Of a stretch of 64,000 nt of DNA, positions 1 to 64,000 are shown piece by piece. A program made the translations under genes and the position numbers. This DNA comes from SAR116 cluster bacterium AG-426-I14. Its GTDB lineage: Bacteria > Pseudomonadota > Alphaproteobacteria > Puniceispirillales > Marisalimonadaceae. The stretch is taken from the NCBI GenBank assembly GCA_003210055.1, contig QCNS01000009.1, positions 1 to 64,000 on the forward strand. The letters run 5' to 3'. Positions within the stretch are counted from its first letter, which is position 1. Each line of letters opens with the position of its first letter. A model generated the notes under the pieces. The model did not search any database and was not told where the DNA came from. It saw only the letters and a program-made list of their open reading frames with translations.

Positions 1-1194
1 AAATATCTTACAGGAAAAAACATTTCTCTTAATAAACCATTTTCTGAAATTAATGTTGTTGACTTTTCTCAGGGTGTAGCAGGTCCTTATTGTGCTATGC
101 TTTTGGCTCAAAATGGAGCAAATGTTATAAAAGTTGAGCCAAAAGAAGGGGATTGGTCAAGAATTTTAGGAGATCAATATGGGGAGCATTCAGCATTTTC
201 AGTCGCTTCAAATGTTGGTAAAAAAAGTATAATAATTGATTTAAAAAATGAAGAAAGTAAGTACATTGTGGATAAAATCATTGCAAATGCTCATATCTTT
301 ATTGAGGGTTTTAGACCGGGTGTAATTGAACGATTAGGCTACGGATACAAAACTTTAAAAAAGAAAAATAAAGAATTAATTTACTTATCTATTTCAGGAT
401 TTGGTCAAACTGGTCCAATGAGTAAAAAACCAGCTATGGATCCTATAATACAAGCATTCACAGGATTTATGTCAGAAAACAAGGGTCCAGATAATTATCC
501 ACATAGAACTCCAGTTATTTTATTTGACATGATGACTGCACTTTATGCAACAAATGCAATTGTATCGAATTTATATCAACACAAAAATAATAAGCTAGGA
601 AAAAAAATTGAAATTAGTTTAATGGAGTCAGCTGCTGCTATGCAATCTATACGTTTGATGGGTGAGTATATGGATGGTAAATATGAACCTGCGTCTGCAC
701 CAGCTGGAACTTTTAAAACTAAAGATGGGTGGATACAGATAATAGCCGTTAAAAATCAAGAATTTATTAGGTTTTGTGAAGCAATAGGCTGGGATAATCT
801 AATTAATGATAATAGATTTAAAACAAATTCTAAAAGAAGAGAAAATAGAGATTACCTTGATAAAAAAATTAAAAAACTATTTAAAGCAAAAAGTACTAAG
901 TTTTGGCAAGAACTTTTGACTAAAGCTCGTGTTCAAAACGAAAAAGTCAACTCTTATACTGAATTTGTTAATCATGAACAAACTAAGGCATTGGATTTAA
1001 TTTCCTTTATTAAGCAACCTGGGAACGATGCATTTTGGCCAATGCCTAAAATTCCAGGAATGCAAAAATTTAGTTCAAACTCAAAGTTATCTAGGTCTCC
1101 TAAAATAGGTGAACATACCAGACAAATAATGCAAGAATTAGGTTTTAATAAAAATGAAATATTATATTATTTAAAAAATAAAGTTATAGGATAA
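1..1194 (+). CDS. CaiB/BaiF-family (class III) CoA-transferase, 5' partial
   Basis: Transfers CoA between an acyl-CoA and a free carboxylic acid in the cytoplasm; the substrate cannot be read from sequence. The frame is open from the first base of the window, so the true start lies upstream; the ATG at 97 is internal, because the residues before it (VVDFSQGVAGPYCAMLLAQ) are the conserved N-terminal family motif. Further family features are the NGANVIKVEPKEGDWSR stretch and the Asp in ILFDMMTALYA, which aligns with the catalytic Asp of formyl-CoA transferases. The C-terminus looks complete. The carboxyltransferase gene follows after 10 bases, so the two are probably co-transcribed and CoA activation may feed the carboxylase. 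Family assignment is firm; substrate is unknown. Confidence 0.9.
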   Translation, partial: KYLTGKNISLNKPFSEINVVDFSQGVAGPYCAMLLAQNGANVIKVEPKEGDWSRILGDQYGEHSAFSVASNVGKKSIIIDLKNEESKYIVDKIIANAHIFIEGFRPGVIERLGYGYKTLKKKNKELIYLSISGFGQTGPMSKKPAMDPIIQAFTGFMSENKGPDNYPHRTPVILFDMMTALYATNAIVSNLYQHKNNKLGKKIEISLMESAAAMQSIRLMGEYMDGKYEPASAPAGTFKTKDGWIQIIAVKNQEFIRFCEAIGWDNLINDNRFKTNSKRRENRDYLDKKIKKLFKAKSTKFWQELLTKARVQNEKVNSYTEFVNHEQTKALDLISFIKQPGNDAFWPMPKIPGMQKFSSNSKLSRSPKIGEHTRQIMQELGFNKNEILYYLKNKVIG

Positions 1195-1204
1195 CGAATT
1201 TAAA

Positions 1205-2752
1205 ATGAGTTGGAAGAAAGAATTAGAGGAAAAAGTTAAAAGAGAAAAATTATCTGAGAAGCTCGGAGGTTCTGAGAGAGTCAAAAGACAACATGATTCT
1301 GGTCGATATACAGTTCGAGAAAGAATTCATCTTTTAACTGATAAAAACTCATTTCAGGAAGTAGGTAAAATAGCTGGCAAAGCTATATATGATGATAATA
1401 ATGATTTAATTGATTTTAAGGGTTCAAACTTTATCTTTGGCAAAGCTAAAATTGATGGAAGAACAATTATAGTGGGAGGAGATGATTTTACTCTAAGAGG
1501 TGGTTCAGCAGACGCTTCAATAAAAGAAAAACATCACAAATGCGAAGAGATGGCATTATCTCTCAAACTACCTTTAATCAGGATAGTAGAGGGGTCTGGG
1601 GGAGGTGGTTCTGTAAAAACCATTGAAACAACTGGAAGGGCGAATGTACCAGAGGTCGAGGGTTGGGATTTAGTTGTTAAGAGTATGGGAACTATACCAC
1701 GGGTGGCTTTAGGGCTTGGTTCTGTAGCAGGTTTAGGCGCGGCTCATTTAGCATCTTCTCATTATTCTGTAATGGTAAAAGATAAATCAGCTATGTTTGT
1801 TGCGGGTCCACCTGTAGTAGCTCAAATTGGTCAAAATTTAACAAAAAATGAATTAGGTGGTTATAAAATACAATTAAAGTCTGGTGCTGTAGATGATGCT
1901 GTGGATACTGAAGAGGAGGCTTTTGAAGCTGCAAAAAAATTTTTGTCATATTTACCAAATTCTATTAATGAATTAACTGAACAAATAAAAACAGAAGACA
2001 ATTCCAATAGATCAGCAGAGTGGTTAATTGAGGCTATACCAAAGGATATTAAATCAGTTTATAAAATAAGACCAATTATAGAAGAGCTTGTTGATAAAGG
2101 AAGTTTTTTTGAAATAAGTAAGGAATTTGGTAAATCAGTTGTAACTGGTTTTTGCAGGTTAAATGGATGGTCAATTGCTCTAATGGCAAGTGATCCATAT
2201 TCTTATGGAGGTTGTTGGACTGCCGAAACATGCAAAAAGGTTCAAAAATTTGTTGATTTAGCTGAAACTTTTCATCTCCCGATAATTTATTTAGTTGATT
2301 GTCCAGGTTTTCAAGTTGGCTTAGATGCAGAAAAAAAAGGCACAATTAAAGAAGGTGTTAGAGCAATGTCAGCGATTTGGCAAACAAAAACGCCATGGAT
2401 GTCTATTATCATTAGAAATTGTTTTGGAGTTGCAGGAGCGGCTCATAAAAGAGGTAGTAGTTTCATAACAAGATATGCTTGGCCTTCAGCTCGCTGGGGT
2501 TCTCTACCACTTGAAGGGGGAATTGAAGCTGCATATAGAAAAGATATAGAAAATTCTTCTAATCCAAAGAAAGAATTAGAAAAAATAAATATCAGATTAA
2601 ATAAATTGAGATCTCCTTTAAGAACTGCAGAATCTTTTTGGATAGAGGAAATAATTGATCCACGAAATACTCGAGAACTTATGTGTGAATTTGCTGATTT
2701 AAGTGCACCTTTAAGAACCACCGGATTAACACACAGAACTATGAGACCATAG
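1205..2752 (+). CDS. Acyl-CoA carboxylase carboxyltransferase (beta) subunit
   Basis: Carboxyltransferase half of a biotin-dependent acyl-CoA carboxylase (propionyl-/methylcrotonyl-CoA carboxylase type): it moves CO2 from carboxybiotin to an acyl-CoA. The 515 residues match the usual beta-subunit length. The N-terminal half has the crotonase-like acyl-CoA site (GDDFTLRGGSADASIKEKH, then EGSGGGGS) and the C-terminal half has VDCPGFQVGLDAEKKG and RNCFGVAGAAH, matching the second crotonase fold that binds biotin. The gene sits between a CoA-transferase and a tiny biotin carrier gene, so all three probably act together. No biotin carboxylase (alpha) subunit is in the window; it may lie upstream or be supplied from elsewhere. 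Acyl substrate not determinable. Confidence 0.9.
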   Translation: MSWKKELEEKVKREKLSEKLGGSERVKRQHDSGRYTVRERIHLLTDKNSFQEVGKIAGKAIYDDNNDLIDFKGSNFIFGKAKIDGRTIIVGGDDFTLRGGSADASIKEKHHKCEEMALSLKLPLIRIVEGSGGGGSVKTIETTGRANVPEVEGWDLVVKSMGTIPRVALGLGSVAGLGAAHLASSHYSVMVKDKSAMFVAGPPVVAQIGQNLTKNELGGYKIQLKSGAVDDAVDTEEEAFEAAKKFLSYLPNSINELTEQIKTEDNSNRSAEWLIEAIPKDIKSVYKIRPIIEELVDKGSFFEISKEFGKSVVTGFCRLNGWSIALMASDPYSYGGCWTAETCKKVQKFVDLAETFHLPIIYLVDCPGFQVGLDAEKKGTIKEGVRAMSAIWQTKTPWMSIIIRNCFGVAGAAHKRGSSFITRYAWPSARWGSLPLEGGIEAAYRKDIENSSNPKKELEKINIRLNKLRSPLRTAESFWIEEIIDPRNTRELMCEFADLSAPLRTTGLTHRTMRP

Positions 2753-2775
2753 TAATTTTTTTAAGGTAATACAAA

Positions 2776-2988
2776 ATGATTTATTCAGAAGTATCAGGTA
2801 CAATTAGTGAAATTCTAGTATCAAACAATCAAATTGTTGATAATGATAGTACCTTAATAGTTATTGAATGTATGAAAATGCTTATCCCAATTAATGCTAA
2901 AAAAAAAGGAAAAATTATAAAAATTTTTGTTAATGAAGGAGATGTAATCAATGAGGGTGATAAGATTTTGGATATTAGTTACATCTGA
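2776..2988 (+). CDS. Stand-alone biotin carboxyl carrier protein (biotinyl domain)
   Basis: Seventy residues that form just one biotinyl/lipoyl domain. The biotinylation motif is ECMKM, with Lys34 as the probable biotin site; the common form is EAMKM. The mirror-image halves (SGTISEILVSNNQIVDNDS and KGKIIKIFVNEGDVINEGD) are the two-fold hammerhead pattern of this fold. An AAGG Shine-Dalgarno lies ahead of the ATG. It follows the carboxyltransferase by 23 bases and presumably carries biotin between that subunit and an unlinked biotin carboxylase. A lipoyl role is possible in principle, but the MKM motif and neighbour favour biotin. Confidence 0.87.
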   Translation: MIYSEVSGTISEILVSNNQIVDNDSTLIVIECMKMLIPINAKKKGKIIKIFVNEGDVINEGDKILDISYI

Positions 2989-3020
2989 GAATTTTAAATT
3001 CAAAAGAAAGAAATGATAAA

Positions 3021-3848
3021 ATGAATTGGAAAATATTAAATGTTTCAATACCTGTAAAAGACATTAAGAAGTCAATAGAATTTTACGAAATGTTATTAGG
3101 AAAATCAGTTTGTACAGATGATGTTATGAAAAATATTTTTGAAAATGATGAAGATTATTTTTTTGGGAAAAATGGTTTTGGTTTAAGATTGTTTAAACCT
3201 AAACAAGATTTGCACATGGAGAGAAAATTACAAAGTAGAAGATCGTATGTTACAATTTTAGTTGATAGTTTAGAAAAAATAAAAGAGAGACTTAATTCCA
3301 ATCAAATCATTTTTTTGTATAACGAATCAAATGGTTTTAAAAAAATACAGGTTCAAGAGCCTTCATTAAATTTAATTCAATTTGTAGAGAATAATAATCA
3401 ATTTAATTCTGATTATAATGGATTTGATTTTGGTCTAAATTGGGGAATCCATCATATGAATTTAGAATCTTTAGATGTAAGAGAGAGTGTAAGTTTTTTT
3501 TCAAATATAGCAGGTTTTAATGAAGGTAAATGGGTAGCACCTAAAAATAAAGGTGATTTCAGTATTGATCCCATGGAATTATCCATTTTTCCTATTTCAA
3601 AAGATAATAGTGGGTTACACATTATAAAACCTGATGATGGTTTTGGTTATAGAAATAACTTTGTCCATAATCCGTCAATAGCAGGTCATCCAGCATTTAC
3701 TGTAAAAAATTTGTCTGAATTAATAAAAAAATTACAGGAAAAAAAAGTTTTGTTTTCAGACGCAAAAGTTTATGCCATGCCTGGTTTTCATCAAATCTAT
3801 TTGTATGATAATAATGCAAATATGCTAGAAATAAATCAATCTGTTTAA
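3021..3848 (+). CDS. VOC-superfamily protein with two glyoxalase/dioxygenase-like domains
   Basis: A 275-residue protein made of two tandem VOC (vicinal oxygen chelate) domains, about residues 4-122 and 138-275. The second domain keeps a plausible metal triad: His144/145 in WGIHHMNLES, His223 in AGHPAFTV and Glu270 in ANMLEINQ. This is the His-His-Glu arrangement of extradiol dioxygenases, glyoxalases and related lyases. The first domain lacks obvious ligands, as in many two-domain extradiol dioxygenases. It lies between the biotin carrier and an SDR gene in one orientation, which suggests a shared catabolic pathway. Superfamily is clear; whether it is a ring-cleaving dioxygenase, an epimerase or a lyase is not. 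Confidence 0.78.
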   Translation: MNWKILNVSIPVKDIKKSIEFYEMLLGKSVCTDDVMKNIFENDEDYFFGKNGFGLRLFKPKQDLHMERKLQSRRSYVTILVDSLEKIKERLNSNQIIFLYNESNGFKKIQVQEPSLNLIQFVENNNQFNSDYNGFDFGLNWGIHHMNLESLDVRESVSFFSNIAGFNEGKWVAPKNKGDFSIDPMELSIFPISKDNSGLHIIKPDDGFGYRNNFVHNPSIAGHPAFTVKNLSELIKKLQEKKVLFSDAKVYAMPGFHQIYLYDNNANMLEINQSV

Positions 3849-3857
3849 AATAAATTT

Positions 3858-4640
3858 ATGAAAAGAAATTTAAATAATGTTTGCATAACTGGTTCTGGAA
3901 ATGGGATTGGGAAAGCTATTGCTATCTTACTTAATAAACATGGTTATAATGTAGCATGTGTGGATATAAATTTAGAAGATGCAAAAAAAACAATATATGA
4001 ATTTGAAAATAAAGTGGCAAGGAGTGTAGCCATTTCTGCAGATATTTCTATTATTTCTCAAATTAAAAAAATGATTAAGGAAGTAGTTTATTCTTTTGGG
4101 AGTTTACATATAATGATTAATAATGCTGGAGTCACTCGGACTTCGGATATTATGAAACTTAATGAACAAGATTGGTATTGGATAAATAATATTAATTCAA
4201 AAGGAACTTTTTTTTGTTTACAAGCAGCAGCAAATCAAATGAAATTTCAAAAAACTGGTGGTAGAATTATTAATATGTCTTCTGTGGGTGCAAGAGGTTT
4301 TGTAGATGTTTCGAATGCTATTTATGCAGGTAGCAAAGGTGCAATAATAAGTTTAACAAAAACCGCAGCTCAACAACTTGGTAAATATAATATTAATGTA
4401 AATGCTATTTGTCCTTCGCCTACTTATACAGAAATTGTAAAAAAACTTATCAAAACAAGATCTTTAGAACAGAATAAATCAGAAAATGAGATTATGAAAC
4501 ATTATATGAGGGATGTACCATTAGGAAGATTCAATCAACCTGAGGATATTGCTGAAATGGCATTATTTTTGTCTTCAGAAAGTTCAAAAAATATATCCGG
4601 ACAATCCTTTAATGTTGATGGTGGATTGATACCAAGTTGA
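3858..4640 (+). CDS. Short-chain dehydrogenase/reductase (classical SDR)
   Basis: A 260-residue classical SDR, an NAD(P)-dependent oxidoreductase of an alcohol/ketone substrate. It shows the cofactor motif TGSGNGIG (residues 11-18), the NNAG motif (88-91), the catalytic Ser in INMSSVGARG (about 141), the YxxxK pair Tyr156/Lys160 and the C-terminal ISGQSFNVDGG typical of FabG-like members. Asp36 after beta-strand 2 (ACVDINLE) suggests NAD rather than NADP. It follows the VOC gene by 9 bases and is the last gene of this plus-strand cluster, ending 16 bases before the end of a convergent dioxygenase gene. Substrate not assignable. Confidence 0.9.
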   Translation: MKRNLNNVCITGSGNGIGKAIAILLNKHGYNVACVDINLEDAKKTIYEFENKVARSVAISADISIISQIKKMIKEVVYSFGSLHIMINNAGVTRTSDIMKLNEQDWYWINNINSKGTFFCLQAAANQMKFQKTGGRIINMSSVGARGFVDVSNAIYAGSKGAIISLTKTAAQQLGKYNINVNAICPSPTYTEIVKKLIKTRSLEQNKSENEIMKHYMRDVPLGRFNQPEDIAEMALFLSSESSKNISGQSFNVDGGLIPS

Positions 4641-4656
4641 CAAAATCAATTATAAT

Positions 4657-5550
4657 TTAGATATTAGAAAAGGGACCAAATACTGGGGAAGTCCCTTCAA
4701 CAGTTCCTCGTATCATTGCTCTCCTAAATTTAGTATAATTATATGGTATTACTCTATGTAATAATACTCTGTTATCCCACATTATTAAATCATTTGGCTC
4801 CCATTGATGTGTATAACAAAACTTAGGATTTTGAACATAATTTACTAACCAAGAATGAAGATCTCTTCCTTCTTTTAAACTCATTCCACCTATTTCCAGA
4901 CTAGTATTTGATGTAAAAAAAAGTGATTTTTTGTTTTGTCTATCAGGATGTACTCGAATAACAGGATGGGTAACTGGTGGAAAATTAGACTTTTCTTCAT
5001 AACTTAATTCTGGAAGTGAAGGTTCAATGCGTCTAATATCATTATAAGAATGTACTTGATGAAGAGGTTCAAGTAATCTTTTTTTACTTTCTGGTAAATT
5101 TTCGTATGCTAAAAGCATATTAGAAAATTGAGTTTGTCCTCCTGAAGCAACTCTTGGAAGAACTTCTTTCCCATAAAGAATTGAGAAAAGTGCTGGATAG
5201 TATCTGTATGAACTATCTGTATGCCATCTAGAATTATTTTTTTGAAGAACTACTCTCGGATCTTCTTCATTTAAATGAATACCCTCAGATGAAATATTTG
5301 ACACATTAAATATTTCAATTTTACCTTTTGTTTTATCTTTTTCGGGATAAGTTTCTAAGTTACCAAAGTTTCTTGTAAAATTTACTAAACTTTCTTCATC
5401 TATTGATTGACTTTTAAAACAAATAAAATGCTTTTCTTGAATTAGATTTTTAATATCTAAGAATATATCTGAGCTTATCCTTTTGGAGCAGTCAAAATTT
5501 TCTACTTTCACACCAGTGTGTTTTGTTAAATTAGTGATTTTTAATTTCAT
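4657..5550 (-). CDS. TauD/TfdA-family Fe(II)/2-oxoglutarate dioxygenase
   Basis: Non-haem iron oxygenase that couples oxidation of a substrate to decarboxylation of 2-oxoglutarate. From the ATG at 5550 (297 residues) the iron triad reads His110-x-Asp112 in SRWHTDSSY and His265 in VLLHRVIPY; Arg276/277 downstream fits the 2-oxoglutarate carboxylate anchor. SGGQTQFSNM is also typical of the family. An upstream TTG at 5565 is in frame, but the ATG is preferred because a good promoter -10 box ends six bases before it. The gene is convergent with the preceding catabolic cluster and divergent from the glycan region. Substrates of the family include taurine, aromatic ethers and carboxylates; none can be chosen here. 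Confidence 0.88.
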   Translation of the reverse strand: MKLKITNLTKHTGVKVENFDCSKRISSDIFLDIKNLIQEKHFICFKSQSIDEESLVNFTRNFGNLETYPEKDKTKGKIEIFNVSNISSEGIHLNEEDPRVVLQKNNSRWHTDSSYRYYPALFSILYGKEVLPRVASGGQTQFSNMLLAYENLPESKKRLLEPLHQVHSYNDIRRIEPSLPELSYEEKSNFPPVTHPVIRVHPDRQNKKSLFFTSNTSLEIGGMSLKEGRDLHSWLVNYVQNPKFCYTHQWEPNDLIMWDNRVLLHRVIPYNYTKFRRAMIRGTVEGTSPVFGPFSNI

Positions 5551-5556
5551 ACTTAC

Positions 5557-5584
5557 ATTATACAATATTTCGCATATGTTTCAA
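5557..5584 (-). promoter_or_regulatory. Predicted sigma70 promoter of the TauD-family gene, possibly leaderless
   Basis: On the minus strand TTGAAA (5584-5579) and TATAAT (5562-5557) are separated by 16 bases, matching 5 of 6 and 6 of 6 consensus bases. Only six bases separate the -10 box from the ATG at 5550, so transcription would begin at or next to the start codon and the mRNA would have no leader. In a sequence this AT-rich a chance TATAAT is common, so this remains a prediction. Confidence 0.45.
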
Positions 5585-5690
5585 AATAGAGTAACAATTT
5601 ATTTAAAATATAAAAAAAATAATTAAAATATAGATTACTAATATTTTTTAAAATAAAGTGTATTTTTATTTCATAATAAGAGTTTTTTTG

Positions 5691-6446
5691 ATGATCAAAT
5701 CTTGGGTTATTAACGTCAAATCTAGTAAAAATAAGAGAAAATTTTTTTTGGAACAAGCAAATAATTGTGAACTTAATTTCAAATTCTTTGAAGCTGTTAC
5801 ACCTAAGACATTGCATTTATATGACTTCCTCTCAGATCCAAATATACAAAGAAGTAAGTTTGCAAGACCTTTAATGAAAACTGAAATAGCTTGTGCAATA
5901 AGTCATATTAGTCTCTGGAAAAAACTTCTTGAAGATGATGAAGCTGAATATTATTGTATTTTTGAAGATGATACATATTTAGATAAAAACCTAACTAAAA
6001 TCATTACAAATCCTAAAATCGAAAATTTTGATTTAATAAAATTTTCAGGTTTAAAAAAAGTACCTTATAAAAAAATTCATAGTATAAATAATAACTATTC
6101 GTTGATGAAGCTAGCTTATGGCCCTCTAGATGCAGCTTCATATAGAATTAGTAAAAAAGCTGCAAAAAAATTAATTAACTACACTTATAATTTAACCCAT
6201 CCAATTGATATTATGTTAGACAGATCTTTTGACCATGGTATTCCAATTCATGCAGTTTTCCCATATCCTTGTAAAACTGATTGGCATTTTGAAAAAGATG
6301 ATCCACTTTTTACTGATATTGGTTTAAGAGAATATAAATATGAAAAAGATACTAAACTTTATTTTGTTTTAAATACTAGAATAAATAGGTTAAAGACAAG
6401 TATAAAAAAAAGGTTTGCTCATTTAAAATTATTGTTTAAAAGATAA
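5691..6446 (+). CDS. Glycosyltransferase family 25 (LPS glycosyltransferase)
   Basis: Adds a sugar, often galactose, to lipo-oligosaccharide or a surface glycan in the cytoplasm. The start at 5691 (252 residues) is chosen over the ATG at 5658 because the family N-terminus begins with SWVINVKSSKNKRKFF, a match to the WVINL-S--R-- opening of LgtB/Lex1-type enzymes, and the upstream extension has no counterpart. FFEAVTPKT, EIACAISHISLWK and the acidic CIFEDDTYLD motif, which includes the nucleotide-sugar/metal-binding acidic residues, are all GT25 landmarks. It is followed after 17 bases by an O-antigen ligase-like gene, opening the glycan region. Confidence 0.87.
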   Translation: MIKSWVINVKSSKNKRKFFLEQANNCELNFKFFEAVTPKTLHLYDFLSDPNIQRSKFARPLMKTEIACAISHISLWKKLLEDDEAEYYCIFEDDTYLDKNLTKIITNPKIENFDLIKFSGLKKVPYKKIHSINNNYSLMKLAYGPLDAASYRISKKAAKKLINYTYNLTHPIDIMLDRSFDHGIPIHAVFPYPCKTDWHFEKDDPLFTDIGLREYKYEKDTKLYFVLNTRINRLKTSIKKRFAHLKLLFKR

Positions 6447-6463
6447 AGTCATTAACTAAATAT

Positions 6464-8164
6464 ATGTATAAATATATGACACCGAAGTTTTCTCTAAACT
6501 TTAAAACATCATTTGAAAATGGTTTAGAAAAATTTAAAGGTTTTACTTTTTTTGATAAAGTAATGACCATATTTTGGTTTCTAGGACCTTTTTTATACTT
6601 AGTTGAAAGAACGCCTGCTGATATTTGGTTATCATTAATATGTGTAATTTTTTTATTGAGATGCTTTAATAAGAATGAATGGTCTTGTTTCAAGCAAACT
6701 TGGGTTATGTTTGCAATTTGTTTGTGGTTGATTAGTATATTTACATCTATTTTGGGCCCTATGAGCCATTTGTCTCTTTCACAAAGTCTTCCATGGATTA
6801 GATTTCCAATTTATGCACTGGCTGCTCAAGCTTGGTTAGCTAGGGATAGAGATATAAGAGTGATGTTTTTTGGACTTATTTTAGTCTCTTTTTTAACAAT
6901 GTGCTTTATACTTTTGCTAGAGATATTTTTAGAACCAAAAGTTAGATTGACTTGGCCTTATGGAGACCCTATTCCAGGTAGTTTTTTAGCTAAATTATGT
7001 CTATCCATTTATTGTGTTTTTACAGTAATGATATTTAACAAAGGTTTTAAGAAATCTTTAATATATGTTTTTATATTAATTTCAGGACTTATACTACTAA
7101 AGTTAACAAATGAGAGATCAAACTTTATTTTAGTTATATGTGCTATACTTGTCTCAATTACGATAATAAATCTAAATATTAAAAGAGTTCTTCTTGTTTT
7201 TGGAAGTGTTGCATTTGCATTTGTTATTATAATCAACTTTTTACCTGATATTTTTGAAAGATGTCATTCCTTTAAAATTGAAGATCAAAAAAAATCTTTT
7301 AATGAATTTAATGATTCCAAAAATAGTATTTTTGAATGTTCAAAGGGCACAGTGAACTTTTTCAAACAGGTTCCATTGTTTAATTTTGATGGCTCTTATT
7401 GGGGTAGTTGGCGTAGTGGTCTTCAACAAGGTCTTGAAAAACCTCTATTTGGAGTTGGACCCGGAGGCACTAGACACACTTGTGGTTACTTAAAAGACCA
7501 TTGGCTGCCAGGAAAAAATTATTGTGGTAATCACCCTCATAATTTTTATATTCAGCTTTTTGCAGAGACAGGTGTTATTGGATTAGCATTAGGTATTTTG
7601 ATGAGTTTTAGCATTATTTTTAAATGTTTAGTTAATAGATTTGCTGTTTTAAATTGTCCTTTATCTTTTGTTTCATTTATAATTCCTTTAGGTGTTTTGT
7701 TTCCTTTCCAACATTTTGGTAATTTTTTTGGTCAATGGGGAAATTTATTTATATGGTTTTCAATTGGATTTGCTCTAAGTTGTTCCAGCCCTTTTTTGGT
7801 AAATGAAAAATCAATTATTAAAAGAGGTGTAAGTAAAAAATACATTACATCCATAATAACGATATCGTTAATTTTTATACTTATTCTCTTTTGGAAAGAA
7901 ATTAAAAATTGGTATTATTTTAAAATTTATTCTGATAATTGTAAAATTGAATATGTTGGTTTTCTTGAAGAAAATTCTTTAAATGGAAAGTTAGGTATTA
8001 ATGAGTTCTGTGTATGCAAAACCAAAAAATTAAAACAAGATAATTTAGATATTCTATATAGAATAAAATTAATTAACAATGCTGTTAAATATACTTCAGC
8101 TTCAAAAACTTTTATTCTTGAAGAACAGAATATTAATAATTTATGCTTAGAAAGATTAAAATAA
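6464..8164 (+). CDS. O-antigen ligase / polymerase-like membrane protein
   Basis: Polytopic inner-membrane protein of the WaaL/Wzy superfamily, about 566 residues with roughly ten hydrophobic segments between residues 30 and 480. The diagnostic periplasmic-loop motif is present: GVGPGGTRHTC followed by NHPHNFYIQLFAETGVIGLALG, including the conserved His of the ligase active site. Such proteins join or polymerise undecaprenyl-linked glycans. Ligase (to lipid A core) and polymerase cannot be distinguished by sequence. The start is uncertain between ATG 6464 and ATG 6476. The ~85 C-terminal residues after the last membrane segment look soluble. A second protein of this superfamily is at 13921. 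Confidence 0.85.
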   Translation: MYKYMTPKFSLNFKTSFENGLEKFKGFTFFDKVMTIFWFLGPFLYLVERTPADIWLSLICVIFLLRCFNKNEWSCFKQTWVMFAICLWLISIFTSILGPMSHLSLSQSLPWIRFPIYALAAQAWLARDRDIRVMFFGLILVSFLTMCFILLLEIFLEPKVRLTWPYGDPIPGSFLAKLCLSIYCVFTVMIFNKGFKKSLIYVFILISGLILLKLTNERSNFILVICAILVSITIINLNIKRVLLVFGSVAFAFVIIINFLPDIFERCHSFKIEDQKKSFNEFNDSKNSIFECSKGTVNFFKQVPLFNFDGSYWGSWRSGLQQGLEKPLFGVGPGGTRHTCGYLKDHWLPGKNYCGNHPHNFYIQLFAETGVIGLALGILMSFSIIFKCLVNRFAVLNCPLSFVSFIIPLGVLFPFQHFGNFFGQWGNLFIWFSIGFALSCSSPFLVNEKSIIKRGVSKKYITSIITISLIFILILFWKEIKNWYYFKIYSDNCKIEYVGFLEENSLNGKLGINEFCVCKTKKLKQDNLDILYRIKLINNAVKYTSASKTFILEEQNINNLCLERLK

Positions 8165-8177
8165 AGTTTAAAAGTTT

Positions 8178-9263
8178 ATGAAAAAAGTTTTTGCCTTTAT
8201 AATATTTTTTGTTTTTTGTATGATAAATTTATCATATTCTAAAAAATCTCTATCTTTGGAAAAATTTAAAATACAAAAAATTAGTGATACAATAAATTAT
8301 CCATGGGGAATGTCACTCTTAGATGAAAAAAATATATTAGTCACTTCAAAAAAAGGAAATATTTATTTTATAAATTTAGTTAATTTTTATACAAAAAAAA
8401 TTCATAAAATTATAGATACAAAACCTCATGGTCAAGGAGGTTTGCTAGATATTATGAATCTTAAAATTAACTCTACAAACTATGTGTTTGTTTGTTATGT
8501 AGACAAAATAGATAATGATGTTGTTATAAGTAGATTTAAATTAAATAAGTTAAAATTGTTAAATAAAAAAATTATATTTAAATCTGGTTATAAAAAACAA
8601 AGTAGCAAGCATTTTGGGTGTAGATTAATAAATTACAAAAATACTGTTTTATTTTCAATAGGTGACAGAGGTTATAGAGATAATTCACAAAACCCAAACA
8701 ATTATCCGGGAAGTATTATTCAGATATCACATAAAGGAGAAAAGTTAGGTAAAAAAAATAAAGGGTGGTTAGAAGGCATTTTTTCTATTGGTCATAGAAA
8801 TCCTCAAGGATTAATTGTCTTAAAAGAATTTGATCAAATTTGGTCTCATGAACATGGTCCCAAAGGAGGTGATGAAATAAATGTTATTTATAAAGGAAAT
8901 AATTATGGATGGCCAATTGTATCGCATGGTGAAGAGTATTGGGGAGGAAAAATTGGTGTTGGGGTTTCACAAAAAGGTTTTGAAGATCCAGTATGGAAAT
9001 GGATACCTTCAATAGCTCCTTCGGGTATAGATTATTACAAACATAGTTATTTTACTGAACTTCAAGGTTCACTGTTAATCGGATCACTAAAGTTTAAAAG
9101 TTTATATGCTGTAAAAATTATAAATCAAAAACCAATCTCTGAATTTATTGTCTTTAAAAATAAAATTGGACGTATAAGAGATGTTTTATCCCATCCGAAA
9201 GGTTATATTTTGCTTTTAAACGATGAATATGAAGGTGGGTTATATAAAATGTCAAAAAATTAA
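8178..9263 (+). CDS. PQQ-dependent aldose (glucose/sorbosone) dehydrogenase-like protein
   Basis: A 361-residue beta-propeller of the soluble glucose/sorbosone dehydrogenase family (YliI/Asd-like), exported by an N-terminal hydrophobic segment (VFAFIIFFVFCMINLSYS), so periplasmic. Family landmarks appear in order: NYPWGMSLLDE, GQGGLLDIMN, KHFGCRL, SIGDRGYRDNS, IGHRNPQGL, WSHEHGPKGGDEIN and NNYGWP. Members oxidise aldoses with PQQ, though many lack a known substrate, and some are predicted lectin- or adhesin-like. It starts 13 bases after the O-antigen ligase gene, so it is likely part of the glycan operon; a role in modifying a surface sugar is only inference. No PQQ biosynthesis genes are in the window. 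Confidence 0.83.
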   Translation: MKKVFAFIIFFVFCMINLSYSKKSLSLEKFKIQKISDTINYPWGMSLLDEKNILVTSKKGNIYFINLVNFYTKKIHKIIDTKPHGQGGLLDIMNLKINSTNYVFVCYVDKIDNDVVISRFKLNKLKLLNKKIIFKSGYKKQSSKHFGCRLINYKNTVLFSIGDRGYRDNSQNPNNYPGSIIQISHKGEKLGKKNKGWLEGIFSIGHRNPQGLIVLKEFDQIWSHEHGPKGGDEINVIYKGNNYGWPIVSHGEEYWGGKIGVGVSQKGFEDPVWKWIPSIAPSGIDYYKHSYFTELQGSLLIGSLKFKSLYAVKIINQKPISEFIVFKNKIGRIRDVLSHPKGYILLLNDEYEGGLYKMSKN

Positions 9264-9490
9264 GTTTATTATTTTTATAAATTTATTAATTTTAAACAAG
9301 TACTTACAATTATTATTTTTTATTAAAACTCAACATTAATAGCTAGCTAAGTTAAATTATAATATATTGGTTCACAAAAAATATAATTAGTTTAAAAACT
9401 TAAATTAGATACAATAATTTTTAGTCGTTTTTAAATATCTTCTTAGAACTATAATTAGTACTTTTAAGAAAATTATGTTTTAGTGTTGGT

Positions 9491-10858
9491 ATGAATTTTT
9501 CTTATAATAAATTTTCAGAATTTTCTAAGAATCTAACATTTAGTATTCTGTCAAGTTTTCTCTATTTACTAGTACTGTTATTTACACCAAGAATTTTTAG
9601 TCTAATTGAACCTGATAGTGGAGGATATATAGATTTTTCTAATATCAGATCATCATTTTATCCTTCAATAATTAACTTGTTTGAATTTATTGATATTTCT
9701 CTACAAATTTTAATTATTTTTCATATTTTTGTTTTTTTAATTTCACTAACTTACTTCATATATCAACTGTTAAAGTTTAAACTAAATAAATTTATAATTT
9801 TTCTTATATATTTATCCCTTCTTTTAAATATTTATTACAATGGTTTTCATTTTACAATTTTGACTGAAAGCTTGTCTTTTTCTATAATTTTATTACTTTG
9901 CGGTAATTTAATAAATTTCTTCCATTCTAAATCAAAAACAGTGATAGTTAATATAGTTTTTAATGTATCACTTTTATTATGTTTAAAGCCAGCAACCACC
10001 CCTATTTTTGTAGTAATTTTATTAACAGTTTTGTTAAATTTGTGGTTTGAAAAAAAATTAAAAATGACATTTTTTTTTAAGTTTATTTTTTTACCTATTT
10101 TTATAATTATTTCATTAGAAAACTATCTTTTCTATAGTAATCATCAAGAAAAAAAAACAGTTCTTGAAAGACATTTTTTTGGAAAATCTATTATGATTAA
10201 ATTACTCTCTTATCAAGAGAATAGTTTAATAGACGAATTACCAAATAATAATACATATGATTTTATCAAAAAAGCTGATAGCTACCTTGAAAATTTAAGT
10301 GGGTTTTATGGAACATGTTTAAAATTAGAAAGATATGGAGATTTTGAAAACTATTCTTATTTTTATTTAGTTAATGAAAAATATTTAAATTCTATTGAAA
10401 GCAAAAATTTTGTAAAAAAAACATTTAGTAATAATATCAATTTTTACATAAAATTAACTGGTCTACATTATCTTAATTTTTTTTGTGTTGCCACCCCTAC
10501 TAAATATGGATTTTACATCGATAAACCTCCTCTAATACCTAAAGATACATTTGATAAAAATTATAGAATAAATATAATATATTTTTCATTTTTGGGTCTT
10601 GGAATTACTTTTATTTTCACAAATATCATGTATTTATTCTTTTTTTTAAGAAATTTAATTGTAAAAAAAAAAATATTTGACCAAATTGATAAACTTAACA
10701 TAACTCTTATTTTTACAATTCAATCCTATTTAATAACAGTGGCAGGACTAACTATCTCTAACCCTAGATATTTAATGCTTGTTTTTCCTTTGATTGTTTT
10801 TGTTTCATTAACGACATTATACAAAATTGTTAGAGATTTTACTAAAATGACTAATTAA
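9491..10858 (+). CDS. Polytopic membrane protein, possible GT-C-type glycosyltransferase
   Basis: A 455-residue protein with about ten hydrophobic segments and no firm family match by eye. Near the first periplasmic loop it has EPDSGGYIDFSNIRSSFYP (residues 40-58), which resembles the acidic D-x-x-x-Y motif and the following R-x-x-x-YP stretch of GT-C lipid-linked sugar transferases (ArnT/GT39-like). TESLSF in a later segment resembles another loop of these enzymes. By position in the glycan region, a lipid-linked sugar transferase is plausible but unproven. It contains an in-frame 11-A tract (10663-10673). Its 3' end overlaps the convergent HAD gene by 8 bases. The 227 bases upstream are AT-rich and hold no recognisable gene. 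Confidence 0.6.
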   Translation: MNFSYNKFSEFSKNLTFSILSSFLYLLVLLFTPRIFSLIEPDSGGYIDFSNIRSSFYPSIINLFEFIDISLQILIIFHIFVFLISLTYFIYQLLKFKLNKFIIFLIYLSLLLNIYYNGFHFTILTESLSFSIILLLCGNLINFFHSKSKTVIVNIVFNVSLLLCLKPATTPIFVVILLTVLLNLWFEKKLKMTFFFKFIFLPIFIIISLENYLFYSNHQEKKTVLERHFFGKSIMIKLLSYQENSLIDELPNNNTYDFIKKADSYLENLSGFYGTCLKLERYGDFENYSYFYLVNEKYLNSIESKNFVKKTFSNNINFYIKLTGLHYLNFFCVATPTKYGFYIDKPPLIPKDTFDKNYRINIIYFSFLGLGITFIFTNIMYLFFFLRNLIVKKKIFDQIDKLNITLIFTIQSYLITVAGLTISNPRYLMLVFPLIVFVSLTTLYKIVRDFTKMTN

Positions 10859-11528
10859 TAACCTTGTAATTTATTTTATATTTTTTTAATTCCTTGATTA
10901 AAAATAATGACGGCTTGATTACAAAATTTTCTTGAGATTTCCTAAAAATGGGTAAATCAGAATGATGATCAGAAAAAAAAACTGTTTCTGACCATTGAAA
11001 ATTATTAGTTTTTATAAATTTTTCAACCGCTTCAAACTTTGTTATTCCAGTACAATTTTTATTTATAAAAAAACCATCATAAGTTTTGATACTACTGCTT
11101 AATTCTGTTGAGATAACATAGTTAAAACCTAATAGGTATGCAATTTCATTTGCATAGACATCTAAGCTTCCAGTAGCTAAAACTAAATGATATTTTTTTT
11201 CTTTGTATTTTTGTAAATATTTAAAAATATTTTTATTTAACTTGAACTTTGTTATATAGTTCGCAAATATTTTAGATCGCTTTTTAATATAAACTTTACT
11301 TTGTCCCTTGATAATAATTTTTAAAAAAAATAATTTCAACTTATCCCTAGTATATTTTGGATTTAAATAAAAAATAATTACATTTAGAATTAATAAAGGA
11401 ATGTGAAACCATCTTGATGGAGTATGAATTAATATATTTATCAAAAATAATTTAAAACAATCAGTATTAACTAATGTTCCATCAAGATCAAATATTACCA
11501 ACTTTTTATTTATTTTTATACGTCTCAT
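10851..11528 (-). CDS. HAD-superfamily (subfamily IB) phosphatase
   Basis: A 225-residue SerB-like HAD hydrolase. Motif I is FDLDGTLVNT with nucleophile Asp14 and acid/base Asp16; motif II is the Thr/Ser in LATGSLDVYA; motif III is Lys in GITKFEAVEKF; motif IV is FFSDHHSDLPIF. A hydrophobic stretch between motifs I and II (about residues 30-60) suggests membrane association. The ATG at 11528 is preferred over the GTG at 11537. It is the last gene of a minus-strand set after a UbiA-type prenyltransferase, an SMR protein and a sugar epimerase. By analogy with decaprenyl-phosphoryl-phosphoribose metabolism, it may remove a phosphate from a polyprenyl-phosphosugar. That role is inference. Confidence 0.85.
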   Translation of the reverse strand: MRRIKINKKLVIFDLDGTLVNTDCFKLFLINILIHTPSRWFHIPLLILNVIIFYLNPKYTRDKLKLFFLKIIIKGQSKVYIKKRSKIFANYITKFKLNKNIFKYLQKYKEKKYHLVLATGSLDVYANEIAYLLGFNYVISTELSSSIKTYDGFFINKNCTGITKFEAVEKFIKTNNFQWSETVFFSDHHSDLPIFRKSQENFVIKPSLFLIKELKKYKINYKVIN

Positions 11529-12498
11529 AAGCTGCACACATCATTTCAAGATCAGTATCTAAAGATTTCCAATCGAGATTAAAATTTACTTTTGCAGTAG
11601 ATAGAACAATATTTTTATTAGCAATGCTATATTGTTCTACATCCATAGGACTAATTTTAAAAAAATTTAATAAAGAAAGTAAACCAATAACTAATTTTGC
11701 TGGTAAAGGTATTAGTATCGATTTTGAACCAATTTTATTTAGAAACTTTTTTAGTAAAATTTTTGTTTTAAGTGGATATCTAGAACCTAAATTAAATATT
11801 TCACAAGGACAGTTTTGCATTGCGGCTTTTATAGATGCATATGCACAATCATTAACTGAAACAAATTGAAAAATATTTTGACCATTACCTATTAATGGAA
11901 TTGGAAGATTATGTTTCGCTAACCAAAATAAATTTTTCAAAATTCCTAATCTTTCTGGTCCAATTATTAATCTCGGACGAAATATTGTACAATTAATTCT
12001 TTTTTTAATTACCTCCTGCAAAATTAATTTTTCAGCAAAAAGTTTTGTTTTCCCATAATCTCCTAATGGATTTGGTTTTGCATCTTCAGAAATAGGGGTA
12101 AATTTTTGAACTCCATAAACCATATCAGTACTCCAAAATATTAAATGTTTTACTCCTTTTATCTTCATGAAATTAATTATATTTTTAGTTCCTGAAATAC
12201 TTGTAGATGCAAAATAATTATATCTGTTAAATCTTGGTTTATTTGGAATTATAAGTTTAGATGCTAGATGATGGATTACGTCTCCTTTTTGAAGCGGTAT
12301 TTTATACAAGTCTTCTTTATTAGAAATGTCACATTGTATATATTTATTTTTCTCTATATTGCATGATGGAAATTTATGTATATCTACAACTAAAAAATTA
12401 TCATTAGATGTGGATTTAAGTTTTTTAACAATTGTTTTTCCAAGAAAACCATTACCTCCAATTATTATATGTCTTTTATTTTTAGTAACTTTTTGCAA
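11506..12498 (-). CDS. NAD-dependent epimerase/dehydratase-like extended SDR
   Basis: A 330-residue extended SDR acting on nucleotide-sugar, sterol-like or lipid-linked sugar substrates. The Rossmann motif is GGNGFLG (14-20); the catalytic YxxxK appears in DYGKTKLFAEKL, preceded by the FWSTDMVYG strand that supplies the Ser/Thr; FRPRLIIGP and FQFVSVNDCAYA follow as in 3-beta-HSD/UDP-sugar epimerase relatives. It has no in-frame ATG near the N-terminus; the start is a TTG at 12498 with AGGAA about 8 bases ahead. It overlaps the SMR gene upstream by 17 bases and the HAD gene downstream by 23 bases, so the four genes form one operon. The exact reaction is unknown. Confidence 0.85.
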   Translation of the reverse strand: MQKVTKNKRHIIIGGNGFLGKTIVKKLKSTSNDNFLVVDIHKFPSCNIEKNKYIQCDISNKEDLYKIPLQKGDVIHHLASKLIIPNKPRFNRYNYFASTSISGTKNIINFMKIKGVKHLIFWSTDMVYGVQKFTPISEDAKPNPLGDYGKTKLFAEKLILQEVIKKRINCTIFRPRLIIGPERLGILKNLFWLAKHNLPIPLIGNGQNIFQFVSVNDCAYASIKAAMQNCPCEIFNLGSRYPLKTKILLKKFLNKIGSKSILIPLPAKLVIGLLSLLNFFKISPMDVEQYSIANKNIVLSTAKVNFNLDWKSLDTDLEMMCAAYETYKNK

Positions 12499-12853
12499 GA
12501 AAAATAGTTCCTATAACTATAAATGATAAACCTATTATCCGAGTAAAACTTATGTGTTCATTAAACAAAAAGTAACCACCTAAAAATATAATTATGTATG
12601 AAAGGCTAATAAAAGGAAATGCAAAGGATATATCGAATTTAGATAAGGAAATAAGGTGAGTAAACATACTTAATACCATTAAAAACAATCCACAAACAAT
12701 ATAAGAATTAAGGAAAATATTTTCTAAGTTTTGAAAAACAGAAGAGAAACTTAAGTCAAGTGTGCCGATAGTGTTCATTCCTTTTTTTAAAAGCAATTGA
12801 GAAGAAGCGTTTAAAATAACAGTAATAATTATAAAATAAAAAAAAATGTTCAT
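12482..12853 (-). CDS. SMR/EamA-type four-helix membrane protein (ArnE/ArnF-like putative flippase)
   Basis: About 123 residues with four hydrophobic helices, the size of a small-multidrug-resistance protein. The first helix ends in NASSQLLLKKGM, and SKFDISFAFPFISLSYIIIF plus NEHISFTRIIGLSFIVIG match ArnE/ArnF-type members that move undecaprenyl-phosphate-linked sugar across the inner membrane. The ATG at 12853 is preferred over 12868 because it overlaps the UbiA stop as ATGA, a common translational-coupling arrangement. Its position between a UbiA prenyltransferase and a sugar epimerase supports a role in flipping a polyprenyl-phosphate sugar rather than drug efflux, by inference. Confidence 0.75.
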   Translation of the reverse strand: MNIFFYFIIITVILNASSQLLLKKGMNTIGTLDLSFSSVFQNLENIFLNSYIVCGLFLMVLSMFTHLISLSKFDISFAFPFISLSYIIIFLGGYFLFNEHISFTRIIGLSFIVIGTIFLAKSY

Positions 12854-13824
12854 AAATAATTTGTCCATTCAATTTTTTTGTCCATCAAATAAGTATGATC
12901 TATTAAATGATTTAAAAATGGAATCTCCACAAAAAATAATATTATAAAAAGAATACCAATCAATCCACAATAAGTTAGAAAAAAAATTTTTTTATAAAGT
13001 TTGTCTGTAGATATACCATCTTCATTTTTTTTTGAAAGAGCTAGATTTAAATACCATACAAAAAGAAAACTAATAAACGGAAATAATATAATAAAAGCTA
13101 TGTGGTATTTAATAATAAAAATCGCAAGAAAAAAGTTAGATAATAATGCATAATAAAACGAGGATAGTAATAAACTATTTAAAGTATACGTTTCAAATGA
13201 TTTACGATAATTAGAGGCAACAACTTTATTATTAATCATTTTATATTCAGAAAATCTTTTCATTGCCATTAAAAATGCACCGCCAAACCAAAAACATATC
13301 GCTAAGCTAGCTGGTGGTGCAATTATTGTACAAATTGATGACCAACCTAAAAAAAGTCTAGTTGGATTATTTATAGCTTCTACTAAAACATCTAAGTAAG
13401 GTATTTCTTTAGCTCTAATTGGAGGTACATTGTAGATTAAACCCATAAATAGAAAGAAAATACTTATTAGAAAAAACATTGGTGTTAAAAGTGAAGATAT
13501 CAATAAACCAGCGATAACTAATACAAAATATTGAAATAAAACTAATTTATAAGAAATATGCCCTTGAGCAAGAGGTCGAGATTTTTTGATAGGGTGGTTT
13601 CTATCATAATTTTTATCTAATATTTCATTTAATGAATAATTAGCCGAAGATAATAGACATGTTGATAAAATTCCAATAAAGAAAAAACCAATTAAATTAA
13701 AATTAAATTCCTTTTCTATCGTAAGAGCAAGTATAAAACCAGGTAGCATAAAAATATTTTTTATCCAATGTAAAGGCCTTGCACAATCCAAAAGAAGCTT
13801 AGTTTTCTCAAAAAAATTTTTCAA
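12850..13824 (-). CDS. UbiA-family prenyltransferase, decaprenyl-phosphate phosphoribosyltransferase-like
   Basis: A 324-residue integral membrane protein with about nine helices. It begins like DPPR synthases (ARPLHWIKNIFMLPG) and its first polar motif is NEILDKNYDRNHPIKKSRP (residues 66-84), including the D-R-x-H-P-x-K-x-x-R-P pattern that distinguishes phosphoribosyl-transferring members from ubiquinone or haem O enzymes. The second motif region reads YLDVLVEAINNP. The reaction expected from the family is transfer of phosphoribose from PRPP to polyprenyl phosphate. No ATG is available: an upstream stop lies 24 bases before, and the start is the TTG at 13824. First gene of the minus-strand four-gene operon. 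Precise sugar unverified. Confidence 0.8.
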   Translation of the reverse strand: MKNFFEKTKLLLDCARPLHWIKNIFMLPGFILALTIEKEFNFNLIGFFFIGILSTCLLSSANYSLNEILDKNYDRNHPIKKSRPLAQGHISYKLVLFQYFVLVIAGLLISSLLTPMFFLISIFFLFMGLIYNVPPIRAKEIPYLDVLVEAINNPTRLFLGWSSICTIIAPPASLAICFWFGGAFLMAMKRFSEYKMINNKVVASNYRKSFETYTLNSLLLSSFYYALLSNFFLAIFIIKYHIAFIILFPFISFLFVWYLNLALSKKNEDGISTDKLYKKIFFLTYCGLIGILFIILFFVEIPFLNHLIDHTYLMDKKIEWTNYL

Positions 13825-13869
13825 CTGTAAATTTCTAATAATATGTTAATTTAAAACAATGTATATTTA

Positions 13870-13899
13870 TTGACATTTAAAATATTTTATATTTATTAG
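13870..13899 (+). promoter_or_regulatory. Predicted sigma70 promoter of the flippase-polymerase fusion gene
   Basis: A perfect TTGACA (13870-13875) is followed after 18 bases by TATTAG (13894-13899), a 4 of 6 match to the -10 consensus. An AAGAGAG purine run (about 13904-13910) follows as a possible Shine-Dalgarno before the ATG at 13921. It lies in the 96-base gap between divergent transcription units. The -10 match is weak. Confidence 0.35.
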
Positions 13900-13920
13900 T
13901 CATAAGAGAGTATATATCAA

Positions 13921-16230
13921 ATGTCATTAGTTTCTATAAAAATAAATAATTCATCACTGAAAACTTTTGCATTACCAATATTTTCTTTTTCTACACTTTT
14001 TATTCTTTTATATTTGAGTTATTCTGAGTTAAATGCTGAAAACATTAATACATTAGTAAGAAAATTTGAATTAAAGTATCTTTTTTTCGCGCTTTTTTTT
14101 TTAATTTTTCATCAATTAATTGCAAGTATAAGGTTTAATTTTTTAAAAAAAAAATTAGGATCGAATATAAGTTTTATTCAATCCAATGAAATTAATATTC
14201 AATCTCTTATTTATAAAACATTTTTTATTTTACCAATTTTTTTAGAAATAATAGGAAGATCAACTCATTCTAAGTTGATTGGTGATAGAGGCTTTTCGAA
14301 TACTATAAGTGTCACAATGATTGAAAAATTATCTTCTTTATTAGTGATATTAGCAATAATATTATTGTTGTTGTTTATACAGTTTGATTTGTATCAACTG
14401 AACACTATGTACCTAATGTATTATTCATTCATATTTTTGTTTATAATTATTTTATTTTTTATTCTCTATGTCATTAATTCAAAATTTCATATTTTTAAAA
14501 TACAGCAACTTAAAGAAGGTTTTTTAGAGTTAGTAAAACAACAAAATAAATATGTTTTCCTTTTAAGTTTTTTAATTCATCTAACAAGTATTTTTGCTTT
14601 ATATTTTCTGCTTCTTCAATTTTATTCTAAGAATAACTCATTTTTATTGATGATGTCTTCATTCATAATTGCGAGTCAAATGATTCCTGTTTCCATTGGT
14701 GGGTGGGGAACTAGAGAGATGACTGCTTTAATAACTTTTAACTACTTTGGTACAAGTTTTAAGGAAGGTGTTTTGTGTGCAACTATTTTTGGATTAATTT
14801 ACTTATTAGCTTTATTTATAAATTGGACCATAAATCACTCTGTATTAAAGTTACAAAAAGACAAAAATCTTTTCCAAAGTAACTATGTCCATAAATTTAC
14901 CAATTATAGATCTTTCGTATATTTTTTTTCATTTATGATATTTGCTTTTTTATCTATTAACTTCTTTTTACCTGTTAATGGGTTTGATACCAAATTTTCA
15001 ATTGCTGACAGTTTTGCATTGGTTTTGGGATTAAGCATATTTGTTAGTTGGTTTTTAAGACAACGAAAAAGAATTTGGATTGGTAATTATACAGGTAAGA
15101 TATTTGTTTTGCTTTTATTAACTTTAATTATAGGTTGGTTTATAGGATTTATAAACTTTAATTCAAATTCTTGGGCGTACGTAAATAGATTATCAGGTTC
15201 ATTAATTATTATTTGTTATTTATTCACTGGTTTAGGAATTGCTAAATTTATTAAAACAAAAGATTTAGATAATTTTGTTTATTTATTTATTATTACAATT
15301 TATTCCTCAATAATATTTCAATATTTTTTTTACATCTATTTTAATGTTGATGAATTAAATATTTATTCATCAGGAGAAAATTCACTTTTGAAAGAAGTTA
15401 TAGGTTTTTTAAGATGGTCTGAAGGTACTCCTTCAGGTTTTTTCTATGACAAAAATGCATTAGGTTTTAGCCTTTTATGTAGTATTGGATATTTATTCTC
15501 TAAAATCAGTAATAATACTTTTAAAAAGCATGATATTTACTTAATTTTATTTTCTTCATTTTTAATAATATTATCGGGTTCTAGAAGTAGCTTGTTAACA
15601 TTATCAATTCTTTTAGGTTTTACTTCTGTTTATTATTATTTTTCTGAATCAGAAATACATCCATGGATTAAAAAAACAATTTATTCTGTTATATTTATGA
15701 TATGTGCATTTTTACTAATTTTATTAATGCACTTTATCAGTTCTAAAGGTAATACTCTTACACCTCTAATTGATCTTACTGGGGCAAGAGGTATTTCTGA
15801 ATATTTTACCTTTTCTGAACATCGACTTTATATAATATTTATATCTATTAAATCTTTTTTGAACAATCCATTTTTTGGCCTGGGTTTAGGAGGTTTCGTT
15901 GAGTTGAAAGAAAGTGGAAATTTACCAGAGTATTGTATAAAACTTGGTTTTTCAAGTTCTTGCCCTGAATATACGGTTATACATAGTAGTCATTTATGGA
16001 TTGCTACTGAATTTGGATTGTATGGAACTATTGCTTATATCTTATTTTTTTTAAACATTTATAATTCTTCAAAATTATTAAATTATAATGACTTAAGAAA
16101 GCCTTTAATTCTAAATATTATCTTGATTTTTATAATTTTTAGTTGTTTTCATGATGTCATGTATCAAAGAATTTTATGGATTTTTTTAGGTTTTTCTCTA
16201 GCTTACAATAAAAGAAAAACAATAAATTAA
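13921..16230 (+). CDS. Fusion: LPG-synthase-TM/AglD-like flippase domain + O-antigen ligase/polymerase domain
   Basis: A 769-residue polytopic protein in one uninterrupted frame. Residues about 1-310 match the lysylphosphatidylglycerol-synthase transmembrane (UPF0104, AglD/MprF N-terminal) family: the conserved EIIGRSTHSKLIGDRG loop and PVSIGGWGTREMTALI are its signature. Residues about 330-769 form a Wzy/WaaL-type domain, with SEGTPSGFFYDKNALG, SGSRSSLLTLS, FGLGLGGFVEL and HSSHLWIATEFGLYG, the last resembling the ligase active-site loop. These domains are normally separate proteins. The fusion suggests coupling of lipid-linked glycan handling with polymerisation or ligation. It is transcribed away from the UbiA operon and ends 16 bases before a convergent SGNH gene. 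Confidence 0.8.
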   Translation: MSLVSIKINNSSLKTFALPIFSFSTLFILLYLSYSELNAENINTLVRKFELKYLFFALFFLIFHQLIASIRFNFLKKKLGSNISFIQSNEINIQSLIYKTFFILPIFLEIIGRSTHSKLIGDRGFSNTISVTMIEKLSSLLVILAIILLLLFIQFDLYQLNTMYLMYYSFIFLFIIILFFILYVINSKFHIFKIQQLKEGFLELVKQQNKYVFLLSFLIHLTSIFALYFLLLQFYSKNNSFLLMMSSFIIASQMIPVSIGGWGTREMTALITFNYFGTSFKEGVLCATIFGLIYLLALFINWTINHSVLKLQKDKNLFQSNYVHKFTNYRSFVYFFSFMIFAFLSINFFLPVNGFDTKFSIADSFALVLGLSIFVSWFLRQRKRIWIGNYTGKIFVLLLLTLIIGWFIGFINFNSNSWAYVNRLSGSLIIICYLFTGLGIAKFIKTKDLDNFVYLFIITIYSSIIFQYFFYIYFNVDELNIYSSGENSLLKEVIGFLRWSEGTPSGFFYDKNALGFSLLCSIGYLFSKISNNTFKKHDIYLILFSSFLIILSGSRSSLLTLSILLGFTSVYYYFSESEIHPWIKKTIYSVIFMICAFLLILLMHFISSKGNTLTPLIDLTGARGISEYFTFSEHRLYIIFISIKSFLNNPFFGLGLGGFVELKESGNLPEYCIKLGFSSSCPEYTVIHSSHLWIATEFGLYGTIAYILFFLNIYNSSKLLNYNDLRKPLILNIILIFIIFSCFHDVMYQRILWIFLGFSLAYNKRKTIN

Positions 16231-16246
16231 GTAATTTTCTAATTAT

Positions 16247-17293
16247 CTAAAATTTGTTAACATTTTTAATTTTATTTAAATCATTAGTAAGTAAAAATTC
16301 TTTTGCTAATTCCTTTCCAAATATTCTATTTCCAATGTTACTCCAATGACCACCATCTTTATGCATTACAGCAAGTTTATTTTCTTTTTTTATTTCTTGA
16401 ATTTTGTATGGTGGCTTTAACAAAGGAATAAATTTAGAATTTTCTACTAAGAAATTCCAATTTTTTATTTTTTCAGGAGGATTACAATTAGTTATATAAG
16501 AAGGAATATTTTTAAATAATTTTTTAATTTTAACAAGAATTTCAAGAGTTAATTTAACGCTTTCATGATTAGGGTTATTTATTTTATTAAGATTTTTCTC
16601 ATATTTTTTGTAATCAATTGAACTTATAAAATATTTTTCTAAAATGGCATAAGTAATATTAAATATTCGCGAAGACATTATTATGTCTGAATTAAAAATA
16701 AATGAAAAAGGGTGGCTAACTCTATAATTTTTTAAGCTTTTATCATAATAAGGTCGTCTAATAAAAGTAATAAAACCAATACTATCTATTTCAATTGGCC
16801 AATAATTATTTATATAATCATTTTCACAAAATTGAAGTATCAAAACATCTGGATTAAAATAATTTTTAATTTCCTTTGCTATCAAATATTCTTGAAACGA
16901 ACTATAACCTCCAGATCCAGATGCCCAAACTTGCATTTTAAGTTTAGAACTGTTGTAAACCTCATCTGCAAATATAGAAAACCACATTTCAGTATTACTT
17001 GCAAAGGCTCCGCCAGTAAATGAATCACCCAATACTAAAACTTTTAAGTCAGGATTTTTATATTTTAAATTAGTCCTTACACCAAATTCATTGGTTCTAA
17101 AATTTACTTCATATTTATTGTTAAAAGAATCTGTTTGTGTAACATTTCTAACAAAATTCTTTTTTAATTTCCATCCAACAATTTTATCAGGTGAATCTGC
17201 AGCGGGCATATAAATTTGTAAAAATATTTCTATTAAAAAGAGAAAAAAAATTCCAAAACCGAGCATATAAAAAAAGTTATACAAATGTTTCAT
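16247..17293 (-). CDS. Membrane-anchored SGNH/GDSL-type hydrolase-like protein
   Basis: A 348-residue protein with an N-terminal membrane anchor (residues about 5-27) and a periplasmic SGNH domain. Block I is LVLGDSFTGGA with Ser91 as nucleophile, block II is the Gly in SGSGGYSSFQE, block III is the Asn in QFCENDYINN, and block V is the Asp/His pair in KDGGHWSNIGN. The arrangement resembles glycan O-acetyl-transferring or de-esterifying SGNH proteins found in polysaccharide clusters. Its position beside the polymerase fusion supports O-acyl modification of a surface glycan, by inference. The 270 bases upstream are AT-rich with no clear gene. Confidence 0.75.
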   Translation of the reverse strand: MKHLYNFFYMLGFGIFFLFLIEIFLQIYMPAADSPDKIVGWKLKKNFVRNVTQTDSFNNKYEVNFRTNEFGVRTNLKYKNPDLKVLVLGDSFTGGAFASNTEMWFSIFADEVYNSSKLKMQVWASGSGGYSSFQEYLIAKEIKNYFNPDVLILQFCENDYINNYWPIEIDSIGFITFIRRPYYDKSLKNYRVSHPFSFIFNSDIIMSSRIFNITYAILEKYFISSIDYKKYEKNLNKINNPNHESVKLTLEILVKIKKLFKNIPSYITNCNPPEKIKNWNFLVENSKFIPLLKPPYKIQEIKKENKLAVMHKDGGHWSNIGNRIFGKELAKEFLLTNDLNKIKNVNKF

Positions 17294-17563
17294 AAAATGA
17301 AATATCCATTTTTTTTAGGTTTCACTCAACAAAGATATTTAGGTTAATAAAAACATTAAAGATGAAAGTTATACAAACTAATTTTAAAATATAATAACCA
17401 TAAACAAAAATTATATTAATAGAAGTAAAATAATTCAAATAATTAAATCATGAATAATAATAATATTTTTATATTTATAAAAAAAACATAAATATTTTTT
17501 TGTAAAACTAAATTCAAAAAACAAGCTGTAAAAAATCAATTATGTAAAAGTAATAAATTTAGT

Positions 17564-18307
17564 TTAAAGATTTTTAAACAATAATGAAATTCCTATGATA
17601 ATTAATATGATCAAAATAGAATTTTTAAATAATTCATTTGATAGATATTTTCTTATTTTTGTACCAAAATATTGACCTAATACAGTTGGTAAAACAAGAA
17701 GTAGACTTATAAACAGATCATCTAAAGTGCCAATACCATGATAAATTAGAGAGCTATATAAAGTAAAACCTCCAATGAAGTAAAAAGTAGATATAATTCT
17801 TACAAAATATTCTTTTTCTAAGTCTATTGAAATTAAATACGCTAAAATTGGTGGTCCGAAGAATGTAGAAAGTCCGCCTAATATACCTGAAAAGAAACCT
17901 AAAATAATTGTAAAATTTCTTTCATATTTAATATTAACATTTCTAAATTTTAAACCAAATAAGTTTATAACTGCTGCTGCAATAATTGAAATAGCTATGA
18001 TTATAGATACTACATTTAATTCAATTTCTAATATTAATCTACCTCCAATAATCAAACCTATTAATAGACTTAATAACATTGGAACAAATCTATAGCTTCC
18101 AATTCCTTGATGAACTTTCATTTGTAAAAAATTAGAACATAATATAGGAAAACATAATAAAATCATTGCTGTGGTTGGAGGTAAAAAAAAAGCTATTATA
18201 GGTACAGAAACCATTGGAAGTCCTACTCCTAGAGTGCCTTTTACTAACCCACCAACAAAAATTGTTAATACAATAAAAATAAAGATATTCAAATCTAGAT
18301 ACATCAT
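17564..18307 (-). CDS. TauE/SafE-family anion exporter (sulfite exporter-like)
   Basis: A 247-residue inner-membrane protein with about eight helices in two repeated halves. The opening GGLVKGTLGVGLPMVSVPI and the second-half FFSGILGGLSTFFGPPILAYL are the paired glycine-rich motifs of the TauE/SafE family, which exports sulfite, sulfoacetate or other small organosulfur anions. Two ATGs are adjacent at 18307 and 18304. It stands alone on the minus strand and is divergent from a nitroreductase gene 66 bases away. The substrate cannot be read from the sequence. Confidence 0.88.
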   Translation of the reverse strand: MMYLDLNIFIFIVLTIFVGGLVKGTLGVGLPMVSVPIIAFFLPPTTAMILLCFPILCSNFLQMKVHQGIGSYRFVPMLLSLLIGLIIGGRLILEIELNVVSIIIAISIIAAAVINLFGLKFRNVNIKYERNFTIILGFFSGILGGLSTFFGPPILAYLISIDLEKEYFVRIISTFYFIGGFTLYSSLIYHGIGTLDDLFISLLLVLPTVLGQYFGTKIRKYLSNELFKNSILIILIIIGISLLFKNL

Positions 18308-18373
18308 AAATTGATTTTTTATTTAGATTACTTTTATTATATGTAAAGTTAAAATTTAAATTTGGATGTTAAA

Positions 18374-18943
18374 ATGAATAAAATAATTGAATTTTTAAAA
18401 ATCAGACGCTCAACAACTGCCAAATCAATGTCAGAAGGTTTAGTTGAAGAAAATGATTTAATTGATATAATAAATTGTGGCATAAGGGTTCCGGACCATG
18501 GTGCCTTAAATCCATGGAAAATTGTTATTATTAGAGGTGAAAAAAGAGAACAGTTGGGTTTAAAAATTCTGAAAAAAGAATTTAAAAAAAATAAAGTCAA
18601 CGCCACTGAAGATGAAATAAATTATGAAAAAAATAGATTTTTGCGTGCATCAGTAATAATTGCTGTAATTTCATCGCCGGTTTATCATCCAAAAATTCCA
18701 AAATGGGAAATGTATTTATCAGCTGGTGCATTATGTCAAAACATTATTATCGCAGCTCAATCGTTAAACTATGCAGCACAATGGGTAACTGAATGGTACT
18801 CTTACAATGAAAAAATGTTAATTGCACTTGGAGGAAACCCACCTAATGATAAAATAGCTGGATTCATTTATATTGGAAAAAAGGTCAAAGAACCAGTTGA
18901 AAGAAGAAGGCCCTTGTTGAACAAAATTGCTAAATTTAACTAA
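18374..18943 (+). CDS. Nitroreductase-family flavoprotein (YdjA-like)
   Basis: A 189-residue FMN-dependent NAD(P)H oxidoreductase. The N-terminal IEFLKIRRSTTAKSM is the FMN phosphate-binding RRS motif, and CGIRVPDHGALNPWKIVIIRG matches the YdjA subgroup (R-x-PDHG-x-x-PW). AAQWVTEWYSYNE and GFIYIGKKVKEPVERRRP close the fold. An in-frame TTG at 18362 exists, but the ATG at 18374 is preceded by GGATGTT and is preferred. It converges on the threonine dehydratase gene with only 3 bases between stops. Physiological substrate unknown. Confidence 0.87.
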   Translation: MNKIIEFLKIRRSTTAKSMSEGLVEENDLIDIINCGIRVPDHGALNPWKIVIIRGEKREQLGLKILKKEFKKNKVNATEDEINYEKNRFLRASVIIAVISSPVYHPKIPKWEMYLSAGALCQNIIIAAQSLNYAAQWVTEWYSYNEKMLIALGGNPPNDKIAGFIYIGKKVKEPVERRRPLLNKIAKFN

Positions 18944-18946
18944 TTA

Positions 18947-19918
18947 TTAAATAGATAAACTTTTTTGGAAAACTTCATTATCAACATTTCCACCAGATGC
19001 AACAATTAGTACATTTTTATTTTTAATATCTACTTTTTTGAACAGTGCAGCAGCTAAGGCAACTGCTCCACCTGGCTCAAGTACAATTTTAAAATATTTG
19101 AATGCTAATTTTATTGCATACATAACCTCTTCGTCACTTACCTGTAATCCACCAGTTAAATTTTTTTTATTTATTTTAAATGTTATTTTACCTGGTTTTG
19201 GTGCCAAAAGTGCATCACAAATAGATTTTTTTGTGATATCTATTTCTACAATTTCTTTTTTTTCTAATGATAATTTTGTATCATTAAATTCATTAGGTTC
19301 CACTGAATAAATTGGCATATCTGGGAATTCTGATAATAGTGCTGTGCTTACACCTGCAATTAAACCACCTCCACCACAACAACACAAGGCCATGTCTGGA
19401 GTGACTTTAAGTTCATTACATTGAATAACCATTTCATAACCAACAGTACCTTGTCCATTAATTACCTTATAGTCATCATATGGTGGAATGATAACAGCAT
19501 TTTCTTGATTAGCTATTTTAACGCCCAGTTCTTCTCTTGATTCTTTATATCTATTGTATGTAACTATTTTAGCCCCCCATGATTTTGTTCCATCTAACTT
19601 TGCTTTTGGAGAGTCCTCAGGCATAATAATTATGGCTTTTCTGTTCGTTAAATAAGCTGCTGAGGCAATTGCCTGAGCGTGGTTACCACTTGACCAAGCT
19701 AACACTGTTTTTTCACTAGAATCTAATTGAAGTATTGCATTCATTGCACCTCTAAATTTGAATGCACCAATTTTTTGTAAGTTTTCTGCTTTAATAAAAA
19801 TGTTAGTATTAAATTCTTTGTTAAATATTATAGAACTCAATAGTGGTGTTAATAAAGAATATTTTTTAATTCTTAAATACGCTTTAGTTATTTCTTCAAT
19901 ATTAACTTTTTGTTTCAT
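18947..19918 (-). CDS. PLP-dependent threonine/serine dehydratase
   Basis: A 323-residue fold-type II PLP enzyme that deaminates L-threonine to 2-oxobutyrate or serine to pyruvate. The Schiff-base lysine is Lys54 in KIGAFKFRGAMNA; the substrate loop is WSSGNHAQAIA and the phosphate-binding glycine loop is CCGGGGLIAGVS. There is no C-terminal regulatory ACT domain, so it matches the short catabolic or serine-racemase-like subgroup rather than biosynthetic IlvA. It is divergent from dapA with a 79-base gap. Threonine versus serine specificity is open. Confidence 0.88.
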   Translation of the reverse strand: MKQKVNIEEITKAYLRIKKYSLLTPLLSSIIFNKEFNTNIFIKAENLQKIGAFKFRGAMNAILQLDSSEKTVLAWSSGNHAQAIASAAYLTNRKAIIIMPEDSPKAKLDGTKSWGAKIVTYNRYKESREELGVKIANQENAVIIPPYDDYKVINGQGTVGYEMVIQCNELKVTPDMALCCCGGGGLIAGVSTALLSEFPDMPIYSVEPNEFNDTKLSLEKKEIVEIDITKKSICDALLAPKPGKITFKINKKNLTGGLQVSDEEVMYAIKLAFKYFKIVLEPGGAVALAAALFKKVDIKNKNVLIVASGGNVDNEVFQKSLSI

Positions 19919-19928
19919 AATAAAATAA

Positions 19929-19956
19929 TTGATAATTTTAAAATGATACCTAGAAT
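19929..19956 (+). promoter_or_regulatory. Predicted sigma70 promoter of dapA-smpB
   Basis: TTGATA (19929-19934) and TAGAAT (19951-19956) are 16 bases apart, each matching 5 of 6 consensus bases. The expected start near 19963 gives a leader of about 35 bases with a GAGG Shine-Dalgarno (19990-19993) ahead of the dapA ATG at 19998. Confidence 0.4.
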
Positions 19957-19997
19957 ATAAATTGTTTCAATTTTAAATTAAAATTTTTGAGGTTTAA

Positions 19998-20873
19998 ATG
20001 TTATTTTCAGGTTCTTATACAGCTCTTTTAACTCCATTCTCAAATGGAAAGGTTGATTATGATTCATATAAAAAACTAATTGAACATCAAATAACTAATG
20101 GAACTCACGGATTGGTCCCAGTTGGAACAACTGGTGAGTCACCAACTTTAACTCATGAAGAACATAAAAAAGTTATTGAAGTTTGTATTGAACAAGTAAA
20201 TGGTAGAGTTCCAATAATAGCTGGAGCAGGTTCTAATTCTACGGTAGAAGCTATAGATTTTCTAAAACATGCGTGTAGTGCTGGAGCAGATGGACTTCTT
20301 GTGGTTACTCCTTATTATAATAAACCAACTCAGGCTGGACTAAAAGCTCATTACTTGGCATTAGCTGAAAAAAGTTCAAAACCGATAATAATTTATGATA
20401 TTCCTGGAAGGTCTGTAATTGGTATGACTGATGAAACAATGTTAGAATTATCAAAACACGATTTAATCTCAGGAATTAAAGATGCTACAGCTGATCTTGG
20501 ACGACCTACAAGACTTTTAAACTTAATTGGAGAAGATTTTATTCAATTATCCGGTGAAGATGGTACTGCCCTTCCATACTTGGCAGCTGGAGGACATGGA
20601 TGTATATCAGTAACAGCAAATATTGCACCAAATTTATTATCTCGAATGCATAATGCTTGGAAACAGGGTGATATTGAAAACTGCCTTAATATAAATAAAA
20701 AGTTAATGCCTCTTCATGATGCTTTGTTTTGTGAAACTAGTCCTGGTCCTCTAAAATATGCCGCCTCTTTACTTGGCTTATGTAGTGACGAAACTAGGTT
20801 ACCAATAGTTGAAATCTATCCAGAAAGTAAAGAAAAAGTTCAATCAGCTCTTAAAATTGCAGAATTAATTTAA
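19998..20873 (+). CDS. dapA: 4-hydroxy-tetrahydrodipicolinate synthase
   Basis: Condenses pyruvate with aspartate semialdehyde, the first committed step of lysine and meso-diaminopimelate synthesis. The 291 residues match the family length. Schiff-base Lys161 lies in SGIKDATADL, Tyr133 in IIYDIPGRS, the proton-relay Thr44/Thr45 in VGTTGES, and VVTPYYNKP includes the relay Tyr107. It is followed by smpB after 24 bases, an order common in Alphaproteobacteria. This is a confident assignment. Confidence 0.96.
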   Translation: MLFSGSYTALLTPFSNGKVDYDSYKKLIEHQITNGTHGLVPVGTTGESPTLTHEEHKKVIEVCIEQVNGRVPIIAGAGSNSTVEAIDFLKHACSAGADGLLVVTPYYNKPTQAGLKAHYLALAEKSSKPIIIYDIPGRSVIGMTDETMLELSKHDLISGIKDATADLGRPTRLLNLIGEDFIQLSGEDGTALPYLAAGGHGCISVTANIAPNLLSRMHNAWKQGDIENCLNINKKLMPLHDALFCETSPGPLKYAASLLGLCSDETRLPIVEIYPESKEKVQSALKIAELI

Positions 20874-20897
20874 AAAAGTACTGAGTTTTCTTTTATC

Positions 20898-21347
20898 ATG
20901 AAAAATAAAATTTCTGAAAACAGGAAGGCCAGATTTGATTACAACATAATAGATACCCTAGAGGCGGGTATCATTTTACTTGGTAGTGAAGTGAAAAGTC
21001 TTAGAATGGGGAAGGCAAGTATTAAAGAAGCATATGCAAGTGCAGAGAAAGGAGAACTTTTTCTTATAAACTTTAACATTCCAACCTATTCTATGGCCGC
21101 TAAAGGGCAAAGTCATGAACCCAAAAGATTAAGAAAACTGTTAGTTCATAATAAGGAAAAAAATAAAATCCATGGATTAATTAAAAGAGAAGGCTACACA
21201 ATTGTTCCTCTGAGTTGTTATTTTAATCAAAAAGGGTTCGTAAAAGTTCTTTTAGGGTTGGCAAGAGGTAAAAAGCAAGTTGATAAGCGTCAAGCAATTA
21301 AACAAAGAGATTGGAATATAGCTAAACAAAGACTTCTTAAAAGTTAA
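20898..21347 (+). CDS. smpB: SsrA-binding protein SmpB
   Basis: RNA-binding partner of tmRNA in trans-translation, which rescues stalled ribosomes. The 149 residues show the family core: ENRKARFDYNIIDTLEAGI, LGSEVKSLR, SIKEAYAS and the basic tail GLARGKKQVDKRQAIKQRDW. Downstream of dapA in the same orientation. Its 3' end overlaps the convergent uracil-DNA glycosylase gene by 11 bases. No tmRNA gene was seen in this window. Confidence 0.95.
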   Translation: MKNKISENRKARFDYNIIDTLEAGIILLGSEVKSLRMGKASIKEAYASAEKGELFLINFNIPTYSMAAKGQSHEPKRLRKLLVHNKEKNKIHGLIKREGYTIVPLSCYFNQKGFVKVLLGLARGKKQVDKRQAIKQRDWNIAKQRLLKS

Positions 21348-21963
21348 CTAATTCTTTGTCCAATTTGAAGAATACTTTTTCAAACTCAATCAGAGATAAT
21401 CTTTTAGTGGAAATATTGTATTTGGAACAATGATATGAATTTAACATTTTAGTGGTTTTGTCTAGTTGGTGAACAAATAAATGTTTAAATTTGAAATCAG
21501 AATTTTTCTTTTTAAAGACCCTCAAAACTGATTGATGAGCTATTAAACCTAAGGTTAATATTATTTTTAAGTTTTTCATTCCTTTAACTTCAGAAGAAAG
21601 AAACTTATTACAATTTTTTAACTCTTCTAAGTTAGGTTTGTTTTGGGGAGGCAAACATTTAACAGCATTTGTGATTCTAAACTTCATATTTTCATTAAAG
21701 CGTTCATTTTTTTTTAAATATTTAATTTTTTTTAAATTACTCATGATCATTTTACTCGAATAATCCCCGGTAAAAGGAATACCTGTTCTGTTTGCGCCCT
21801 TTAATCCAGGTGCAAGACCAACGATTAATAATTGACTTTCTATAGAACCTATTCCTCTAACAGGGTTATTAAAAAAATGAGGAAATTTTTTACGTTGTAC
21901 TTTTATATATGAATTTAATCTGTTACAAATATTACAGTTTATTTTTGGCTCTAAAATTTTCAT
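21337..21963 (-). CDS. Uracil-DNA glycosylase, family 5 (UDGb)-like, iron-sulfur
   Basis: A 208-residue DNA repair enzyme that excises uracil or other deaminated bases. Motif 1 reads VGLAPGLKGANRTGIPFTGD, closest to family 5 UDGs, which carry Ala rather than Asp/Asn here. Motif 2 is LNSYHCSKYNIST, the histidine loop. An N-terminal CNICNRL plus later cysteines (AVKCLPP and SYHCS) fits the 4Fe-4S cluster of families 4 and 5. It is convergent with smpB and its start is 21 bases from the divergent folK. Family 4 is the alternative. Confidence 0.85.
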   Translation of the reverse strand: MKILEPKINCNICNRLNSYIKVQRKKFPHFFNNPVRGIGSIESQLLIVGLAPGLKGANRTGIPFTGDYSSKMIMSNLKKIKYLKKNERFNENMKFRITNAVKCLPPQNKPNLEELKNCNKFLSSEVKGMKNLKIILTLGLIAHQSVLRVFKKKNSDFKFKHLFVHQLDKTTKMLNSYHCSKYNISTKRLSLIEFEKVFFKLDKELVNF

Positions 21964-21984
21964 TTCTAGATAGTAAAATGTTTA

Positions 21985-22482
21985 ATGAAAGTTAACAAAT
22001 TAATTCTTGCAATTGGTGCAAATATAAAAAATCCCCAAGGACTAAATCCCATCGAAACATGTGAAAGTGCAATAAGTGAATTGACCAAATTTTCTATTAA
22101 AATTTTAAAGATTTCAAGTTGGTATTTGTCTGAACCAATTCCTAAGACTAATGACCCTAATTATTATAATTCTGTAATTCAATGTTCAACTTATCACGAT
22201 GAAAAAAAAGTTTTGAAAATCTTAAAATTTATTGAAAAAAAACTAGGAAGAATTAAAAAAAAAAGAAATTATTCAAGATGTATTGATCTTGATATAATTG
22301 ATTTCAATAAAAGGGTTAAAAAGAGTTTAATTTTAACAATACCACATCCGAGAATGCATGAAAGAAAATTTGTTTTGTTGCCAATTCATGAAATTAATCC
22401 AGTATGGTTACACCCTCTTTTAAAAAAAAGTGTCAAACATTTACTTAAAAAAAATAATTATCAAGATATTTTGAAAATTTAG
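21985..22482 (+). CDS. folK: 2-amino-4-hydroxy-6-hydroxymethyldihydropteridine pyrophosphokinase
   Basis: Transfers pyrophosphate from ATP to the pterin alcohol in folate synthesis. The 165 residues include the N-terminal LILAIGANIKNPQGL, SWYLSEPIPKTNDPNYYNSV, the KKLGRIKKKRNYSRCIDLDII signature (E/K-R-x-x-R-W-x-x-R-x-x-D-x-D type, with a Tyr-Ser variation) and PHPRMHERKFVLLPIHEI. Divergent from the UDG gene and 61 bases ahead of rpoZ. In many Alphaproteobacteria folK also sits near rpoZ and rsh, which agrees with the assignment. Confidence 0.92.
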   Translation: MKVNKLILAIGANIKNPQGLNPIETCESAISELTKFSIKILKISSWYLSEPIPKTNDPNYYNSVIQCSTYHDEKKVLKILKFIEKKLGRIKKKRNYSRCIDLDIIDFNKRVKKSLILTIPHPRMHERKFVLLPIHEINPVWLHPLLKKSVKHLLKKNNYQDILKI

Positions 22483-22543
22483 TGAAAAATATATTGATTT
22501 TACAAAAAAGTAATATTACAAAGCGTAAAAGGATATATTAATT

Positions 22544-22945
22544 ATGGCAAGAGTTACTGTTGAAGACTGTATAGAAAAAATTCCTAATAGATTTGAATTG
22601 ATAATTTCAGCATCACAAAGAGCTAGAGAAATATCTAGTGGTGTTCCCATAGAAGTTGAAAAAGATAATGACAAAAATCCTGTTATAGCTCTAAGAGAGA
22701 TAGCAGATGGTGCCATGGTAAAAACAGATTTAGAGGAAAGATTTATTAGAAGTCTTCAAAAAGTTAATTTTACCCAAAGCAATGAAGATGAAGATATTTC
22801 AGTTGAAGAAGAGTTTGCTGCTTATATAAAAGAAAATTCATCGATTGAAGAAGATACACAAGTGTCTCAAAATTTAGTTGGCAATAAAGCTGAAGATGAA
22901 GTTTTTGAAGATGTATCTGATGAAGTGGTAAGAAACGAAGAATAA
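22544..22945 (+). CDS. rpoZ: RNA polymerase omega subunit
   Basis: Small subunit that helps assemble RNA polymerase and, with beta-prime, can bind ppGpp. The core [31 protein letters not shown] and [15 protein letters not shown] is canonical. After residue ~75 there is a roughly 55-residue acidic tail, giving 133 residues in total; extended acidic tails occur in other alphaproteobacterial omegas. A GGAT Shine-Dalgarno lies ahead of the ATG. The (p)ppGpp enzyme gene follows, so both partners of the stringent response are adjacent. Confidence 0.95.
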
Positions 22946-23020
22946 ATTTTTAAAATTTACTATTAAACTTTCCTATTAATTTGTTTATATTCAAAATTAT
23001 TATATAGTTTTGAAATCATT

Positions 23021-25138
23021 ATGTTAAATCAAAATAGATTATTTTCTAGATTAGCTAAATACGATAGATCGGTTAACGAAGAAAAAATTAAATTTGCTTA
23101 TAAATTTGCAAAGACCAATCATTATGGTCAATATAGAGAAACTGGTGAAGATTACTTTACTCATCCATTGGCTGTATCTGAAATTTTATTAGAGATGAAA
23201 TTGGACTCCTCAACAATTATCACTGCTTTATTACATGATGTGGTTGAAGATAGTAAAGTAACACTTGATGATATTGATAAAAGTTTTGGTAAAGAAATTA
23301 GAAAATTAGTTGATGGGGTTACAAAACTATCAAAAATTGAACTCAAAACAGGATTAGCTCAAGCAGAAAATTTTAGAAAATTATTAATTTCTTCATCAGA
23401 TGACGTAAGAGTTCTTCTAGTTAAATTAGCTGACAGATTACACAATATTAGAACTATTGATGGAATAAGAGATAAAAATAAGAAGCAAAAAATTTGTAAA
23501 GAAACCCTAGAAATATATGCGCCTCTAGCTGAAAGGTTAGGAATTGTAAGTTTTCAAAATGAATTAGAAGATAGGTGCTTTCAAGTAATTAACCCAGAGA
23601 CTAGAGAATCTATATCCAGAAGGTTGGAATTAATTTATTCTGAGGATAGTTCAAATATACCTTATATTAAAAAAGAATTACAAACAATTCTTGCCAAAAA
23701 TAATATTGAGTCAGAAATTTCTGGAAGAAAAAAATCTTGTTACTCTATCTGGAAAAAAATGCAACTTAAGAAAGTTGGAATGGATGATTTATCAGATATT
23801 ATGGCATTTCGAATTATAGTCAATAATGTCAATGATTGTTATAAAAGTCTGAGTTTACTTCATCAAAATTATACTGCCATAATGGGAAGATTCAAAGATT
23901 ATATATCTGCTCCAAAAAGAAATCGATACCAGTCACTACATACAGCTTTAATAGGTCCAAAAAAAAGAAAAATCGAATTGCAAATAAGAACTGAGGAAAT
24001 GAATGAATTTGCTCTAAACGGAATTGCAGCTCACTGGATGCATAAAAATAGAACAAAATATAAAGAAGGTATTAGATACAAGTGGGTTAGAGAGCTTCTT
24101 CAAATTATTGAAGACTCTTCGAGTCCTGAAGAGTTTTTAGAGTACACAAAGTTAGAAATGTATAATGATCAAGTATTTTGTTTTACCCCAAAAGGTAACC
24201 TTATAAATTTACCAAGGGGTGCTTCAGCAATTGATTTTGCATACGCAGTTCACTCAGAAGTAGGTAATTTAGCCGTAGGAGCAAAGATTAATAATAAAGT
24301 CAGGCAATTATCATCGGTTCTTAAAAATGGGGATCAAGTTGAAATTTTAACATCCTCAAGAGGTTTCCCAGATCCGATATGGTTAGAAAATTGTGTAACT
24401 GGAAAATCAAAAGCTAGCATTAGAAGGTTCATCAGGAAACGAGAAATAGAAGAATTTAATCAACTAGGAATCTCTCTTTTAAAAAAAGAGTTTAGACAGC
24501 AAAATAAAAAATTAAATGTTAAAAGTTTAAGAAAAGCTATTGATGAGTTCGGGTTGATTGATGTGGATGAATTATTAGTTGAAATTGGTAAGGGTAATAT
24601 TATAACAAAAGACATTTATAGCATTTTATATCCAAGCAAAAATAAATCTGTTTCAATAAAAAAGCAAAAGTTTGATATAAATAATAAAAATAAAGATATG
24701 AAAATAAAGGGTGTTGTTCCTGGAATGTCACTTCACTACGCTCATTGTTGTAATCCTTTACCTGGAGAAAGAATTGTTGGAATTGTTACAACAGGAAAAG
24801 GAATAACTGTTCACGCAATAGATTGTTTTTCATTAGAAAAGTTTCATGATGTTCCAGAAAGGTGGTTAGAAATTTCATGGGAACGAGAAGACTATATTTC
24901 TCATAAAGGTAAATTATCTACTGTTTTGTCTAATGAACCAGGTAGTCTAGCTGACGTAACTAGGATAATAAGTTCTATAAAAGGAAATATTTCAAATATT
25001 CAAGTAATAAAAAGAGACTTAAATTTTTACAAATTTTTTATAGATCTAGAAGTAAAAAATATTTCACATTTAAATGAAATTATAGCCGCCCTGAGATTAT
25101 CTCCATTTGTAGAGAGTGTTGAAAGAGAGAGGATATAA
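23021..25138 (+). CDS. rsh: Bifunctional (p)ppGpp synthetase/hydrolase (Rsh)
   Basis: Makes and degrades the stringent-response alarmone. Of the 705 residues, the N-terminal HD hydrolase domain has the catalytic His72-Asp73 in ALLHDVVEDS; the synthetase domain has GRFKDYISAPKRNRYQSLHT, whose RFKD (R-x-K-D) motif marks bifunctional Rsh proteins rather than synthetase-only RelA; a TGS domain (FCFTPKGNLINLPRGA, about residues 385-445) and a C-terminal ACT domain (STVLSNEPGSLADVTRI) follow. Single Rsh enzymes are the alphaproteobacterial norm. It lies 75 bases after rpoZ and heads the DUF2062-pdxJ run. Confidence 0.95.
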   Translation: MLNQNRLFSRLAKYDRSVNEEKIKFAYKFAKTNHYGQYRETGEDYFTHPLAVSEILLEMKLDSSTIITALLHDVVEDSKVTLDDIDKSFGKEIRKLVDGVTKLSKIELKTGLAQAENFRKLLISSSDDVRVLLVKLADRLHNIRTIDGIRDKNKKQKICKETLEIYAPLAERLGIVSFQNELEDRCFQVINPETRESISRRLELIYSEDSSNIPYIKKELQTILAKNNIESEISGRKKSCYSIWKKMQLKKVGMDDLSDIMAFRIIVNNVNDCYKSLSLLHQNYTAIMGRFKDYISAPKRNRYQSLHTALIGPKKRKIELQIRTEEMNEFALNGIAAHWMHKNRTKYKEGIRYKWVRELLQIIEDSSSPEEFLEYTKLEMYNDQVFCFTPKGNLINLPRGASAIDFAYAVHSEVGNLAVGAKINNKVRQLSSVLKNGDQVEILTSSRGFPDPIWLENCVTGKSKASIRRFIRKREIEEFNQLGISLLKKEFRQQNKKLNVKSLRKAIDEFGLIDVDELLVEIGKGNIITKDIYSILYPSKNKSVSIKKQKFDINNKNKDMKIKGVVPGMSLHYAHCCNPLPGERIVGIVTTGKGITVHAIDCFSLEKFHDVPERWLEISWEREDYISHKGKLSTVLSNEPGSLADVTRIISSIKGNISNIQVIKRDLNFYKFFIDLEVKNISHLNEIIAALRLSPFVESVERERI

Positions 25139-25146
25139 TCTGAATT

Positions 25147-25653
25147 ATGGCAATTCTAAAAAAAGGGTTAAAAAAAAAAAATAATCAAAAAATCATGTAC
25201 TACCTATCTTTTAAGTTTTTAAAAAGAACAAGTATTTATTATTTTTTAAGGTTAACTAGATTAGAAGCTTCGATATATGCAATCTCATCAGGTTTTGCAT
25301 GTGGTGCTATGGTTTCATTTACACCATTTATAGGATTTCACTTCGTTTTAGCTTTAGTAGTTTCTTTTATTTTAAGAGGTAACTTATTAGCTTCAATGAT
25401 TGGAACTATAGTTGGAAACCCAATTACATTTCCATTTATTTGGCTTACAATTTATAGAATTGGAATTGTATTTGTTGAACAAAAAGAAATAAATAGAAAA
25501 GTAGAATTAAATTTAGAAAATGTTTTAAATGGTGGATGGGAAATTTTGTTTCCTATGTTAATTGGTTCAGCCATATTGTGTCTTCCAGTATGGTTTATTT
25601 CTTATTTTGTGATAAGATTTCTGCTAACTAGTTTTAAAAAGAAAAGTAAATAA
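25147..25653 (+). CDS. DUF2062-domain membrane protein
   Basis: A 168-residue protein of unknown function with two or three hydrophobic segments. The DUF2062 core reads SGFACGAMVSFTPFIGFHF and GTIVGNPITFPFIW. It starts 8 bases after rsh and ends 7 bases before pdxJ, a conserved alphaproteobacterial position. A 12-A tract (25170-25181) lies within the first dozen codons; a downstream ATG at 25195 would avoid it and is an alternative start. Lysine-rich N-terminus (ILKKGLKKKN) is probably cytoplasmic. No function is proposed. Confidence 0.85.
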   Translation: MAILKKGLKKKNNQKIMYYLSFKFLKRTSIYYFLRLTRLEASIYAISSGFACGAMVSFTPFIGFHFVLALVVSFILRGNLLASMIGTIVGNPITFPFIWLTIYRIGIVFVEQKEINRKVELNLENVLNGGWEILFPMLIGSAILCLPVWFISYFVIRFLLTSFKKKSK

Positions 25654-25660
25654 AAATTTT

Positions 25661-26395
25661 ATGAGTAAATATTGTAAATTAGGTATAAACATTGATCATG
25701 TTGCAACTGTCCGAAATGCTAGGGGCGAAAATCATCCTAATGTTGTGAGGGCTGCAAAGATAGTCGAAAAAGCTGGTGCAGATATAATAACAATACATTT
25801 ACGTGAAGATAGAAGACATATTGTTGATGCTGACCTATTAGATATAAAAAATAATATTAATTTACCAATTAACCTGGAAATTGCTCCAACTATGGAAATG
25901 ATTGATATTGCTATTTCTTTAAATCCTCATTCAATATGTTTAGTGCCAGAAAAAAGACAAGAAATAACAACTGAGGGCGGATTAGATATAAATTCAAACT
26001 TTAAAAATTTGAATTTAATTTCAGAAAAAATTTCAAAAACTGATATAAAATTAGCTTGTTTTATTGACTGTGATAATAGACAGATTGATTTATTAAATAA
26101 TTTAGGAATTAAAATTGTAGAGTTTCATACTGGTCAATATGCTATATCAAATAACGATAAAGACAAAGATTTTTATTATAATAAATTAAAAAAAGCTGTA
26201 ATTTATTCAAGTAATTTAGGATTTACCTGTAACGCTGGACATGGACTGAATTTTGAAAATGTATCAAAAATTGCTTCAATAAAAAAAATACAAGAATTAA
26301 ATATTGGTCATTTTTTAATAGGCGAATCTATTTTTTACGGATTAGAATATGTGATTAAAAAAATGAGGAATTTAATTAACACGGCAAGAAAATGA
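25661..26395 (+). CDS. pdxJ: Pyridoxine 5'-phosphate synthase
   Basis: Condenses 1-deoxyxylulose 5-phosphate with 3-amino-2-oxopropyl phosphate, the last ring-closing step of the DXP-dependent vitamin B6 route. The 244-residue TIM barrel shows LGINIDHVATVRNARG, GADIITIHLREDRRHI, NLEIAPTMEM, CLVPEKRQEITTEGG, EFHTGQYA and NAGHGLNFENV, all conserved. Its stop overlaps the acpS start as ATGA. Strong assignment. Confidence 0.96.
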   Translation: MSKYCKLGINIDHVATVRNARGENHPNVVRAAKIVEKAGADIITIHLREDRRHIVDADLLDIKNNINLPINLEIAPTMEMIDIAISLNPHSICLVPEKRQEITTEGGLDINSNFKNLNLISEKISKTDIKLACFIDCDNRQIDLLNNLGIKIVEFHTGQYAISNNDKDKDFYYNKLKKAVIYSSNLGFTCNAGHGLNFENVSKIASIKKIQELNIGHFLIGESIFYGLEYVIKKMRNLINTARK

Positions 26396-26796
26396 TATAT
26401 GGAATAGGAACAGATATCATCAATTCAAATCGAATTAAAAAAATAATCAATAAGTATAATGATAGATTTATTAATAAATTTTTTGGAAATGATGAAATAG
26501 AAATATCTAAAACAAAATTTAATAAAATTTTGTTTTTTTCAAAAAGATTTGCTGCAAAAGAGGCTGTTTGGAAAGCTTTTTCACCTATTAAATTTGGCTG
26601 CATAAAGTTTAGAGATGTGCAGGTTATATCAGATAAAAGAGGTAAACCTAAAATCAATATCTCTGGAGAAACACTAAAATTTATTGAGAATATTGAAAAA
26701 TCTATAAATAATAAGTTTCATTTTCATATTTCTCTTTCTGATGAGCCACCCCACGCTTTGGCTTTTGTAATAATTTTTCTTGCTCCAAATAAATAG
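26392..26796 (+). CDS. acpS: Holo-[acyl-carrier-protein] synthase
   Basis: Attaches 4'-phosphopantetheine from CoA to ACP. The 134 residues show the two metal-binding motifs: GIGTDIINSNRI with Asp8, and RFAAKEAVWKAFSP with the conserved Glu. Translationally coupled to pdxJ by a 4-base overlap; followed by lepB. The order pdxJ-acpS-lepB-rnc-era is widely conserved in Proteobacteria. Confidence 0.95.
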   Translation: MIYGIGTDIINSNRIKKIINKYNDRFINKFFGNDEIEISKTKFNKILFFSKRFAAKEAVWKAFSPIKFGCIKFRDVQVISDKRGKPKINISGETLKFIENIEKSINNKFHFHISLSDEPPHALAFVIIFLAPNK

Positions 26797-26843
26797 CTGT
26801 TGCATATATTTATGTTTATTAGTATTGAAAGTACTTAAATTCG

Positions 26844-27596
26844 ATGGAAAATAAATTAAAAAAATCAAAAAACAGTTTTTATGAATTAATTAAAACTCTT
26901 TTTTTTGCAGGTTTGATAGCAATTGCTTTTAGGTCCATTCTCTTTGAACCATTTAATATACCCTCTGGATCCATGATACCATCATTGAGAATTGGCGATT
27001 ACTTATTTGTTTCTAAATATTCTTATGGTTATTCTAAGTACAGTTTTCCATTTGGTATAATGCCAATAAATGAAAGAATATTTGAAAAAAAACCTTCTCG
27101 AGGTGATATAATAGTTTTCAGAAAACCTGGGCAAGAAAATATTGATTACATAAAAAGACTTATTGGTTTACCTGGAGATGAAATACAACTTTTAGAGGGT
27201 AGATTGTTTATAAATGGAGAAATAGTATCAAGAAAAAAAATTGAAAGAAGTTCTTGGAGAATGTCAAATCAATTAGGTAAGACAATAAATTTCAATGAAT
27301 ATTTTGAAAAGTTTGAAAAAACTAAACCACATAAAATCATTGAGGCTAGTGATAATGATTTTTTTGATAATACTGTTAAGTTTAAAGTTCCAAATGATCA
27401 TTACTTTTTCATGGGAGACAATAGAGATAATAGCAGAGATAGTAGAACTGCAGAAATAGGTTTTGTTCCAAAAATAAACTTAATTGGAAAAGCAGAAATT
27501 ATTTTTTTTTCGCATGATGATTCAGCACGTTTTTATGAATTTTGGAAATGGAAAGACTCTATAAGATTCTCAAGAATAGGTAAGAAAATTGAATAA
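26844..27596 (+). CDS. lepB: Signal peptidase I
   Basis: Cleaves signal peptides on the periplasmic face of the inner membrane. The 250-residue protein has one N-terminal membrane segment (about residues 16-34) followed by the Ser-Lys dyad: Ser43 in IPSGSMIPSL and Lys104 in DYIKRLIGLPGD. The conserved box GDNRDNSRDSR is near the C-terminus. Overlaps rnc by 8 bases. Confidence 0.95.
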   Translation: MENKLKKSKNSFYELIKTLFFAGLIAIAFRSILFEPFNIPSGSMIPSLRIGDYLFVSKYSYGYSKYSFPFGIMPINERIFEKKPSRGDIIVFRKPGQENIDYIKRLIGLPGDEIQLLEGRLFINGEIVSRKKIERSSWRMSNQLGKTINFNEYFEKFEKTKPHKIIEASDNDFFDNTVKFKVPNDHYFFMGDNRDNSRDSRTAEIGFVPKINLIGKAEIIFFSHDDSARFYEFWKWKDSIRFSRIGKKIE

Positions 27597-28278
27597 AATT
27601 TTTATAAAAAAAATTGAAAAAATTTTAGATTATACTTTCAATAATAAGAATCTTCTTATAGAAGCATTAACTCATAAAAGTAAAAACGTTAAAGATAAAT
27701 CAAAAAATAGAATTAGTTATGAAAAACTTGAGTTTTTTGGTGATAGAATTTTAGGATTTATTGTTTCTGAAAAAATTTACTTAGATAATCATTCTTGTTC
27801 TGAAGGTGAATTTAATCTTATTTTACAGAAATATGTGAATGAAAACTATTTATCAAAAATTGCATTAGATTTAAAAATAAATAACTTTATTTTAACACAA
27901 GAAGGAGATGAGTTAGAGTTAAAAGTATCAATCCTAGCCGATGTAATAGAGTCCTTGATAGCTGGTATCTATCTAGATTCAGACATGACTGAGTGCAAGA
28001 AATTTATATATAATAAAGTTTTAAAAAATAATTTAAAAACTACAAATTTAAAAAAACATCCTAAATCTTACCTTCAAGAGTATTCAATGAAACTTTTCAA
28101 ATCTACCCCTAGATATAGTTTAATTAAAAAAATAGGACCAGAACATAATCCAAATTTTCTTGTAAATGTAAATGTAAACGAACAGTTTCAGACAACCGCT
28201 GAAGGAAAAAATATTCAATTAGCAGAAGAAAATGCAGCAAAAAAATTAATCTCTATCATGGATATTAGTATAAAATAA
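27589..28278 (+). CDS. rnc: Ribonuclease III
   Basis: Double-strand-specific endoribonuclease that matures rRNA and regulates mRNAs. The 229 residues have the catalytic signature YEKLEFFGDRILGF (about residues 44-57), a second acidic site LADVIESLIAGIYLD and a C-terminal dsRNA-binding domain (KSYLQEYSMK, TAEGKNIQLAEENAAKKLI). The start is a TTG at 27589 overlapping the lepB stop; an AGGTAAG run about 6 bases ahead supports it and no ATG is nearby. Era follows with no gap. Confidence 0.94.
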   Translation: MNKIFIKKIEKILDYTFNNKNLLIEALTHKSKNVKDKSKNRISYEKLEFFGDRILGFIVSEKIYLDNHSCSEGEFNLILQKYVNENYLSKIALDLKINNFILTQEGDELELKVSILADVIESLIAGIYLDSDMTECKKFIYNKVLKNNLKTTNLKKHPKSYLQEYSMKLFKSTPRYSLIKKIGPEHNPNFLVNVNVNEQFQTTAEGKNIQLAEENAAKKLISIMDISIK

Positions 28279-29196
28279 ATGACAATTTCTACTAGATCTG
28301 GTTTTGTAAATATAATTGGGCCACCCAATTCAGGTAAGTCGACATTAATAAATAATTTAATTGGAAAAAAAATTTCAATTGTTTCATCAAAATCACAAAC
28401 AACGAGATTTTGTGTTAGGGGAATTTTAAATTATAAATTTAATGACAAAAAAGAGAAGTCACAAATAATTTTTGTTGATACACCAGGCATATTTGAACCA
28501 AAAAGAAATTTAGATAAAGTAATTCTTCAAAATGCTCTAAAACAATTGAATAGTGTTGACTACACGATCATAATATTTGATTGCTTTAAAAGAAGTGGAT
28601 TGGATGACTTTTTGAAAGTTATGAAAATAATCTCTTATGAAAAAAATAAAATATCTCTTGTATTAAATAAAATTGACTTGATTGATAAACCTAAACTTTT
28701 GAAATTAGCCAAAACTTTATCAACTTATATTTTTTTTGAAAATATTTTTATGATATCTGCGATAAAAGGTGAAGGTTGTGAAGACTTGCTTAGATTTCTA
28801 GCTAGTAAATTGCCTAAAAGTAATTTTCTTTTTGATGAAGATTATTTAACTAATATTCCTAATCAGTTATTCTCATCAGAAGTTACAAGAGAAAAATTAT
28901 TTAAACTCTTAAATCATGAATTGCCTTACAATTTGGCAGTACAAACAGTTAAATGGTTAGAAACTAAAAATGAGATTAAAATTTATCAGGATATATATGT
29001 TGCTAAAACAAATCATAAAATTATAGTTTTAGGTAAGAATGGGGATAATATTAAAAAGATTGGTACTATGGCAAGACTTGAATTAAAAAAAATATTAAAT
29101 AAAAAAATTCACCTTTTTCTCTTCGTTAAGGTAAAAAAAAATTGGATTGATAATCCTATAAACGAAAAGTTAATGGGTATAAACCAAAATGCCTAA
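28279..29196 (+). CDS. era: GTPase Era
   Basis: Small-ribosomal-subunit assembly GTPase that binds the 3' end of 16S rRNA. The G1 loop is GPPNSGKST (residues 14-22), the switch region has SQTTRFCVRGIL, G3 is FVDTPGIFEP, G4 is LVLNKIDLID and the C-terminal KH domain contains IVLGKNGDNIKKIG. 305 residues, the usual length. It begins on the base after the rnc stop and overlaps recO by 8 bases. Confidence 0.95.
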   Translation: MTISTRSGFVNIIGPPNSGKSTLINNLIGKKISIVSSKSQTTRFCVRGILNYKFNDKKEKSQIIFVDTPGIFEPKRNLDKVILQNALKQLNSVDYTIIIFDCFKRSGLDDFLKVMKIISYEKNKISLVLNKIDLIDKPKLLKLAKTLSTYIFFENIFMISAIKGEGCEDLLRFLASKLPKSNFLFDEDYLTNIPNQLFSSEVTREKLFKLLNHELPYNLAVQTVKWLETKNEIKIYQDIYVAKTNHKIIVLGKNGDNIKKIGTMARLELKKILNKKIHLFLFVKVKKNWIDNPINEKLMGINQNA

Positions 29197-29944
29197 ATGG
29201 AATGACAAAGGAATAATTCTTAAATCAGAAAAGCATGGTGAAAAGGGAGTGATTTTAACTGTTTTTACTGAACAGCATGGTCGCCACCTTGGATGGCAAT
29301 ATATGTCATCAAAAAAAAAAGTTTTTTTTCAACCTGGTGATATTGTGAGCTTAACTTGGAATGCAAGATTATCAGAGCAATTAGGGGTCTTTAATTTTGA
29401 GTCAGGTAAATCTACAATTGGACAAATAATTGGAGATTTTTTTAGATTATCTGTTTTATCATCATTTTGTTCTCTAATTAATGTTATGCTACCTGAACGA
29501 CAAAATTGTCATAACTTTTTTCAAGTTTGCAAAAAGTTTCTTAATGTTTTGTCTGATGAAAATGTATCTAACAATAAAATTCCTAAGAAATACTTAGAGT
29601 GGGAAATATCACTTCTAGCCGAAGTAGGAATTTCATTGAATTTTAAACAATGTGTTTTAACTGGAAGTAGAGATAACTTAAAATATGTTAGCCCTAAAAG
29701 TGGATGTGCAGTTTCTGAAGAATATAGTGGAGAGTATCAAAAGCAATTGATAGCTTTACCAAATTGTTTGGGAGGCAAAAAATTATTGAATGACAGTGAG
29801 TATTATGATCTTATTGGCGGTTTTAAACTAACTAATTACTTCTTTAAAAAGTTTTTTCATAGTATAGATTATAACTATATAAACAACCCTCTTGTTGCAA
29901 GAACAGAGTTAATTAAAAATTTAGAGTTGAAATTCTTTAAATGA
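29189..29944 (+). CDS. recO: DNA repair protein RecO
   Basis: Mediator of RecA loading in the RecF pathway. The 251 residues open with the N-terminal OB-fold ([20 protein letters not shown], trimmed here) and continue with the helical C-terminal domain containing [20 protein letters not shown]. The CxxC-type zinc residues of some RecO proteins are only partly kept (C..C...C pattern around residues 158-178). It overlaps parC by 4 bases (ATGA). Position after era is the standard one. Confidence 0.92.
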
Positions 29945-32145
29945 GTAAAAAAGAAATTATTAATATAAATTTTTCTGATGCTATTTCAGAGAGATACTTG
30001 TCATATGCATTGTCTACAATCACATCTAGATCTCTTCCTGATGTAAGAGACGGTCTAAAACCTGTCCATAGAAGATTGTTGTATGCAATGAGGCAATTAA
30101 GATTAAATCCAAATAAAAACTATAAAAAATCAGCCAGAGTAGTTGGTGATGTGATGGGTAAATTTCATCCTCATGGTGATACTGCAATATATGAGTCCAT
30201 GGTCAGAATGGCACAAAGTTTTTCTCTAAGATATCCTATGGTAGATGGACAAGGGAATTTTGGTAATATTGATGGTGATAATGCTGCCGCTATGAGATAC
30301 ACAGAAGCTAGAATGACAATATTTTCAGAGTTATTGTTAAAGGATATTGATGAGGATACTGTTAATTTTCGGGAAACCTATGACGGTGAAGACTCAGAAC
30401 CAGTAGTTCTACCATCAGCAATACCAAATTTATTGGCAAATGGCTCTCAAGGTATAGCGGTTGGTATGGCTACATCTATTCCACCTCATAATTTAAGTGA
30501 ATTGTTTGATGCATGCCTTCATTTGATAAAATTTCCAAATGCATCCAACAAAAAATTACTAGATTTTATAAAAGGACCAGATTTTCCAACTGGTGGGATT
30601 TTAATAGAAACAAAAGATGTTATTGAGGAAAATTATAATTCTGGAAGAGGTAGCTTTAGACTCAGAGCAAAATGGGAAGTTGAAAAACTTAAAGCTGGAC
30701 TATGGCAGTTAATAATAACTGAAATACCTTATCAAGTTCAAAAAAGCAAACTTATTGAAAAAATAGCAAATTTAATTGATGAAAAAAAACTTCCAATGGT
30801 TAGTGAAATTTTAGATGAGAGTTCAGAAGAAATAAGAATTGTTATTGAACCTAGAAGTAGAAATTTACTACCAGAAATGTTAATGGAAACATTATTTAAA
30901 TTAACAGATTTAGAGATAAAAGTTCCATTAAATTTAAATTTTATAGACAAAGAGAATCTGCCTGGTGTCAGATCACTTAAAGATGCGCTTAAATTGTGGT
31001 TAGATCACAGAAATGAAGTACTTATAAGAAGATCAAATTTTCGCTATGAAAAAATTTCTAAAAGAATAAATATCCTTGATGGCTATTTAGTCGTTTTTAT
31101 AAACCTAGATAGAGTAATTATGATTATAAGAGAAGAGGAAGAACCAAAAAAAATTTTAATGAAAGAATTTGAGTTAAATGAACTTCAAGTAAATTCGATT
31201 TTAGATATGCGATTAAGATCATTGAGAAGACTAGAGGAAATTGAACTTAAAAAAGAAATGTCTGATTTGATTATCGAAAGTAGAGAATTGAGATTACTGC
31301 TAAAAAGCAAAGAATTACAGCAAAAAGAAATTGCCTCAGAAATAAAATCTATTAGAAGAGATTTAGGTGATGAAATTAAAAGATTAACCTCAATTGAGGA
31401 TGCTCCTGACATTCAGCCAATTAATCTTGAGAGTTTTCGTGAAAAAGAATTAATTACTATAGTTTTATCTTATCAAAATTGGATAAGATCGCAAAAAGGT
31501 CATTTAGATAAAAATACAAAGTTTCGTTATAGAGATGGCGATAAAGAAAACTTTGTAATACACGCTCAATCTACTGACAAAATTTTGTTTTTTACCGAGA
31601 GAGGATATTTTTACACAATAAATGCAGATAAACTTCCATCTGGCAGAGGTGTGGGTGAACCATTATCGAAAATGTTTGACTTAAATGATAACGAAAAAAT
31701 TATCAGTATTTTCCCTTTTTTTCAAGGCAAAGTGGTCTTGGCGTCCAGTGATGGTTTGGGGTTTAAAATTGATACAGGTCAGCTAATTGCCTCCACAAAA
31801 TCAGGAAAAAGAATTTTAAGTTTAAATAAAGGCGCTTTTGCAAAGTCTTTATCTATATGCGAGGGTGATTTACTAGCTGTTGTTGGTTATAATAGGAAAA
31901 TGATAATTTTCCCACTTTCAGAATTACCAGAACAAAATAAGGGAAAGGGTGTTATTTTGCAAAGGTATAAAGATGGTCTTTTGTCTGATATAAAAGTTGT
32001 GATTTCGGAGAAGGGTATTACTTGGAGAATGCAGGGCGGAAGACAAAGAATAGAAAAAGAAATTTCTTATTGGATAGGCAAAAGAGGATCTGCTGGTAAG
32101 CTGGTTCCAAATGGTTTCCCTAGACCCCCAATATTTAATGAATAA
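29941..32145 (+). CDS. parC: DNA topoisomerase IV subunit A
   Basis: Breakage-reunion subunit of topoisomerase IV, which decatenates daughter chromosomes. Catalytic Tyr120 lies in [10 protein letters not shown]. The quinolone-binding segment is [12 protein letters not shown], with Thr81 and Glu85 at the positions of Ser80 and Glu84 in E. coli ParC. The 734-residue length and the short, degenerate C-terminal beta-pinwheel (no clear GyrA box QRRGGKG) favour ParC over GyrA. It ends the rpoZ-parC run. Confidence 0.92.
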
Positions 32146-32150
32146 AAAGT

Positions 32151-32179
32151 TTGCTCATTAAAATTACTGATATTATAAT
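32151..32179 (+). promoter_or_regulatory. Predicted sigma70 promoter of the TRAP transporter operon
   Basis: TTGCTC (32151-32156) and a perfect TATAAT (32174-32179) are separated by 17 bases; the -35 keeps only the TTG core. A strong Shine-Dalgarno, TAGGGGGAT (32201-32209), sits just before the dctP ATG at 32216, consistent with high expression of a binding protein. Confidence 0.45.
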
Positions 32180-32215
32180 TAAACAATTTTAAATTCTTTT
32201 TAGGGGGATTAATTT

Positions 32216-33316
32216 ATGAAAAGAAGAGACTTTTTAACAAAAGCTGGCACAGGTGCAGTTGTAGGTGTTGCTGGAGCAAGTGCGCTTTCGACACCATCTT
32301 TAGCAAAATCAAAAAAAACAATAACAATTGTTTCAACATGGCCTAGAGATTTTCCAGGGTTAGGAACTTCTGCCCAAAGGTTGGCTGCGAGAATAACACA
32401 ACTTTCTCAAGGTGCTCTGACCACAGAATATTTTGCTGCGGGAGAAAAAGTTGGAGCCTTTGATGTTTTTGATGAAGTGGCATCAGGTAACTCAACAGCA
32501 TACATAGCAGCTGATTATTATTGGATAGGAAAACATCCAGGATTTGCATACTTTACCTCAGTTCCATTTGGAATGACAATGGTTGAATGGAATGCTTGGA
32601 TAAAATTCAATGGTGGTCAGCAATTATGGGATGAAATTTCAGGAGAATTTGGTCTTAAAGCTTTGACTTGTGGTGGAACAGGAACTCAAGCAGGTGGCTG
32701 GTTCAACAAAGAAATAAACTCTAGTGACGACCTCAAAGGTCTTAAAATGAGAATTCCTGGTTTAGGTGGAAAAGTGATGTCTAAGCTTGGAGCTTCCACT
32801 GTTTCTTTGCCAGGTGGTCAAATTTATGAAAATTTAGTCTCAGGTTCAATCGATGCAACAGAGTGGGTTGGTCCTTATAATGACTATTTCATGAAGTTTT
32901 ATGAGGCAGCAAAATATTACTATACAGGAGGAATGCATGAACCTGGTGGTGGATTAGCTTTCGCATTTAATGCTGGTTTTTGGGGAAAATTATCAAGTTG
33001 GGAAAAAGCAGTTTTAGAAACTGCAGCAATGGAAGAAAATGCAGCTCAATTTGAAGAGGTTGTAGCTTACAATGGTCAATATCTGGCAAAACTAGTTAAT
33101 GACCATGGTGTGAAAATTCGTTCGTTTAGTGATGACACTTGGGATTCTTTTGGTAAAGCTGCAGCAGCAGTCTTTGAGGAAACAAGAGATCACTCAGCAT
33201 TAGCGAAAAAAATTGATACAGCTTTTCAAAAAAATCTCAGAGAAATTGGAGGTTTTATGGCTAATTTTGAAACAACTTTTGTAAATCAAAGAAATAGAGT
33301 CTTAGGTCTAATTTAA
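32216..33316 (+). CDS. TRAP transporter substrate-binding protein, TakP-like (DctP family)
   Basis: Periplasmic solute-binding protein of a tripartite ATP-independent transporter. The N-terminus carries a Tat signal (KRRDFLTKAG, then a hydrophobic Ala/Gly/Val stretch ending SLAKS). The mature part matches the TakP subgroup, which binds alpha-keto or similar organic acids: STWPRDFPGLGTSAQRLA, YYWIGKHPGF, GTGTQAGGWFNKEI, MRIPGLGGKVMSKLG and DATEWVGPYNDY. The Arg in KMRIPG is the usual carboxylate ligand. 366 residues. A predicted terminator separates it from the membrane subunits, which would make this gene the most abundant product of the operon. Confidence 0.93.
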   Translation: MKRRDFLTKAGTGAVVGVAGASALSTPSLAKSKKTITIVSTWPRDFPGLGTSAQRLAARITQLSQGALTTEYFAAGEKVGAFDVFDEVASGNSTAYIAADYYWIGKHPGFAYFTSVPFGMTMVEWNAWIKFNGGQQLWDEISGEFGLKALTCGGTGTQAGGWFNKEINSSDDLKGLKMRIPGLGGKVMSKLGASTVSLPGGQIYENLVSGSIDATEWVGPYNDYFMKFYEAAKYYYTGGMHEPGGGLAFAFNAGFWGKLSSWEKAVLETAAMEENAAQFEEVVAYNGQYLAKLVNDHGVKIRSFSDDTWDSFGKAAAAVFEETRDHSALAKKIDTAFQKNLREIGGFMANFETTFVNQRNRVLGLI

Positions 33317-33327
33317 ATCTAAAAAAA

Positions 33328-33366
33328 AATAAGGTCGGGATATTTATCTCGATCTTATTTTTTATA
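33328..33366 (+). terminator. Intrinsic terminator/attenuator between dctP and dctQ
   Basis: The arms AATAAGGTCGGGATA (33328-33342) and TATCTCGATCTTATT (33345-33359) can pair over nearly their full length, with two G-U pairs and a small loop once the inner pair opens, followed by a T-rich run. Located 12 bases after the dctP stop, it would end most transcripts after the binding protein gene and let a fraction continue into the membrane genes. Confidence 0.75.
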
Positions 33367-33379
33367 TTTTTAAATAATA

Positions 33380-34360
33380 TTGGAAAATTTGTTGTATTTA
33401 AATCAAATTCTAAAAAATAAAAAGTTTGTCTTAAATCGTTTTTTTGGATGGTTACTTATTTGTATCTTAATAGCATTCATGATTAATAATGTTATAAATT
33501 TGTCTTTTCAAATACCACCAGCTCAAGACTTAATTCTAAAAAATAATTATTTATCTCTAATACCAGTTTCGATATATTTAATCGCTGTATTTATTTCTTT
33601 TTATATATCTTTTGCATTTATAAAAAAATCATATAAGTGGGATTCTCTTATATTACATAATTTCAATGTATATTTTATTAGGTCTTGTTTTTGGTCAATT
33701 TTGTTAATTGGTACTGTAGATGTAACGATAGCTTTCATAAGAGTTGAAGAAATATCTAATTTAATCTTTGATGATGAACTTGTGAAAGCATTAAAAAAAC
33801 CCTCTTTTGTATGTACCTTTATTCATATCCCGTTATTATGCATAGGTTTTTTTATTGGCTACATCACAAAAACTCTTGGTTTCACATGGCTTGCACTAAT
33901 GATTGTTTGTGCAGAATTAATAATTGTTATTACTAGGTTTGTTTTTTCATATGAACAATCATTTATGGGAGATTTAGTAAGATACTGGTATGCTGGTTTA
34001 TTTTTATTTGCGTCTGCATACACATTATATGAAGATGGGCATGTGAGGGTAGACGTTTTTTATACTAATTTAAAGCCAAGGACTAAAGCATTAGTTAACA
34101 CTTTAGGATCCATTTTTCTAGGAGTTTCTACTTGTTTGGCAATAATTTTCGTTGGATTTAATGGGAAACAAGCAATTATAAATAGTCCAATATTAAATTT
34201 TGAAATAACTCAAACAGTTAGTGTTGGAATGTTTATAAAATATCAAATGGCCGCTTTTTTGGGAATTTTCGCGATCACTATGTTAATTCAATTCGTAAGC
34301 TATTATTTCATATCTCTCTCTGATTACATGGAAAAGTCACAAAAGGTTGATAAAAGTTAG
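33380..34360 (+). CDS. TRAP transporter small membrane subunit (DctQ family), long form
   Basis: A 326-residue membrane protein, clearly longer than the usual 160-220-residue DctQ. The C-terminal half (about residues 150-310) is a recognisable DctQ domain with four helices: FVFSYEQSFMGDLVRYWYAG and FLFASAYTLYEDGHVRVDVF, matching the WA-R-tract and GHVRVDV motif of large DctQ subunits. The N-terminal half adds about three more helices. No ATG precedes it; the start is assigned to TTG 33380. It ends 7 bases before the DctM gene. Confidence 0.85.
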   Translation: MENLLYLNQILKNKKFVLNRFFGWLLICILIAFMINNVINLSFQIPPAQDLILKNNYLSLIPVSIYLIAVFISFYISFAFIKKSYKWDSLILHNFNVYFIRSCFWSILLIGTVDVTIAFIRVEEISNLIFDDELVKALKKPSFVCTFIHIPLLCIGFFIGYITKTLGFTWLALMIVCAELIIVITRFVFSYEQSFMGDLVRYWYAGLFLFASAYTLYEDGHVRVDVFYTNLKPRTKALVNTLGSIFLGVSTCLAIIFVGFNGKQAIINSPILNFEITQTVSVGMFIKYQMAAFLGIFAITMLIQFVSYYFISLSDYMEKSQKVDKS

Positions 34361-34367
34361 GTATTAA

Positions 34368-37022
34368 ATGGAACTATTTTTTTTATTAATATTAATCTTA
34401 ACAATGGCTTTTGCACTAGGTTCTGGTTTTCCAGTAGCTTTTGCTTTACCTGGAGCTGCAATATTATCCATTTCCTTGGCCGCAATAAGTGGTTTAGTTT
34501 TTGAGGGTGATCTTGATGCTTACTTCCATTCTGGTGGAGCTTCACAATGGATATCAGCTGGTGTCACTAATTTAAGAGGAATTTATTGGGAAGTAGAGAG
34601 GGATACTTTAATAGCAATACCATTATTTATTTTTATGGGAATAATGCTACAGCGTTCAAAAATTGCTGAAGATTTATTAGTTACAATGGCTCAATTGTTT
34701 GGAAGAGTACCTGGTGGTCTAGGAATCTCGGTAGTATTTGTTGGAGCTTTGTTAGCTGCAACAACTGGTATTGTAGGAGCTACTGTAGTTGCAATGGGTT
34801 TGATATCATTACCAGCCATGTTAAGAAATAATTATTCTCCATCTCTTGCAACGGGTACAATAGCAGCATCTGGAACTTTAGGTCAAATAATACCACCATC
34901 AATTGTTTTAATTATTTTGGCTGATCAGCTCGCTTCAGCAACAGACCAAGCAAGTTCAATGCGAAAAAGCCTTTTCAAAGAAAATACTGGTGAACTAATG
35001 ATGCCATCAGTTTTCGATGTAACCTCTACAAGTGCAGGAGAGATGTTTCTTGGTGCATTTGTTCCAGGTTTAGTATTAGTTGGACTTTACATGATATTTA
35101 TATTAGTCCTGGCTCTTCTTTTTCCAAAAACTGCACCAGCCGTTCCTTATGATGGTAAAGTTGATAAAAACTTTTGGATTAGAGTATTTTTGACTTTAGT
35201 TCCTCCTTTGACATTAATAGTAATTGTACTAGGATCTATTATTTCTGGAATTGCAACTGTGAATCAAGCTGGGGCTATTGGTGCTGCGGGTGCCATAGTC
35301 ATGGCTGGTTATAGGCTTCATTCTTCAGCAAAGGGTGCCTTTTATCCTTCATTAATTTTAATTTGTTCCTTGTTGCTAATAAGTTACTCTTTGATTTATT
35401 ACGATATGAATATTAAATCAATTGATTCTGAAGAAGACAAAATAGGAATTTTTATAGGTGCTTTAGGTTCAATTTTGTTGATTTTTTCACTAATCTGGAG
35501 TGGCTCAAGATTATTTGATAATAAAAAAACAATTCAGGGTGTTATGTTAGAAACTGCTAAAACTACATCGTTAGTTTTTATTATTTTATTAGGTGCTGCT
35601 ATGTTAACAGCAGCATTTAGAGCTTTTGGAGGAGAAGACTTAGTCAGAGATTATTTAAATTCATTAGCTGGAGGTTTTTGGGCTAAGTTTATTGTTGTAA
35701 TGGCTGTAATATTTATTTTAGGTTTTTTTCTAGATTTTATAGAAATTGCAGTTGTAGTAGTTCCAATAGTTGCTCCTATATTACTAGCTGACCCATCTGC
35801 AAACATCACGGCAGTTTGGTTAGGAGTAATGATAGGTTTAAATATACAAACTTCTTTTTTAACTCCACCTTTTGGTTTTGCCCTTTTTTATTTACGTGGA
35901 GTTGCTCCGGCAATAGTCAAGACAGTTCAAATGTATAAAGGGGTTGTACCATTTATTGGATTACAATTGCTAGCTTTAGCAGTAGTAGGTTTTTATCCTT
36001 CTCTAGTAAATTATCTTCCTAATAGAATGAGTTTTTTATCAGAGACTTCTCCCCCTCCAAAGAATCCAAAATTACAATATTGTATTGAAAAATATGTTGG
36101 TAATATAGCTTTGACTGAGAATAATGAAGTTAAAGAGGCAATTACAAAGCTTAAAAATGTAGATTTAAATTCATTACCTTCAAATTATAGATCTTCTATT
36201 ATTAAATCAATTAACAACGTAGATGAGGGTTTATTAAACTTACAAAAAGCATTTTTATTGGAGTCTGAAATTAATAAAAAAGCAAAAAAATATAGGCCAA
36301 CTTTGACTTTTGTACGAAATATTCAAAAAGAAATTAGAAGTTTAGAAATAGAAATTAAAGATTTAAAAGATAGGATTTTAAGGTTAGATGAAAACGAGAA
36401 TATTCAAAAAGATTTTTTAATCAACTCTGTAAATAAAAAGAAAACTCTTGTACAAAATTTAGAGAATAAAATTCCAAAAGATTGGCCAAAAGTTTATAAA
36501 GAGTTTCAATCTATAATAAAGTCTGAGAAATTAACAAGAATTAAATATCGAAGATTAATGGACTACTCTTATGAGGAAATCAATAAGATTTATACTATAT
36601 TGAAATTCAAACATAAATTCTCAAGATTTAGAGTAAACTTTGAAAATTTATCAAAAAAATTAGAAACTGATGATCCTAAAAAGTTAATAAAGGAAATAAA
36701 TTTATTTAAAAGAAGTTTAACTGAAATTCCAGATAATAGAAAAATTGTTTCTTATCTAAATAAAGTTTCAAGAAGTTTAAAAAAGAAAAACATTAAATAT
36801 GATAAAGTAAGAAAAGATTTTAATTTTGCTTTTGAATTATATAGAAAAAAAATAGATAAAATTAATAATATTGAAAATATAATTGCACCACAATTATTTG
36901 ATTACTTAGAAAATGTGTCTAATTCAATTGCAGTAAGACAACAAAGTAAAATCCCAAGAAAGTTAGCTTTGTATCTAGCAGAATGTCGAGCAGATCATAA
37001 AGATCTCTCATTATATTTTTAA
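34368..37022 (+). CDS. TRAP transporter large membrane subunit (DctM family) with long C-terminal helical extension
   Basis: The transport channel of the TRAP system, powered by an ion gradient. Residues about 1-560 form the DctM domain of the larger TakM-like type: FPVAFALPGAAILS, IPLFIFMGIMLQRS, GTIAASGTLGQIIPPSIVL and FILGFFLDFIEIAVVVVPIV. After the last helix near residue 550 comes a ~320-residue hydrophilic tail rich in Lys, Glu, Ile and Asn, with heptad-like stretches such as EIRSLEIEIKDLKDRILRLD, so probably coiled coil. The usual DctM has 430-620 residues; this has 884. The frame is uninterrupted, so the tail belongs to the protein. A GGT-family gene follows after 6 bases. Confidence 0.87.
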   Translation: MELFFLLILILTMAFALGSGFPVAFALPGAAILSISLAAISGLVFEGDLDAYFHSGGASQWISAGVTNLRGIYWEVERDTLIAIPLFIFMGIMLQRSKIAEDLLVTMAQLFGRVPGGLGISVVFVGALLAATTGIVGATVVAMGLISLPAMLRNNYSPSLATGTIAASGTLGQIIPPSIVLIILADQLASATDQASSMRKSLFKENTGELMMPSVFDVTSTSAGEMFLGAFVPGLVLVGLYMIFILVLALLFPKTAPAVPYDGKVDKNFWIRVFLTLVPPLTLIVIVLGSIISGIATVNQAGAIGAAGAIVMAGYRLHSSAKGAFYPSLILICSLLLISYSLIYYDMNIKSIDSEEDKIGIFIGALGSILLIFSLIWSGSRLFDNKKTIQGVMLETAKTTSLVFIILLGAAMLTAAFRAFGGEDLVRDYLNSLAGGFWAKFIVVMAVIFILGFFLDFIEIAVVVVPIVAPILLADPSANITAVWLGVMIGLNIQTSFLTPPFGFALFYLRGVAPAIVKTVQMYKGVVPFIGLQLLALAVVGFYPSLVNYLPNRMSFLSETSPPPKNPKLQYCIEKYVGNIALTENNEVKEAITKLKNVDLNSLPSNYRSSIIKSINNVDEGLLNLQKAFLLESEINKKAKKYRPTLTFVRNIQKEIRSLEIEIKDLKDRILRLDENENIQKDFLINSVNKKKTLVQNLENKIPKDWPKVYKEFQSIIKSEKLTRIKYRRLMDYSYEEINKIYTILKFKHKFSRFRVNFENLSKKLETDDPKKLIKEINLFKRSLTEIPDNRKIVSYLNKVSRSLKKKNIKYDKVRKDFNFAFELYRKKIDKINNIENIIAPQLFDYLENVSNSIAVRQQSKIPRKLALYLAECRADHKDLSLYF

Positions 37023-37028
37023 TTAGTT

Positions 37029-38618
37029 ATGTTTAATTCAATAATGTCATCCAATAATATGATGGTCTCTCCTCATTGGGTTGCTACACAAATTGGAATA
37101 GATATAATGAGAACTGGTGGTAATGCTGTTGAAGCTATGATAGCCTCAGCCGCTGCTATAACAGTAGCATATCCTCATATGAATTCTATGGGAGGTGATA
37201 ATTTTTGGCTCATAAAAAATTTAAATAAAGGAGTTTTCGCCATTGAAGCGACAGGACCTTCTGCTCAAAAAGCATCCAGAGATTTTTATATATCACAAGG
37301 ATACAATAGTATTCCAACAAGAGGTGGTTTATCTGCTTTAACTGTTCCCGGTGCTGTAGGCGGATGGGAGAATGCATTTAATTTTAGCAAAAATCAACTT
37401 GATGGGAAAAAATCTTTACAAGAATTACTAGAACCAGCAGAACAAATTGCTAAACACGGTGTTTTAGCTTCAAACTCGCTTGTAAGAAACCTTAATAATA
37501 AAAAAAATGAATTGGCAAATATAAATGAATTTTATAAAAAATTTTACAAAAACAAAAATATTTTAGTAGGTGAGAATCTTAAATTTCCAGAATTAGAAGA
37601 AACTTTCAAAACATTAAAAAAAAATGGATTAAATGATTTTTATCATGGTAAGTTGAATAAAAGAATAATATCAGATTTATCGAAAACTAGTTCCCCTTTA
37701 TCCACAATTGATTTTCATAACTATAGAGCTATAAATGTTGATCCTATTTGTTTGAAGCTACAAGGACTTGATATCTATAACTTACCACCTCCAACACAGG
37801 GATTAGCTTCATTATTGATAATGGGAATATTAGACAAAATTAAAGATAAATATATTAGCGATTTTAATTTCGTTCATTGCTTAGTTGAAGCAACAAAGAT
37901 TGCCTTTGAAATTAGAAATAAATATATTTGTGATCCAAGATTTATGAAAATTGATATTAAAGAATTTTTAAATGATAAATTTTTAGTGAATTCAGCAAAT
38001 AAAATAAGTTTCAACAAAACTCTTTCATGGTCAAATGAAGTTGAAAATGGAGATACAGTATGGTTGGGAGCAGTTGACAAATTTGGAAATGTTGTAAGTT
38101 TTATTCAAAGTATATATTGGGAATTTGGTTCTGGAATTTTTTTGCCAGAAACAGGCATTATTTTTCAAAATAGAGGTATAAGTTTTTCATTAGATAAAAA
38201 TCATCATAATTTATTAATACCAAAGAAAAAGCCTTTTCATACTATTCAACCTGCCTTAGCCGTTTTAAATGATGGAAGAACAATATCTTATGGAACAATG
38301 GGTGGTGATGGTCAACCTCAAACTCAGGCAACAATTTTATCAAGGTATATTGATTTGAAAATGAATCCTCATCACGCCATTAATACTCCTAGGTGGCTAT
38401 TAGGAAGAACTTGGGGTGATAATAATACTAACTTAAAGTTAGAAGACAGTTTTGATGAATTATTAATAAGTAAACTTAAAAAAGTGGGACACGAAGTAGA
38501 ATTAGTAAGTGAATTCAATGAGATTATGGGACATGCGGGAATGATTGTAAGACATAGTAACGGAAATTTAGAGTCAGGTTATGATCTTAGAAGTGATGGG
38601 ATTGCCCTTGGTGATTAA
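37029..38618 (+). CDS. Gamma-glutamyltransferase-family Ntn-hydrolase (YwrD/HpxW-like)
   Basis: A 529-residue autoprocessing Ntn-hydrolase. The predicted self-cleavage site and nucleophile is Thr343 in ENGDTVWLGAVDKFG; the C-terminal chain then has FGSGIFLPETGIIFQNRG and GTMGGDGQPQTQ. The N-terminus has GGNAVEAMIASAAAITV and NSMGGDNFWLI. No signal peptide is present, unlike periplasmic GGT, and the GDTVWLG form is closer to cytoplasmic YwrD or oxamate-hydrolase (HpxW) relatives. It starts 6 bases after the TRAP permease, so probably works on the imported solute, perhaps an amide or gamma-glutamyl compound. Substrate unproven. Its 3' end overlaps convergent bpt by 4 bases. Confidence 0.88.
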   Translation: MFNSIMSSNNMMVSPHWVATQIGIDIMRTGGNAVEAMIASAAAITVAYPHMNSMGGDNFWLIKNLNKGVFAIEATGPSAQKASRDFYISQGYNSIPTRGGLSALTVPGAVGGWENAFNFSKNQLDGKKSLQELLEPAEQIAKHGVLASNSLVRNLNNKKNELANINEFYKKFYKNKNILVGENLKFPELEETFKTLKKNGLNDFYHGKLNKRIISDLSKTSSPLSTIDFHNYRAINVDPICLKLQGLDIYNLPPPTQGLASLLIMGILDKIKDKYISDFNFVHCLVEATKIAFEIRNKYICDPRFMKIDIKEFLNDKFLVNSANKISFNKTLSWSNEVENGDTVWLGAVDKFGNVVSFIQSIYWEFGSGIFLPETGIIFQNRGISFSLDKNHHNLLIPKKKPFHTIQPALAVLNDGRTISYGTMGGDGQPQTQATILSRYIDLKMNPHHAINTPRWLLGRTWGDNNTNLKLEDSFDELLISKLKKVGHEVELVSEFNEIMGHAGMIVRHSNGNLESGYDLRSDGIALGD

Positions 38619-39340
38619 ACATTTAATAATTTCCATTTACCCTTTTCAAATATTTCACCAGGTGAAAAAATAATTTTATAATTCATTCTATCAACATTTT
38701 TTATAAAATATCCTAGATATAAATATTTAAGTTTCATAATTTTTGTCATTTCTATTAAATTTAATATCATATAATTACCAATGCTATTTTTTTTATACTC
38801 TGGGTGATAGAAACTATAAACAGCTGATAAACCGTCTTTCTGCGTATCAAAAAGCATTACAGCTATAAGTTTATTATTTTTATCTTTATATTCTATAAGA
38901 TTTGTATTAATTGGTGAAACTTCAATCATAGATCTAAAGTCATCAAAACTCATTTGTGACATAGATCCACCAAAGTGTCTTTCATTTTGATATTTTTTAA
39001 AAAGGTTATAATGCTTTTTTAGAGCTTTGTTTTTAACTACTTTTGACAGAAGGTTATTATTTTTTTTTGTAATTCTTTTAAAGCTCTTTGATAAACTAAA
39101 TTCCTCAATTCTTATTCTATATGCTTTACATTCATTACAACTATCGCAAGCTGGTCTATACATCCAATTTTCAACTCTACGAAAGCCAGAAAGAGCTAAT
39201 TCATCATGTAAGTGACTGTTATTGGTAATATCTGTTGCGAGTCTTTTTTCTATTTTTTTACTTATGTAAGGGCATTCAGTAGCCTTAGTAAGTAAAAATA
39301 TAGGAAGATCAAAAATTTTATTCTTTTCTATTTTGGCCAT
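38615..39340 (-). CDS. bpt: Aspartate/glutamate leucyltransferase (leucyl/arginyl-tRNA--protein transferase)
   Basis: Adds leucine from Leu-tRNA to N-terminal Asp or Glu, marking proteins for ClpS-ClpAP degradation (N-degron pathway). The 241 residues include the N-terminal ECPYISKKIEKRLATDI, LALSGFRRVENWMYRPAC with the CDSCNECKAYRI cysteine cluster, and the C-terminal SAVYSFYHPEYKKNSIG and YLYLGYFIKNVDRMNYK motifs. Located downstream of the oxoprolinase gene and hemB on the minus strand; bpt near hemB is a recurrent alphaproteobacterial arrangement. Confidence 0.93.
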   Translation of the reverse strand: MAKIEKNKIFDLPIFLLTKATECPYISKKIEKRLATDITNNSHLHDELALSGFRRVENWMYRPACDSCNECKAYRIRIEEFSLSKSFKRITKKNNNLLSKVVKNKALKKHYNLFKKYQNERHFGGSMSQMSFDDFRSMIEVSPINTNLIEYKDKNNKLIAVMLFDTQKDGLSAVYSFYHPEYKKNSIGNYMILNLIEMTKIMKLKYLYLGYFIKNVDRMNYKIIFSPGEIFEKGKWKLLNV

Positions 39341-39375
39341 AGTATATATTACGTCAATTTTACAAATATTTTCAT

Positions 39376-42300
39376 TTAATTTTTACCAAACCCACCGCCA
39401 CCTGGAGTAAGCATTATAAATAAGTCATCTTCTTCTACTTCACAACAATCATTACCTTGCAGTTCAATGATAGTACCATTCTTTTTTTCAAGCCATTCCT
39501 TGCCACATTCGCCATCTTTTCCACCAGCAACACCAAATGGTTTGATCTTTCTATGAGAACAAAGAGTAGTAACTGTCATCTTGTCAAGAAATCTTAATTT
39601 TCTTGTAGCACCGTCACCACCATTAAACTTACCTATCCCACCAGAGTTTTTTCTAATAGAAAATTCCTCAAGTCTGACCGGAAAACGTAATTCTAAAACC
39701 TCTGGGTCAGTACTCCTTGTATTTGTCATATGAGTTTGAACAGCAGAGGTTCCATGAAAATCTGGACCTGCGCCAGTACCACCACAAATAGTTTCATAAT
39801 TTTGGACTTTATCATTTCCCCATATAAAATTATTCATTGTTGCCTGGCTACCTGCAATAACCCCTAAAGCTCCAAACAAAGCATTGCATGTGAGTTGGCT
39901 AACTTCAGTATTACCGGCAATAACTGCTGAAGGATATTTTGCATTTATCATAGAGTTATCAGGTATAATAATATTAAGAGGCTTAAAACATCCTTCATTT
40001 AATGGAATGTTTTTCCCAACCAACGTCCTGAAAACATAAAGTATTACTGCATAGCAAACAGCTTTAGGAGCATTATAGTTTAGTGGGTTTTTTTTTGCTG
40101 TTCCAGTAAAATCAATTGTTGCTTCGCGATTAATATGATCAATTTTTATTTTTACCTTAATGAACTCACCATTATCTAATTGATAATCATAATTTCCGTC
40201 TTTTAGTTTTATGATAGCATTTCGAATACATTCTTCAGCATTATCTTGTACGTGCCCCATATACGCTTGAACAGTTTCTATTCCAAATTGTTCAATCATA
40301 GAGTTAATCTCACGAATACCAGTTTCATTGGCAGCCACTTGAGCAGCAAGATCTGCTATATTGTTTTCAACATTTCTACACGGGTAATTTCCAGAAGATA
40401 ATATTTTTCTTATTTCATCTTCACGAAAAACACCCTTTTCAAATAGCTTAAAGTTATCTATCAACACTCCTTCTTCGTCAATGTGTTTTGAATCTGGTGG
40501 TCCTGAACCAGGTGTTGTTCCACCAATGTCAGCATGATGTCCTCTCGACGCAACAAAGAAAATTATTTTTTTAGCTTCTTTGTCAAATACAGGAGTAATT
40601 ACTGTAACGTCAGGTAAATGTGTTCCACCGTTAAAAGGGGCATTTAATACAAAAACGTCACCAGCAGAAATATTATCTTTATTTAATTTAATAACTGTTC
40701 TTATAGCTTCAGACATTGAACCAAGGTGGACAGGAACATGAGGTGCATTTGCGACTAATGAACCTGATGAATTAAAAAGAGCACAAGAAAAATCTAATCT
40801 TTCTTTAATATTCACTGAATAAGCAGTATTAGCAAGTGTTGCGCCCATTTGTTCAGCAATGTTCATGAAAAGATTATTAAAAACCTCAAGCATGACAACA
40901 TCTACAGATGTACCAATACTTTTTTCTTCCTTTCTTTTTGAAACCCTAGAAAGTATTAAATTTTTAAATTTGTCAATACTTGCAACCCATCCATCATCAA
41001 TTATGTTTGTACCAGTATGTTCACAAATTATTCCTGGTCCAAAAACTTGTTGTCCAATTTTTAACTTTGATCTTTGATAAATTGAAACACTTTTTTCTTT
41101 ACCATTAATGTACATGTTCTTTTTGTCAGTTGGTTGAGCATCATAATTTTGATCTTTTATACCAACAAAATTTTCTTGTTCTGCAGATTTACCAATTGCC
41201 TCTACAGTGAGCATTTCAATCAAAATTTTACGACCCTTGACATAAAACCCAAACCTTTTTTTATGCTCTTTTTCAAAAGAAATTCTCATGTTTTGGGTAT
41301 TATTAAACTCAACATCTAATGTTTGGTGGGACCCATTATATTTTAAAAAAGCTTTTTTCACTAATGTTATAGAATCTTTTTCAACACCTTGGGCGATAAT
41401 ATCTCTAGAGGCAAGAGATGATAGTTCATAAGTAAGTTTAATTGCATTCTCAATGTCATTGAGATCTTTTTCAAAGTGTTTTTCTCTAATAGAGCGTATC
41501 TCTGCTAATCCCATTCCATAAGCTGATAATACCCCAGCATAAGGATGTAACAAGACACTTGTCATTCCCAAAGAGTCAGCTACCTGACAGGCATGTTGAC
41601 CACCAGCACCTCCAAAACAATTTAAGGTGTATCCTGTAATGTCGTAACCGCGTTGAATAGAAATTTTCTTTATTGCATTAGCCATATTTTCTATGGCTAT
41701 TTTAAGAAAACCCTCTGCAATTGAGATAATATCCATTTTTGATTTTCCAGTTTGTTTTGCTATGGTTTCAGACAATGCTAAGAACTTAGTTTTTACAATT
41801 TTAACATTTAGAGGTTCATTACTATTTGCACCAAACACTTTAGGAAAATAATCAGGATTTAATTTACCCAGTAAAACATTACAATCTGTTACTGTTAGAG
41901 GACCTCCTCTTCCGTAGGACGCAGGACCTGGAATAGCTCCTGCACTTTCTGGACCAACTTGAAACCTACCATCTTTAAATGAGAGAATAGAACCTCCTCC
42001 TGCAGCAACAGTATTTATTTGCATCATGGGTGCTCTTATTCTTACTCCTGCAACTTCAGTTTCAAATGAACGTTCGTATTCTCCTGAGTAATGACATACA
42101 TCAGTTGATGTACCTCCCATATCAAATCCAATAAGTTTTTTAAACCCTGCTTGAATACCAGTTTTTACCATGCTTACAACACCACCTGCTGGACCAGACA
42201 ATAATGCATCTTTACCTTGAAATAAGCTAGCATCAGTCAATCCACCATTAGATTGCATAAACATTAATTTAGTTGATTTTGAGTCTTCTAGTGCACTCGA

Positions 42301-43002
42301 TACTTGTTCAACATATCTTTTAAGAATAGGTGATAAATAAGCATCAACAACTGTTGTATCTCCTCTTCCAACAAGTTTTATTAGAGGTGAAACTTTGTGG
42401 CTAACAGAGATTTGAGAAAATTTTTCTTCAACAGCAATTTTAGCAATTTTGTCTTCATGAACGGGATTTAGATAAGAATTCATTAAGGCTATTGCCACAC
42501 AATTAATTCCATCAGACTTTGCTTTTCTTAGAGCAATTCTCGCGCTATTTTCATCCAATTGATGTATAATTTTACCCTTAGAGTCCAATCTTTCTGCAAC
42601 TTCAAAGACTTGCTCATATAAAACATCAGGTAACTTGATATTTAAATCAAATAATAAAGGTCTATTTTGATAACCAATTCTTAGTAAATCAGCAAAACCT
42701 TTGGTAATTAACAGAAGAGTTCTATCACCTTTTCTTTCAAGCAAGGCATTTGTAGCAACTGTTGTTCCCATTTTTACAGATGAAATTTTATCTGTAGGTA
42801 TTTTTTCATCTTTTTTTAAATTAAGAATTTTTTTTATACCGGCAATTGCGGCATCTTTATAAACTTGTGCATTTTCAGATAAAAGTTTATCTATTAAAAT
42901 TGTACCATCAGGCTTTCTCGCAACAATATCAGTAAAAGTGCCGCCTCTGTCTATCCAAAAAGACCATCCATTTTTTAACGAAGTATTATTTTTTTGAAAC
43001 AT
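39376..43002 (-). CDS. 5-oxoprolinase / hydantoinase, HyuA-HyuB fusion
   Basis: A 1208-residue ATP-dependent enzyme expected to hydrolyse 5-oxoproline (pyroglutamate) to glutamate, or a related cyclic imide. The HyuA half (about 1-690) has the ASKHA ATPase motifs FWIDRGGTFTDIVA, IGFDMGGTSTDVCHYSG and AAGGGSILSF. The HyuB half (from about 695) has DVVMLEVFNNLFMNIAEQMG, LNAPFNGGTHLPDVTVI, GHHADIGGTTPGSGPPDS and ends GGGGFG. The single-chain form matches eukaryotic-type and many alphaproteobacterial oxoprolinases. The gene lies 7 bases after hemB and may be co-transcribed. With a GGT-family enzyme close by, gamma-glutamyl or pyroglutamate turnover is plausible. True substrate could instead be a hydantoin. 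Confidence 0.9.
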   Translation of the reverse strand: MFQKNNTSLKNGWSFWIDRGGTFTDIVARKPDGTILIDKLLSENAQVYKDAAIAGIKKILNLKKDEKIPTDKISSVKMGTTVATNALLERKGDRTLLLITKGFADLLRIGYQNRPLLFDLNIKLPDVLYEQVFEVAERLDSKGKIIHQLDENSARIALRKAKSDGINCVAIALMNSYLNPVHEDKIAKIAVEEKFSQISVSHKVSPLIKLVGRGDTTVVDAYLSPILKRYVEQVSSALEDSKSTKLMFMQSNGGLTDASLFQGKDALLSGPAGGVVSMVKTGIQAGFKKLIGFDMGGTSTDVCHYSGEYERSFETEVAGVRIRAPMMQINTVAAGGGSILSFKDGRFQVGPESAGAIPGPASYGRGGPLTVTDCNVLLGKLNPDYFPKVFGANSNEPLNVKIVKTKFLALSETIAKQTGKSKMDIISIAEGFLKIAIENMANAIKKISIQRGYDITGYTLNCFGGAGGQHACQVADSLGMTSVLLHPYAGVLSAYGMGLAEIRSIREKHFEKDLNDIENAIKLTYELSSLASRDIIAQGVEKDSITLVKKAFLKYNGSHQTLDVEFNNTQNMRISFEKEHKKRFGFYVKGRKILIEMLTVEAIGKSAEQENFVGIKDQNYDAQPTDKKNMYINGKEKSVSIYQRSKLKIGQQVFGPGIICEHTGTNIIDDGWVASIDKFKNLILSRVSKRKEEKSIGTSVDVVMLEVFNNLFMNIAEQMGATLANTAYSVNIKERLDFSCALFNSSGSLVANAPHVPVHLGSMSEAIRTVIKLNKDNISAGDVFVLNAPFNGGTHLPDVTVITPVFDKEAKKIIFFVASRGHHADIGGTTPGSGPPDSKHIDEEGVLIDNFKLFEKGVFREDEIRKILSSGNYPCRNVENNIADLAAQVAANETGIREINSMIEQFGIETVQAYMGHVQDNAEECIRNAIIKLKDGNYDYQLDNGEFIKVKIKIDHINREATIDFTGTAKKNPLNYNAPKAVCYAVILYVFRTLVGKNIPLNEGCFKPLNIIIPDNSMINAKYPSAVIAGNTEVSQLTCNALFGALGVIAGSQATMNNFIWGNDKVQNYETICGGTGAGPDFHGTSAVQTHMTNTRSTDPEVLELRFPVRLEEFSIRKNSGGIGKFNGGDGATRKLRFLDKMTVTTLCSHRKIKPFGVAGGKDGECGKEWLEKKNGTIIELQGNDCCEVEEDDLFIMLTPGGGGFGKN

Positions 43003-43009
43003 CTTTTTA

Positions 43010-44005
43010 TTATTTTTGATGAAGTAGAGTAGCTATTTCAGGAGCAAAATATGTTAATATACCATTACAACCAGCTCTTTTAAAACAAATCAAAGTTTCG
43101 TAAATAACTTTTTTATCTAACCAATTATTATTAATGGCTGACATCAACATTGAGTATTCCCCTGAAACTTGATAGGCAAATATTGGAATGTTCAAATTGT
43201 TTTTTATTTTATAAATTACATCTAAATATGGTAATCCTGGTTTTACTATTATCATGTCTGCTCCCTCAGATATATCTAGTTTGACTTCTTTTAATGCTTC
43301 ATCTGAGTTTCTGAAATCCATTTGATAACTATCTTTTCCCTGACCTAACAAAGTTCCTGAAGAACCAACTGCTGACCTAAATGGCCCATAAAATGATGAA
43401 GCATATTTTGCGGCATAAGACATTATCTGAGTGTTAACAAAACCATTTTTTTCTAAACAATCTCTGATTACGCCTACCCTTCCATCCATCATGTCACTAG
43501 GAGCTAAAATATCACATCCTGCTTCAGCTTGAACTAAAGCTTGGCTTTCAAGTACTTTGAGTGTTTCATCATTATCAACATCACCATTTATTAAAACTCC
43601 ATCATGGCCATGATTAGTATATGGATCAAGGGCCACATCACATATTACACCTATTTCTGTAGATATTGATTTAACTATTTTTATTGCTTTGCAAATCAAA
43701 TTATTTTTATTGAGAGCTTCAGAACCTTTCTCATCTTTTTTATCATTTTCAATTTTTGGGAAAATTGCAATTGCGGGTATTTTTAATAATTTTATCCTAT
43801 AAATCTCCTTTTCAAACATATCTAGAGAATACCTAAATAAGTTTGGCATTTCTTTAATAGGTTCTTTTTTATTTTTTCCATAAGTAACAAAAATAGGATA
43901 AATTAGATCGTTTACTGACAACTGATTTTCTTCAATTAGTTTTCTTGAAAAAGATTTGAACCTATTTCTTCGCATCCTTATTTTTGGAAAATTATTAAAA
44001 TTCAT
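43010..44005 (-). CDS. hemB: Delta-aminolevulinic acid dehydratase (porphobilinogen synthase)
   Basis: Joins two 5-aminolevulinate molecules to form porphobilinogen in tetrapyrrole synthesis. Catalytic lysines lie in SYAAKYASSFYGPFR and MIIVKPGLPYLDVI. The metal site reads CDVALDPYTNHGHDGVL: aspartates occupy positions that hold cysteines in zinc enzymes, so this is the magnesium-activated (Asp-type) form usual in Alphaproteobacteria and plants. 331 residues. Divergent from proS with about 100 bases between; oxoprolinase follows on the same strand. Confidence 0.96.
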   Translation of the reverse strand: MNFNNFPKIRMRRNRFKSFSRKLIEENQLSVNDLIYPIFVTYGKNKKEPIKEMPNLFRYSLDMFEKEIYRIKLLKIPAIAIFPKIENDKKDEKGSEALNKNNLICKAIKIVKSISTEIGVICDVALDPYTNHGHDGVLINGDVDNDETLKVLESQALVQAEAGCDILAPSDMMDGRVGVIRDCLEKNGFVNTQIMSYAAKYASSFYGPFRSAVGSSGTLLGQGKDSYQMDFRNSDEALKEVKLDISEGADMIIVKPGLPYLDVIYKIKNNLNIPIFAYQVSGEYSMLMSAINNNWLDKKVIYETLICFKRAGCNGILTYFAPEIATLLHQK

Positions 44006-44072
44006 ATTTATACTCTTAAAAATAATATAGTTTACTTATACTATATACTTTTTATATTTCTAGCAATTAGTC

Positions 44073-44078
44073 TATAAT
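44073..44078 (+). promoter_or_regulatory. Candidate -10 box for proS
   Basis: A perfect TATAAT lies 30 bases before the proS ATG at 44108, with an AAGGAAA Shine-Dalgarno (44094-44100) between. No convincing -35 box is present at the right distance, so the call is weak. Confidence 0.25.
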
Positions 44079-44107
44079 TGAAGCATTAAACAAAAGGAAA
44101 CTTTCTA

Positions 44108-45424
44108 ATGAAATTATCAAATTATTTTTTACCTGTTTTAAAAGAGTTACCCAAAGAGGCTGAAATAATATCTCATACATTAATGTTAAGATCTGGTATG
44201 TGTCAGCAAGCATCTTCAGGGATTTATTCATGGTTACCCTTAGGAAAAAAAGTTTTGGATAATATAGAAAAAATCACAAAAGAAGAAATGAACCTTTCAG
44301 GCGCTATTGAAATTCTTATGCCTACAATACAATCGGCAGATATTTGGAAAGAATCAGGAAGATACGATGATTATGGGAAGGAAATGCTTAGAATAACTGA
44401 TAGAAATAAAAGAGAATTATTATTTGGCCCAACAAATGAAGAGTTAGTTACAGATATTTTTAGAACAAATGTTAAAAGCTATAGAGAACTTCCTATGAAT
44501 TTATATCATACTCAGTGGAAATTTAGAGATGAGTTAAGACCAAGGTTTGGAGTGATGAGAGGAAGAGAGTTTTTAATGAAAGATGCATACTCTTTTGACT
44601 TGGATTATATCAATTCTATAAAATCATATAACAAAATGTTCATAGCGTATTTAAAACTTTTTAAAAAAATGGGTTTAAAGGCTTTGCCAATGAAAGCAGA
44701 CACAGGCCCGATAGGTGGAGACTTAAGTCATGAGTTTATAATTATTTCAAACACTGGAGAAAGTAATGTATACTTTGATGAAAAAATTTTAGGTCTAGAA
44801 AAAAATATAGAAAATATTGACTATAGTTCAGATTTACAAAAAATAATTGATAAATATACTTCATGTTATGCCGCAACTGATGAAAAACATGATGAAAAAA
44901 ATTTCAACGGAAAAAAAGATAATTTAATTAAGACAAAAGGTATTGAAGTTGGTCATATTTTTCATTTTGGACAAAAGTATTCTAAACCCATGAATGCAAA
45001 TGTAACAAGGGATGATGGTGTTTCAGTTCCAGTTTTTATGGGTTCTTATGGTGTTGGGGTTTCAAGATTAGTAGGCGCTATCATTGAGTCATCTCACGAT
45101 GAAAAAGGAATAATTTGGCCTAAACAAGTTGCACCTTTTTTATTTAATTTAATTAATTTAAAGGTTGGTGATGAAAAATGTGATACAATTTGTGATGAAA
45201 TTTACAATTATTTTTTAAAAAACAATTTTGATATTTTGTTTGATGATAAGGATGAAAGTCCTGGATCTAAATTAGCAAGAGCTGATTTAATTGGCATGCC
45301 ATATCAAATTATTATTGGTCCAAAAGGAGTAAAAGAAGGTGTCTATGATATTAAATTAAGGGATACTCAAGAAATCAAAAAATTAAATATTGAACAACTT
45401 TTTAATTTTATCTTAAATATTTAA
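44108..45424 (+). CDS. proS: Prolyl-tRNA synthetase (short, alphaproteobacterial type)
   Basis: Charges tRNA-Pro. The 438 residues are about 130 shorter than the E. coli enzyme because the editing (INS) domain between motifs 2 and 3 is missing, as is typical for Alphaproteobacteria. Class II motifs are visible: [18 protein letters not shown] (motif 1 region), LFGPTNEE and [20 protein letters not shown] (motif 2 region), [13 protein letters not shown] (motif 3). A C-terminal anticodon-binding domain follows. It opens the proS-lolC-lolD-dnaE run. Confidence 0.95.
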
Positions 45425-45440
45425 ATAATAAGAGAATTAT

Positions 45441-46691
45441 ATGTACATAACATTTTTAGAAAAGTTCATTGCTTTACGTTATTTAAGGTCAAGAAGGGCA
45501 GAGGGCTTTATCTCTGTGTCGGCATGGTTTTCTTTTTTAGGAATTGTTTTGGGTGTTGCAACATTAATCGTCGTAATGTCAGTGATGAACGGTTTTAGGA
45601 CAGAATTAATAGATCGTATACTTGGTATAAATGGTCACTTAATTATTTATCCAAATGATGGTAATTACATTGAAAATTATAATAACGTTATTAGGGATAT
45701 TGTTAACATAAAAGATGTAGTAGCAGTTACACCACAAATTGAAGGTCAAGCACTCGCTCGCTCACAAGATTTTATTAGTGGTGTGATTGTTAGAGGCGTA
45801 AGATGGAGTGATTTACCATCAAAAAAACTTCTTTGGAATAGTTTAAGCACAGAGGCTAAAAATAATTACAAAATTCAAAAAAATATTCTTCTAGGCTTTC
45901 GGCTTGCAAAAAAATTAAATGTAAATGTAGGAGATAAATTAACTCTTTTCTCCGCAAACGGATTAGAGACACCACTTGGAGTTTTTCCTCAAAAGCAATC
46001 TTTTGTTATCGGAGGGTTTTTCAATATAGGTATGTACGAGTATGATAACAATTTTATTTTTTTACCTTGGGATGATGCTCAATCTTTTTTGTTGACTAAT
46101 AAAAATACCCAGACACTCGAAATTTTTTTAAAAAGTCATACCCTCTCTTCTAAATTGAAAAACATAATAAAAAAGAAGATTGATGATAAATTAACTGTAT
46201 TAGATTGGAAAAATAAAAATAGTTCATTCATTAATGCATTAAATGTTGAAAAAAATGTTATGTTTTTGATTTTAAGCTTAATAATTTTAGTTGCCGCATT
46301 TAATATTATTTCGTCTATGATTATGTTAGTAAATACCAAAAGAGGTGATATAGCCTTATTAAGAGCTATGGGTGCAAGTAAGGCGGTAATTATTAAGATA
46401 TTTCTTCTAATAGGATCTTTTGTAGGCATAATTGGAACTTTTTTTGGAACTTTACTTGGTATATATTTAAGTCTTAATATTGAGCAGGTTCGGCAATTAT
46501 TATCTTTTCTATTTAACCAAAATTTGTTTTCTCCTGAAGTTTATTTTTTAACTCAATTGCCTTCAGAAATTAGGACTTATGAAGTGATTTCAGTTATTTC
46601 TATTTCTTTGGTTCTTTCAATTTTAGCTTCAGTTTATCCATCGTGGAAGGCATCTAAAATTGCACCTGCGGAGGCTTTAAGATATGAATGA
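45441..46691 (+). CDS. lolC: Lipoprotein-releasing system permease LolC/LolE
   Basis: Inner-membrane subunit of the LolCDE ABC complex that detaches outer-membrane lipoproteins for LolA. The 416 residues have one N-terminal helix (FISVSAWFSFLGIVLGVATL), a large periplasmic domain, and three C-terminal helices of the FtsX fold (NIISSMIMLVNTKRGDIALL, RAMGASKAVIIKIF, SILASVYPSWKASKIAPAEA). Only one permease gene is present, so the complex is probably a LolF-like homodimer with LolD; lolC and lolE cannot be told apart. Overlaps lolD by 8 bases. Confidence 0.93.
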   Translation: MYITFLEKFIALRYLRSRRAEGFISVSAWFSFLGIVLGVATLIVVMSVMNGFRTELIDRILGINGHLIIYPNDGNYIENYNNVIRDIVNIKDVVAVTPQIEGQALARSQDFISGVIVRGVRWSDLPSKKLLWNSLSTEAKNNYKIQKNILLGFRLAKKLNVNVGDKLTLFSANGLETPLGVFPQKQSFVIGGFFNIGMYEYDNNFIFLPWDDAQSFLLTNKNTQTLEIFLKSHTLSSKLKNIIKKKIDDKLTVLDWKNKNSSFINALNVEKNVMFLILSLIILVAAFNIISSMIMLVNTKRGDIALLRAMGASKAVIIKIFLLIGSFVGIIGTFFGTLLGIYLSLNIEQVRQLLSFLFNQNLFSPEVYFLTQLPSEIRTYEVISVISISLVLSILASVYPSWKASKIAPAEALRYE

Positions 46692-47382
46692 TATATCTAA
46701 AGTTGTTTTAAAAATTGAAAATTTATCTTACTTTTATGAAAGTGAATTTAACAAAATAGATATCTTTAAAAATTTAAATTTTGAGATGAAAGAAGGAGAA
46801 ATTATTGGGTTGCTTGGGCCAAGTGGTTCGGGCAAAACAACATTACTAAATTGTATTGGTTTATTAGACTCCCCAAAAGGTGGTAAAATTAAAATTTTAA
46901 ATGTTGAGTGCAGTAATGCTAATGATTTTGAAAGAACAAAAATTAGGTCAAAACAGATTGGTTTTGTTTTTCAAAGCCATAGACTTTTACCAGAATTTTC
47001 TTCTGTAGAAAATATTATAATTCCTCAACTTTTGTTAGGTGTAGACAAAAAAATTGCATATAAAAATGCTTCAGAACTTTTAAAATTGCTAAAGTTAAAT
47101 CACAGATCAGAACATAGGCCTGCAAAATTATCTGGTGGCGAGGCCCAACGTGTTGCAATAGCAAGGTCGGTTGCTAATGCACCAAAGATTATTTTAGCTG
47201 ATGAACCAACAGGAAATCTGGATATAGAATCTGCTAAACTAGTTTTTGATTTACTATATAAAATTGCCAAAATGTCAAAAATTAGTTGTTTAATAGCCAC
47301 TCATAACATCGAATTAGCAAAAAAAATGGATAAAATTTATTCTATTAAGGATAAAAAATTGAAGTTAACAAAAAATTTTTAA
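46684..47382 (+). CDS. lolD: Lipoprotein-releasing system ATP-binding protein LolD
   Basis: ATPase of the Lol export complex. Walker A is GLLGPSGSGKTTLLN, Q-loop is GFVFQSHRLLPEF (the HxLLPEF form is typical of LolD), the ABC signature is KLSGGEAQRVAIARS, Walker B is IILADEPTGNLD and the switch His is in IATHNIELA. 232 residues. Coupled to lolC by overlap, followed by dnaE after 7 bases. Confidence 0.95.
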   Translation: MNDISKVVLKIENLSYFYESEFNKIDIFKNLNFEMKEGEIIGLLGPSGSGKTTLLNCIGLLDSPKGGKIKILNVECSNANDFERTKIRSKQIGFVFQSHRLLPEFSSVENIIIPQLLLGVDKKIAYKNASELLKLLKLNHRSEHRPAKLSGGEAQRVAIARSVANAPKIILADEPTGNLDIESAKLVFDLLYKIAKMSKISCLIATHNIELAKKMDKIYSIKDKKLKLTKNF

Positions 47383-47389
47383 TAAGAAA

Positions 47390-50300
47390 ATGTTAAATAC
47401 TTTCATCCATCTCAGAACTCATACAAGCTACTCTTTGTCAGAGGGTATGTTAACTGCTGATTATATTTCAAATTTCTGCAGAAGCAAAAAACAACCTGCT
47501 TGTGCTATAACAGATACATCAAACCTTTTTGGTGTGTTTGAATTTTCTGTAAAATTATTAACAAATGGTATTCAGCCAATTATAGGCATGCAAATAAATT
47601 TATCCGATGAATATTATAATGATAATTCAAATGAAATTATTTTGATTTCTAAAAATGAAATTGGATATATGAATTTAGTTAAACTTTCAAACATTATTAA
47701 TAGCCAAGTCAAGATAGGTTCAAAAAAAAGCATAGATTGTAAATTATTAAATAAATTTAATAAAGGTCTTATTGTCTTAAGTGGTGGTGCAGAAGATGGT
47801 TTTGTTGGACTCCCAGCTTCGAAAAAAGATTTTGAAATTGCAAAAAAAAGAGCAAATTTTCTAAAAAATTTGTTTAATAATGATTTTTATATTGAATTAC
47901 AGAGGCATAACTTAGAAAGAGAAAAGATAGCTGAGCCAATCTTAATTGAATTAGCTTACAAATTCGACATTCCAATTGTAGCTACAAATGATTCTTATTT
48001 TAAAACTAAAAAGGAATTTGAAGCTCATGAAGTTTTGATGATGATAGATAAAGGATTAACAATTTCTTCAAAAAATAATAGGTTTCTATCTAACGAAAAT
48101 TATTTAAAAAGTACAAATGAAATGATTTCTCTTTTTAGAGATTTACCTGAAGCTATTGAAAATACAATCAATATAGCTAAGAGATGTTCATTTTGTCTTA
48201 GAGAAACTAACCCGGTTTTACCATCTTTTGTTATATCAAGTAAAAATGTTTCGGAAGAAAAACTTTTAGAAAAATTATCAACTGATGGATTAAAAATTAG
48301 ATTGAATATTGACAATAACAAAGATCATTTTTCTGAATTTGAAGAATATTTTTTAAGATTAAAAAATGAGTTAAAAATAATTCTAAGGATGGGTTTTGCA
48401 GGTTATTTTTTGATAGTCTCAGATTTTGTAAAGTGGTCTAAAAAAAATAATATACCTGTTGGGCCAGGTAGAGGGTCAGGCGCAGGTTCTATTGTGGCTT
48501 GGGCACTTCAAATTACAGATCTAGATCCTTTAAAATGGGGTTTGCTATTTGAAAGATTTCTAAATCCAGAAAGAATTAGTATGCCAGACTTTGATATAGA
48601 TTTTTGTCAAGAAAGAAGAGATGAGGTTATAAATTATATAAAGAATAAATATGGAAATGATCACGTTGCTCAAATTATTACATTTGGAAGCTTACAAGCT
48701 AGAGCAGCAATTCGAGACGTTGGCAGAGTTTTAGAAATGCCTTATGGCCAAGTTGATAAAATAGCAAAGATGATACCAGCTATACCAGCTAATCCAGTTA
48801 AATTATCTGAAGCTCTAAAAAATATTGAAGAATTAAAGAGAGAAAAAAATCAAGACGATGGAGTTTCAAAAGTTATTGATATAGCTCTTGAGATCGAAGG
48901 ATTAAATAGACATGTTTCTACTCATGCTGCTGGAATTGTGATTTCTGAGAAACCAATTGCTGATTCGGTTCCATTGTATAGTGAATTTGACCAAGAAATT
49001 CCAGCCACCCAGTTTAACATGAAGTATGTTGAAAAAGCAGGTCTTGTTAAATTTGATATCCTTGGATTAAAAACATTAACTATAATTTCAAAAACTGAAA
49101 ATTTAATCAAAAAGATAAATGAGAAATTTGATATTTCTCAAATTGATTTAGCTGATAAAAATATTTACAAAATGTTATCTAAAGGTAATACAATTGGTGT
49201 TTTTCAATTAGAGTCAAGTGGCATGAAAAATGTTTTGAATGGCCTCAATCCTGAGAGGTTTCAGGATATAATGGCTGTATTATCTCTTTTTAGACCAGGG
49301 CCTATGGAAAATATTCCAAAGTACATAAATAGAAAGCAAGGTCAAGAGAAAGTGGAGTATATGCATGATAAACTTTCCTCAATTTTAAGAGAAACTTATG
49401 GAATTTTTATATATCAAGAGCAAGTTATGCAAGCAGCTCAGATATTAGCAGGTTATAATCTTTCATCAGCAGACATTTTGAGAAGGGCTATGGGTAAAAA
49501 AGATAGAAAAGAGATGGAAGAACAAAAGCAAAATTTTATAGATGGTGCAGTTCATCATGGCTTGAATTCGGAAACTTCTGAGGATATTTTTGAGCAAATT
49601 GCAGCTTTTGCTGGATACGGTTTTAACAAATCGCATGCTGCAGCTTATGCATTAATTTCCTATCAATGCGCATGGTTAAAAAGTTACTACCCACATGAAT
49701 TTTTCTCGAGTTTAATGACTTATGATTATGATAATACTGACAAACTTTTTGTGTATCTTAATGATCTTAAAAGATTATCTATAAATTTATTACCTCCAGA
49801 TATAAATAAAAGTTACGATTTTTTTAATGTTGAAAATTTAAAAAATGGTTCAAAAGCTATCAGATGTAGTCTTTCATCTCTTAAAAATGTTGGAACTGAA
49901 GCTGTTCGTAAATTAATTGAAATTAGAAAAAGAAAAGGTTGTTTTCTTAATGTTGATGATTTTATTGATAAAATGCCATTAAACATTTTAGGTAAGCGTG
50001 GATTAGAAAGTCTTATTAAGTCTGGGGCCTTTGATAAATTAGACTCGAATAGAAGAAAGCTTTTTAATTCTATTCCTATTATGTTGCTTCATTCTCAAAA
50101 AATGATTGAAGATGAAAAAAATAGTCAAGAAAACTTATTTGTAAATTTTGACAATATAGAGCTATCATCTAGTTTTAAAAATGAACCTGATTGGAGTATA
50201 TTAGAAAAACAAACAAATGAATTTAATTCACTTGGATATTATTTAAAACAACATCCAATTCAAAATTATACTTCAATATTTAAAAAATTAAATATTATAA

Positions 50301-50824
50301 CATCTAGTGAATTAGATGGAATTCTAAAATCAAAGAATGATAAAATAATTAAAGTATGTGGTTTAATTAATAAAATTAATAAAAAAACATCTGAAAATGG
50401 TCGAAACTGGGGAATTATAGAGTTAAATGATTTAGAGGGAGTAATTGAAATTATATATTCTTCAGATAATTTATATAGACTTGAAGAAATTTATGAAAAA
50501 CAAAATTTGTATTGTTTAGATGTCAATATCAAGTTTGATAAAAACCGGCAACCTAGATTATTAGAAATGAGAACACAAAATATAAACAATTTAATATCAA
50601 AAAATGAATTAAGTTTAGAGTTAGACATAAGTGACTCGAGATGTCTAAAAAACTTAAAAGAAAAAATTAGTAACCTCAATCAAGGAAAATCTGAAATTAT
50701 TTTGAAAGTTAAGAAAAAGGAGAAAGATATATCTATAAATATTAATCAAAAGGTTTACTTGGACGATATATTTTTGAAAAATGTATTAAACATTAGTGGT
50801 ATAAACTCTTTAAAATTTATTTGA
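47390..50824 (+). CDS. dnaE: DNA polymerase III alpha subunit
   Basis: Catalytic subunit of the replicative polymerase. Of 1144 residues, the N-terminal PHP domain (about 1-210) opens FIHLRTHTSYSLSEGML; the polymerase domain has GPGRGSGAGSIVAWAL and the catalytic palm PDFDIDFCQERRDEV (about residues 399-413); thumb and fingers contain LSLFRPGPMENIPKYI and FNKSHAAAYALISYQCAWLK; an OB-fold (about 970-1040) and C-terminal domain complete it. DnaE1 is favoured over error-prone DnaE2 by the PHP start and by the housekeeping context after lolCD. A terminator follows. Confidence 0.95.
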   Translation: MLNTFIHLRTHTSYSLSEGMLTADYISNFCRSKKQPACAITDTSNLFGVFEFSVKLLTNGIQPIIGMQINLSDEYYNDNSNEIILISKNEIGYMNLVKLSNIINSQVKIGSKKSIDCKLLNKFNKGLIVLSGGAEDGFVGLPASKKDFEIAKKRANFLKNLFNNDFYIELQRHNLEREKIAEPILIELAYKFDIPIVATNDSYFKTKKEFEAHEVLMMIDKGLTISSKNNRFLSNENYLKSTNEMISLFRDLPEAIENTINIAKRCSFCLRETNPVLPSFVISSKNVSEEKLLEKLSTDGLKIRLNIDNNKDHFSEFEEYFLRLKNELKIILRMGFAGYFLIVSDFVKWSKKNNIPVGPGRGSGAGSIVAWALQITDLDPLKWGLLFERFLNPERISMPDFDIDFCQERRDEVINYIKNKYGNDHVAQIITFGSLQARAAIRDVGRVLEMPYGQVDKIAKMIPAIPANPVKLSEALKNIEELKREKNQDDGVSKVIDIALEIEGLNRHVSTHAAGIVISEKPIADSVPLYSEFDQEIPATQFNMKYVEKAGLVKFDILGLKTLTIISKTENLIKKINEKFDISQIDLADKNIYKMLSKGNTIGVFQLESSGMKNVLNGLNPERFQDIMAVLSLFRPGPMENIPKYINRKQGQEKVEYMHDKLSSILRETYGIFIYQEQVMQAAQILAGYNLSSADILRRAMGKKDRKEMEEQKQNFIDGAVHHGLNSETSEDIFEQIAAFAGYGFNKSHAAAYALISYQCAWLKSYYPHEFFSSLMTYDYDNTDKLFVYLNDLKRLSINLLPPDINKSYDFFNVENLKNGSKAIRCSLSSLKNVGTEAVRKLIEIRKRKGCFLNVDDFIDKMPLNILGKRGLESLIKSGAFDKLDSNRRKLFNSIPIMLLHSQKMIEDEKNSQENLFVNFDNIELSSSFKNEPDWSILEKQTNEFNSLGYYLKQHPIQNYTSIFKKLNIITSSELDGILKSKNDKIIKVCGLINKINKKTSENGRNWGIIELNDLEGVIEIIYSSDNLYRLEEIYEKQNLYCLDVNIKFDKNRQPRLLEMRTQNINNLISKNELSLELDISDSRCLKNLKEKISNLNQGKSEIILKVKKKEKDISININQKVYLDDIFLKNVLNISGINSLKFI

Positions 50825-50829
50825 TAAAT

Positions 50830-50860
50830 AAAATATCAATAAAAACATTGATATTTTTGA
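50830..50860 (+). terminator. Intrinsic terminator after dnaE
   Basis: A perfect 11-base inverted repeat, AAAATATCAAT (50830-50840) and ATTGATATTTT (50847-50857), with a six-base loop and a short T run lies 5 bases after the dnaE stop. The stem is AU-rich, so its strength is uncertain, but the position is right for ending the proS-dnaE unit before rpsB. Confidence 0.65.
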
Positions 50861-50888
50861 AAAAATCAATAATTTAACTTCAAAACTG

Positions 50889-50956
50889 TGTAACACTTAG
50901 GTTTGAAAACCATCCGGTGATTTTTTTGAGTGTTGCAATACATTAACCGGTAAAGG
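50889..50956 (+). promoter_or_regulatory. rpsB leader with pseudoknot-like structure (probable S2 autoregulatory element)
   Basis: Three helices can be drawn by eye. Helix A pairs TGTAACACT (50889-50897) with AGTGTTGCA (50929-50937), with one G-U pair. It encloses hairpin B, GGTT/AACC (50900-50911) with a TGAA loop. Helix C pairs CCGGT (50914-50918), inside helix A, with ACCGG (50946-50950), outside it, which makes an H-type pseudoknot. Helix C ends next to the AAAGGA Shine-Dalgarno (50952-50957) of rpsB. Leaders bound by ribosomal protein S2 upstream of rpsB-tsf are known in bacteria, so feedback control is likely. Fold inferred by eye only. Confidence 0.65.
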
Positions 50957-50963
50957 AAAAAAC

Positions 50964-52052
50964 ATGACAATACCTACATTTACAATGAGGCAGCTTCTTG
51001 AAGCTGGTATTCACTTCGGTCATCATACAAGAAGATGGAATCCAAAAATGGAAGAATATATTTTTGGTGAAAGAAACAATATTCATATCATAGATTTAGA
51101 AAAAACTATGCCCTTACTATACAATGCATTAGAGGTCTTACATAATATTTCTAAAAATGGTGGTTATATTTTATTTGTTGGAACAAAAAGATCTGCGTCT
51201 GAAGTTATTGCTTCATCTGCAAAAAATTGTGGTCAATTCTTTGTTAATCATAGATGGCTGGGTGGAATGTTAACTAACTGGGAAACAGTCTCAAAGTCGA
51301 TAAAGAGATTAAAAGATTTAGAAAAAAAAATAGAAACTGGTGAAGTTTATAGTTTGACAAAAAAAGAAAGGTTAAATATTGAAAGAAGCAAAGACAAACT
51401 TGAATTAACCCTAGGGGGCATTAAAAATATGACTAATACTCCTGATGCGCTATTCATTGTTGACACTAATAAAGAGTCAATTGCTGTTGCAGAAGCTAAT
51501 AAGTTAAACATTCCAGTAATAGCAGTTTGTGATACGAATACTGATCCATCTAATATAGATTTTCCAATTCCAGGCAATGATGATGCTGTTAGAGCTATTT
51601 CCCTTTATTGCGATTTGGTTGGTTCATCAATTTTGAGTGGAATGGAAGAAAATCTTAATGAGTCTGGAGTTGATATTGGTTCTTTAGATAAAAATTTGGA
51701 AGAAAATCTTGATTTAAAAGAAATTGAGAACGTAAATGATAAACAGGAGAAGGTTGATGATGGTTTAAAAATTGAATCTGACACAACGCAGATAAAAGAA
51801 AATGAAGTTGTAGAAAGCAATCAAAATCCAGATATTAACTCAAATTCAGATAAGGAAAAAGAAGTTTCTTCATTGACGCATGAATTGGAAACAAAAAATA
51901 GTGAAGTTCCATCTATTGATAAAAACGTGAATGCTAAGTCAACTGCTAAAAAAGATAAAGAGGTAAAAACAAAAAAAAAATCAAAAGAAACTGATAAAAA
52001 ACCTTCAGAAAACGTAGAGACAGAAAATTCAGCCTCTGGAAATAATAATTAA
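50964..52052 (+). CDS. rpsB: 30S ribosomal protein S2, with long C-terminal tail
   Basis: Small-subunit ribosomal protein. The first ~235 residues are canonical: TMRQLLEAGIHFGHHTRRWN, RWLGGMLTNWET, PDALFIVDTNKE and DAVRAISLYCDLV. The remaining ~125 residues are a low-complexity tail, acidic first (many Glu, Asp, Asn) and then lysine-rich at the end; S2 is usually 230-260 residues. The tail is in one open frame and is presumably disordered. tsf follows after ~30 bases, the conserved rpsB-tsf pair. Confidence 0.95.
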   Translation: MTIPTFTMRQLLEAGIHFGHHTRRWNPKMEEYIFGERNNIHIIDLEKTMPLLYNALEVLHNISKNGGYILFVGTKRSASEVIASSAKNCGQFFVNHRWLGGMLTNWETVSKSIKRLKDLEKKIETGEVYSLTKKERLNIERSKDKLELTLGGIKNMTNTPDALFIVDTNKESIAVAEANKLNIPVIAVCDTNTDPSNIDFPIPGNDDAVRAISLYCDLVGSSILSGMEENLNESGVDIGSLDKNLEENLDLKEIENVNDKQEKVDDGLKIESDTTQIKENEVVESNQNPDINSNSDKEKEVSSLTHELETKNSEVPSIDKNVNAKSTAKKDKEVKTKKKSKETDKKPSENVETENSASGNNN

Positions 52053-52083
52053 AGATTAAAAATTTACATTTATGGTGTGTGAT

Positions 52084-53010
52084 ATGAGTTTAAATGCAAG
52101 CATGATTCGAGAGTTAAGAGAAAAAACAGGAGCAGGTATTTTAGATTGTAAGTCTGCTCTTTCCGAAAATCAAAATGATTTACAAAAAGCTATAGATTGG
52201 CTAAGAAAAAAAGGATTGTCGGTAGCTGCAAAAAAAAGTGGAAGGGTAGCAGCTGAGGGTTTGATAGCAACAAAAATTGAAAATAATAAAGGTTGCATTA
52301 TTGAGATTAATTCAGAGACTGATTTTGTTTCAAGAAATGAAATGTTTCAAACCTTTGTCAAAAATTGTGCTTTTCTAGCTTTGGGTGTCGGAGGTAATGT
52401 AGAGAAACTTAATGAAATGAAATATATTGACACTGAAAACTCAGTAAAAGAGGAATTAACTAAAAATATTGCGACCATAGGAGAAAATTTAAGCATTCGA
52501 AGGATAGAGAACATTAATCTTGATGGGGAAGGTGTAATAGTTTCCTATGTTCACAACTCTGTTCATGAAAACCTTGGTAAAATTGGTGTATTAATAGCCT
52601 TGAAATCTGTGGTTGACAAAAAAATATTAAATGATCTTGGAAAAAAAATTGCAATGCAAATAGCAGCAACAAACCCTCAATCGATTAACATTAAAAACTT
52701 GGATAAAAATATAGTTGAAAAAGAGAGATCGATTCTTCTTGAACAGGCAATCTCGTCTGGTAAACCAAGGGAAATTGCAGAAAAAATGGTTGAAGGAAGA
52801 ATTAAAAAGTTTTATCAGGAAGTTGTTTTAGAAGAACAGACATATATAATTGATGGAAAGTTAACTGTCAAAGAAGTTATTGATGAATTTTCAAATTCTG
52901 CTGGTGATAGAATAGAAATTTTTGATTTTAAAAAATTAGTCCTTGGAGAAGGTATAAATATCGACGAAAAAGACTTTGCGGCTGAAGTTGCTGCAACAGC
53001 AAATCAATAA
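52084..53010 (+). CDS. tsf: Elongation factor Ts
   Basis: Nucleotide exchange factor for EF-Tu. The start at ATG 52084 is chosen over ATG 52072 because the family N-terminus ([18 protein letters not shown]) begins there and GGTGTG lies just upstream. Conserved segments: [34 protein letters not shown] (the TDFV motif contacting EF-Tu) and [14 protein letters not shown]. About 308 residues. pyrH follows 28 bases on. Confidence 0.95.
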
Positions 53011-53038
53011 GTTCTTGGATAAAACAGAAAGGAAAGTA

Positions 53039-53752
53039 GTGAAAGATCTGAAGTGGAAAAGAGTTTTGCTTAAACTTTCTGGTGAAGCACTTGTTGGAGA
53101 TGGTTCTTATGGTATTAGCCCAGAGATGATAAAGTCATTAGCATTAGATTTAAAAAGTGTTTTTGAGTTGAACATTCAATTGTGTATAGTAATAGGTGGT
53201 GGAAATATATACCGAGGTCTTTCTGGTGCTGCTAGAGGAATGGATAGAACCACAGGTGACTATATGGGCATGCTAGCAACAGTTATGAACTCGTTAGCAC
53301 TTCAGAATGCTCTAGAAGAAATAAATGTTCAAACAAGAGTTCAATCTGCTCTTCCTATATCAGCAGTATGTGAACCTTATATAAGAAGAAAGGCTTTTAG
53401 ACATTTAGAAAAAAAGAGGATAGTGATTTTTGCAGCAGGCACAGGAAACCCTTACTTTACAACTGATACAGCGGCGGCATTAAGGGCTTCAGAAATGAAC
53501 TGTGATGTGATGATAAAAGCTACACTTGTTGATGGAATTTACTCTTCTGACCCTAAAAAAGATAAAAATGCAATTAGATATGAAAAATTATCTTACATGG
53601 ACGTATTGTCAAAAGATCTTCAAGTTATAGATGCTTCTGCAGTATCTCTTGCCAGAGAAAATAAAATCCCATTAATTATAAGCTCTATTTTTGAAAATGG
53701 AAATTTAGTAAATATTTTAAAAGGTAAAGGTGTTTTCACTATTGTTAATTAA
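53039..53752 (+). CDS. pyrH: UMP kinase
   Basis: Phosphorylates UMP to UDP. The protein opens with [17 protein letters not shown] and has [46 protein letters not shown] and [14 protein letters not shown], all hallmarks. A GTG at 53039 with AAGGAAA just ahead gives 237 residues, the usual size; a longer reading from TTG 52976 would run back into tsf and is rejected. Between tsf and frr as expected. Confidence 0.93.
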
Positions 53753-53763
53753 ACGAGGAAAAG

Positions 53764-54324
53764 ATGACTGAAAATTTTGATGAAAATTTAATTAAGCAAA
53801 GAATGGATAAAACACTCATATCTTTTCAAAATGATTTAAATACTCTTAGAGCAGGAAGGGCAACAATTAATATGTTGGATACTGTATTAGTTGAAGCTTA
53901 TGGTTCAAAAGTTCCAATTAATCAATTAGGAAATATTAATGTACCTGAACCAAGACTTTTAGTAATTTCAGTTTGGGATTCCTCTAATGTTGAACAGGTT
54001 GAAAAATCTATAAGAGAGAGTAATCTGGGGTTAAACCCAATGATTGAAGGCAACTTGATTAGATTACCCATTCCACCTCTTTCTGAGGAAAGAAGAATAG
54101 AACTTTCAAAGGTAGCTGGAAAATATGCAGAAAATACAAGAGTATCTCTACGAAATATAAGAAGAGATATAATTGAAGATATTAGAAAAAAAGAAAAAAA
54201 CAAAGAGATGTCTGCTGATGAAAAACATAAAAGTGAAGAAATTGTTCAATCAATAACTAATGAGTATGTAAACAATGTAGATAAAATTTTATCAAATAAA
54301 GAAAAAGAAATACTTGAAGTATAA
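53764..54324 (+). CDS. frr: Ribosome recycling factor
   Basis: Splits post-termination ribosomes with EF-G. The 186 residues show RMDKTLISFQNDLNTLRAGR, VPINQLGNINVPEPRLLVI, GLNPMIEGNLIRLPIPPL and the basic RVSLRNIRRD helix. AGGAAAAG directly precedes the ATG. Followed after 4 bases by uppS. Confidence 0.96.
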   Translation: MTENFDENLIKQRMDKTLISFQNDLNTLRAGRATINMLDTVLVEAYGSKVPINQLGNINVPEPRLLVISVWDSSNVEQVEKSIRESNLGLNPMIEGNLIRLPIPPLSEERRIELSKVAGKYAENTRVSLRNIRRDIIEDIRKKEKNKEMSADEKHKSEEIVQSITNEYVNNVDKILSNKEKEILEV

Positions 54325-54328
54325 TAAA

Positions 54329-55015
54329 ATGTCTCCAAAACATGTAGCAATAATTATGGATGGTAATAGAAGATGGGCAAAAACTCATAAACTGACTTTA
54401 TCAGAGGGGTATAAAAAGGGCGTAGAAAATTTATATAAAACTGTTGAAAATTTTATTGAATTAAAAATAAAGTTTTTAACGGTGTTTGGATTTTCAACTG
54501 AAAATTGGAATAGATCAACTGTAGAAATTAATAAATTAATGATATTATTTGGTAATTTTTTAGATGAATCTATTGAAAAAATAAAAGGTAAAAATGTAAA
54601 AATTCGTTTTATTGGAGATCTTTCAAAGTTTAATAAAAATATTCAAGAAAAGATAAACAGATTGTCTTCAATGTCAGAAAACAATATTGGCTTAACATTA
54701 ACGTTAGCAGTAAATTATGGAGGTAGGTCTGATATTGTAAATGCAGTAAATAAGTTTATTAATGATACAAATAATAATAAAATTGATGAGATAAAATTTA
54801 GCAAATACATAATGAATTCTGAAATACCTAATCCTGATCTATTAATTAGAACGGGTGCAGAAAAAAGATTGTCAAATTTTTTGTTGTGGGACTTGGCGTA
54901 TACTGAATTATTATTTTTAAATGAAATGTGGCCAGAATTTGATATGAAACTTTTAAAATATTCAATTAATGAGTTTAAAAAAAGAATAAGAAATTATGGT
55001 GGAACTTATGTTTAG
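54329..55015 (+). CDS. uppS: Undecaprenyl diphosphate synthase
   Basis: Cis-prenyltransferase that makes the C55 lipid carrier for peptidoglycan and O-antigen. Conserved: HVAIIMDGNRRWAKT with the catalytic Asp, TVFGFSTENW, LAVNYGGRSDI and LIRTGAEKRLSNFLLWDLAY. The ATG at 54329 is chosen over an in-frame TTG at 54314 inside frr. Overlaps the start of cdsA by 8 bases. Confidence 0.95.
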   Translation: MSPKHVAIIMDGNRRWAKTHKLTLSEGYKKGVENLYKTVENFIELKIKFLTVFGFSTENWNRSTVEINKLMILFGNFLDESIEKIKGKNVKIRFIGDLSKFNKNIQEKINRLSSMSENNIGLTLTLAVNYGGRSDIVNAVNKFINDTNNNKIDEIKFSKYIMNSEIPNPDLLIRTGAEKRLSNFLLWDLAYTELLFLNEMWPEFDMKLLKYSINEFKKRIRNYGGTYV

Positions 55016-55795
55016 AACGCCCAACAAAGAATTTTTTTTAAGGTTGTTTTCATCAATTTTCTTAATTTCTTTTCTTATTTTGATATCAATTATTGGTAAT
55101 GAAGCATATAAAATTTGTACTATTTTATTGTTTTATTTTCTATTCAGTGAATTGGAGATGCTGATAAAAAAAAAAAGATTTTTACTTTTTTTACAACATT
55201 TTTAACGGTTTTTTATTATTTTTTAATCCTTCAAAGTAATAATTATTTATTTTTTGAACTCTCTTTGGTATTTCATTTTGTACTTTGTGTTCTGGCAGGT
55301 TTGTATTTTTTTGATTTAAAAAATCTAGTTTTTTCTACTTTGTCTATTTTGATTATTAATTTAATTTTTTGTTTATTCTATTTGTTAACAATTTTTGATA
55401 ATATCAATTTTATTTTATTAATTATTATGTTAATCACTTTTCATGATATTTCGGCTTATTTAGGAGGAAAAACGTTTGGTAAATTAAAAATATATCCAAA
55501 TATTAGTCCAAATAAAACATTAGAAGGAACAATAATTGGAGTAATTTCATCTATTCCTCTAACATATTTTTATTCAACCTATTTCAATTTAGAAACAATA
55601 AATTATCTGATATTTGGAATTATATTATCTTTTTTATCATCATCAGGTGATTTACTCGTCTCATATTTTAAAAGACGGATAAATGTAAAAGATACAGGTT
55701 CTCTTATACCTGGTCATGGTGGTTTTCTAGACAGATTTGATGGTTATATTTTTTGTATACCAATATCCTTATTATTTATAAAAATATTTAATTAA
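55008..55795 (+). CDS. cdsA: Phosphatidate cytidylyltransferase, reading frame interrupted at an 11-A tract
   Basis: Makes CDP-diacylglycerol for phospholipid synthesis. The first segment (from ATG 55008, or 54996) runs to a stop at 55203-55205. The frame one base back continues from the A tract at 55166-55176 without a stop to 55795. Joining them by one added A, or a -1 frameshift, gives about 262 residues with the CdsA signature YFKRRINVKDTGSLIPGHGG and DRFDG and repeated hydrophobic helices. The N-terminal part supplies the first two helices expected of the family. Because cdsA is normally essential, a sequencing deletion, transcriptional slippage or programmed frameshift is more likely than a dead gene. 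The TTG at 55265 is not a convincing separate start. Confidence 0.85.
55166..55176 (+). other. A11 tract at the cdsA frame change
   Basis: Eleven consecutive A in the frame-0 context ATA AAA AAA AAA AGA. Addition of one A to the mRNA, or a -1 ribosomal slip on A-AAA-AAA, moves reading into the frame that completes CdsA. Two other tracts of similar length (10663-10673 and 25170-25181) lie inside open frames. Confidence 0.85.
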
Positions 55796-55801
55796 TTTAA
55801 A

Positions 55802-56956
55802 ATGAAAAAGTTAAAAAAAATTATTTTATTAGGGGCAACAGGTTCTATTGGTAAGACTACATTAGAACTTTTAAGGCTTCAGAAAGACAAATTTAAATTA
55901 ATTGGAGTTTCAGCAAACACAAATGTAAAAAAATTAAAAACAATTGTTGATGAATTTAATGTTAAATATATTGCAATTAGTGATTTAATAGCATCAAAAA
56001 CAAATGTTTTTGACACTAACCTGCTGGTTGGAGAAAAAGGATTAAATGAATTAGCTTCAATCAAATGTGATATCTTAGTCTCAGGTATATCAGGAGCTGC
56101 AGGATTGTTACCTGCAATAACAGCTTTAAAATCAGGAAATGATATAGCAATAGCCAACAAAGAACCTCTTGTTATTGCCGGTGATTTTTTTACAAAAGAA
56201 ACAAATATTAATAATACTAAAATTCTCCCAGTTGATTCTGAACATAACTCAATCTTTCAATGCTTTGATGAAAAAAATAGAGATAAAATTAGTAATATAA
56301 CTCTAACTGCTTCGGGAGGACCATTCCTTAATTTAAATAAAAAGTATTTTAATAAAATTAAGCCCAGTGATGCAATTAAGCATCCTGTTTGGAATATGGG
56401 AAAAAAAATTTCAGTAGATAGTGCCACATTGATTAACAAAGCTCTAGAGATTATAGAGGCAGGTAATTTATTTAATCTTAAATTTAATCAAATAGATGTC
56501 TTAATTCATCCACAATCTATAATTCATGGAATGGTTCATTATATGGATGGCTCTGTTCTCGCAAATTTATCTTATCCAAATATGATAAGTCCATTGAGTT
56601 TAGCTTTAAGTCATCCAGAGAGATTAGACTTAGGATTAAAAAAACTAGATCTGTCAAAAATAGGTGAATTATCATTCAAAAAACCTGATTTAGAAAAATT
56701 TCCAGGTTTAAAGCTTGGCTGGGAAATTTTACAGCAACCAAAGCCTTACTCAATAATAATGAATGCTGCAAATGAAATAGCAGTTGAATTATTTTTAAAA
56801 AATGCAATAAGTTTTAATCAAATTGTAGATTTAATTAATGATGCTCTTCAAAGATTTAATTTTGATATACCAAGAAGCTTAGAGGATGTTATTGATATAG
56901 ATAAAAGAACACGGATTCTAATTAAAGAAAGTTACACAGGAGTTAAAATTGTTTGA
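55802..56956 (+). CDS. dxr: 1-deoxy-D-xylulose 5-phosphate reductoisomerase
   Basis: Second enzyme of the MEP isoprenoid pathway. Of 384 residues, the NADPH motif is LGATGSIGKTTLELL; ANKEPLVIAG, LPVDSEHNSIFQCF, LTASGGPF, HPVWNMGKKISVDSATLINK and EVIEAGNLF-like sequence follow, with the metal and substrate residues intact. Preceded by cdsA (6 bases) and overlapping rseP by 8 bases. Confidence 0.96.
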   Translation: MKKLKKIILLGATGSIGKTTLELLRLQKDKFKLIGVSANTNVKKLKTIVDEFNVKYIAISDLIASKTNVFDTNLLVGEKGLNELASIKCDILVSGISGAAGLLPAITALKSGNDIAIANKEPLVIAGDFFTKETNINNTKILPVDSEHNSIFQCFDEKNRDKISNITLTASGGPFLNLNKKYFNKIKPSDAIKHPVWNMGKKISVDSATLINKALEIIEAGNLFNLKFNQIDVLIHPQSIIHGMVHYMDGSVLANLSYPNMISPLSLALSHPERLDLGLKKLDLSKIGELSFKKPDLEKFPGLKLGWEILQQPKPYSIIMNAANEIAVELFLKNAISFNQIVDLINDALQRFNFDIPRSLEDVIDIDKRTRILIKESYTGVKIV

Positions 56957-58043
56957 AAATTCTTTTTTATTATCTTTACTTGGTTTTTTATTGGTTTTAA
57001 CACCATTAGTTTTTGTTCATGAACTAGGTCATTATATTGCTGCAGTTAAAAACAAGGTAAAAGTAGAAGTTTTTTCAGTAGGCTTTGGAAAAGAACTTTT
57101 TGGATTTAACGATAAAAATAATACAAGATGGAAATTTTGTATCCTACCATTTGGAGGATATGTTAAAATGAAGGGAGAATTGATTGTTAACGAAAAAAAT
57201 AGCTCAAGAAAAACTAATCCACTCCAATTAAAAGATAAATCTGGAAATTTTAATCATGCTTCATTATTTTCAAGGTTTGTAATTGTTTTTGCTGGCCCTT
57301 TAGCAAATATTGTTTTTGGAATGCTATTGATTTCTTTACTTTATAGTTTTCAAGGAAGGCTTGTAAATTTACCTGTTGTTGGAGAAACTATAGACAATTC
57401 TCCTGCTTTTAATGCTGGCATAGTAAAAAATGACCTTATTTTAAAAATTAATAATGAAAATATAGATAATTTTTATCAGTTAAAAAATATTGTTGAGAAT
57501 AATCCAAATAAATTGCTTAGAGTTCAGGTTTTAAGAAATAAAAATATTGTAGATATAGAATTAGTTCCTAACAGTATGTTTAACAAGTTAACAAAGAAAA
57601 ATGTTGGAAGAATAGGAATTATTGCCAAAAAACCTGAATTAATGAAATTAAATATTTTTTACTCTTTTTACTATGGATGCATAGATACATTTAATATGAC
57701 AATCGAATGGGTAAAAGGACTTCACAAATTAATAAATTTTAACTTGAATTCAAATGAAGTTGCTGGGCCAATTGGAATAGCAAAAATTTCTGGAGATGCT
57801 CTAGTAGGCGGTATATCCAGCTTAATTTTTTTAATGGCGATTATTTCTATTAATTTAGGTTTAATTAATTTATTACCAATACCTGCTCTAGATGGCGGTT
57901 ATATTACTTTATATGTTTTGGAATTGATTTTTGGAAAACCTTTGCCTGAAAAGTATCAAGTAAAATTAATACAATTAGGAATTTTTCTACTGATTAGCTT
58001 AATGATACTTGTAACTTTTTTAGACTTAAAAAAATATGTGTAA
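56949..58043 (+). CDS. rseP: Site-2 protease RseP (RIP metalloprotease)
   Basis: Membrane zinc protease that cleaves substrates within the membrane, such as anti-sigma factors and leftover signal peptides. The zinc motif is VFVHELGHYIAA (His24, Glu25, His28) and the third ligand is in NLLPIPALDGGYI. One PDZ domain (about residues 115-200, with GETIDNSPAFNAGIVKNDLI) lies between. It starts with TTG at 56949, supported by AGGAG 6 bases before it and by the absence of a nearby ATG. 364 residues. Confidence 0.95.
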   Translation: MFENSFLLSLLGFLLVLTPLVFVHELGHYIAAVKNKVKVEVFSVGFGKELFGFNDKNNTRWKFCILPFGGYVKMKGELIVNEKNSSRKTNPLQLKDKSGNFNHASLFSRFVIVFAGPLANIVFGMLLISLLYSFQGRLVNLPVVGETIDNSPAFNAGIVKNDLILKINNENIDNFYQLKNIVENNPNKLLRVQVLRNKNIVDIELVPNSMFNKLTKKNVGRIGIIAKKPELMKLNIFYSFYYGCIDTFNMTIEWVKGLHKLINFNLNSNEVAGPIGIAKISGDALVGGISSLIFLMAIISINLGLINLLPIPALDGGYITLYVLELIFGKPLPEKYQVKLIQLGIFLLISLMILVTFLDLKKYV

Positions 58044-58103
58044 ATAACTTTCAATATAATGTATGTATATTAATTGATATGTTGTCTGAGATTAGGAGAA
58101 ATT

Positions 58104-60359
58104 TTGCATTTTTTAAAAATTATATTTTTTGTTTTATTTTTTTTCGTTTCTTCATACTCATCATTTTCTGATGAAATAGGTGTTGATAAATACCGTATTG
58201 AAGGAAATAAAAGAATACCTAATAGTTATATATCAAACCTAGTCAAAGACTTGTTAGGTAAAAAGGTGACTAATAGAGAAATAAATTCATTAACAAAAAA
58301 ATTATATATGTCTGACTTTTTTGATGACGTTGAAATAACTACAAAAGATGATTTATTAATTATAAAAGTCTTAGAAAAACCTATAATAAATGAAATTGTT
58401 TTTGAAGGTAATGATTTCTTAGAAGATAAAGACCTAGAAGAAGTTATTAATATTAAAAAAAGAGAAACTTTTAGTGAAAAAAAATTAACATATGCTCTAA
58501 AAAAAATTAGAGAAGAGTATACTCGTTCTGGAAGATATAGAGCAAAAATTGATGTTAAAAGACAGGATTTACCTCAATCAAGAATTAAACTAATTTTTGT
58601 AATTGATGAAGGTGACCCTATAAAGGTAAATAAGATTAATTTTATAGGTAATAAACTATTTTCTGATGATGATTTAAGAAGTGTTATAACTACAAAAGAA
58701 GCTTCGATGATTAGAATTTTTGGTAGTAGTATATTTAATAAAGAAAATATTGAATTAGACAAAGCAAAATTATTGAAGTTTTATAACACCAGAGGTTATG
58801 TGGATTTCAAGGTGGTTTCTTATAGAACGGACTTATTGCAAGATTACTCTGGTTTTAATATAAATATAATAGTCAGTGAAGGTCCAAGATATAAAATAAA
58901 GAAAATTATTTTAGACAATAATGTCTTAAAATTAGATGAAAAAAAAATTAAAGATTCACTTTCAGTTAATGAAGGTGATTATTACGATATGAGAGCTGTA
59001 AGCGAAAGTGTAGGTATTTTGAATGAAAATCTTGGTTCAGAGGGTTTTTCTTTTGTCAAAATTGAAACTTCGTTAGAGAATAAAAAAGAAGGCTTTCTAG
59101 ATTTGAAATTTAATATTGATGAAGGACAAAAAAGTTATATAGGATTAATAAATATTTCAGGTAATACTAGAACTTTAGATTATGTAATTAGAAGGGAGTT
59201 AAAACTTTTAGAGGGTGATCCCTTTAATGCTCAAAAATTAAAAGAGTCTATACAAGCTATAAGAAGACTTGGTTATTTTACAACCGTAGATGTAGATTTA
59301 AAGGAAACTAATGTTCCTAATCAAGTTGATATTAATATAAAGGTAAAAGAAACATTAACTGGTGATTTTGCATTTGGAATAGGATATGACTCTGTTGAAA
59401 AAGAGCAGATTTCAATTGGACTTAATGAGAAAAATTTTTTAGGAAAAGGTCTTAAAACAAGACTTAGTGTTTCTACATCAGCAAAAAGCACCAAATATGA
59501 TATTGGAATAACAGAACCATATTTTCGTGATAAACCATTACTTTTGTCAGGAAATATTTTTGATCAAACAAACGAGCGTGGTGATAGAGATATAGAGAAA
59601 ACAGGAATGAGCTTTGCTTTTGGTTTTGATGTAAAGGAATATTTTAATAAATTCTCTTATTCTTTTGTTGAAAGTAAAACATCTACAAGTAGTTCTTCGA
59701 CTGCAACTTCAGTTTCTGGTGAAGAAGGGATAGAAGTTCAAACCTCATCTTTAAATTATACTTTTGTAAATGATACTAGGGATAATTATTTTAATCCAAA
59801 GTCTGGTCATAAGTTATTATTTGATACCTCTCTAGCTGGAATTGGGGGTGATGCAAAATTTGCTCAGATACAAACAAAATATAAATCTTATACCCCCTTT
59901 TCTTATGGAGACCATGTTTTGTCATTTGCAGGTAATATAGGTTTTACATCGCCAATAGATGATGAAAAAATTACAAGCTCTAATAGATTTTACTTTAATT
60001 CAAAAAAGGTTAGGGGTTTTGATAGTGGTGGTATAGGACCTAGGGATATTGGAAATGATCAGGCAGTTGGCGGAAACAATTATTATTCTGGTTCACTAGA
60101 ATTAAGAACTAAAAGTTTTATGCCAGAGGATACAGGGATAGAATGGTCAATATATTCAGATTTTGGATCATTATGGGATACTGATTATCCAGATAATGTT
60201 AGAGGAGTTGATGATTCAGGTCCTCGAGTTTCTTCGGGTTTAGCACTTTATTGGACCACACCAATAGGACCTTTGAATTTTATATGGGGTTGGCCGGTTT
60301 CTAAAGAAAGTTATGATAAAGAAAATAATTTTAAGTTTTCAATAGGAACAAGTTTTTAA
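58104..60359 (+). CDS. bamA: Outer-membrane assembly factor BamA
   Basis: Inserts beta-barrel proteins into the outer membrane. A signal peptide (FLKIIFFVLFFFVSSYSSFS) is followed by five POTRA repeats (to about residue 410) and a 16-strand barrel with VRGFDSGGIGPRD, the conserved loop-6 RGF motif, and a C-terminal aromatic (FSIGTSF). The start is placed at TTG 58104 because AGGAG (58094-58098) lies 5 bases ahead and a normal signal peptide results; an earlier TTG at 58074 would add an unlikely leader. Confidence 0.94.
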   Translation: MHFLKIIFFVLFFFVSSYSSFSDEIGVDKYRIEGNKRIPNSYISNLVKDLLGKKVTNREINSLTKKLYMSDFFDDVEITTKDDLLIIKVLEKPIINEIVFEGNDFLEDKDLEEVINIKKRETFSEKKLTYALKKIREEYTRSGRYRAKIDVKRQDLPQSRIKLIFVIDEGDPIKVNKINFIGNKLFSDDDLRSVITTKEASMIRIFGSSIFNKENIELDKAKLLKFYNTRGYVDFKVVSYRTDLLQDYSGFNINIIVSEGPRYKIKKIILDNNVLKLDEKKIKDSLSVNEGDYYDMRAVSESVGILNENLGSEGFSFVKIETSLENKKEGFLDLKFNIDEGQKSYIGLINISGNTRTLDYVIRRELKLLEGDPFNAQKLKESIQAIRRLGYFTTVDVDLKETNVPNQVDINIKVKETLTGDFAFGIGYDSVEKEQISIGLNEKNFLGKGLKTRLSVSTSAKSTKYDIGITEPYFRDKPLLLSGNIFDQTNERGDRDIEKTGMSFAFGFDVKEYFNKFSYSFVESKTSTSSSSTATSVSGEEGIEVQTSSLNYTFVNDTRDNYFNPKSGHKLLFDTSLAGIGGDAKFAQIQTKYKSYTPFSYGDHVLSFAGNIGFTSPIDDEKITSSNRFYFNSKKVRGFDSGGIGPRDIGNDQAVGGNNYYSGSLELRTKSFMPEDTGIEWSIYSDFGSLWDTDYPDNVRGVDDSGPRVSSGLALYWTTPIGPLNFIWGWPVSKESYDKENNFKFSIGTSF

Positions 60360-60365
60360 TTTTTA

Positions 60366-60947
60366 ATGAAATTTTTATTTATTTTAATTTTGGTCTTTTT
60401 TAACATTAACTGTGTTAGTGCTTCCAAAATGCATAATGCAGAAAAAAACTTTTTTAAATACACACTTATCAAAGACAGTTCATCAATTGGAATAGTGGAC
60501 TTCAGAAGTGTATTAAAAAATTCAAAAACAATGAAAAAAGTTGGGAAACAGTTTTTAATTTTTGAAAAACAACTTAATGAAAGAATCAAAAATGATGAAA
60601 CTAAAATTAGAAAAAAAGAAAAAAGACTTTTGAAACTTAATAAGCAAACAAAAGATTATAATTCTTTAAAGAAAGAAATTAAACAAGAGATAGCTGTTCT
60701 TCAAAAATTTGCATTTGAAGAAAAAAATAAGTTAAATTTATCATTTCAAAGTATTCAAAAAAAACTTAAAGATGTTCTAGCTTCTATAATTAAAGAAATA
60801 TCTTTGAGAAAAAAAATAGACGTTGTGATTTTAAAAGAAAACGCATTTTTATTTAATGATAATAAATTAGATTTATCTGAGGAGGCTTTATCAGCTTTTG
60901 ATGAAAAAACTAAAAATTTAAAAATTACCAGAATTAAGTCTGAATAG
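60366..60947 (+). CDS. skp: Skp/OmpH-family periplasmic chaperone
   Basis: Holds unfolded outer-membrane proteins in the periplasm. The 193 residues begin with a signal peptide (FLFILILVFFNINCVSAS), then the core SIGIVDFRSVLKNS, and a long Lys/Glu-rich helical hairpin (about residues 60-140) as in Skp. Weak primary conservation is normal for the family; position between bamA and lpxD is the canonical one. Confidence 0.88.
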   Translation: MKFLFILILVFFNINCVSASKMHNAEKNFFKYTLIKDSSSIGIVDFRSVLKNSKTMKKVGKQFLIFEKQLNERIKNDETKIRKKEKRLLKLNKQTKDYNSLKKEIKQEIAVLQKFAFEEKNKLNLSFQSIQKKLKDVLASIIKEISLRKKIDVVILKENAFLFNDNKLDLSEEALSAFDEKTKNLKITRIKSE

Positions 60948-60956
60948 GTTAAAATT

Positions 60957-62012
60957 TTGAATCATATTTTTTTTAAATTAGTGAATAAGGTTTATTTAAG
61001 TGACATAATATCTTTTTTAAAGATAAATATAAATGATTTGGATAGGTTTAATCAATTTATTGATTTCGATGTAAAGAGTTATGAAATATTAGATTTTTGT
61101 TCGCTAGATAAATTGAAAAAAAATACTTTGTCGTTTATGTCAAAAAAATCAAATAACTTAATTTTAGAAAATTTTTCTGTTTGTTTAGTTGATAAAACTT
61201 ATGATAAAAATTTTCACAAAAATATGATAAAGATACCTGTTAAAAACCCCCGTAAATCTTTTTCAGAACTTATTACTAACTTTTGTATTAAAAAAATAAA
61301 TAAAGATGATAGAAGTAATTTAAAAAATCAGAGTATAATATTTGATACTGTTCAAATAGGCAAAAATTTTAAAATAGGTAATTTTTCTGAAATTAAAAGT
61401 AATGTTGTAATAGGTGACAACGTAATTATAGGAAATGGAGTAACAATTTCTGAAAATTGTTTTATTGGAAATAATTCCATAATAGAAAATGGTGTTCAAT
61501 TAGAATGTACTATATTAAATGAAAACGTAACAATAAGTCAAAATTCAGTTATAGGAAAAAATGGTTTTGGTTTTATACCATCGGGATTAAAAACTAAAGT
61601 TTTTTTTCATGTTGGTGGTGTTATTATTGGTCAAAATTCTTATGTCGGCTCAAATAGTAATATAGATAGAGGATTAATAAATGACACAACCATTGGTAAA
61701 TCAGTAATGATTGATAATCAAGTTCATATAGCTCATAATTGTAAAATTGAAGATAATTGTATACTTCCTGGAAAATGCGCATTATCTGGATCTGTACATT
61801 TAGAAAAAAATGTTATACTGGGAGGTGGTGTAGGTATTGTTGATAATGTCGTAATAGGAGAAGGTTCAACTATAACAGCTGGTTCAAATGTTTTAAAAAG
61901 TTTTCCTATTAAAAATAGTAAAATAGGTGGTTATCCTGCATTAAACCATTATGATTGGCAAAGAATACAGGTAATAAATAACAAAAAAATTAAAAATCGG
62001 TTACTAAAATGA
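60957..62012 (+). CDS. lpxD: UDP-3-O-acylglucosamine N-acyltransferase
   Basis: Third step of lipid A synthesis: adds the N-linked 3-hydroxyacyl chain. N-terminal uridine-binding domain (about 1-110), then a left-handed beta-helix of hexapeptide repeats (for example VVIGDNVIIGNGVTISENC), with the catalytic His in QVHIAHNCKIEDN and the FGFIPSG pocket motif. Start is TTG 60957, ten bases after skp, with an AGG run ahead. 351 residues. Overlaps fabZ by ATGA. Confidence 0.94.
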   Translation: MNHIFFKLVNKVYLSDIISFLKININDLDRFNQFIDFDVKSYEILDFCSLDKLKKNTLSFMSKKSNNLILENFSVCLVDKTYDKNFHKNMIKIPVKNPRKSFSELITNFCIKKINKDDRSNLKNQSIIFDTVQIGKNFKIGNFSEIKSNVVIGDNVIIGNGVTISENCFIGNNSIIENGVQLECTILNENVTISQNSVIGKNGFGFIPSGLKTKVFFHVGGVIIGQNSYVGSNSNIDRGLINDTTIGKSVMIDNQVHIAHNCKIEDNCILPGKCALSGSVHLEKNVILGGGVGIVDNVVIGEGSTITAGSNVLKSFPIKNSKIGGYPALNHYDWQRIQVINNKKIKNRLLK

Positions 62013-62455
62013 ATAATAACATTTCACTTAATTATGATGATATTCTTAAGTTAATTCCTCATAGATATCCATTTTTAATGATAGATAAAGTTGAAAATCT
62101 TGAGGTGAATAAAAAAGCAGTTGGAATTAAAATGGTTTCAATAAATGAAGAGTATTTTAAAGGACATTTCCCTGAGTATCCAGTTATGCCTGGAGTTTTG
62201 ATCGTAGAGGCTATGGCTCAAACTGCAGCATGTCTAATATCATACTCAAATAAAGACTATCAGGGTAAAAAAGTAGTTTTTTTGACCGGAGTTAATGAAG
62301 CCAAGTTTAAAAAGCCAATCTTACCAGGTAATGTAGTTTATTTAGAAGTTTCATTTTTAAATTCAAGAAAAAATTTTTTTAAATTTTCTGGTAAGGCCAT
62401 TGTAAAAAATCAAGTAATGGCAATTGCTAACTTTTCAGCTATGCTTACGGTGTAA
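62009..62455 (+). CDS. fabZ: 3-hydroxyacyl-[acyl-carrier-protein] dehydratase FabZ
   Basis: Dehydrates 3-hydroxyacyl-ACP in fatty acid synthesis and competes with LpxA/LpxD for the same substrate pool. Hot-dog fold of 148 residues: IPHRYPFLMIDKV, then catalytic His53 in GHFPEYPVMPG and Glu67 in LIVEAMAQTAA. Coupled to lpxD; lpxA follows after 12 bases. Confidence 0.96.
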   Translation: MNNNISLNYDDILKLIPHRYPFLMIDKVENLEVNKKAVGIKMVSINEEYFKGHFPEYPVMPGVLIVEAMAQTAACLISYSNKDYQGKKVVFLTGVNEAKFKKPILPGNVVYLEVSFLNSRKNFFKFSGKAIVKNQVMAIANFSAMLTV

Positions 62456-62467
62456 AATAAGGTTTTT

Positions 62468-63265
62468 ATGAAAAATAATATTCATCCAACTGCTATTGTT
62501 AGTGAAAAAGCGACTTTGGTTGGAAAAAATATAAATATTGGACCATATGTAATTATAGGACCTAAGGTTCATATAAATAGTGGTTGTATAATTAAATCTC
62601 ACTGTGTTATTGAAGGAGATACCTTTATAGGGAAAAATAACCATTTTTATCCCTTTTGTGTGATAGGTATGCCTCCTCAACATGCAAAATTTTCAGGTGG
62701 AAAATCTAAATTAATTTTAGGTGATAATAATATTATCAGAGAACATGTAACTATGCATCCTGGAACTGAGATCGGTATTAAAGAAACTAAAGTTGGAAGT
62801 AATGGTCTGTTCATGGTTGGAAGTCATGTTGCGCATGATTGTATAGTTGGAAATAATGTTGTATTTGTTAATAACGCTATTATTGGTGGGCATGTTGAAG
62901 TTGGAGATTATTCCTATCTTGGTGGTCACTCTGCAGTTCATCAATATTGTAGAATTGGTAAGCATGCAATTATTGGTGCTGGCACAACAGTAGATGGAGA
63001 TGTAATACCTTATACTTCAGTTGTAGGTAGCAGAGGAAAATTGAGTGGTTTGAATTTGGTTGGATTAAGAAGACGTTCATTCAAAAGGGACGAAATTAAA
63101 ATTCTAAGACAAGTCTACAGATTGCTTTTTGGACCTGAAGGTACTTTTAACGAAAGATTAAATGAAGTTAAAGAGGTTTACGGAAAGCATACTACAGTAA
63201 AGGAAATTTTAAAATTTTTAAAAAATAACTCTAGTAGATCATTTGTTCACCCAAAAATGGGATAA
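62468..63265 (+). CDS. lpxA: UDP-N-acetylglucosamine O-acyltransferase
   Basis: First step of lipid A synthesis. A 265-residue hexapeptide-repeat protein: IHPTAIVSEKATLVGKNINI, GMPPQHAKFSGGKSKL, IREHVTMHPGTE, catalytic His in GSHVAHDCIVGNN, and a helical tail with GLRRRSFKRDEIKILR. No frame problems. lpxI follows after 6 bases. Confidence 0.96.
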   Translation: MKNNIHPTAIVSEKATLVGKNINIGPYVIIGPKVHINSGCIIKSHCVIEGDTFIGKNNHFYPFCVIGMPPQHAKFSGGKSKLILGDNNIIREHVTMHPGTEIGIKETKVGSNGLFMVGSHVAHDCIVGNNVVFVNNAIIGGHVEVGDYSYLGGHSAVHQYCRIGKHAIIGAGTTVDGDVIPYTSVVGSRGKLSGLNLVGLRRRSFKRDEIKILRQVYRLLFGPEGTFNERLNEVKEVYGKHTTVKEILKFLKNNSSRSFVHPKMG

Positions 63266-63271
63266 ATAACC

Positions 63272-64000
63272 ATGACTATTTCTATCATTGCTGGCAAAGG
63301 AAATTTCCCAAAAATTATTGCTGAGAATTCCAAAATTTCATTAGTTGTTTGTATCAATGGGCTATCAAATCCAAATAATTTTAAAAATAAAACTACGAAT
63401 GTATCATTATTAGAAATAGATAAATTAATAAAAAAACTTGATTATTATAAAATTAAAAAAATTGTATTTGCTGGTAAATTTTTTAGACCAAAGTTAAATA
63501 ATAAAAAAGTTGATAAATCTTCTAGAAAAATAATTAATCAAATTTCTTATAAAGGAGATGACGTTTCTTTAAACATTATAAAATCATTTTTTTTGGATAA
63601 AGGTTTTGAAATTATCTCTCCATCAATTTTATTAAAAAATAATTTTGTTAAAAATAATATCATTTTTTCAAAAAAAAATGATTTAAAAAAAAATAAATTC
63701 CTTAAAAATAGTGCTAAAAATGGCATAAATTTGTTAAACAAAATATCAAAATTTGATGTTGGTCAGTCAGTCGTATTATTAGATAAACATGTGATTGGTA
63801 TTGAAGGATTAGAGGGTACAAATGAATTAATTAAACGTTGTGGAATGTTATATAAAAAATATTTAACACATGTATATGAATTTGGGCCAGTTTTAGTAAA
63901 ATTTCCAAAAAAGAACCAATCACTTGATTTTGATATGCCTGTTATAGGCCTAGATACTATAAAGTTATGTGCAAAAAACAATTTTTTAGGTGTGGTCGTT
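63272..64000 (+). CDS. lpxI: UDP-2,3-diacylglucosamine pyrophosphatase LpxI, 3' partial
   Basis: Hydrolyses UDP-2,3-diacylglucosamine to lipid X; LpxI replaces LpxH in Alphaproteobacteria. The frame is open from ATG 63272 to the window edge (243 codons), so the end is missing. It begins SIIAGKGNFPKIIAENSK and contains DVGQSVVLLDKHVIGIEGLEGTNE, the conserved DUF1009 core with the active-site aspartate region, then GPVLVKFPKKNQSLDFDMPVIGLDTI. The middle (about residues 60-140) is Lys/Asn-rich. Order lpxA-lpxI is typical; lpxB probably follows outside. Confidence 0.93.
   Translation, partial: MTISIIAGKGNFPKIIAENSKISLVVCINGLSNPNNFKNKTTNVSLLEIDKLIKKLDYYKIKKIVFAGKFFRPKLNNKKVDKSSRKIINQISYKGDDVSLNIIKSFFLDKGFEIISPSILLKNNFVKNNIIFSKKNDLKKNKFLKNSAKNGINLLNKISKFDVGQSVVLLDKHVIGIEGLEGTNELIKRCGMLYKKYLTHVYEFGPVLVKFPKKNQSLDFDMPVIGLDTIKLCAKNNFLGVVV

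Follow-up and report, generated by a model that had tools for sequence, protein, structure and literature searches.

A change of reading frame at a run of eleven As in cdsA of a SAR116 cluster bacterium draft genome: length error or slippage-rescued allele

Described poly(A) frameshifts and the cdsA locus

Poly(A)-frameshifted genes of the kind known from Blochmannia and Buchnera were reportedly described by Tamas et al. in 2008. In Blochmannia vafer eight genes are retained in spite of such breaks, dnaX, dnaG and pth among them (PMC3017870). Single-A insertions make up most slips in the transcription of A/T runs, and their frequency grows exponentially as the runs lengthen, up to 11 nt in Buchnera (PMC5574713). 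The tssM1 gene of Citrobacter rodentium has an A11 run with a stop codon 28 nt downstream, and its +1 frameshifting reaches about 20%, the mRNAs carrying 10-15 As (PMC4256274); slippage in this gene was demonstrated by cDNA mass spectrometry, and both of its products are needed.

The cdsA gene described here lies in the window (the whole stretch of 64,000 nucleotides that was analysed, from a draft genome of the SAR116 cluster bacterium AG-426-I14). It resembles tssM1 (PMC4256274) in its A11 run, in the stop that follows 26-28 nt after it in both genes, in the short product expected otherwise, and in that one additional A restores a full-length membrane protein. Unlike tssM1, cdsA is known from sequence alone, its relatives lack the tract and the length of the tract is taken from the draft assembly alone. 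Like the frameshifted genes known from Blochmannia and Buchnera (PMC3017870), it lies in an AT-rich genome and is an otherwise intact core gene with a single indel in a long A/T run; those genes, however, belong to host-restricted endosymbionts and their breaks are partly shared between species, whereas the cdsA break is private to one draft. The locus is also similar to the homopolymer errors of draft assemblies, with a one-base disagreement in a long A-run, no relative supporting it and several similar cases in the same draft, although the frame is kept at the majority of the long runs here.

The cdsA gene and its frame break

The window contains the gene cluster rpsB-tsf-pyrH-frr-uppS-cdsA-dxr-rseP-bamA, a common one, in which the reading frames were named from their evident sequence and uppS and dxr were confirmed by NCBIfam (Table 1). 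The enzyme CdsA takes part in phospholipid synthesis and is normally essential. The gene belongs to the Pfam family CTP_transf_1 (PF01148) by a profile match over the whole domain, which spans both frames (profile positions 2-264, 155.8 bits); the 3' part alone, with residues from 55265 on, scores 151.3 bits (5.8e-44) against a cut-off of 24. The elements of the C-terminal signature (S, K-R, K-D, P-G-H-G-G and D-R-D) are all present, and the residues kept in it are S133, K136, R137, K142, D143, G145, P149, G150, H151, G152, G153, D156, R157 and D159, numbered by the columns of alignment A1, in which invariance was judged across 14 sequences (13 same-family relatives and the cdsA of this genome). 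By its profile match and the retention of all invariant residues, cdsA is healthy apart from its frame break. It provides the only PF01148 match in this draft (1.88 Mb in 65 contigs, 78% complete), and no second cdsA copy was found in the draft at this level of completeness.

Table 1. Features at and around the cdsA frame break (positions in the window).
Feature	Position	Strand	Details
uppS (polyprenyl diphosphate synthase), intact	54314..55015	+	TIGR00055, 238 bits; overlaps the cdsA start by 8 nt
cdsA 5' part, upstream frame	55008..55205	+	65 aa; ATG 55008 to TAA 55203-55205
cdsA 3' part, downstream frame	55151..55795	+	open 55151-55792; stop 55793-55795
GGAG, Shine-Dalgarno-like	55154..55157	+	8-11 nt before the candidate A_AAA_AAA sites
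A11 run, probable place of the frame break	55166..55176	+	in a variable lysine-rich loop; followed by G
CDP-diglyceride synthase signature SYFKRRINVKDTGSLIPGHGGFLDRFD, intact	55661..55741	+	invariant columns of alignment A1 kept
dxr (DXP reductoisomerase), intact	55802..56956	+	TIGR00243, 392 bits; begins 6 nt after cdsA

No single continuous reading frame runs through cdsA. The upstream frame begins at an ATG that overlaps the uppS stop (the next ATG further upstream, at 54996, would yield 69 aa), and, with the frames joined, this part aligns to the N-terminal helices of 21 CdsA proteins of the same family. Stops bound the downstream frame at 55148 and 55793, and the 642 nt between them contain no other. 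Since the two open frames overlap only over the 52 nt from 55151 to 55202, the frame shift must fall within this interval, where the A11 run is the sole long homopolymer; a T7 (55186-55192) comes after it. Addition of one A in silico gives a protein of 262 residues that aligns with its relatives over the whole length, so that cdsA has what is looked for in a slippage gene, a run of at least nine A or T whose change in length mends the frame; removal of two As likewise rejoins the frames. The contig that carries the site is 87 kb long, and the site lies midway along it. The earlier note had described two halves in different frames that meet at these eleven As, a full-length CdsA with intact signature upon insertion of one A, a downstream frame free of stops after the tract and a 65-residue upstream frame ending at 55205, and our coordinates and alignments agree with it on each of these points.

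Long A-runs, other breaks and cdsA in relatives

This genome has a GC content of 29.5%, and 31 A/T runs of at least 11 nt were counted in the 1.57 of 1.88 Mb that was read as a control; an A11 run by itself is thus unremarkable here. With cdsA excluded, about 20 A/T runs of at least 11 nt lie in clearly coding frames, all of them in one continuous frame, and the frame is also kept at 73 of 74-77 runs of 10; these counts are approximate, since the coding score is weak over T-rich membrane genes, for which reason the automatic scan also omitted cdsA as a break. The assembly is therefore not generally wrong at homopolymers. Relative to synonymous shuffles within genes, the ratio of observed to expected runs is 0.99 for A9, 0.65 for A10 and 0.41 for A11 and longer, and 0.26 for T10 and zero for T11 and longer, a measure that is somewhat biased by the use of long intact frames only. 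Runs of 10 or more are selected against in this genome. Such avoidance fits slippage in replication or in transcription without separating them, a point also made by Baranov et al. (PMC1088944).

A first automatic scan for changes of frame returned mostly ordinary gene junctions with A-rich ribosome sites, and breaks were therefore judged by eye, together with Pfam searches on the separate pieces. Four other genes of the draft (G000) were found to change frame at A-runs in this way. In parB the frame changes at an A9 (contig C12:48489-48497, minus strand, locus L270), with the dimerisation domain following in another frame; of the 46 family relatives in which parB has a match, nearly all have a longer and unbroken frame, and the parB of the same-genus draft G002 (82% identical) has no such A-run. 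A gene of the XdhC family, near a contig end, has two A9 breaks about 300 nt apart (C6:1166-1174 and 1460-1468, minus strand), and all three of its pieces match XdhC domains. The C-terminal tail of nuoE is lost at an A9 (C14:25268-25276), the frame being longer in the same-genus draft G001, and the frame of an aroE-like gene changes at an A10 (C5:71445-71454), its counterpart in a same-genus genome (96% identical protein) having an open frame of 296 aa. A homology scan of the same draft for breaks gave four hits; a single long protein matching adjacent genes accounts for two of them, and a third is doubtful. A frameshift in a cinA-like (molybdopterin-binding) gene lies at a T6 (C20, near 20934), a run on which strong slippage would not be expected because it is so short. 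The 1.2 Mb read of G003, a relative whose genome is 99% complete, includes tsaE, a usually essential gene, frameshifted at an A10 that is one A short (C2, near 119475, minus strand), and a protein of about 460 aa that is broken at an A7. Most of the A9-A10 breaks in the draft itself have one A too many, while cdsA and the tsaE of G003 have one too few. Breaks at long A-runs thus appear to be few and, as far as tested, private, and their presence at A9-A10 runs of other genes indicates that the event is not special to cdsA.

A cdsA match was present in 83 of the 120 related genomes searched, nearly always as a single match, the few double entries representing split contigs or an N-filled gene. 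Each of the 21 same-family cdsA genes that were aligned is in frame. The position of the A11 run corresponds in them to a variable loop, often lysine-rich, in which one relative (L007) has an A9 and three have an A8, all in frame; neither an A11 nor an offset frame occurs at this place in any of the 21. Tract and offset frame are thus not conserved, and we rejected a conserved programmed recoding of cdsA; the absence of A11 from in-frame relatives also argues against regulated or programmed slippage in this family. As the same-genus drafts G001 and G002 lack the uppS-cdsA-dxr segment, the closest cdsA available for comparison has about 40% protein identity. Scans of collections of genome contigs and of viral contigs with the 3' part of the gene itself gave no close cdsA copies, and a profile scan found distant CdsA proteins only. 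As far as tested, the break is private to this draft, and the in-frame genes of relatives do not separate a length error from a recent real deletion. The earlier note had proposed slippage, with a sequencing error as the alternative, and had suggested recounting the tract in related genomes: its sequence facts stand, its interpretation is supported in part, and the relatives, with an A9 at most, leave error and recent deletion undivided.

An apparent cdsA break in G020 has many Ns at that point and was left out of the count, and short cdsA matches in G003, G044, G059, G010 and others were not accepted as frameshifts, as contig ends cut these genes. Contigs end inside cdsA in about nine related drafts (at the end of G003:C14, G044:C20, G059:C10, G077:C44 and G010:C45, and at the start of G010:C22, G050:C12, G015:C54, G035:C14 and G065:C42), which seems often for one 0.8-kb gene and may be due to strain variation or to the low complexity of its first half.

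Origin of the break and what it would mean

A true break of cdsA that is not rescued should be lethal, and the choice is therefore between an error and a rescue. We give an even chance to a functional and ordinary cdsA whose A-run was recorded one base off, through a miscount or a minority variant. In most or all cells of the species the run would probably keep the frame, for example with twelve As, and the draft would show the homopolymer at a wrong length, through a miscount in sequencing or assembly or through a minority length variant taken as the consensus; we infer that the cdsA molecule in the cell is probably in frame. A length error is suggested by the essential nature of CdsA together with the single PF01148 match in the draft, by a gene that is otherwise undamaged and in frame in every same-family relative aligned, by the private breaks elsewhere in the draft (parB, the aroE-like gene, the nuoE tail and xdhC twice), and by the break of the cinA-like gene at a T6. 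It is also suggested by the excess A in most of the A9-A10 breaks, which the insertion of a single base by RNA polymerase would not mend (PMC5574713). The in-frame state of the other long runs (about 20 of at least 11 nt and 73 of 74-77 of 10) speaks against it, as do the position of the site half-way along its contig and the fact that such miscounts are unusual for well-covered short reads. Somewhat less probable, though close behind, is a real allele in which a hypermutable A-run has lately lost one base, the loss being tolerated through the A that slipping RNA polymerase adds at A11 in a fraction of transcripts; the cell would then be predicted to make full-length CdsA at a reduced level and a truncated product of 65 residues. 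Slippage rescue of cdsA is quantitatively plausible by analogy with tssM1, the closest case tested by experiment: the gene needs one more A, the commonest transcription slip, and its stop is at nearly the same distance from the A11 as in tssM1 (26 against 28 nt). Further points in its favour are that A10 (0.65-fold) and longer runs (0.41-fold) are rarer in genes than in shuffles while A9 runs (0.99-fold) are not, and that the normally essential tsaE of G003 is broken at an A10 that also needs +1. Slippage in replication alone, however, predicts the avoidance of long runs equally well, several breaks in the same draft are unlike those that +1 slippage mends, and the known cases are mostly from endosymbionts or accessory genes. 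The length error is thus somewhat favoured over a rescued A11 allele, by a small gap and on inferential grounds.

Two further explanations are far less probable. That cdsA is a true pseudogene, its role having been taken over by a gene somewhere in the sequence that is missing or was not read, is very unlikely: the draft is 78% complete and has one PF01148 match, which would leave room for such a gene, but the 3' frame shows no damage along its 642 nt and retains all invariant residues, and almost all relatives have a single cdsA match. It is extremely unlikely that the ribosome makes a programmed -1 frameshift on A_AAA_AAA, stimulated by a Shine-Dalgarno-like sequence upstream as it is in E. 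coli dnaX. The slip site named in the earlier note does exist, in that slippery heptamers lie in frame at 55166-55172 and 55169-55175, the -1 direction is the right one and a GGAG precedes them, which lends the idea weak support. This GGAG probably occurs by chance, a Shine-Dalgarno-like 4-mer being found within 20 nt upstream of 8 of the 86 sense A-runs of at least 10 in scored ORFs. Against frameshifting, there is no significant structure downstream of the A11 run (-5.3 kcal/mol, z -1.17), the cdsA heptamers lack the AAG that is favoured as second codon, and the arrangement is not conserved, since no relative has the tract or the frameshift. To our knowledge, there is no reason for regulating cdsA by frameshifting.

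A length error and a slip covered by slippage are both known phenomena, and a real A11 would be a further case of a known kind. It is unlikely, in our estimation, that this 1.9-Mb AT-rich bacterium, which is not known as an obligate endosymbiont, carries real and stable poly(A) frameshifts in cdsA, parB and nuoE (and its relative one in tsaE), with the dosage of an essential enzyme set by RNA polymerase slippage. If the A11 run is a length error, lone breaks at long A-runs in AT-rich drafts should not be taken for biology without the reads. If it is real, slippage-rescued frameshifts would reach beyond endosymbionts and accessory genes to an essential enzyme of lipid synthesis, and the case would warn against labelling such genes as pseudogenes.
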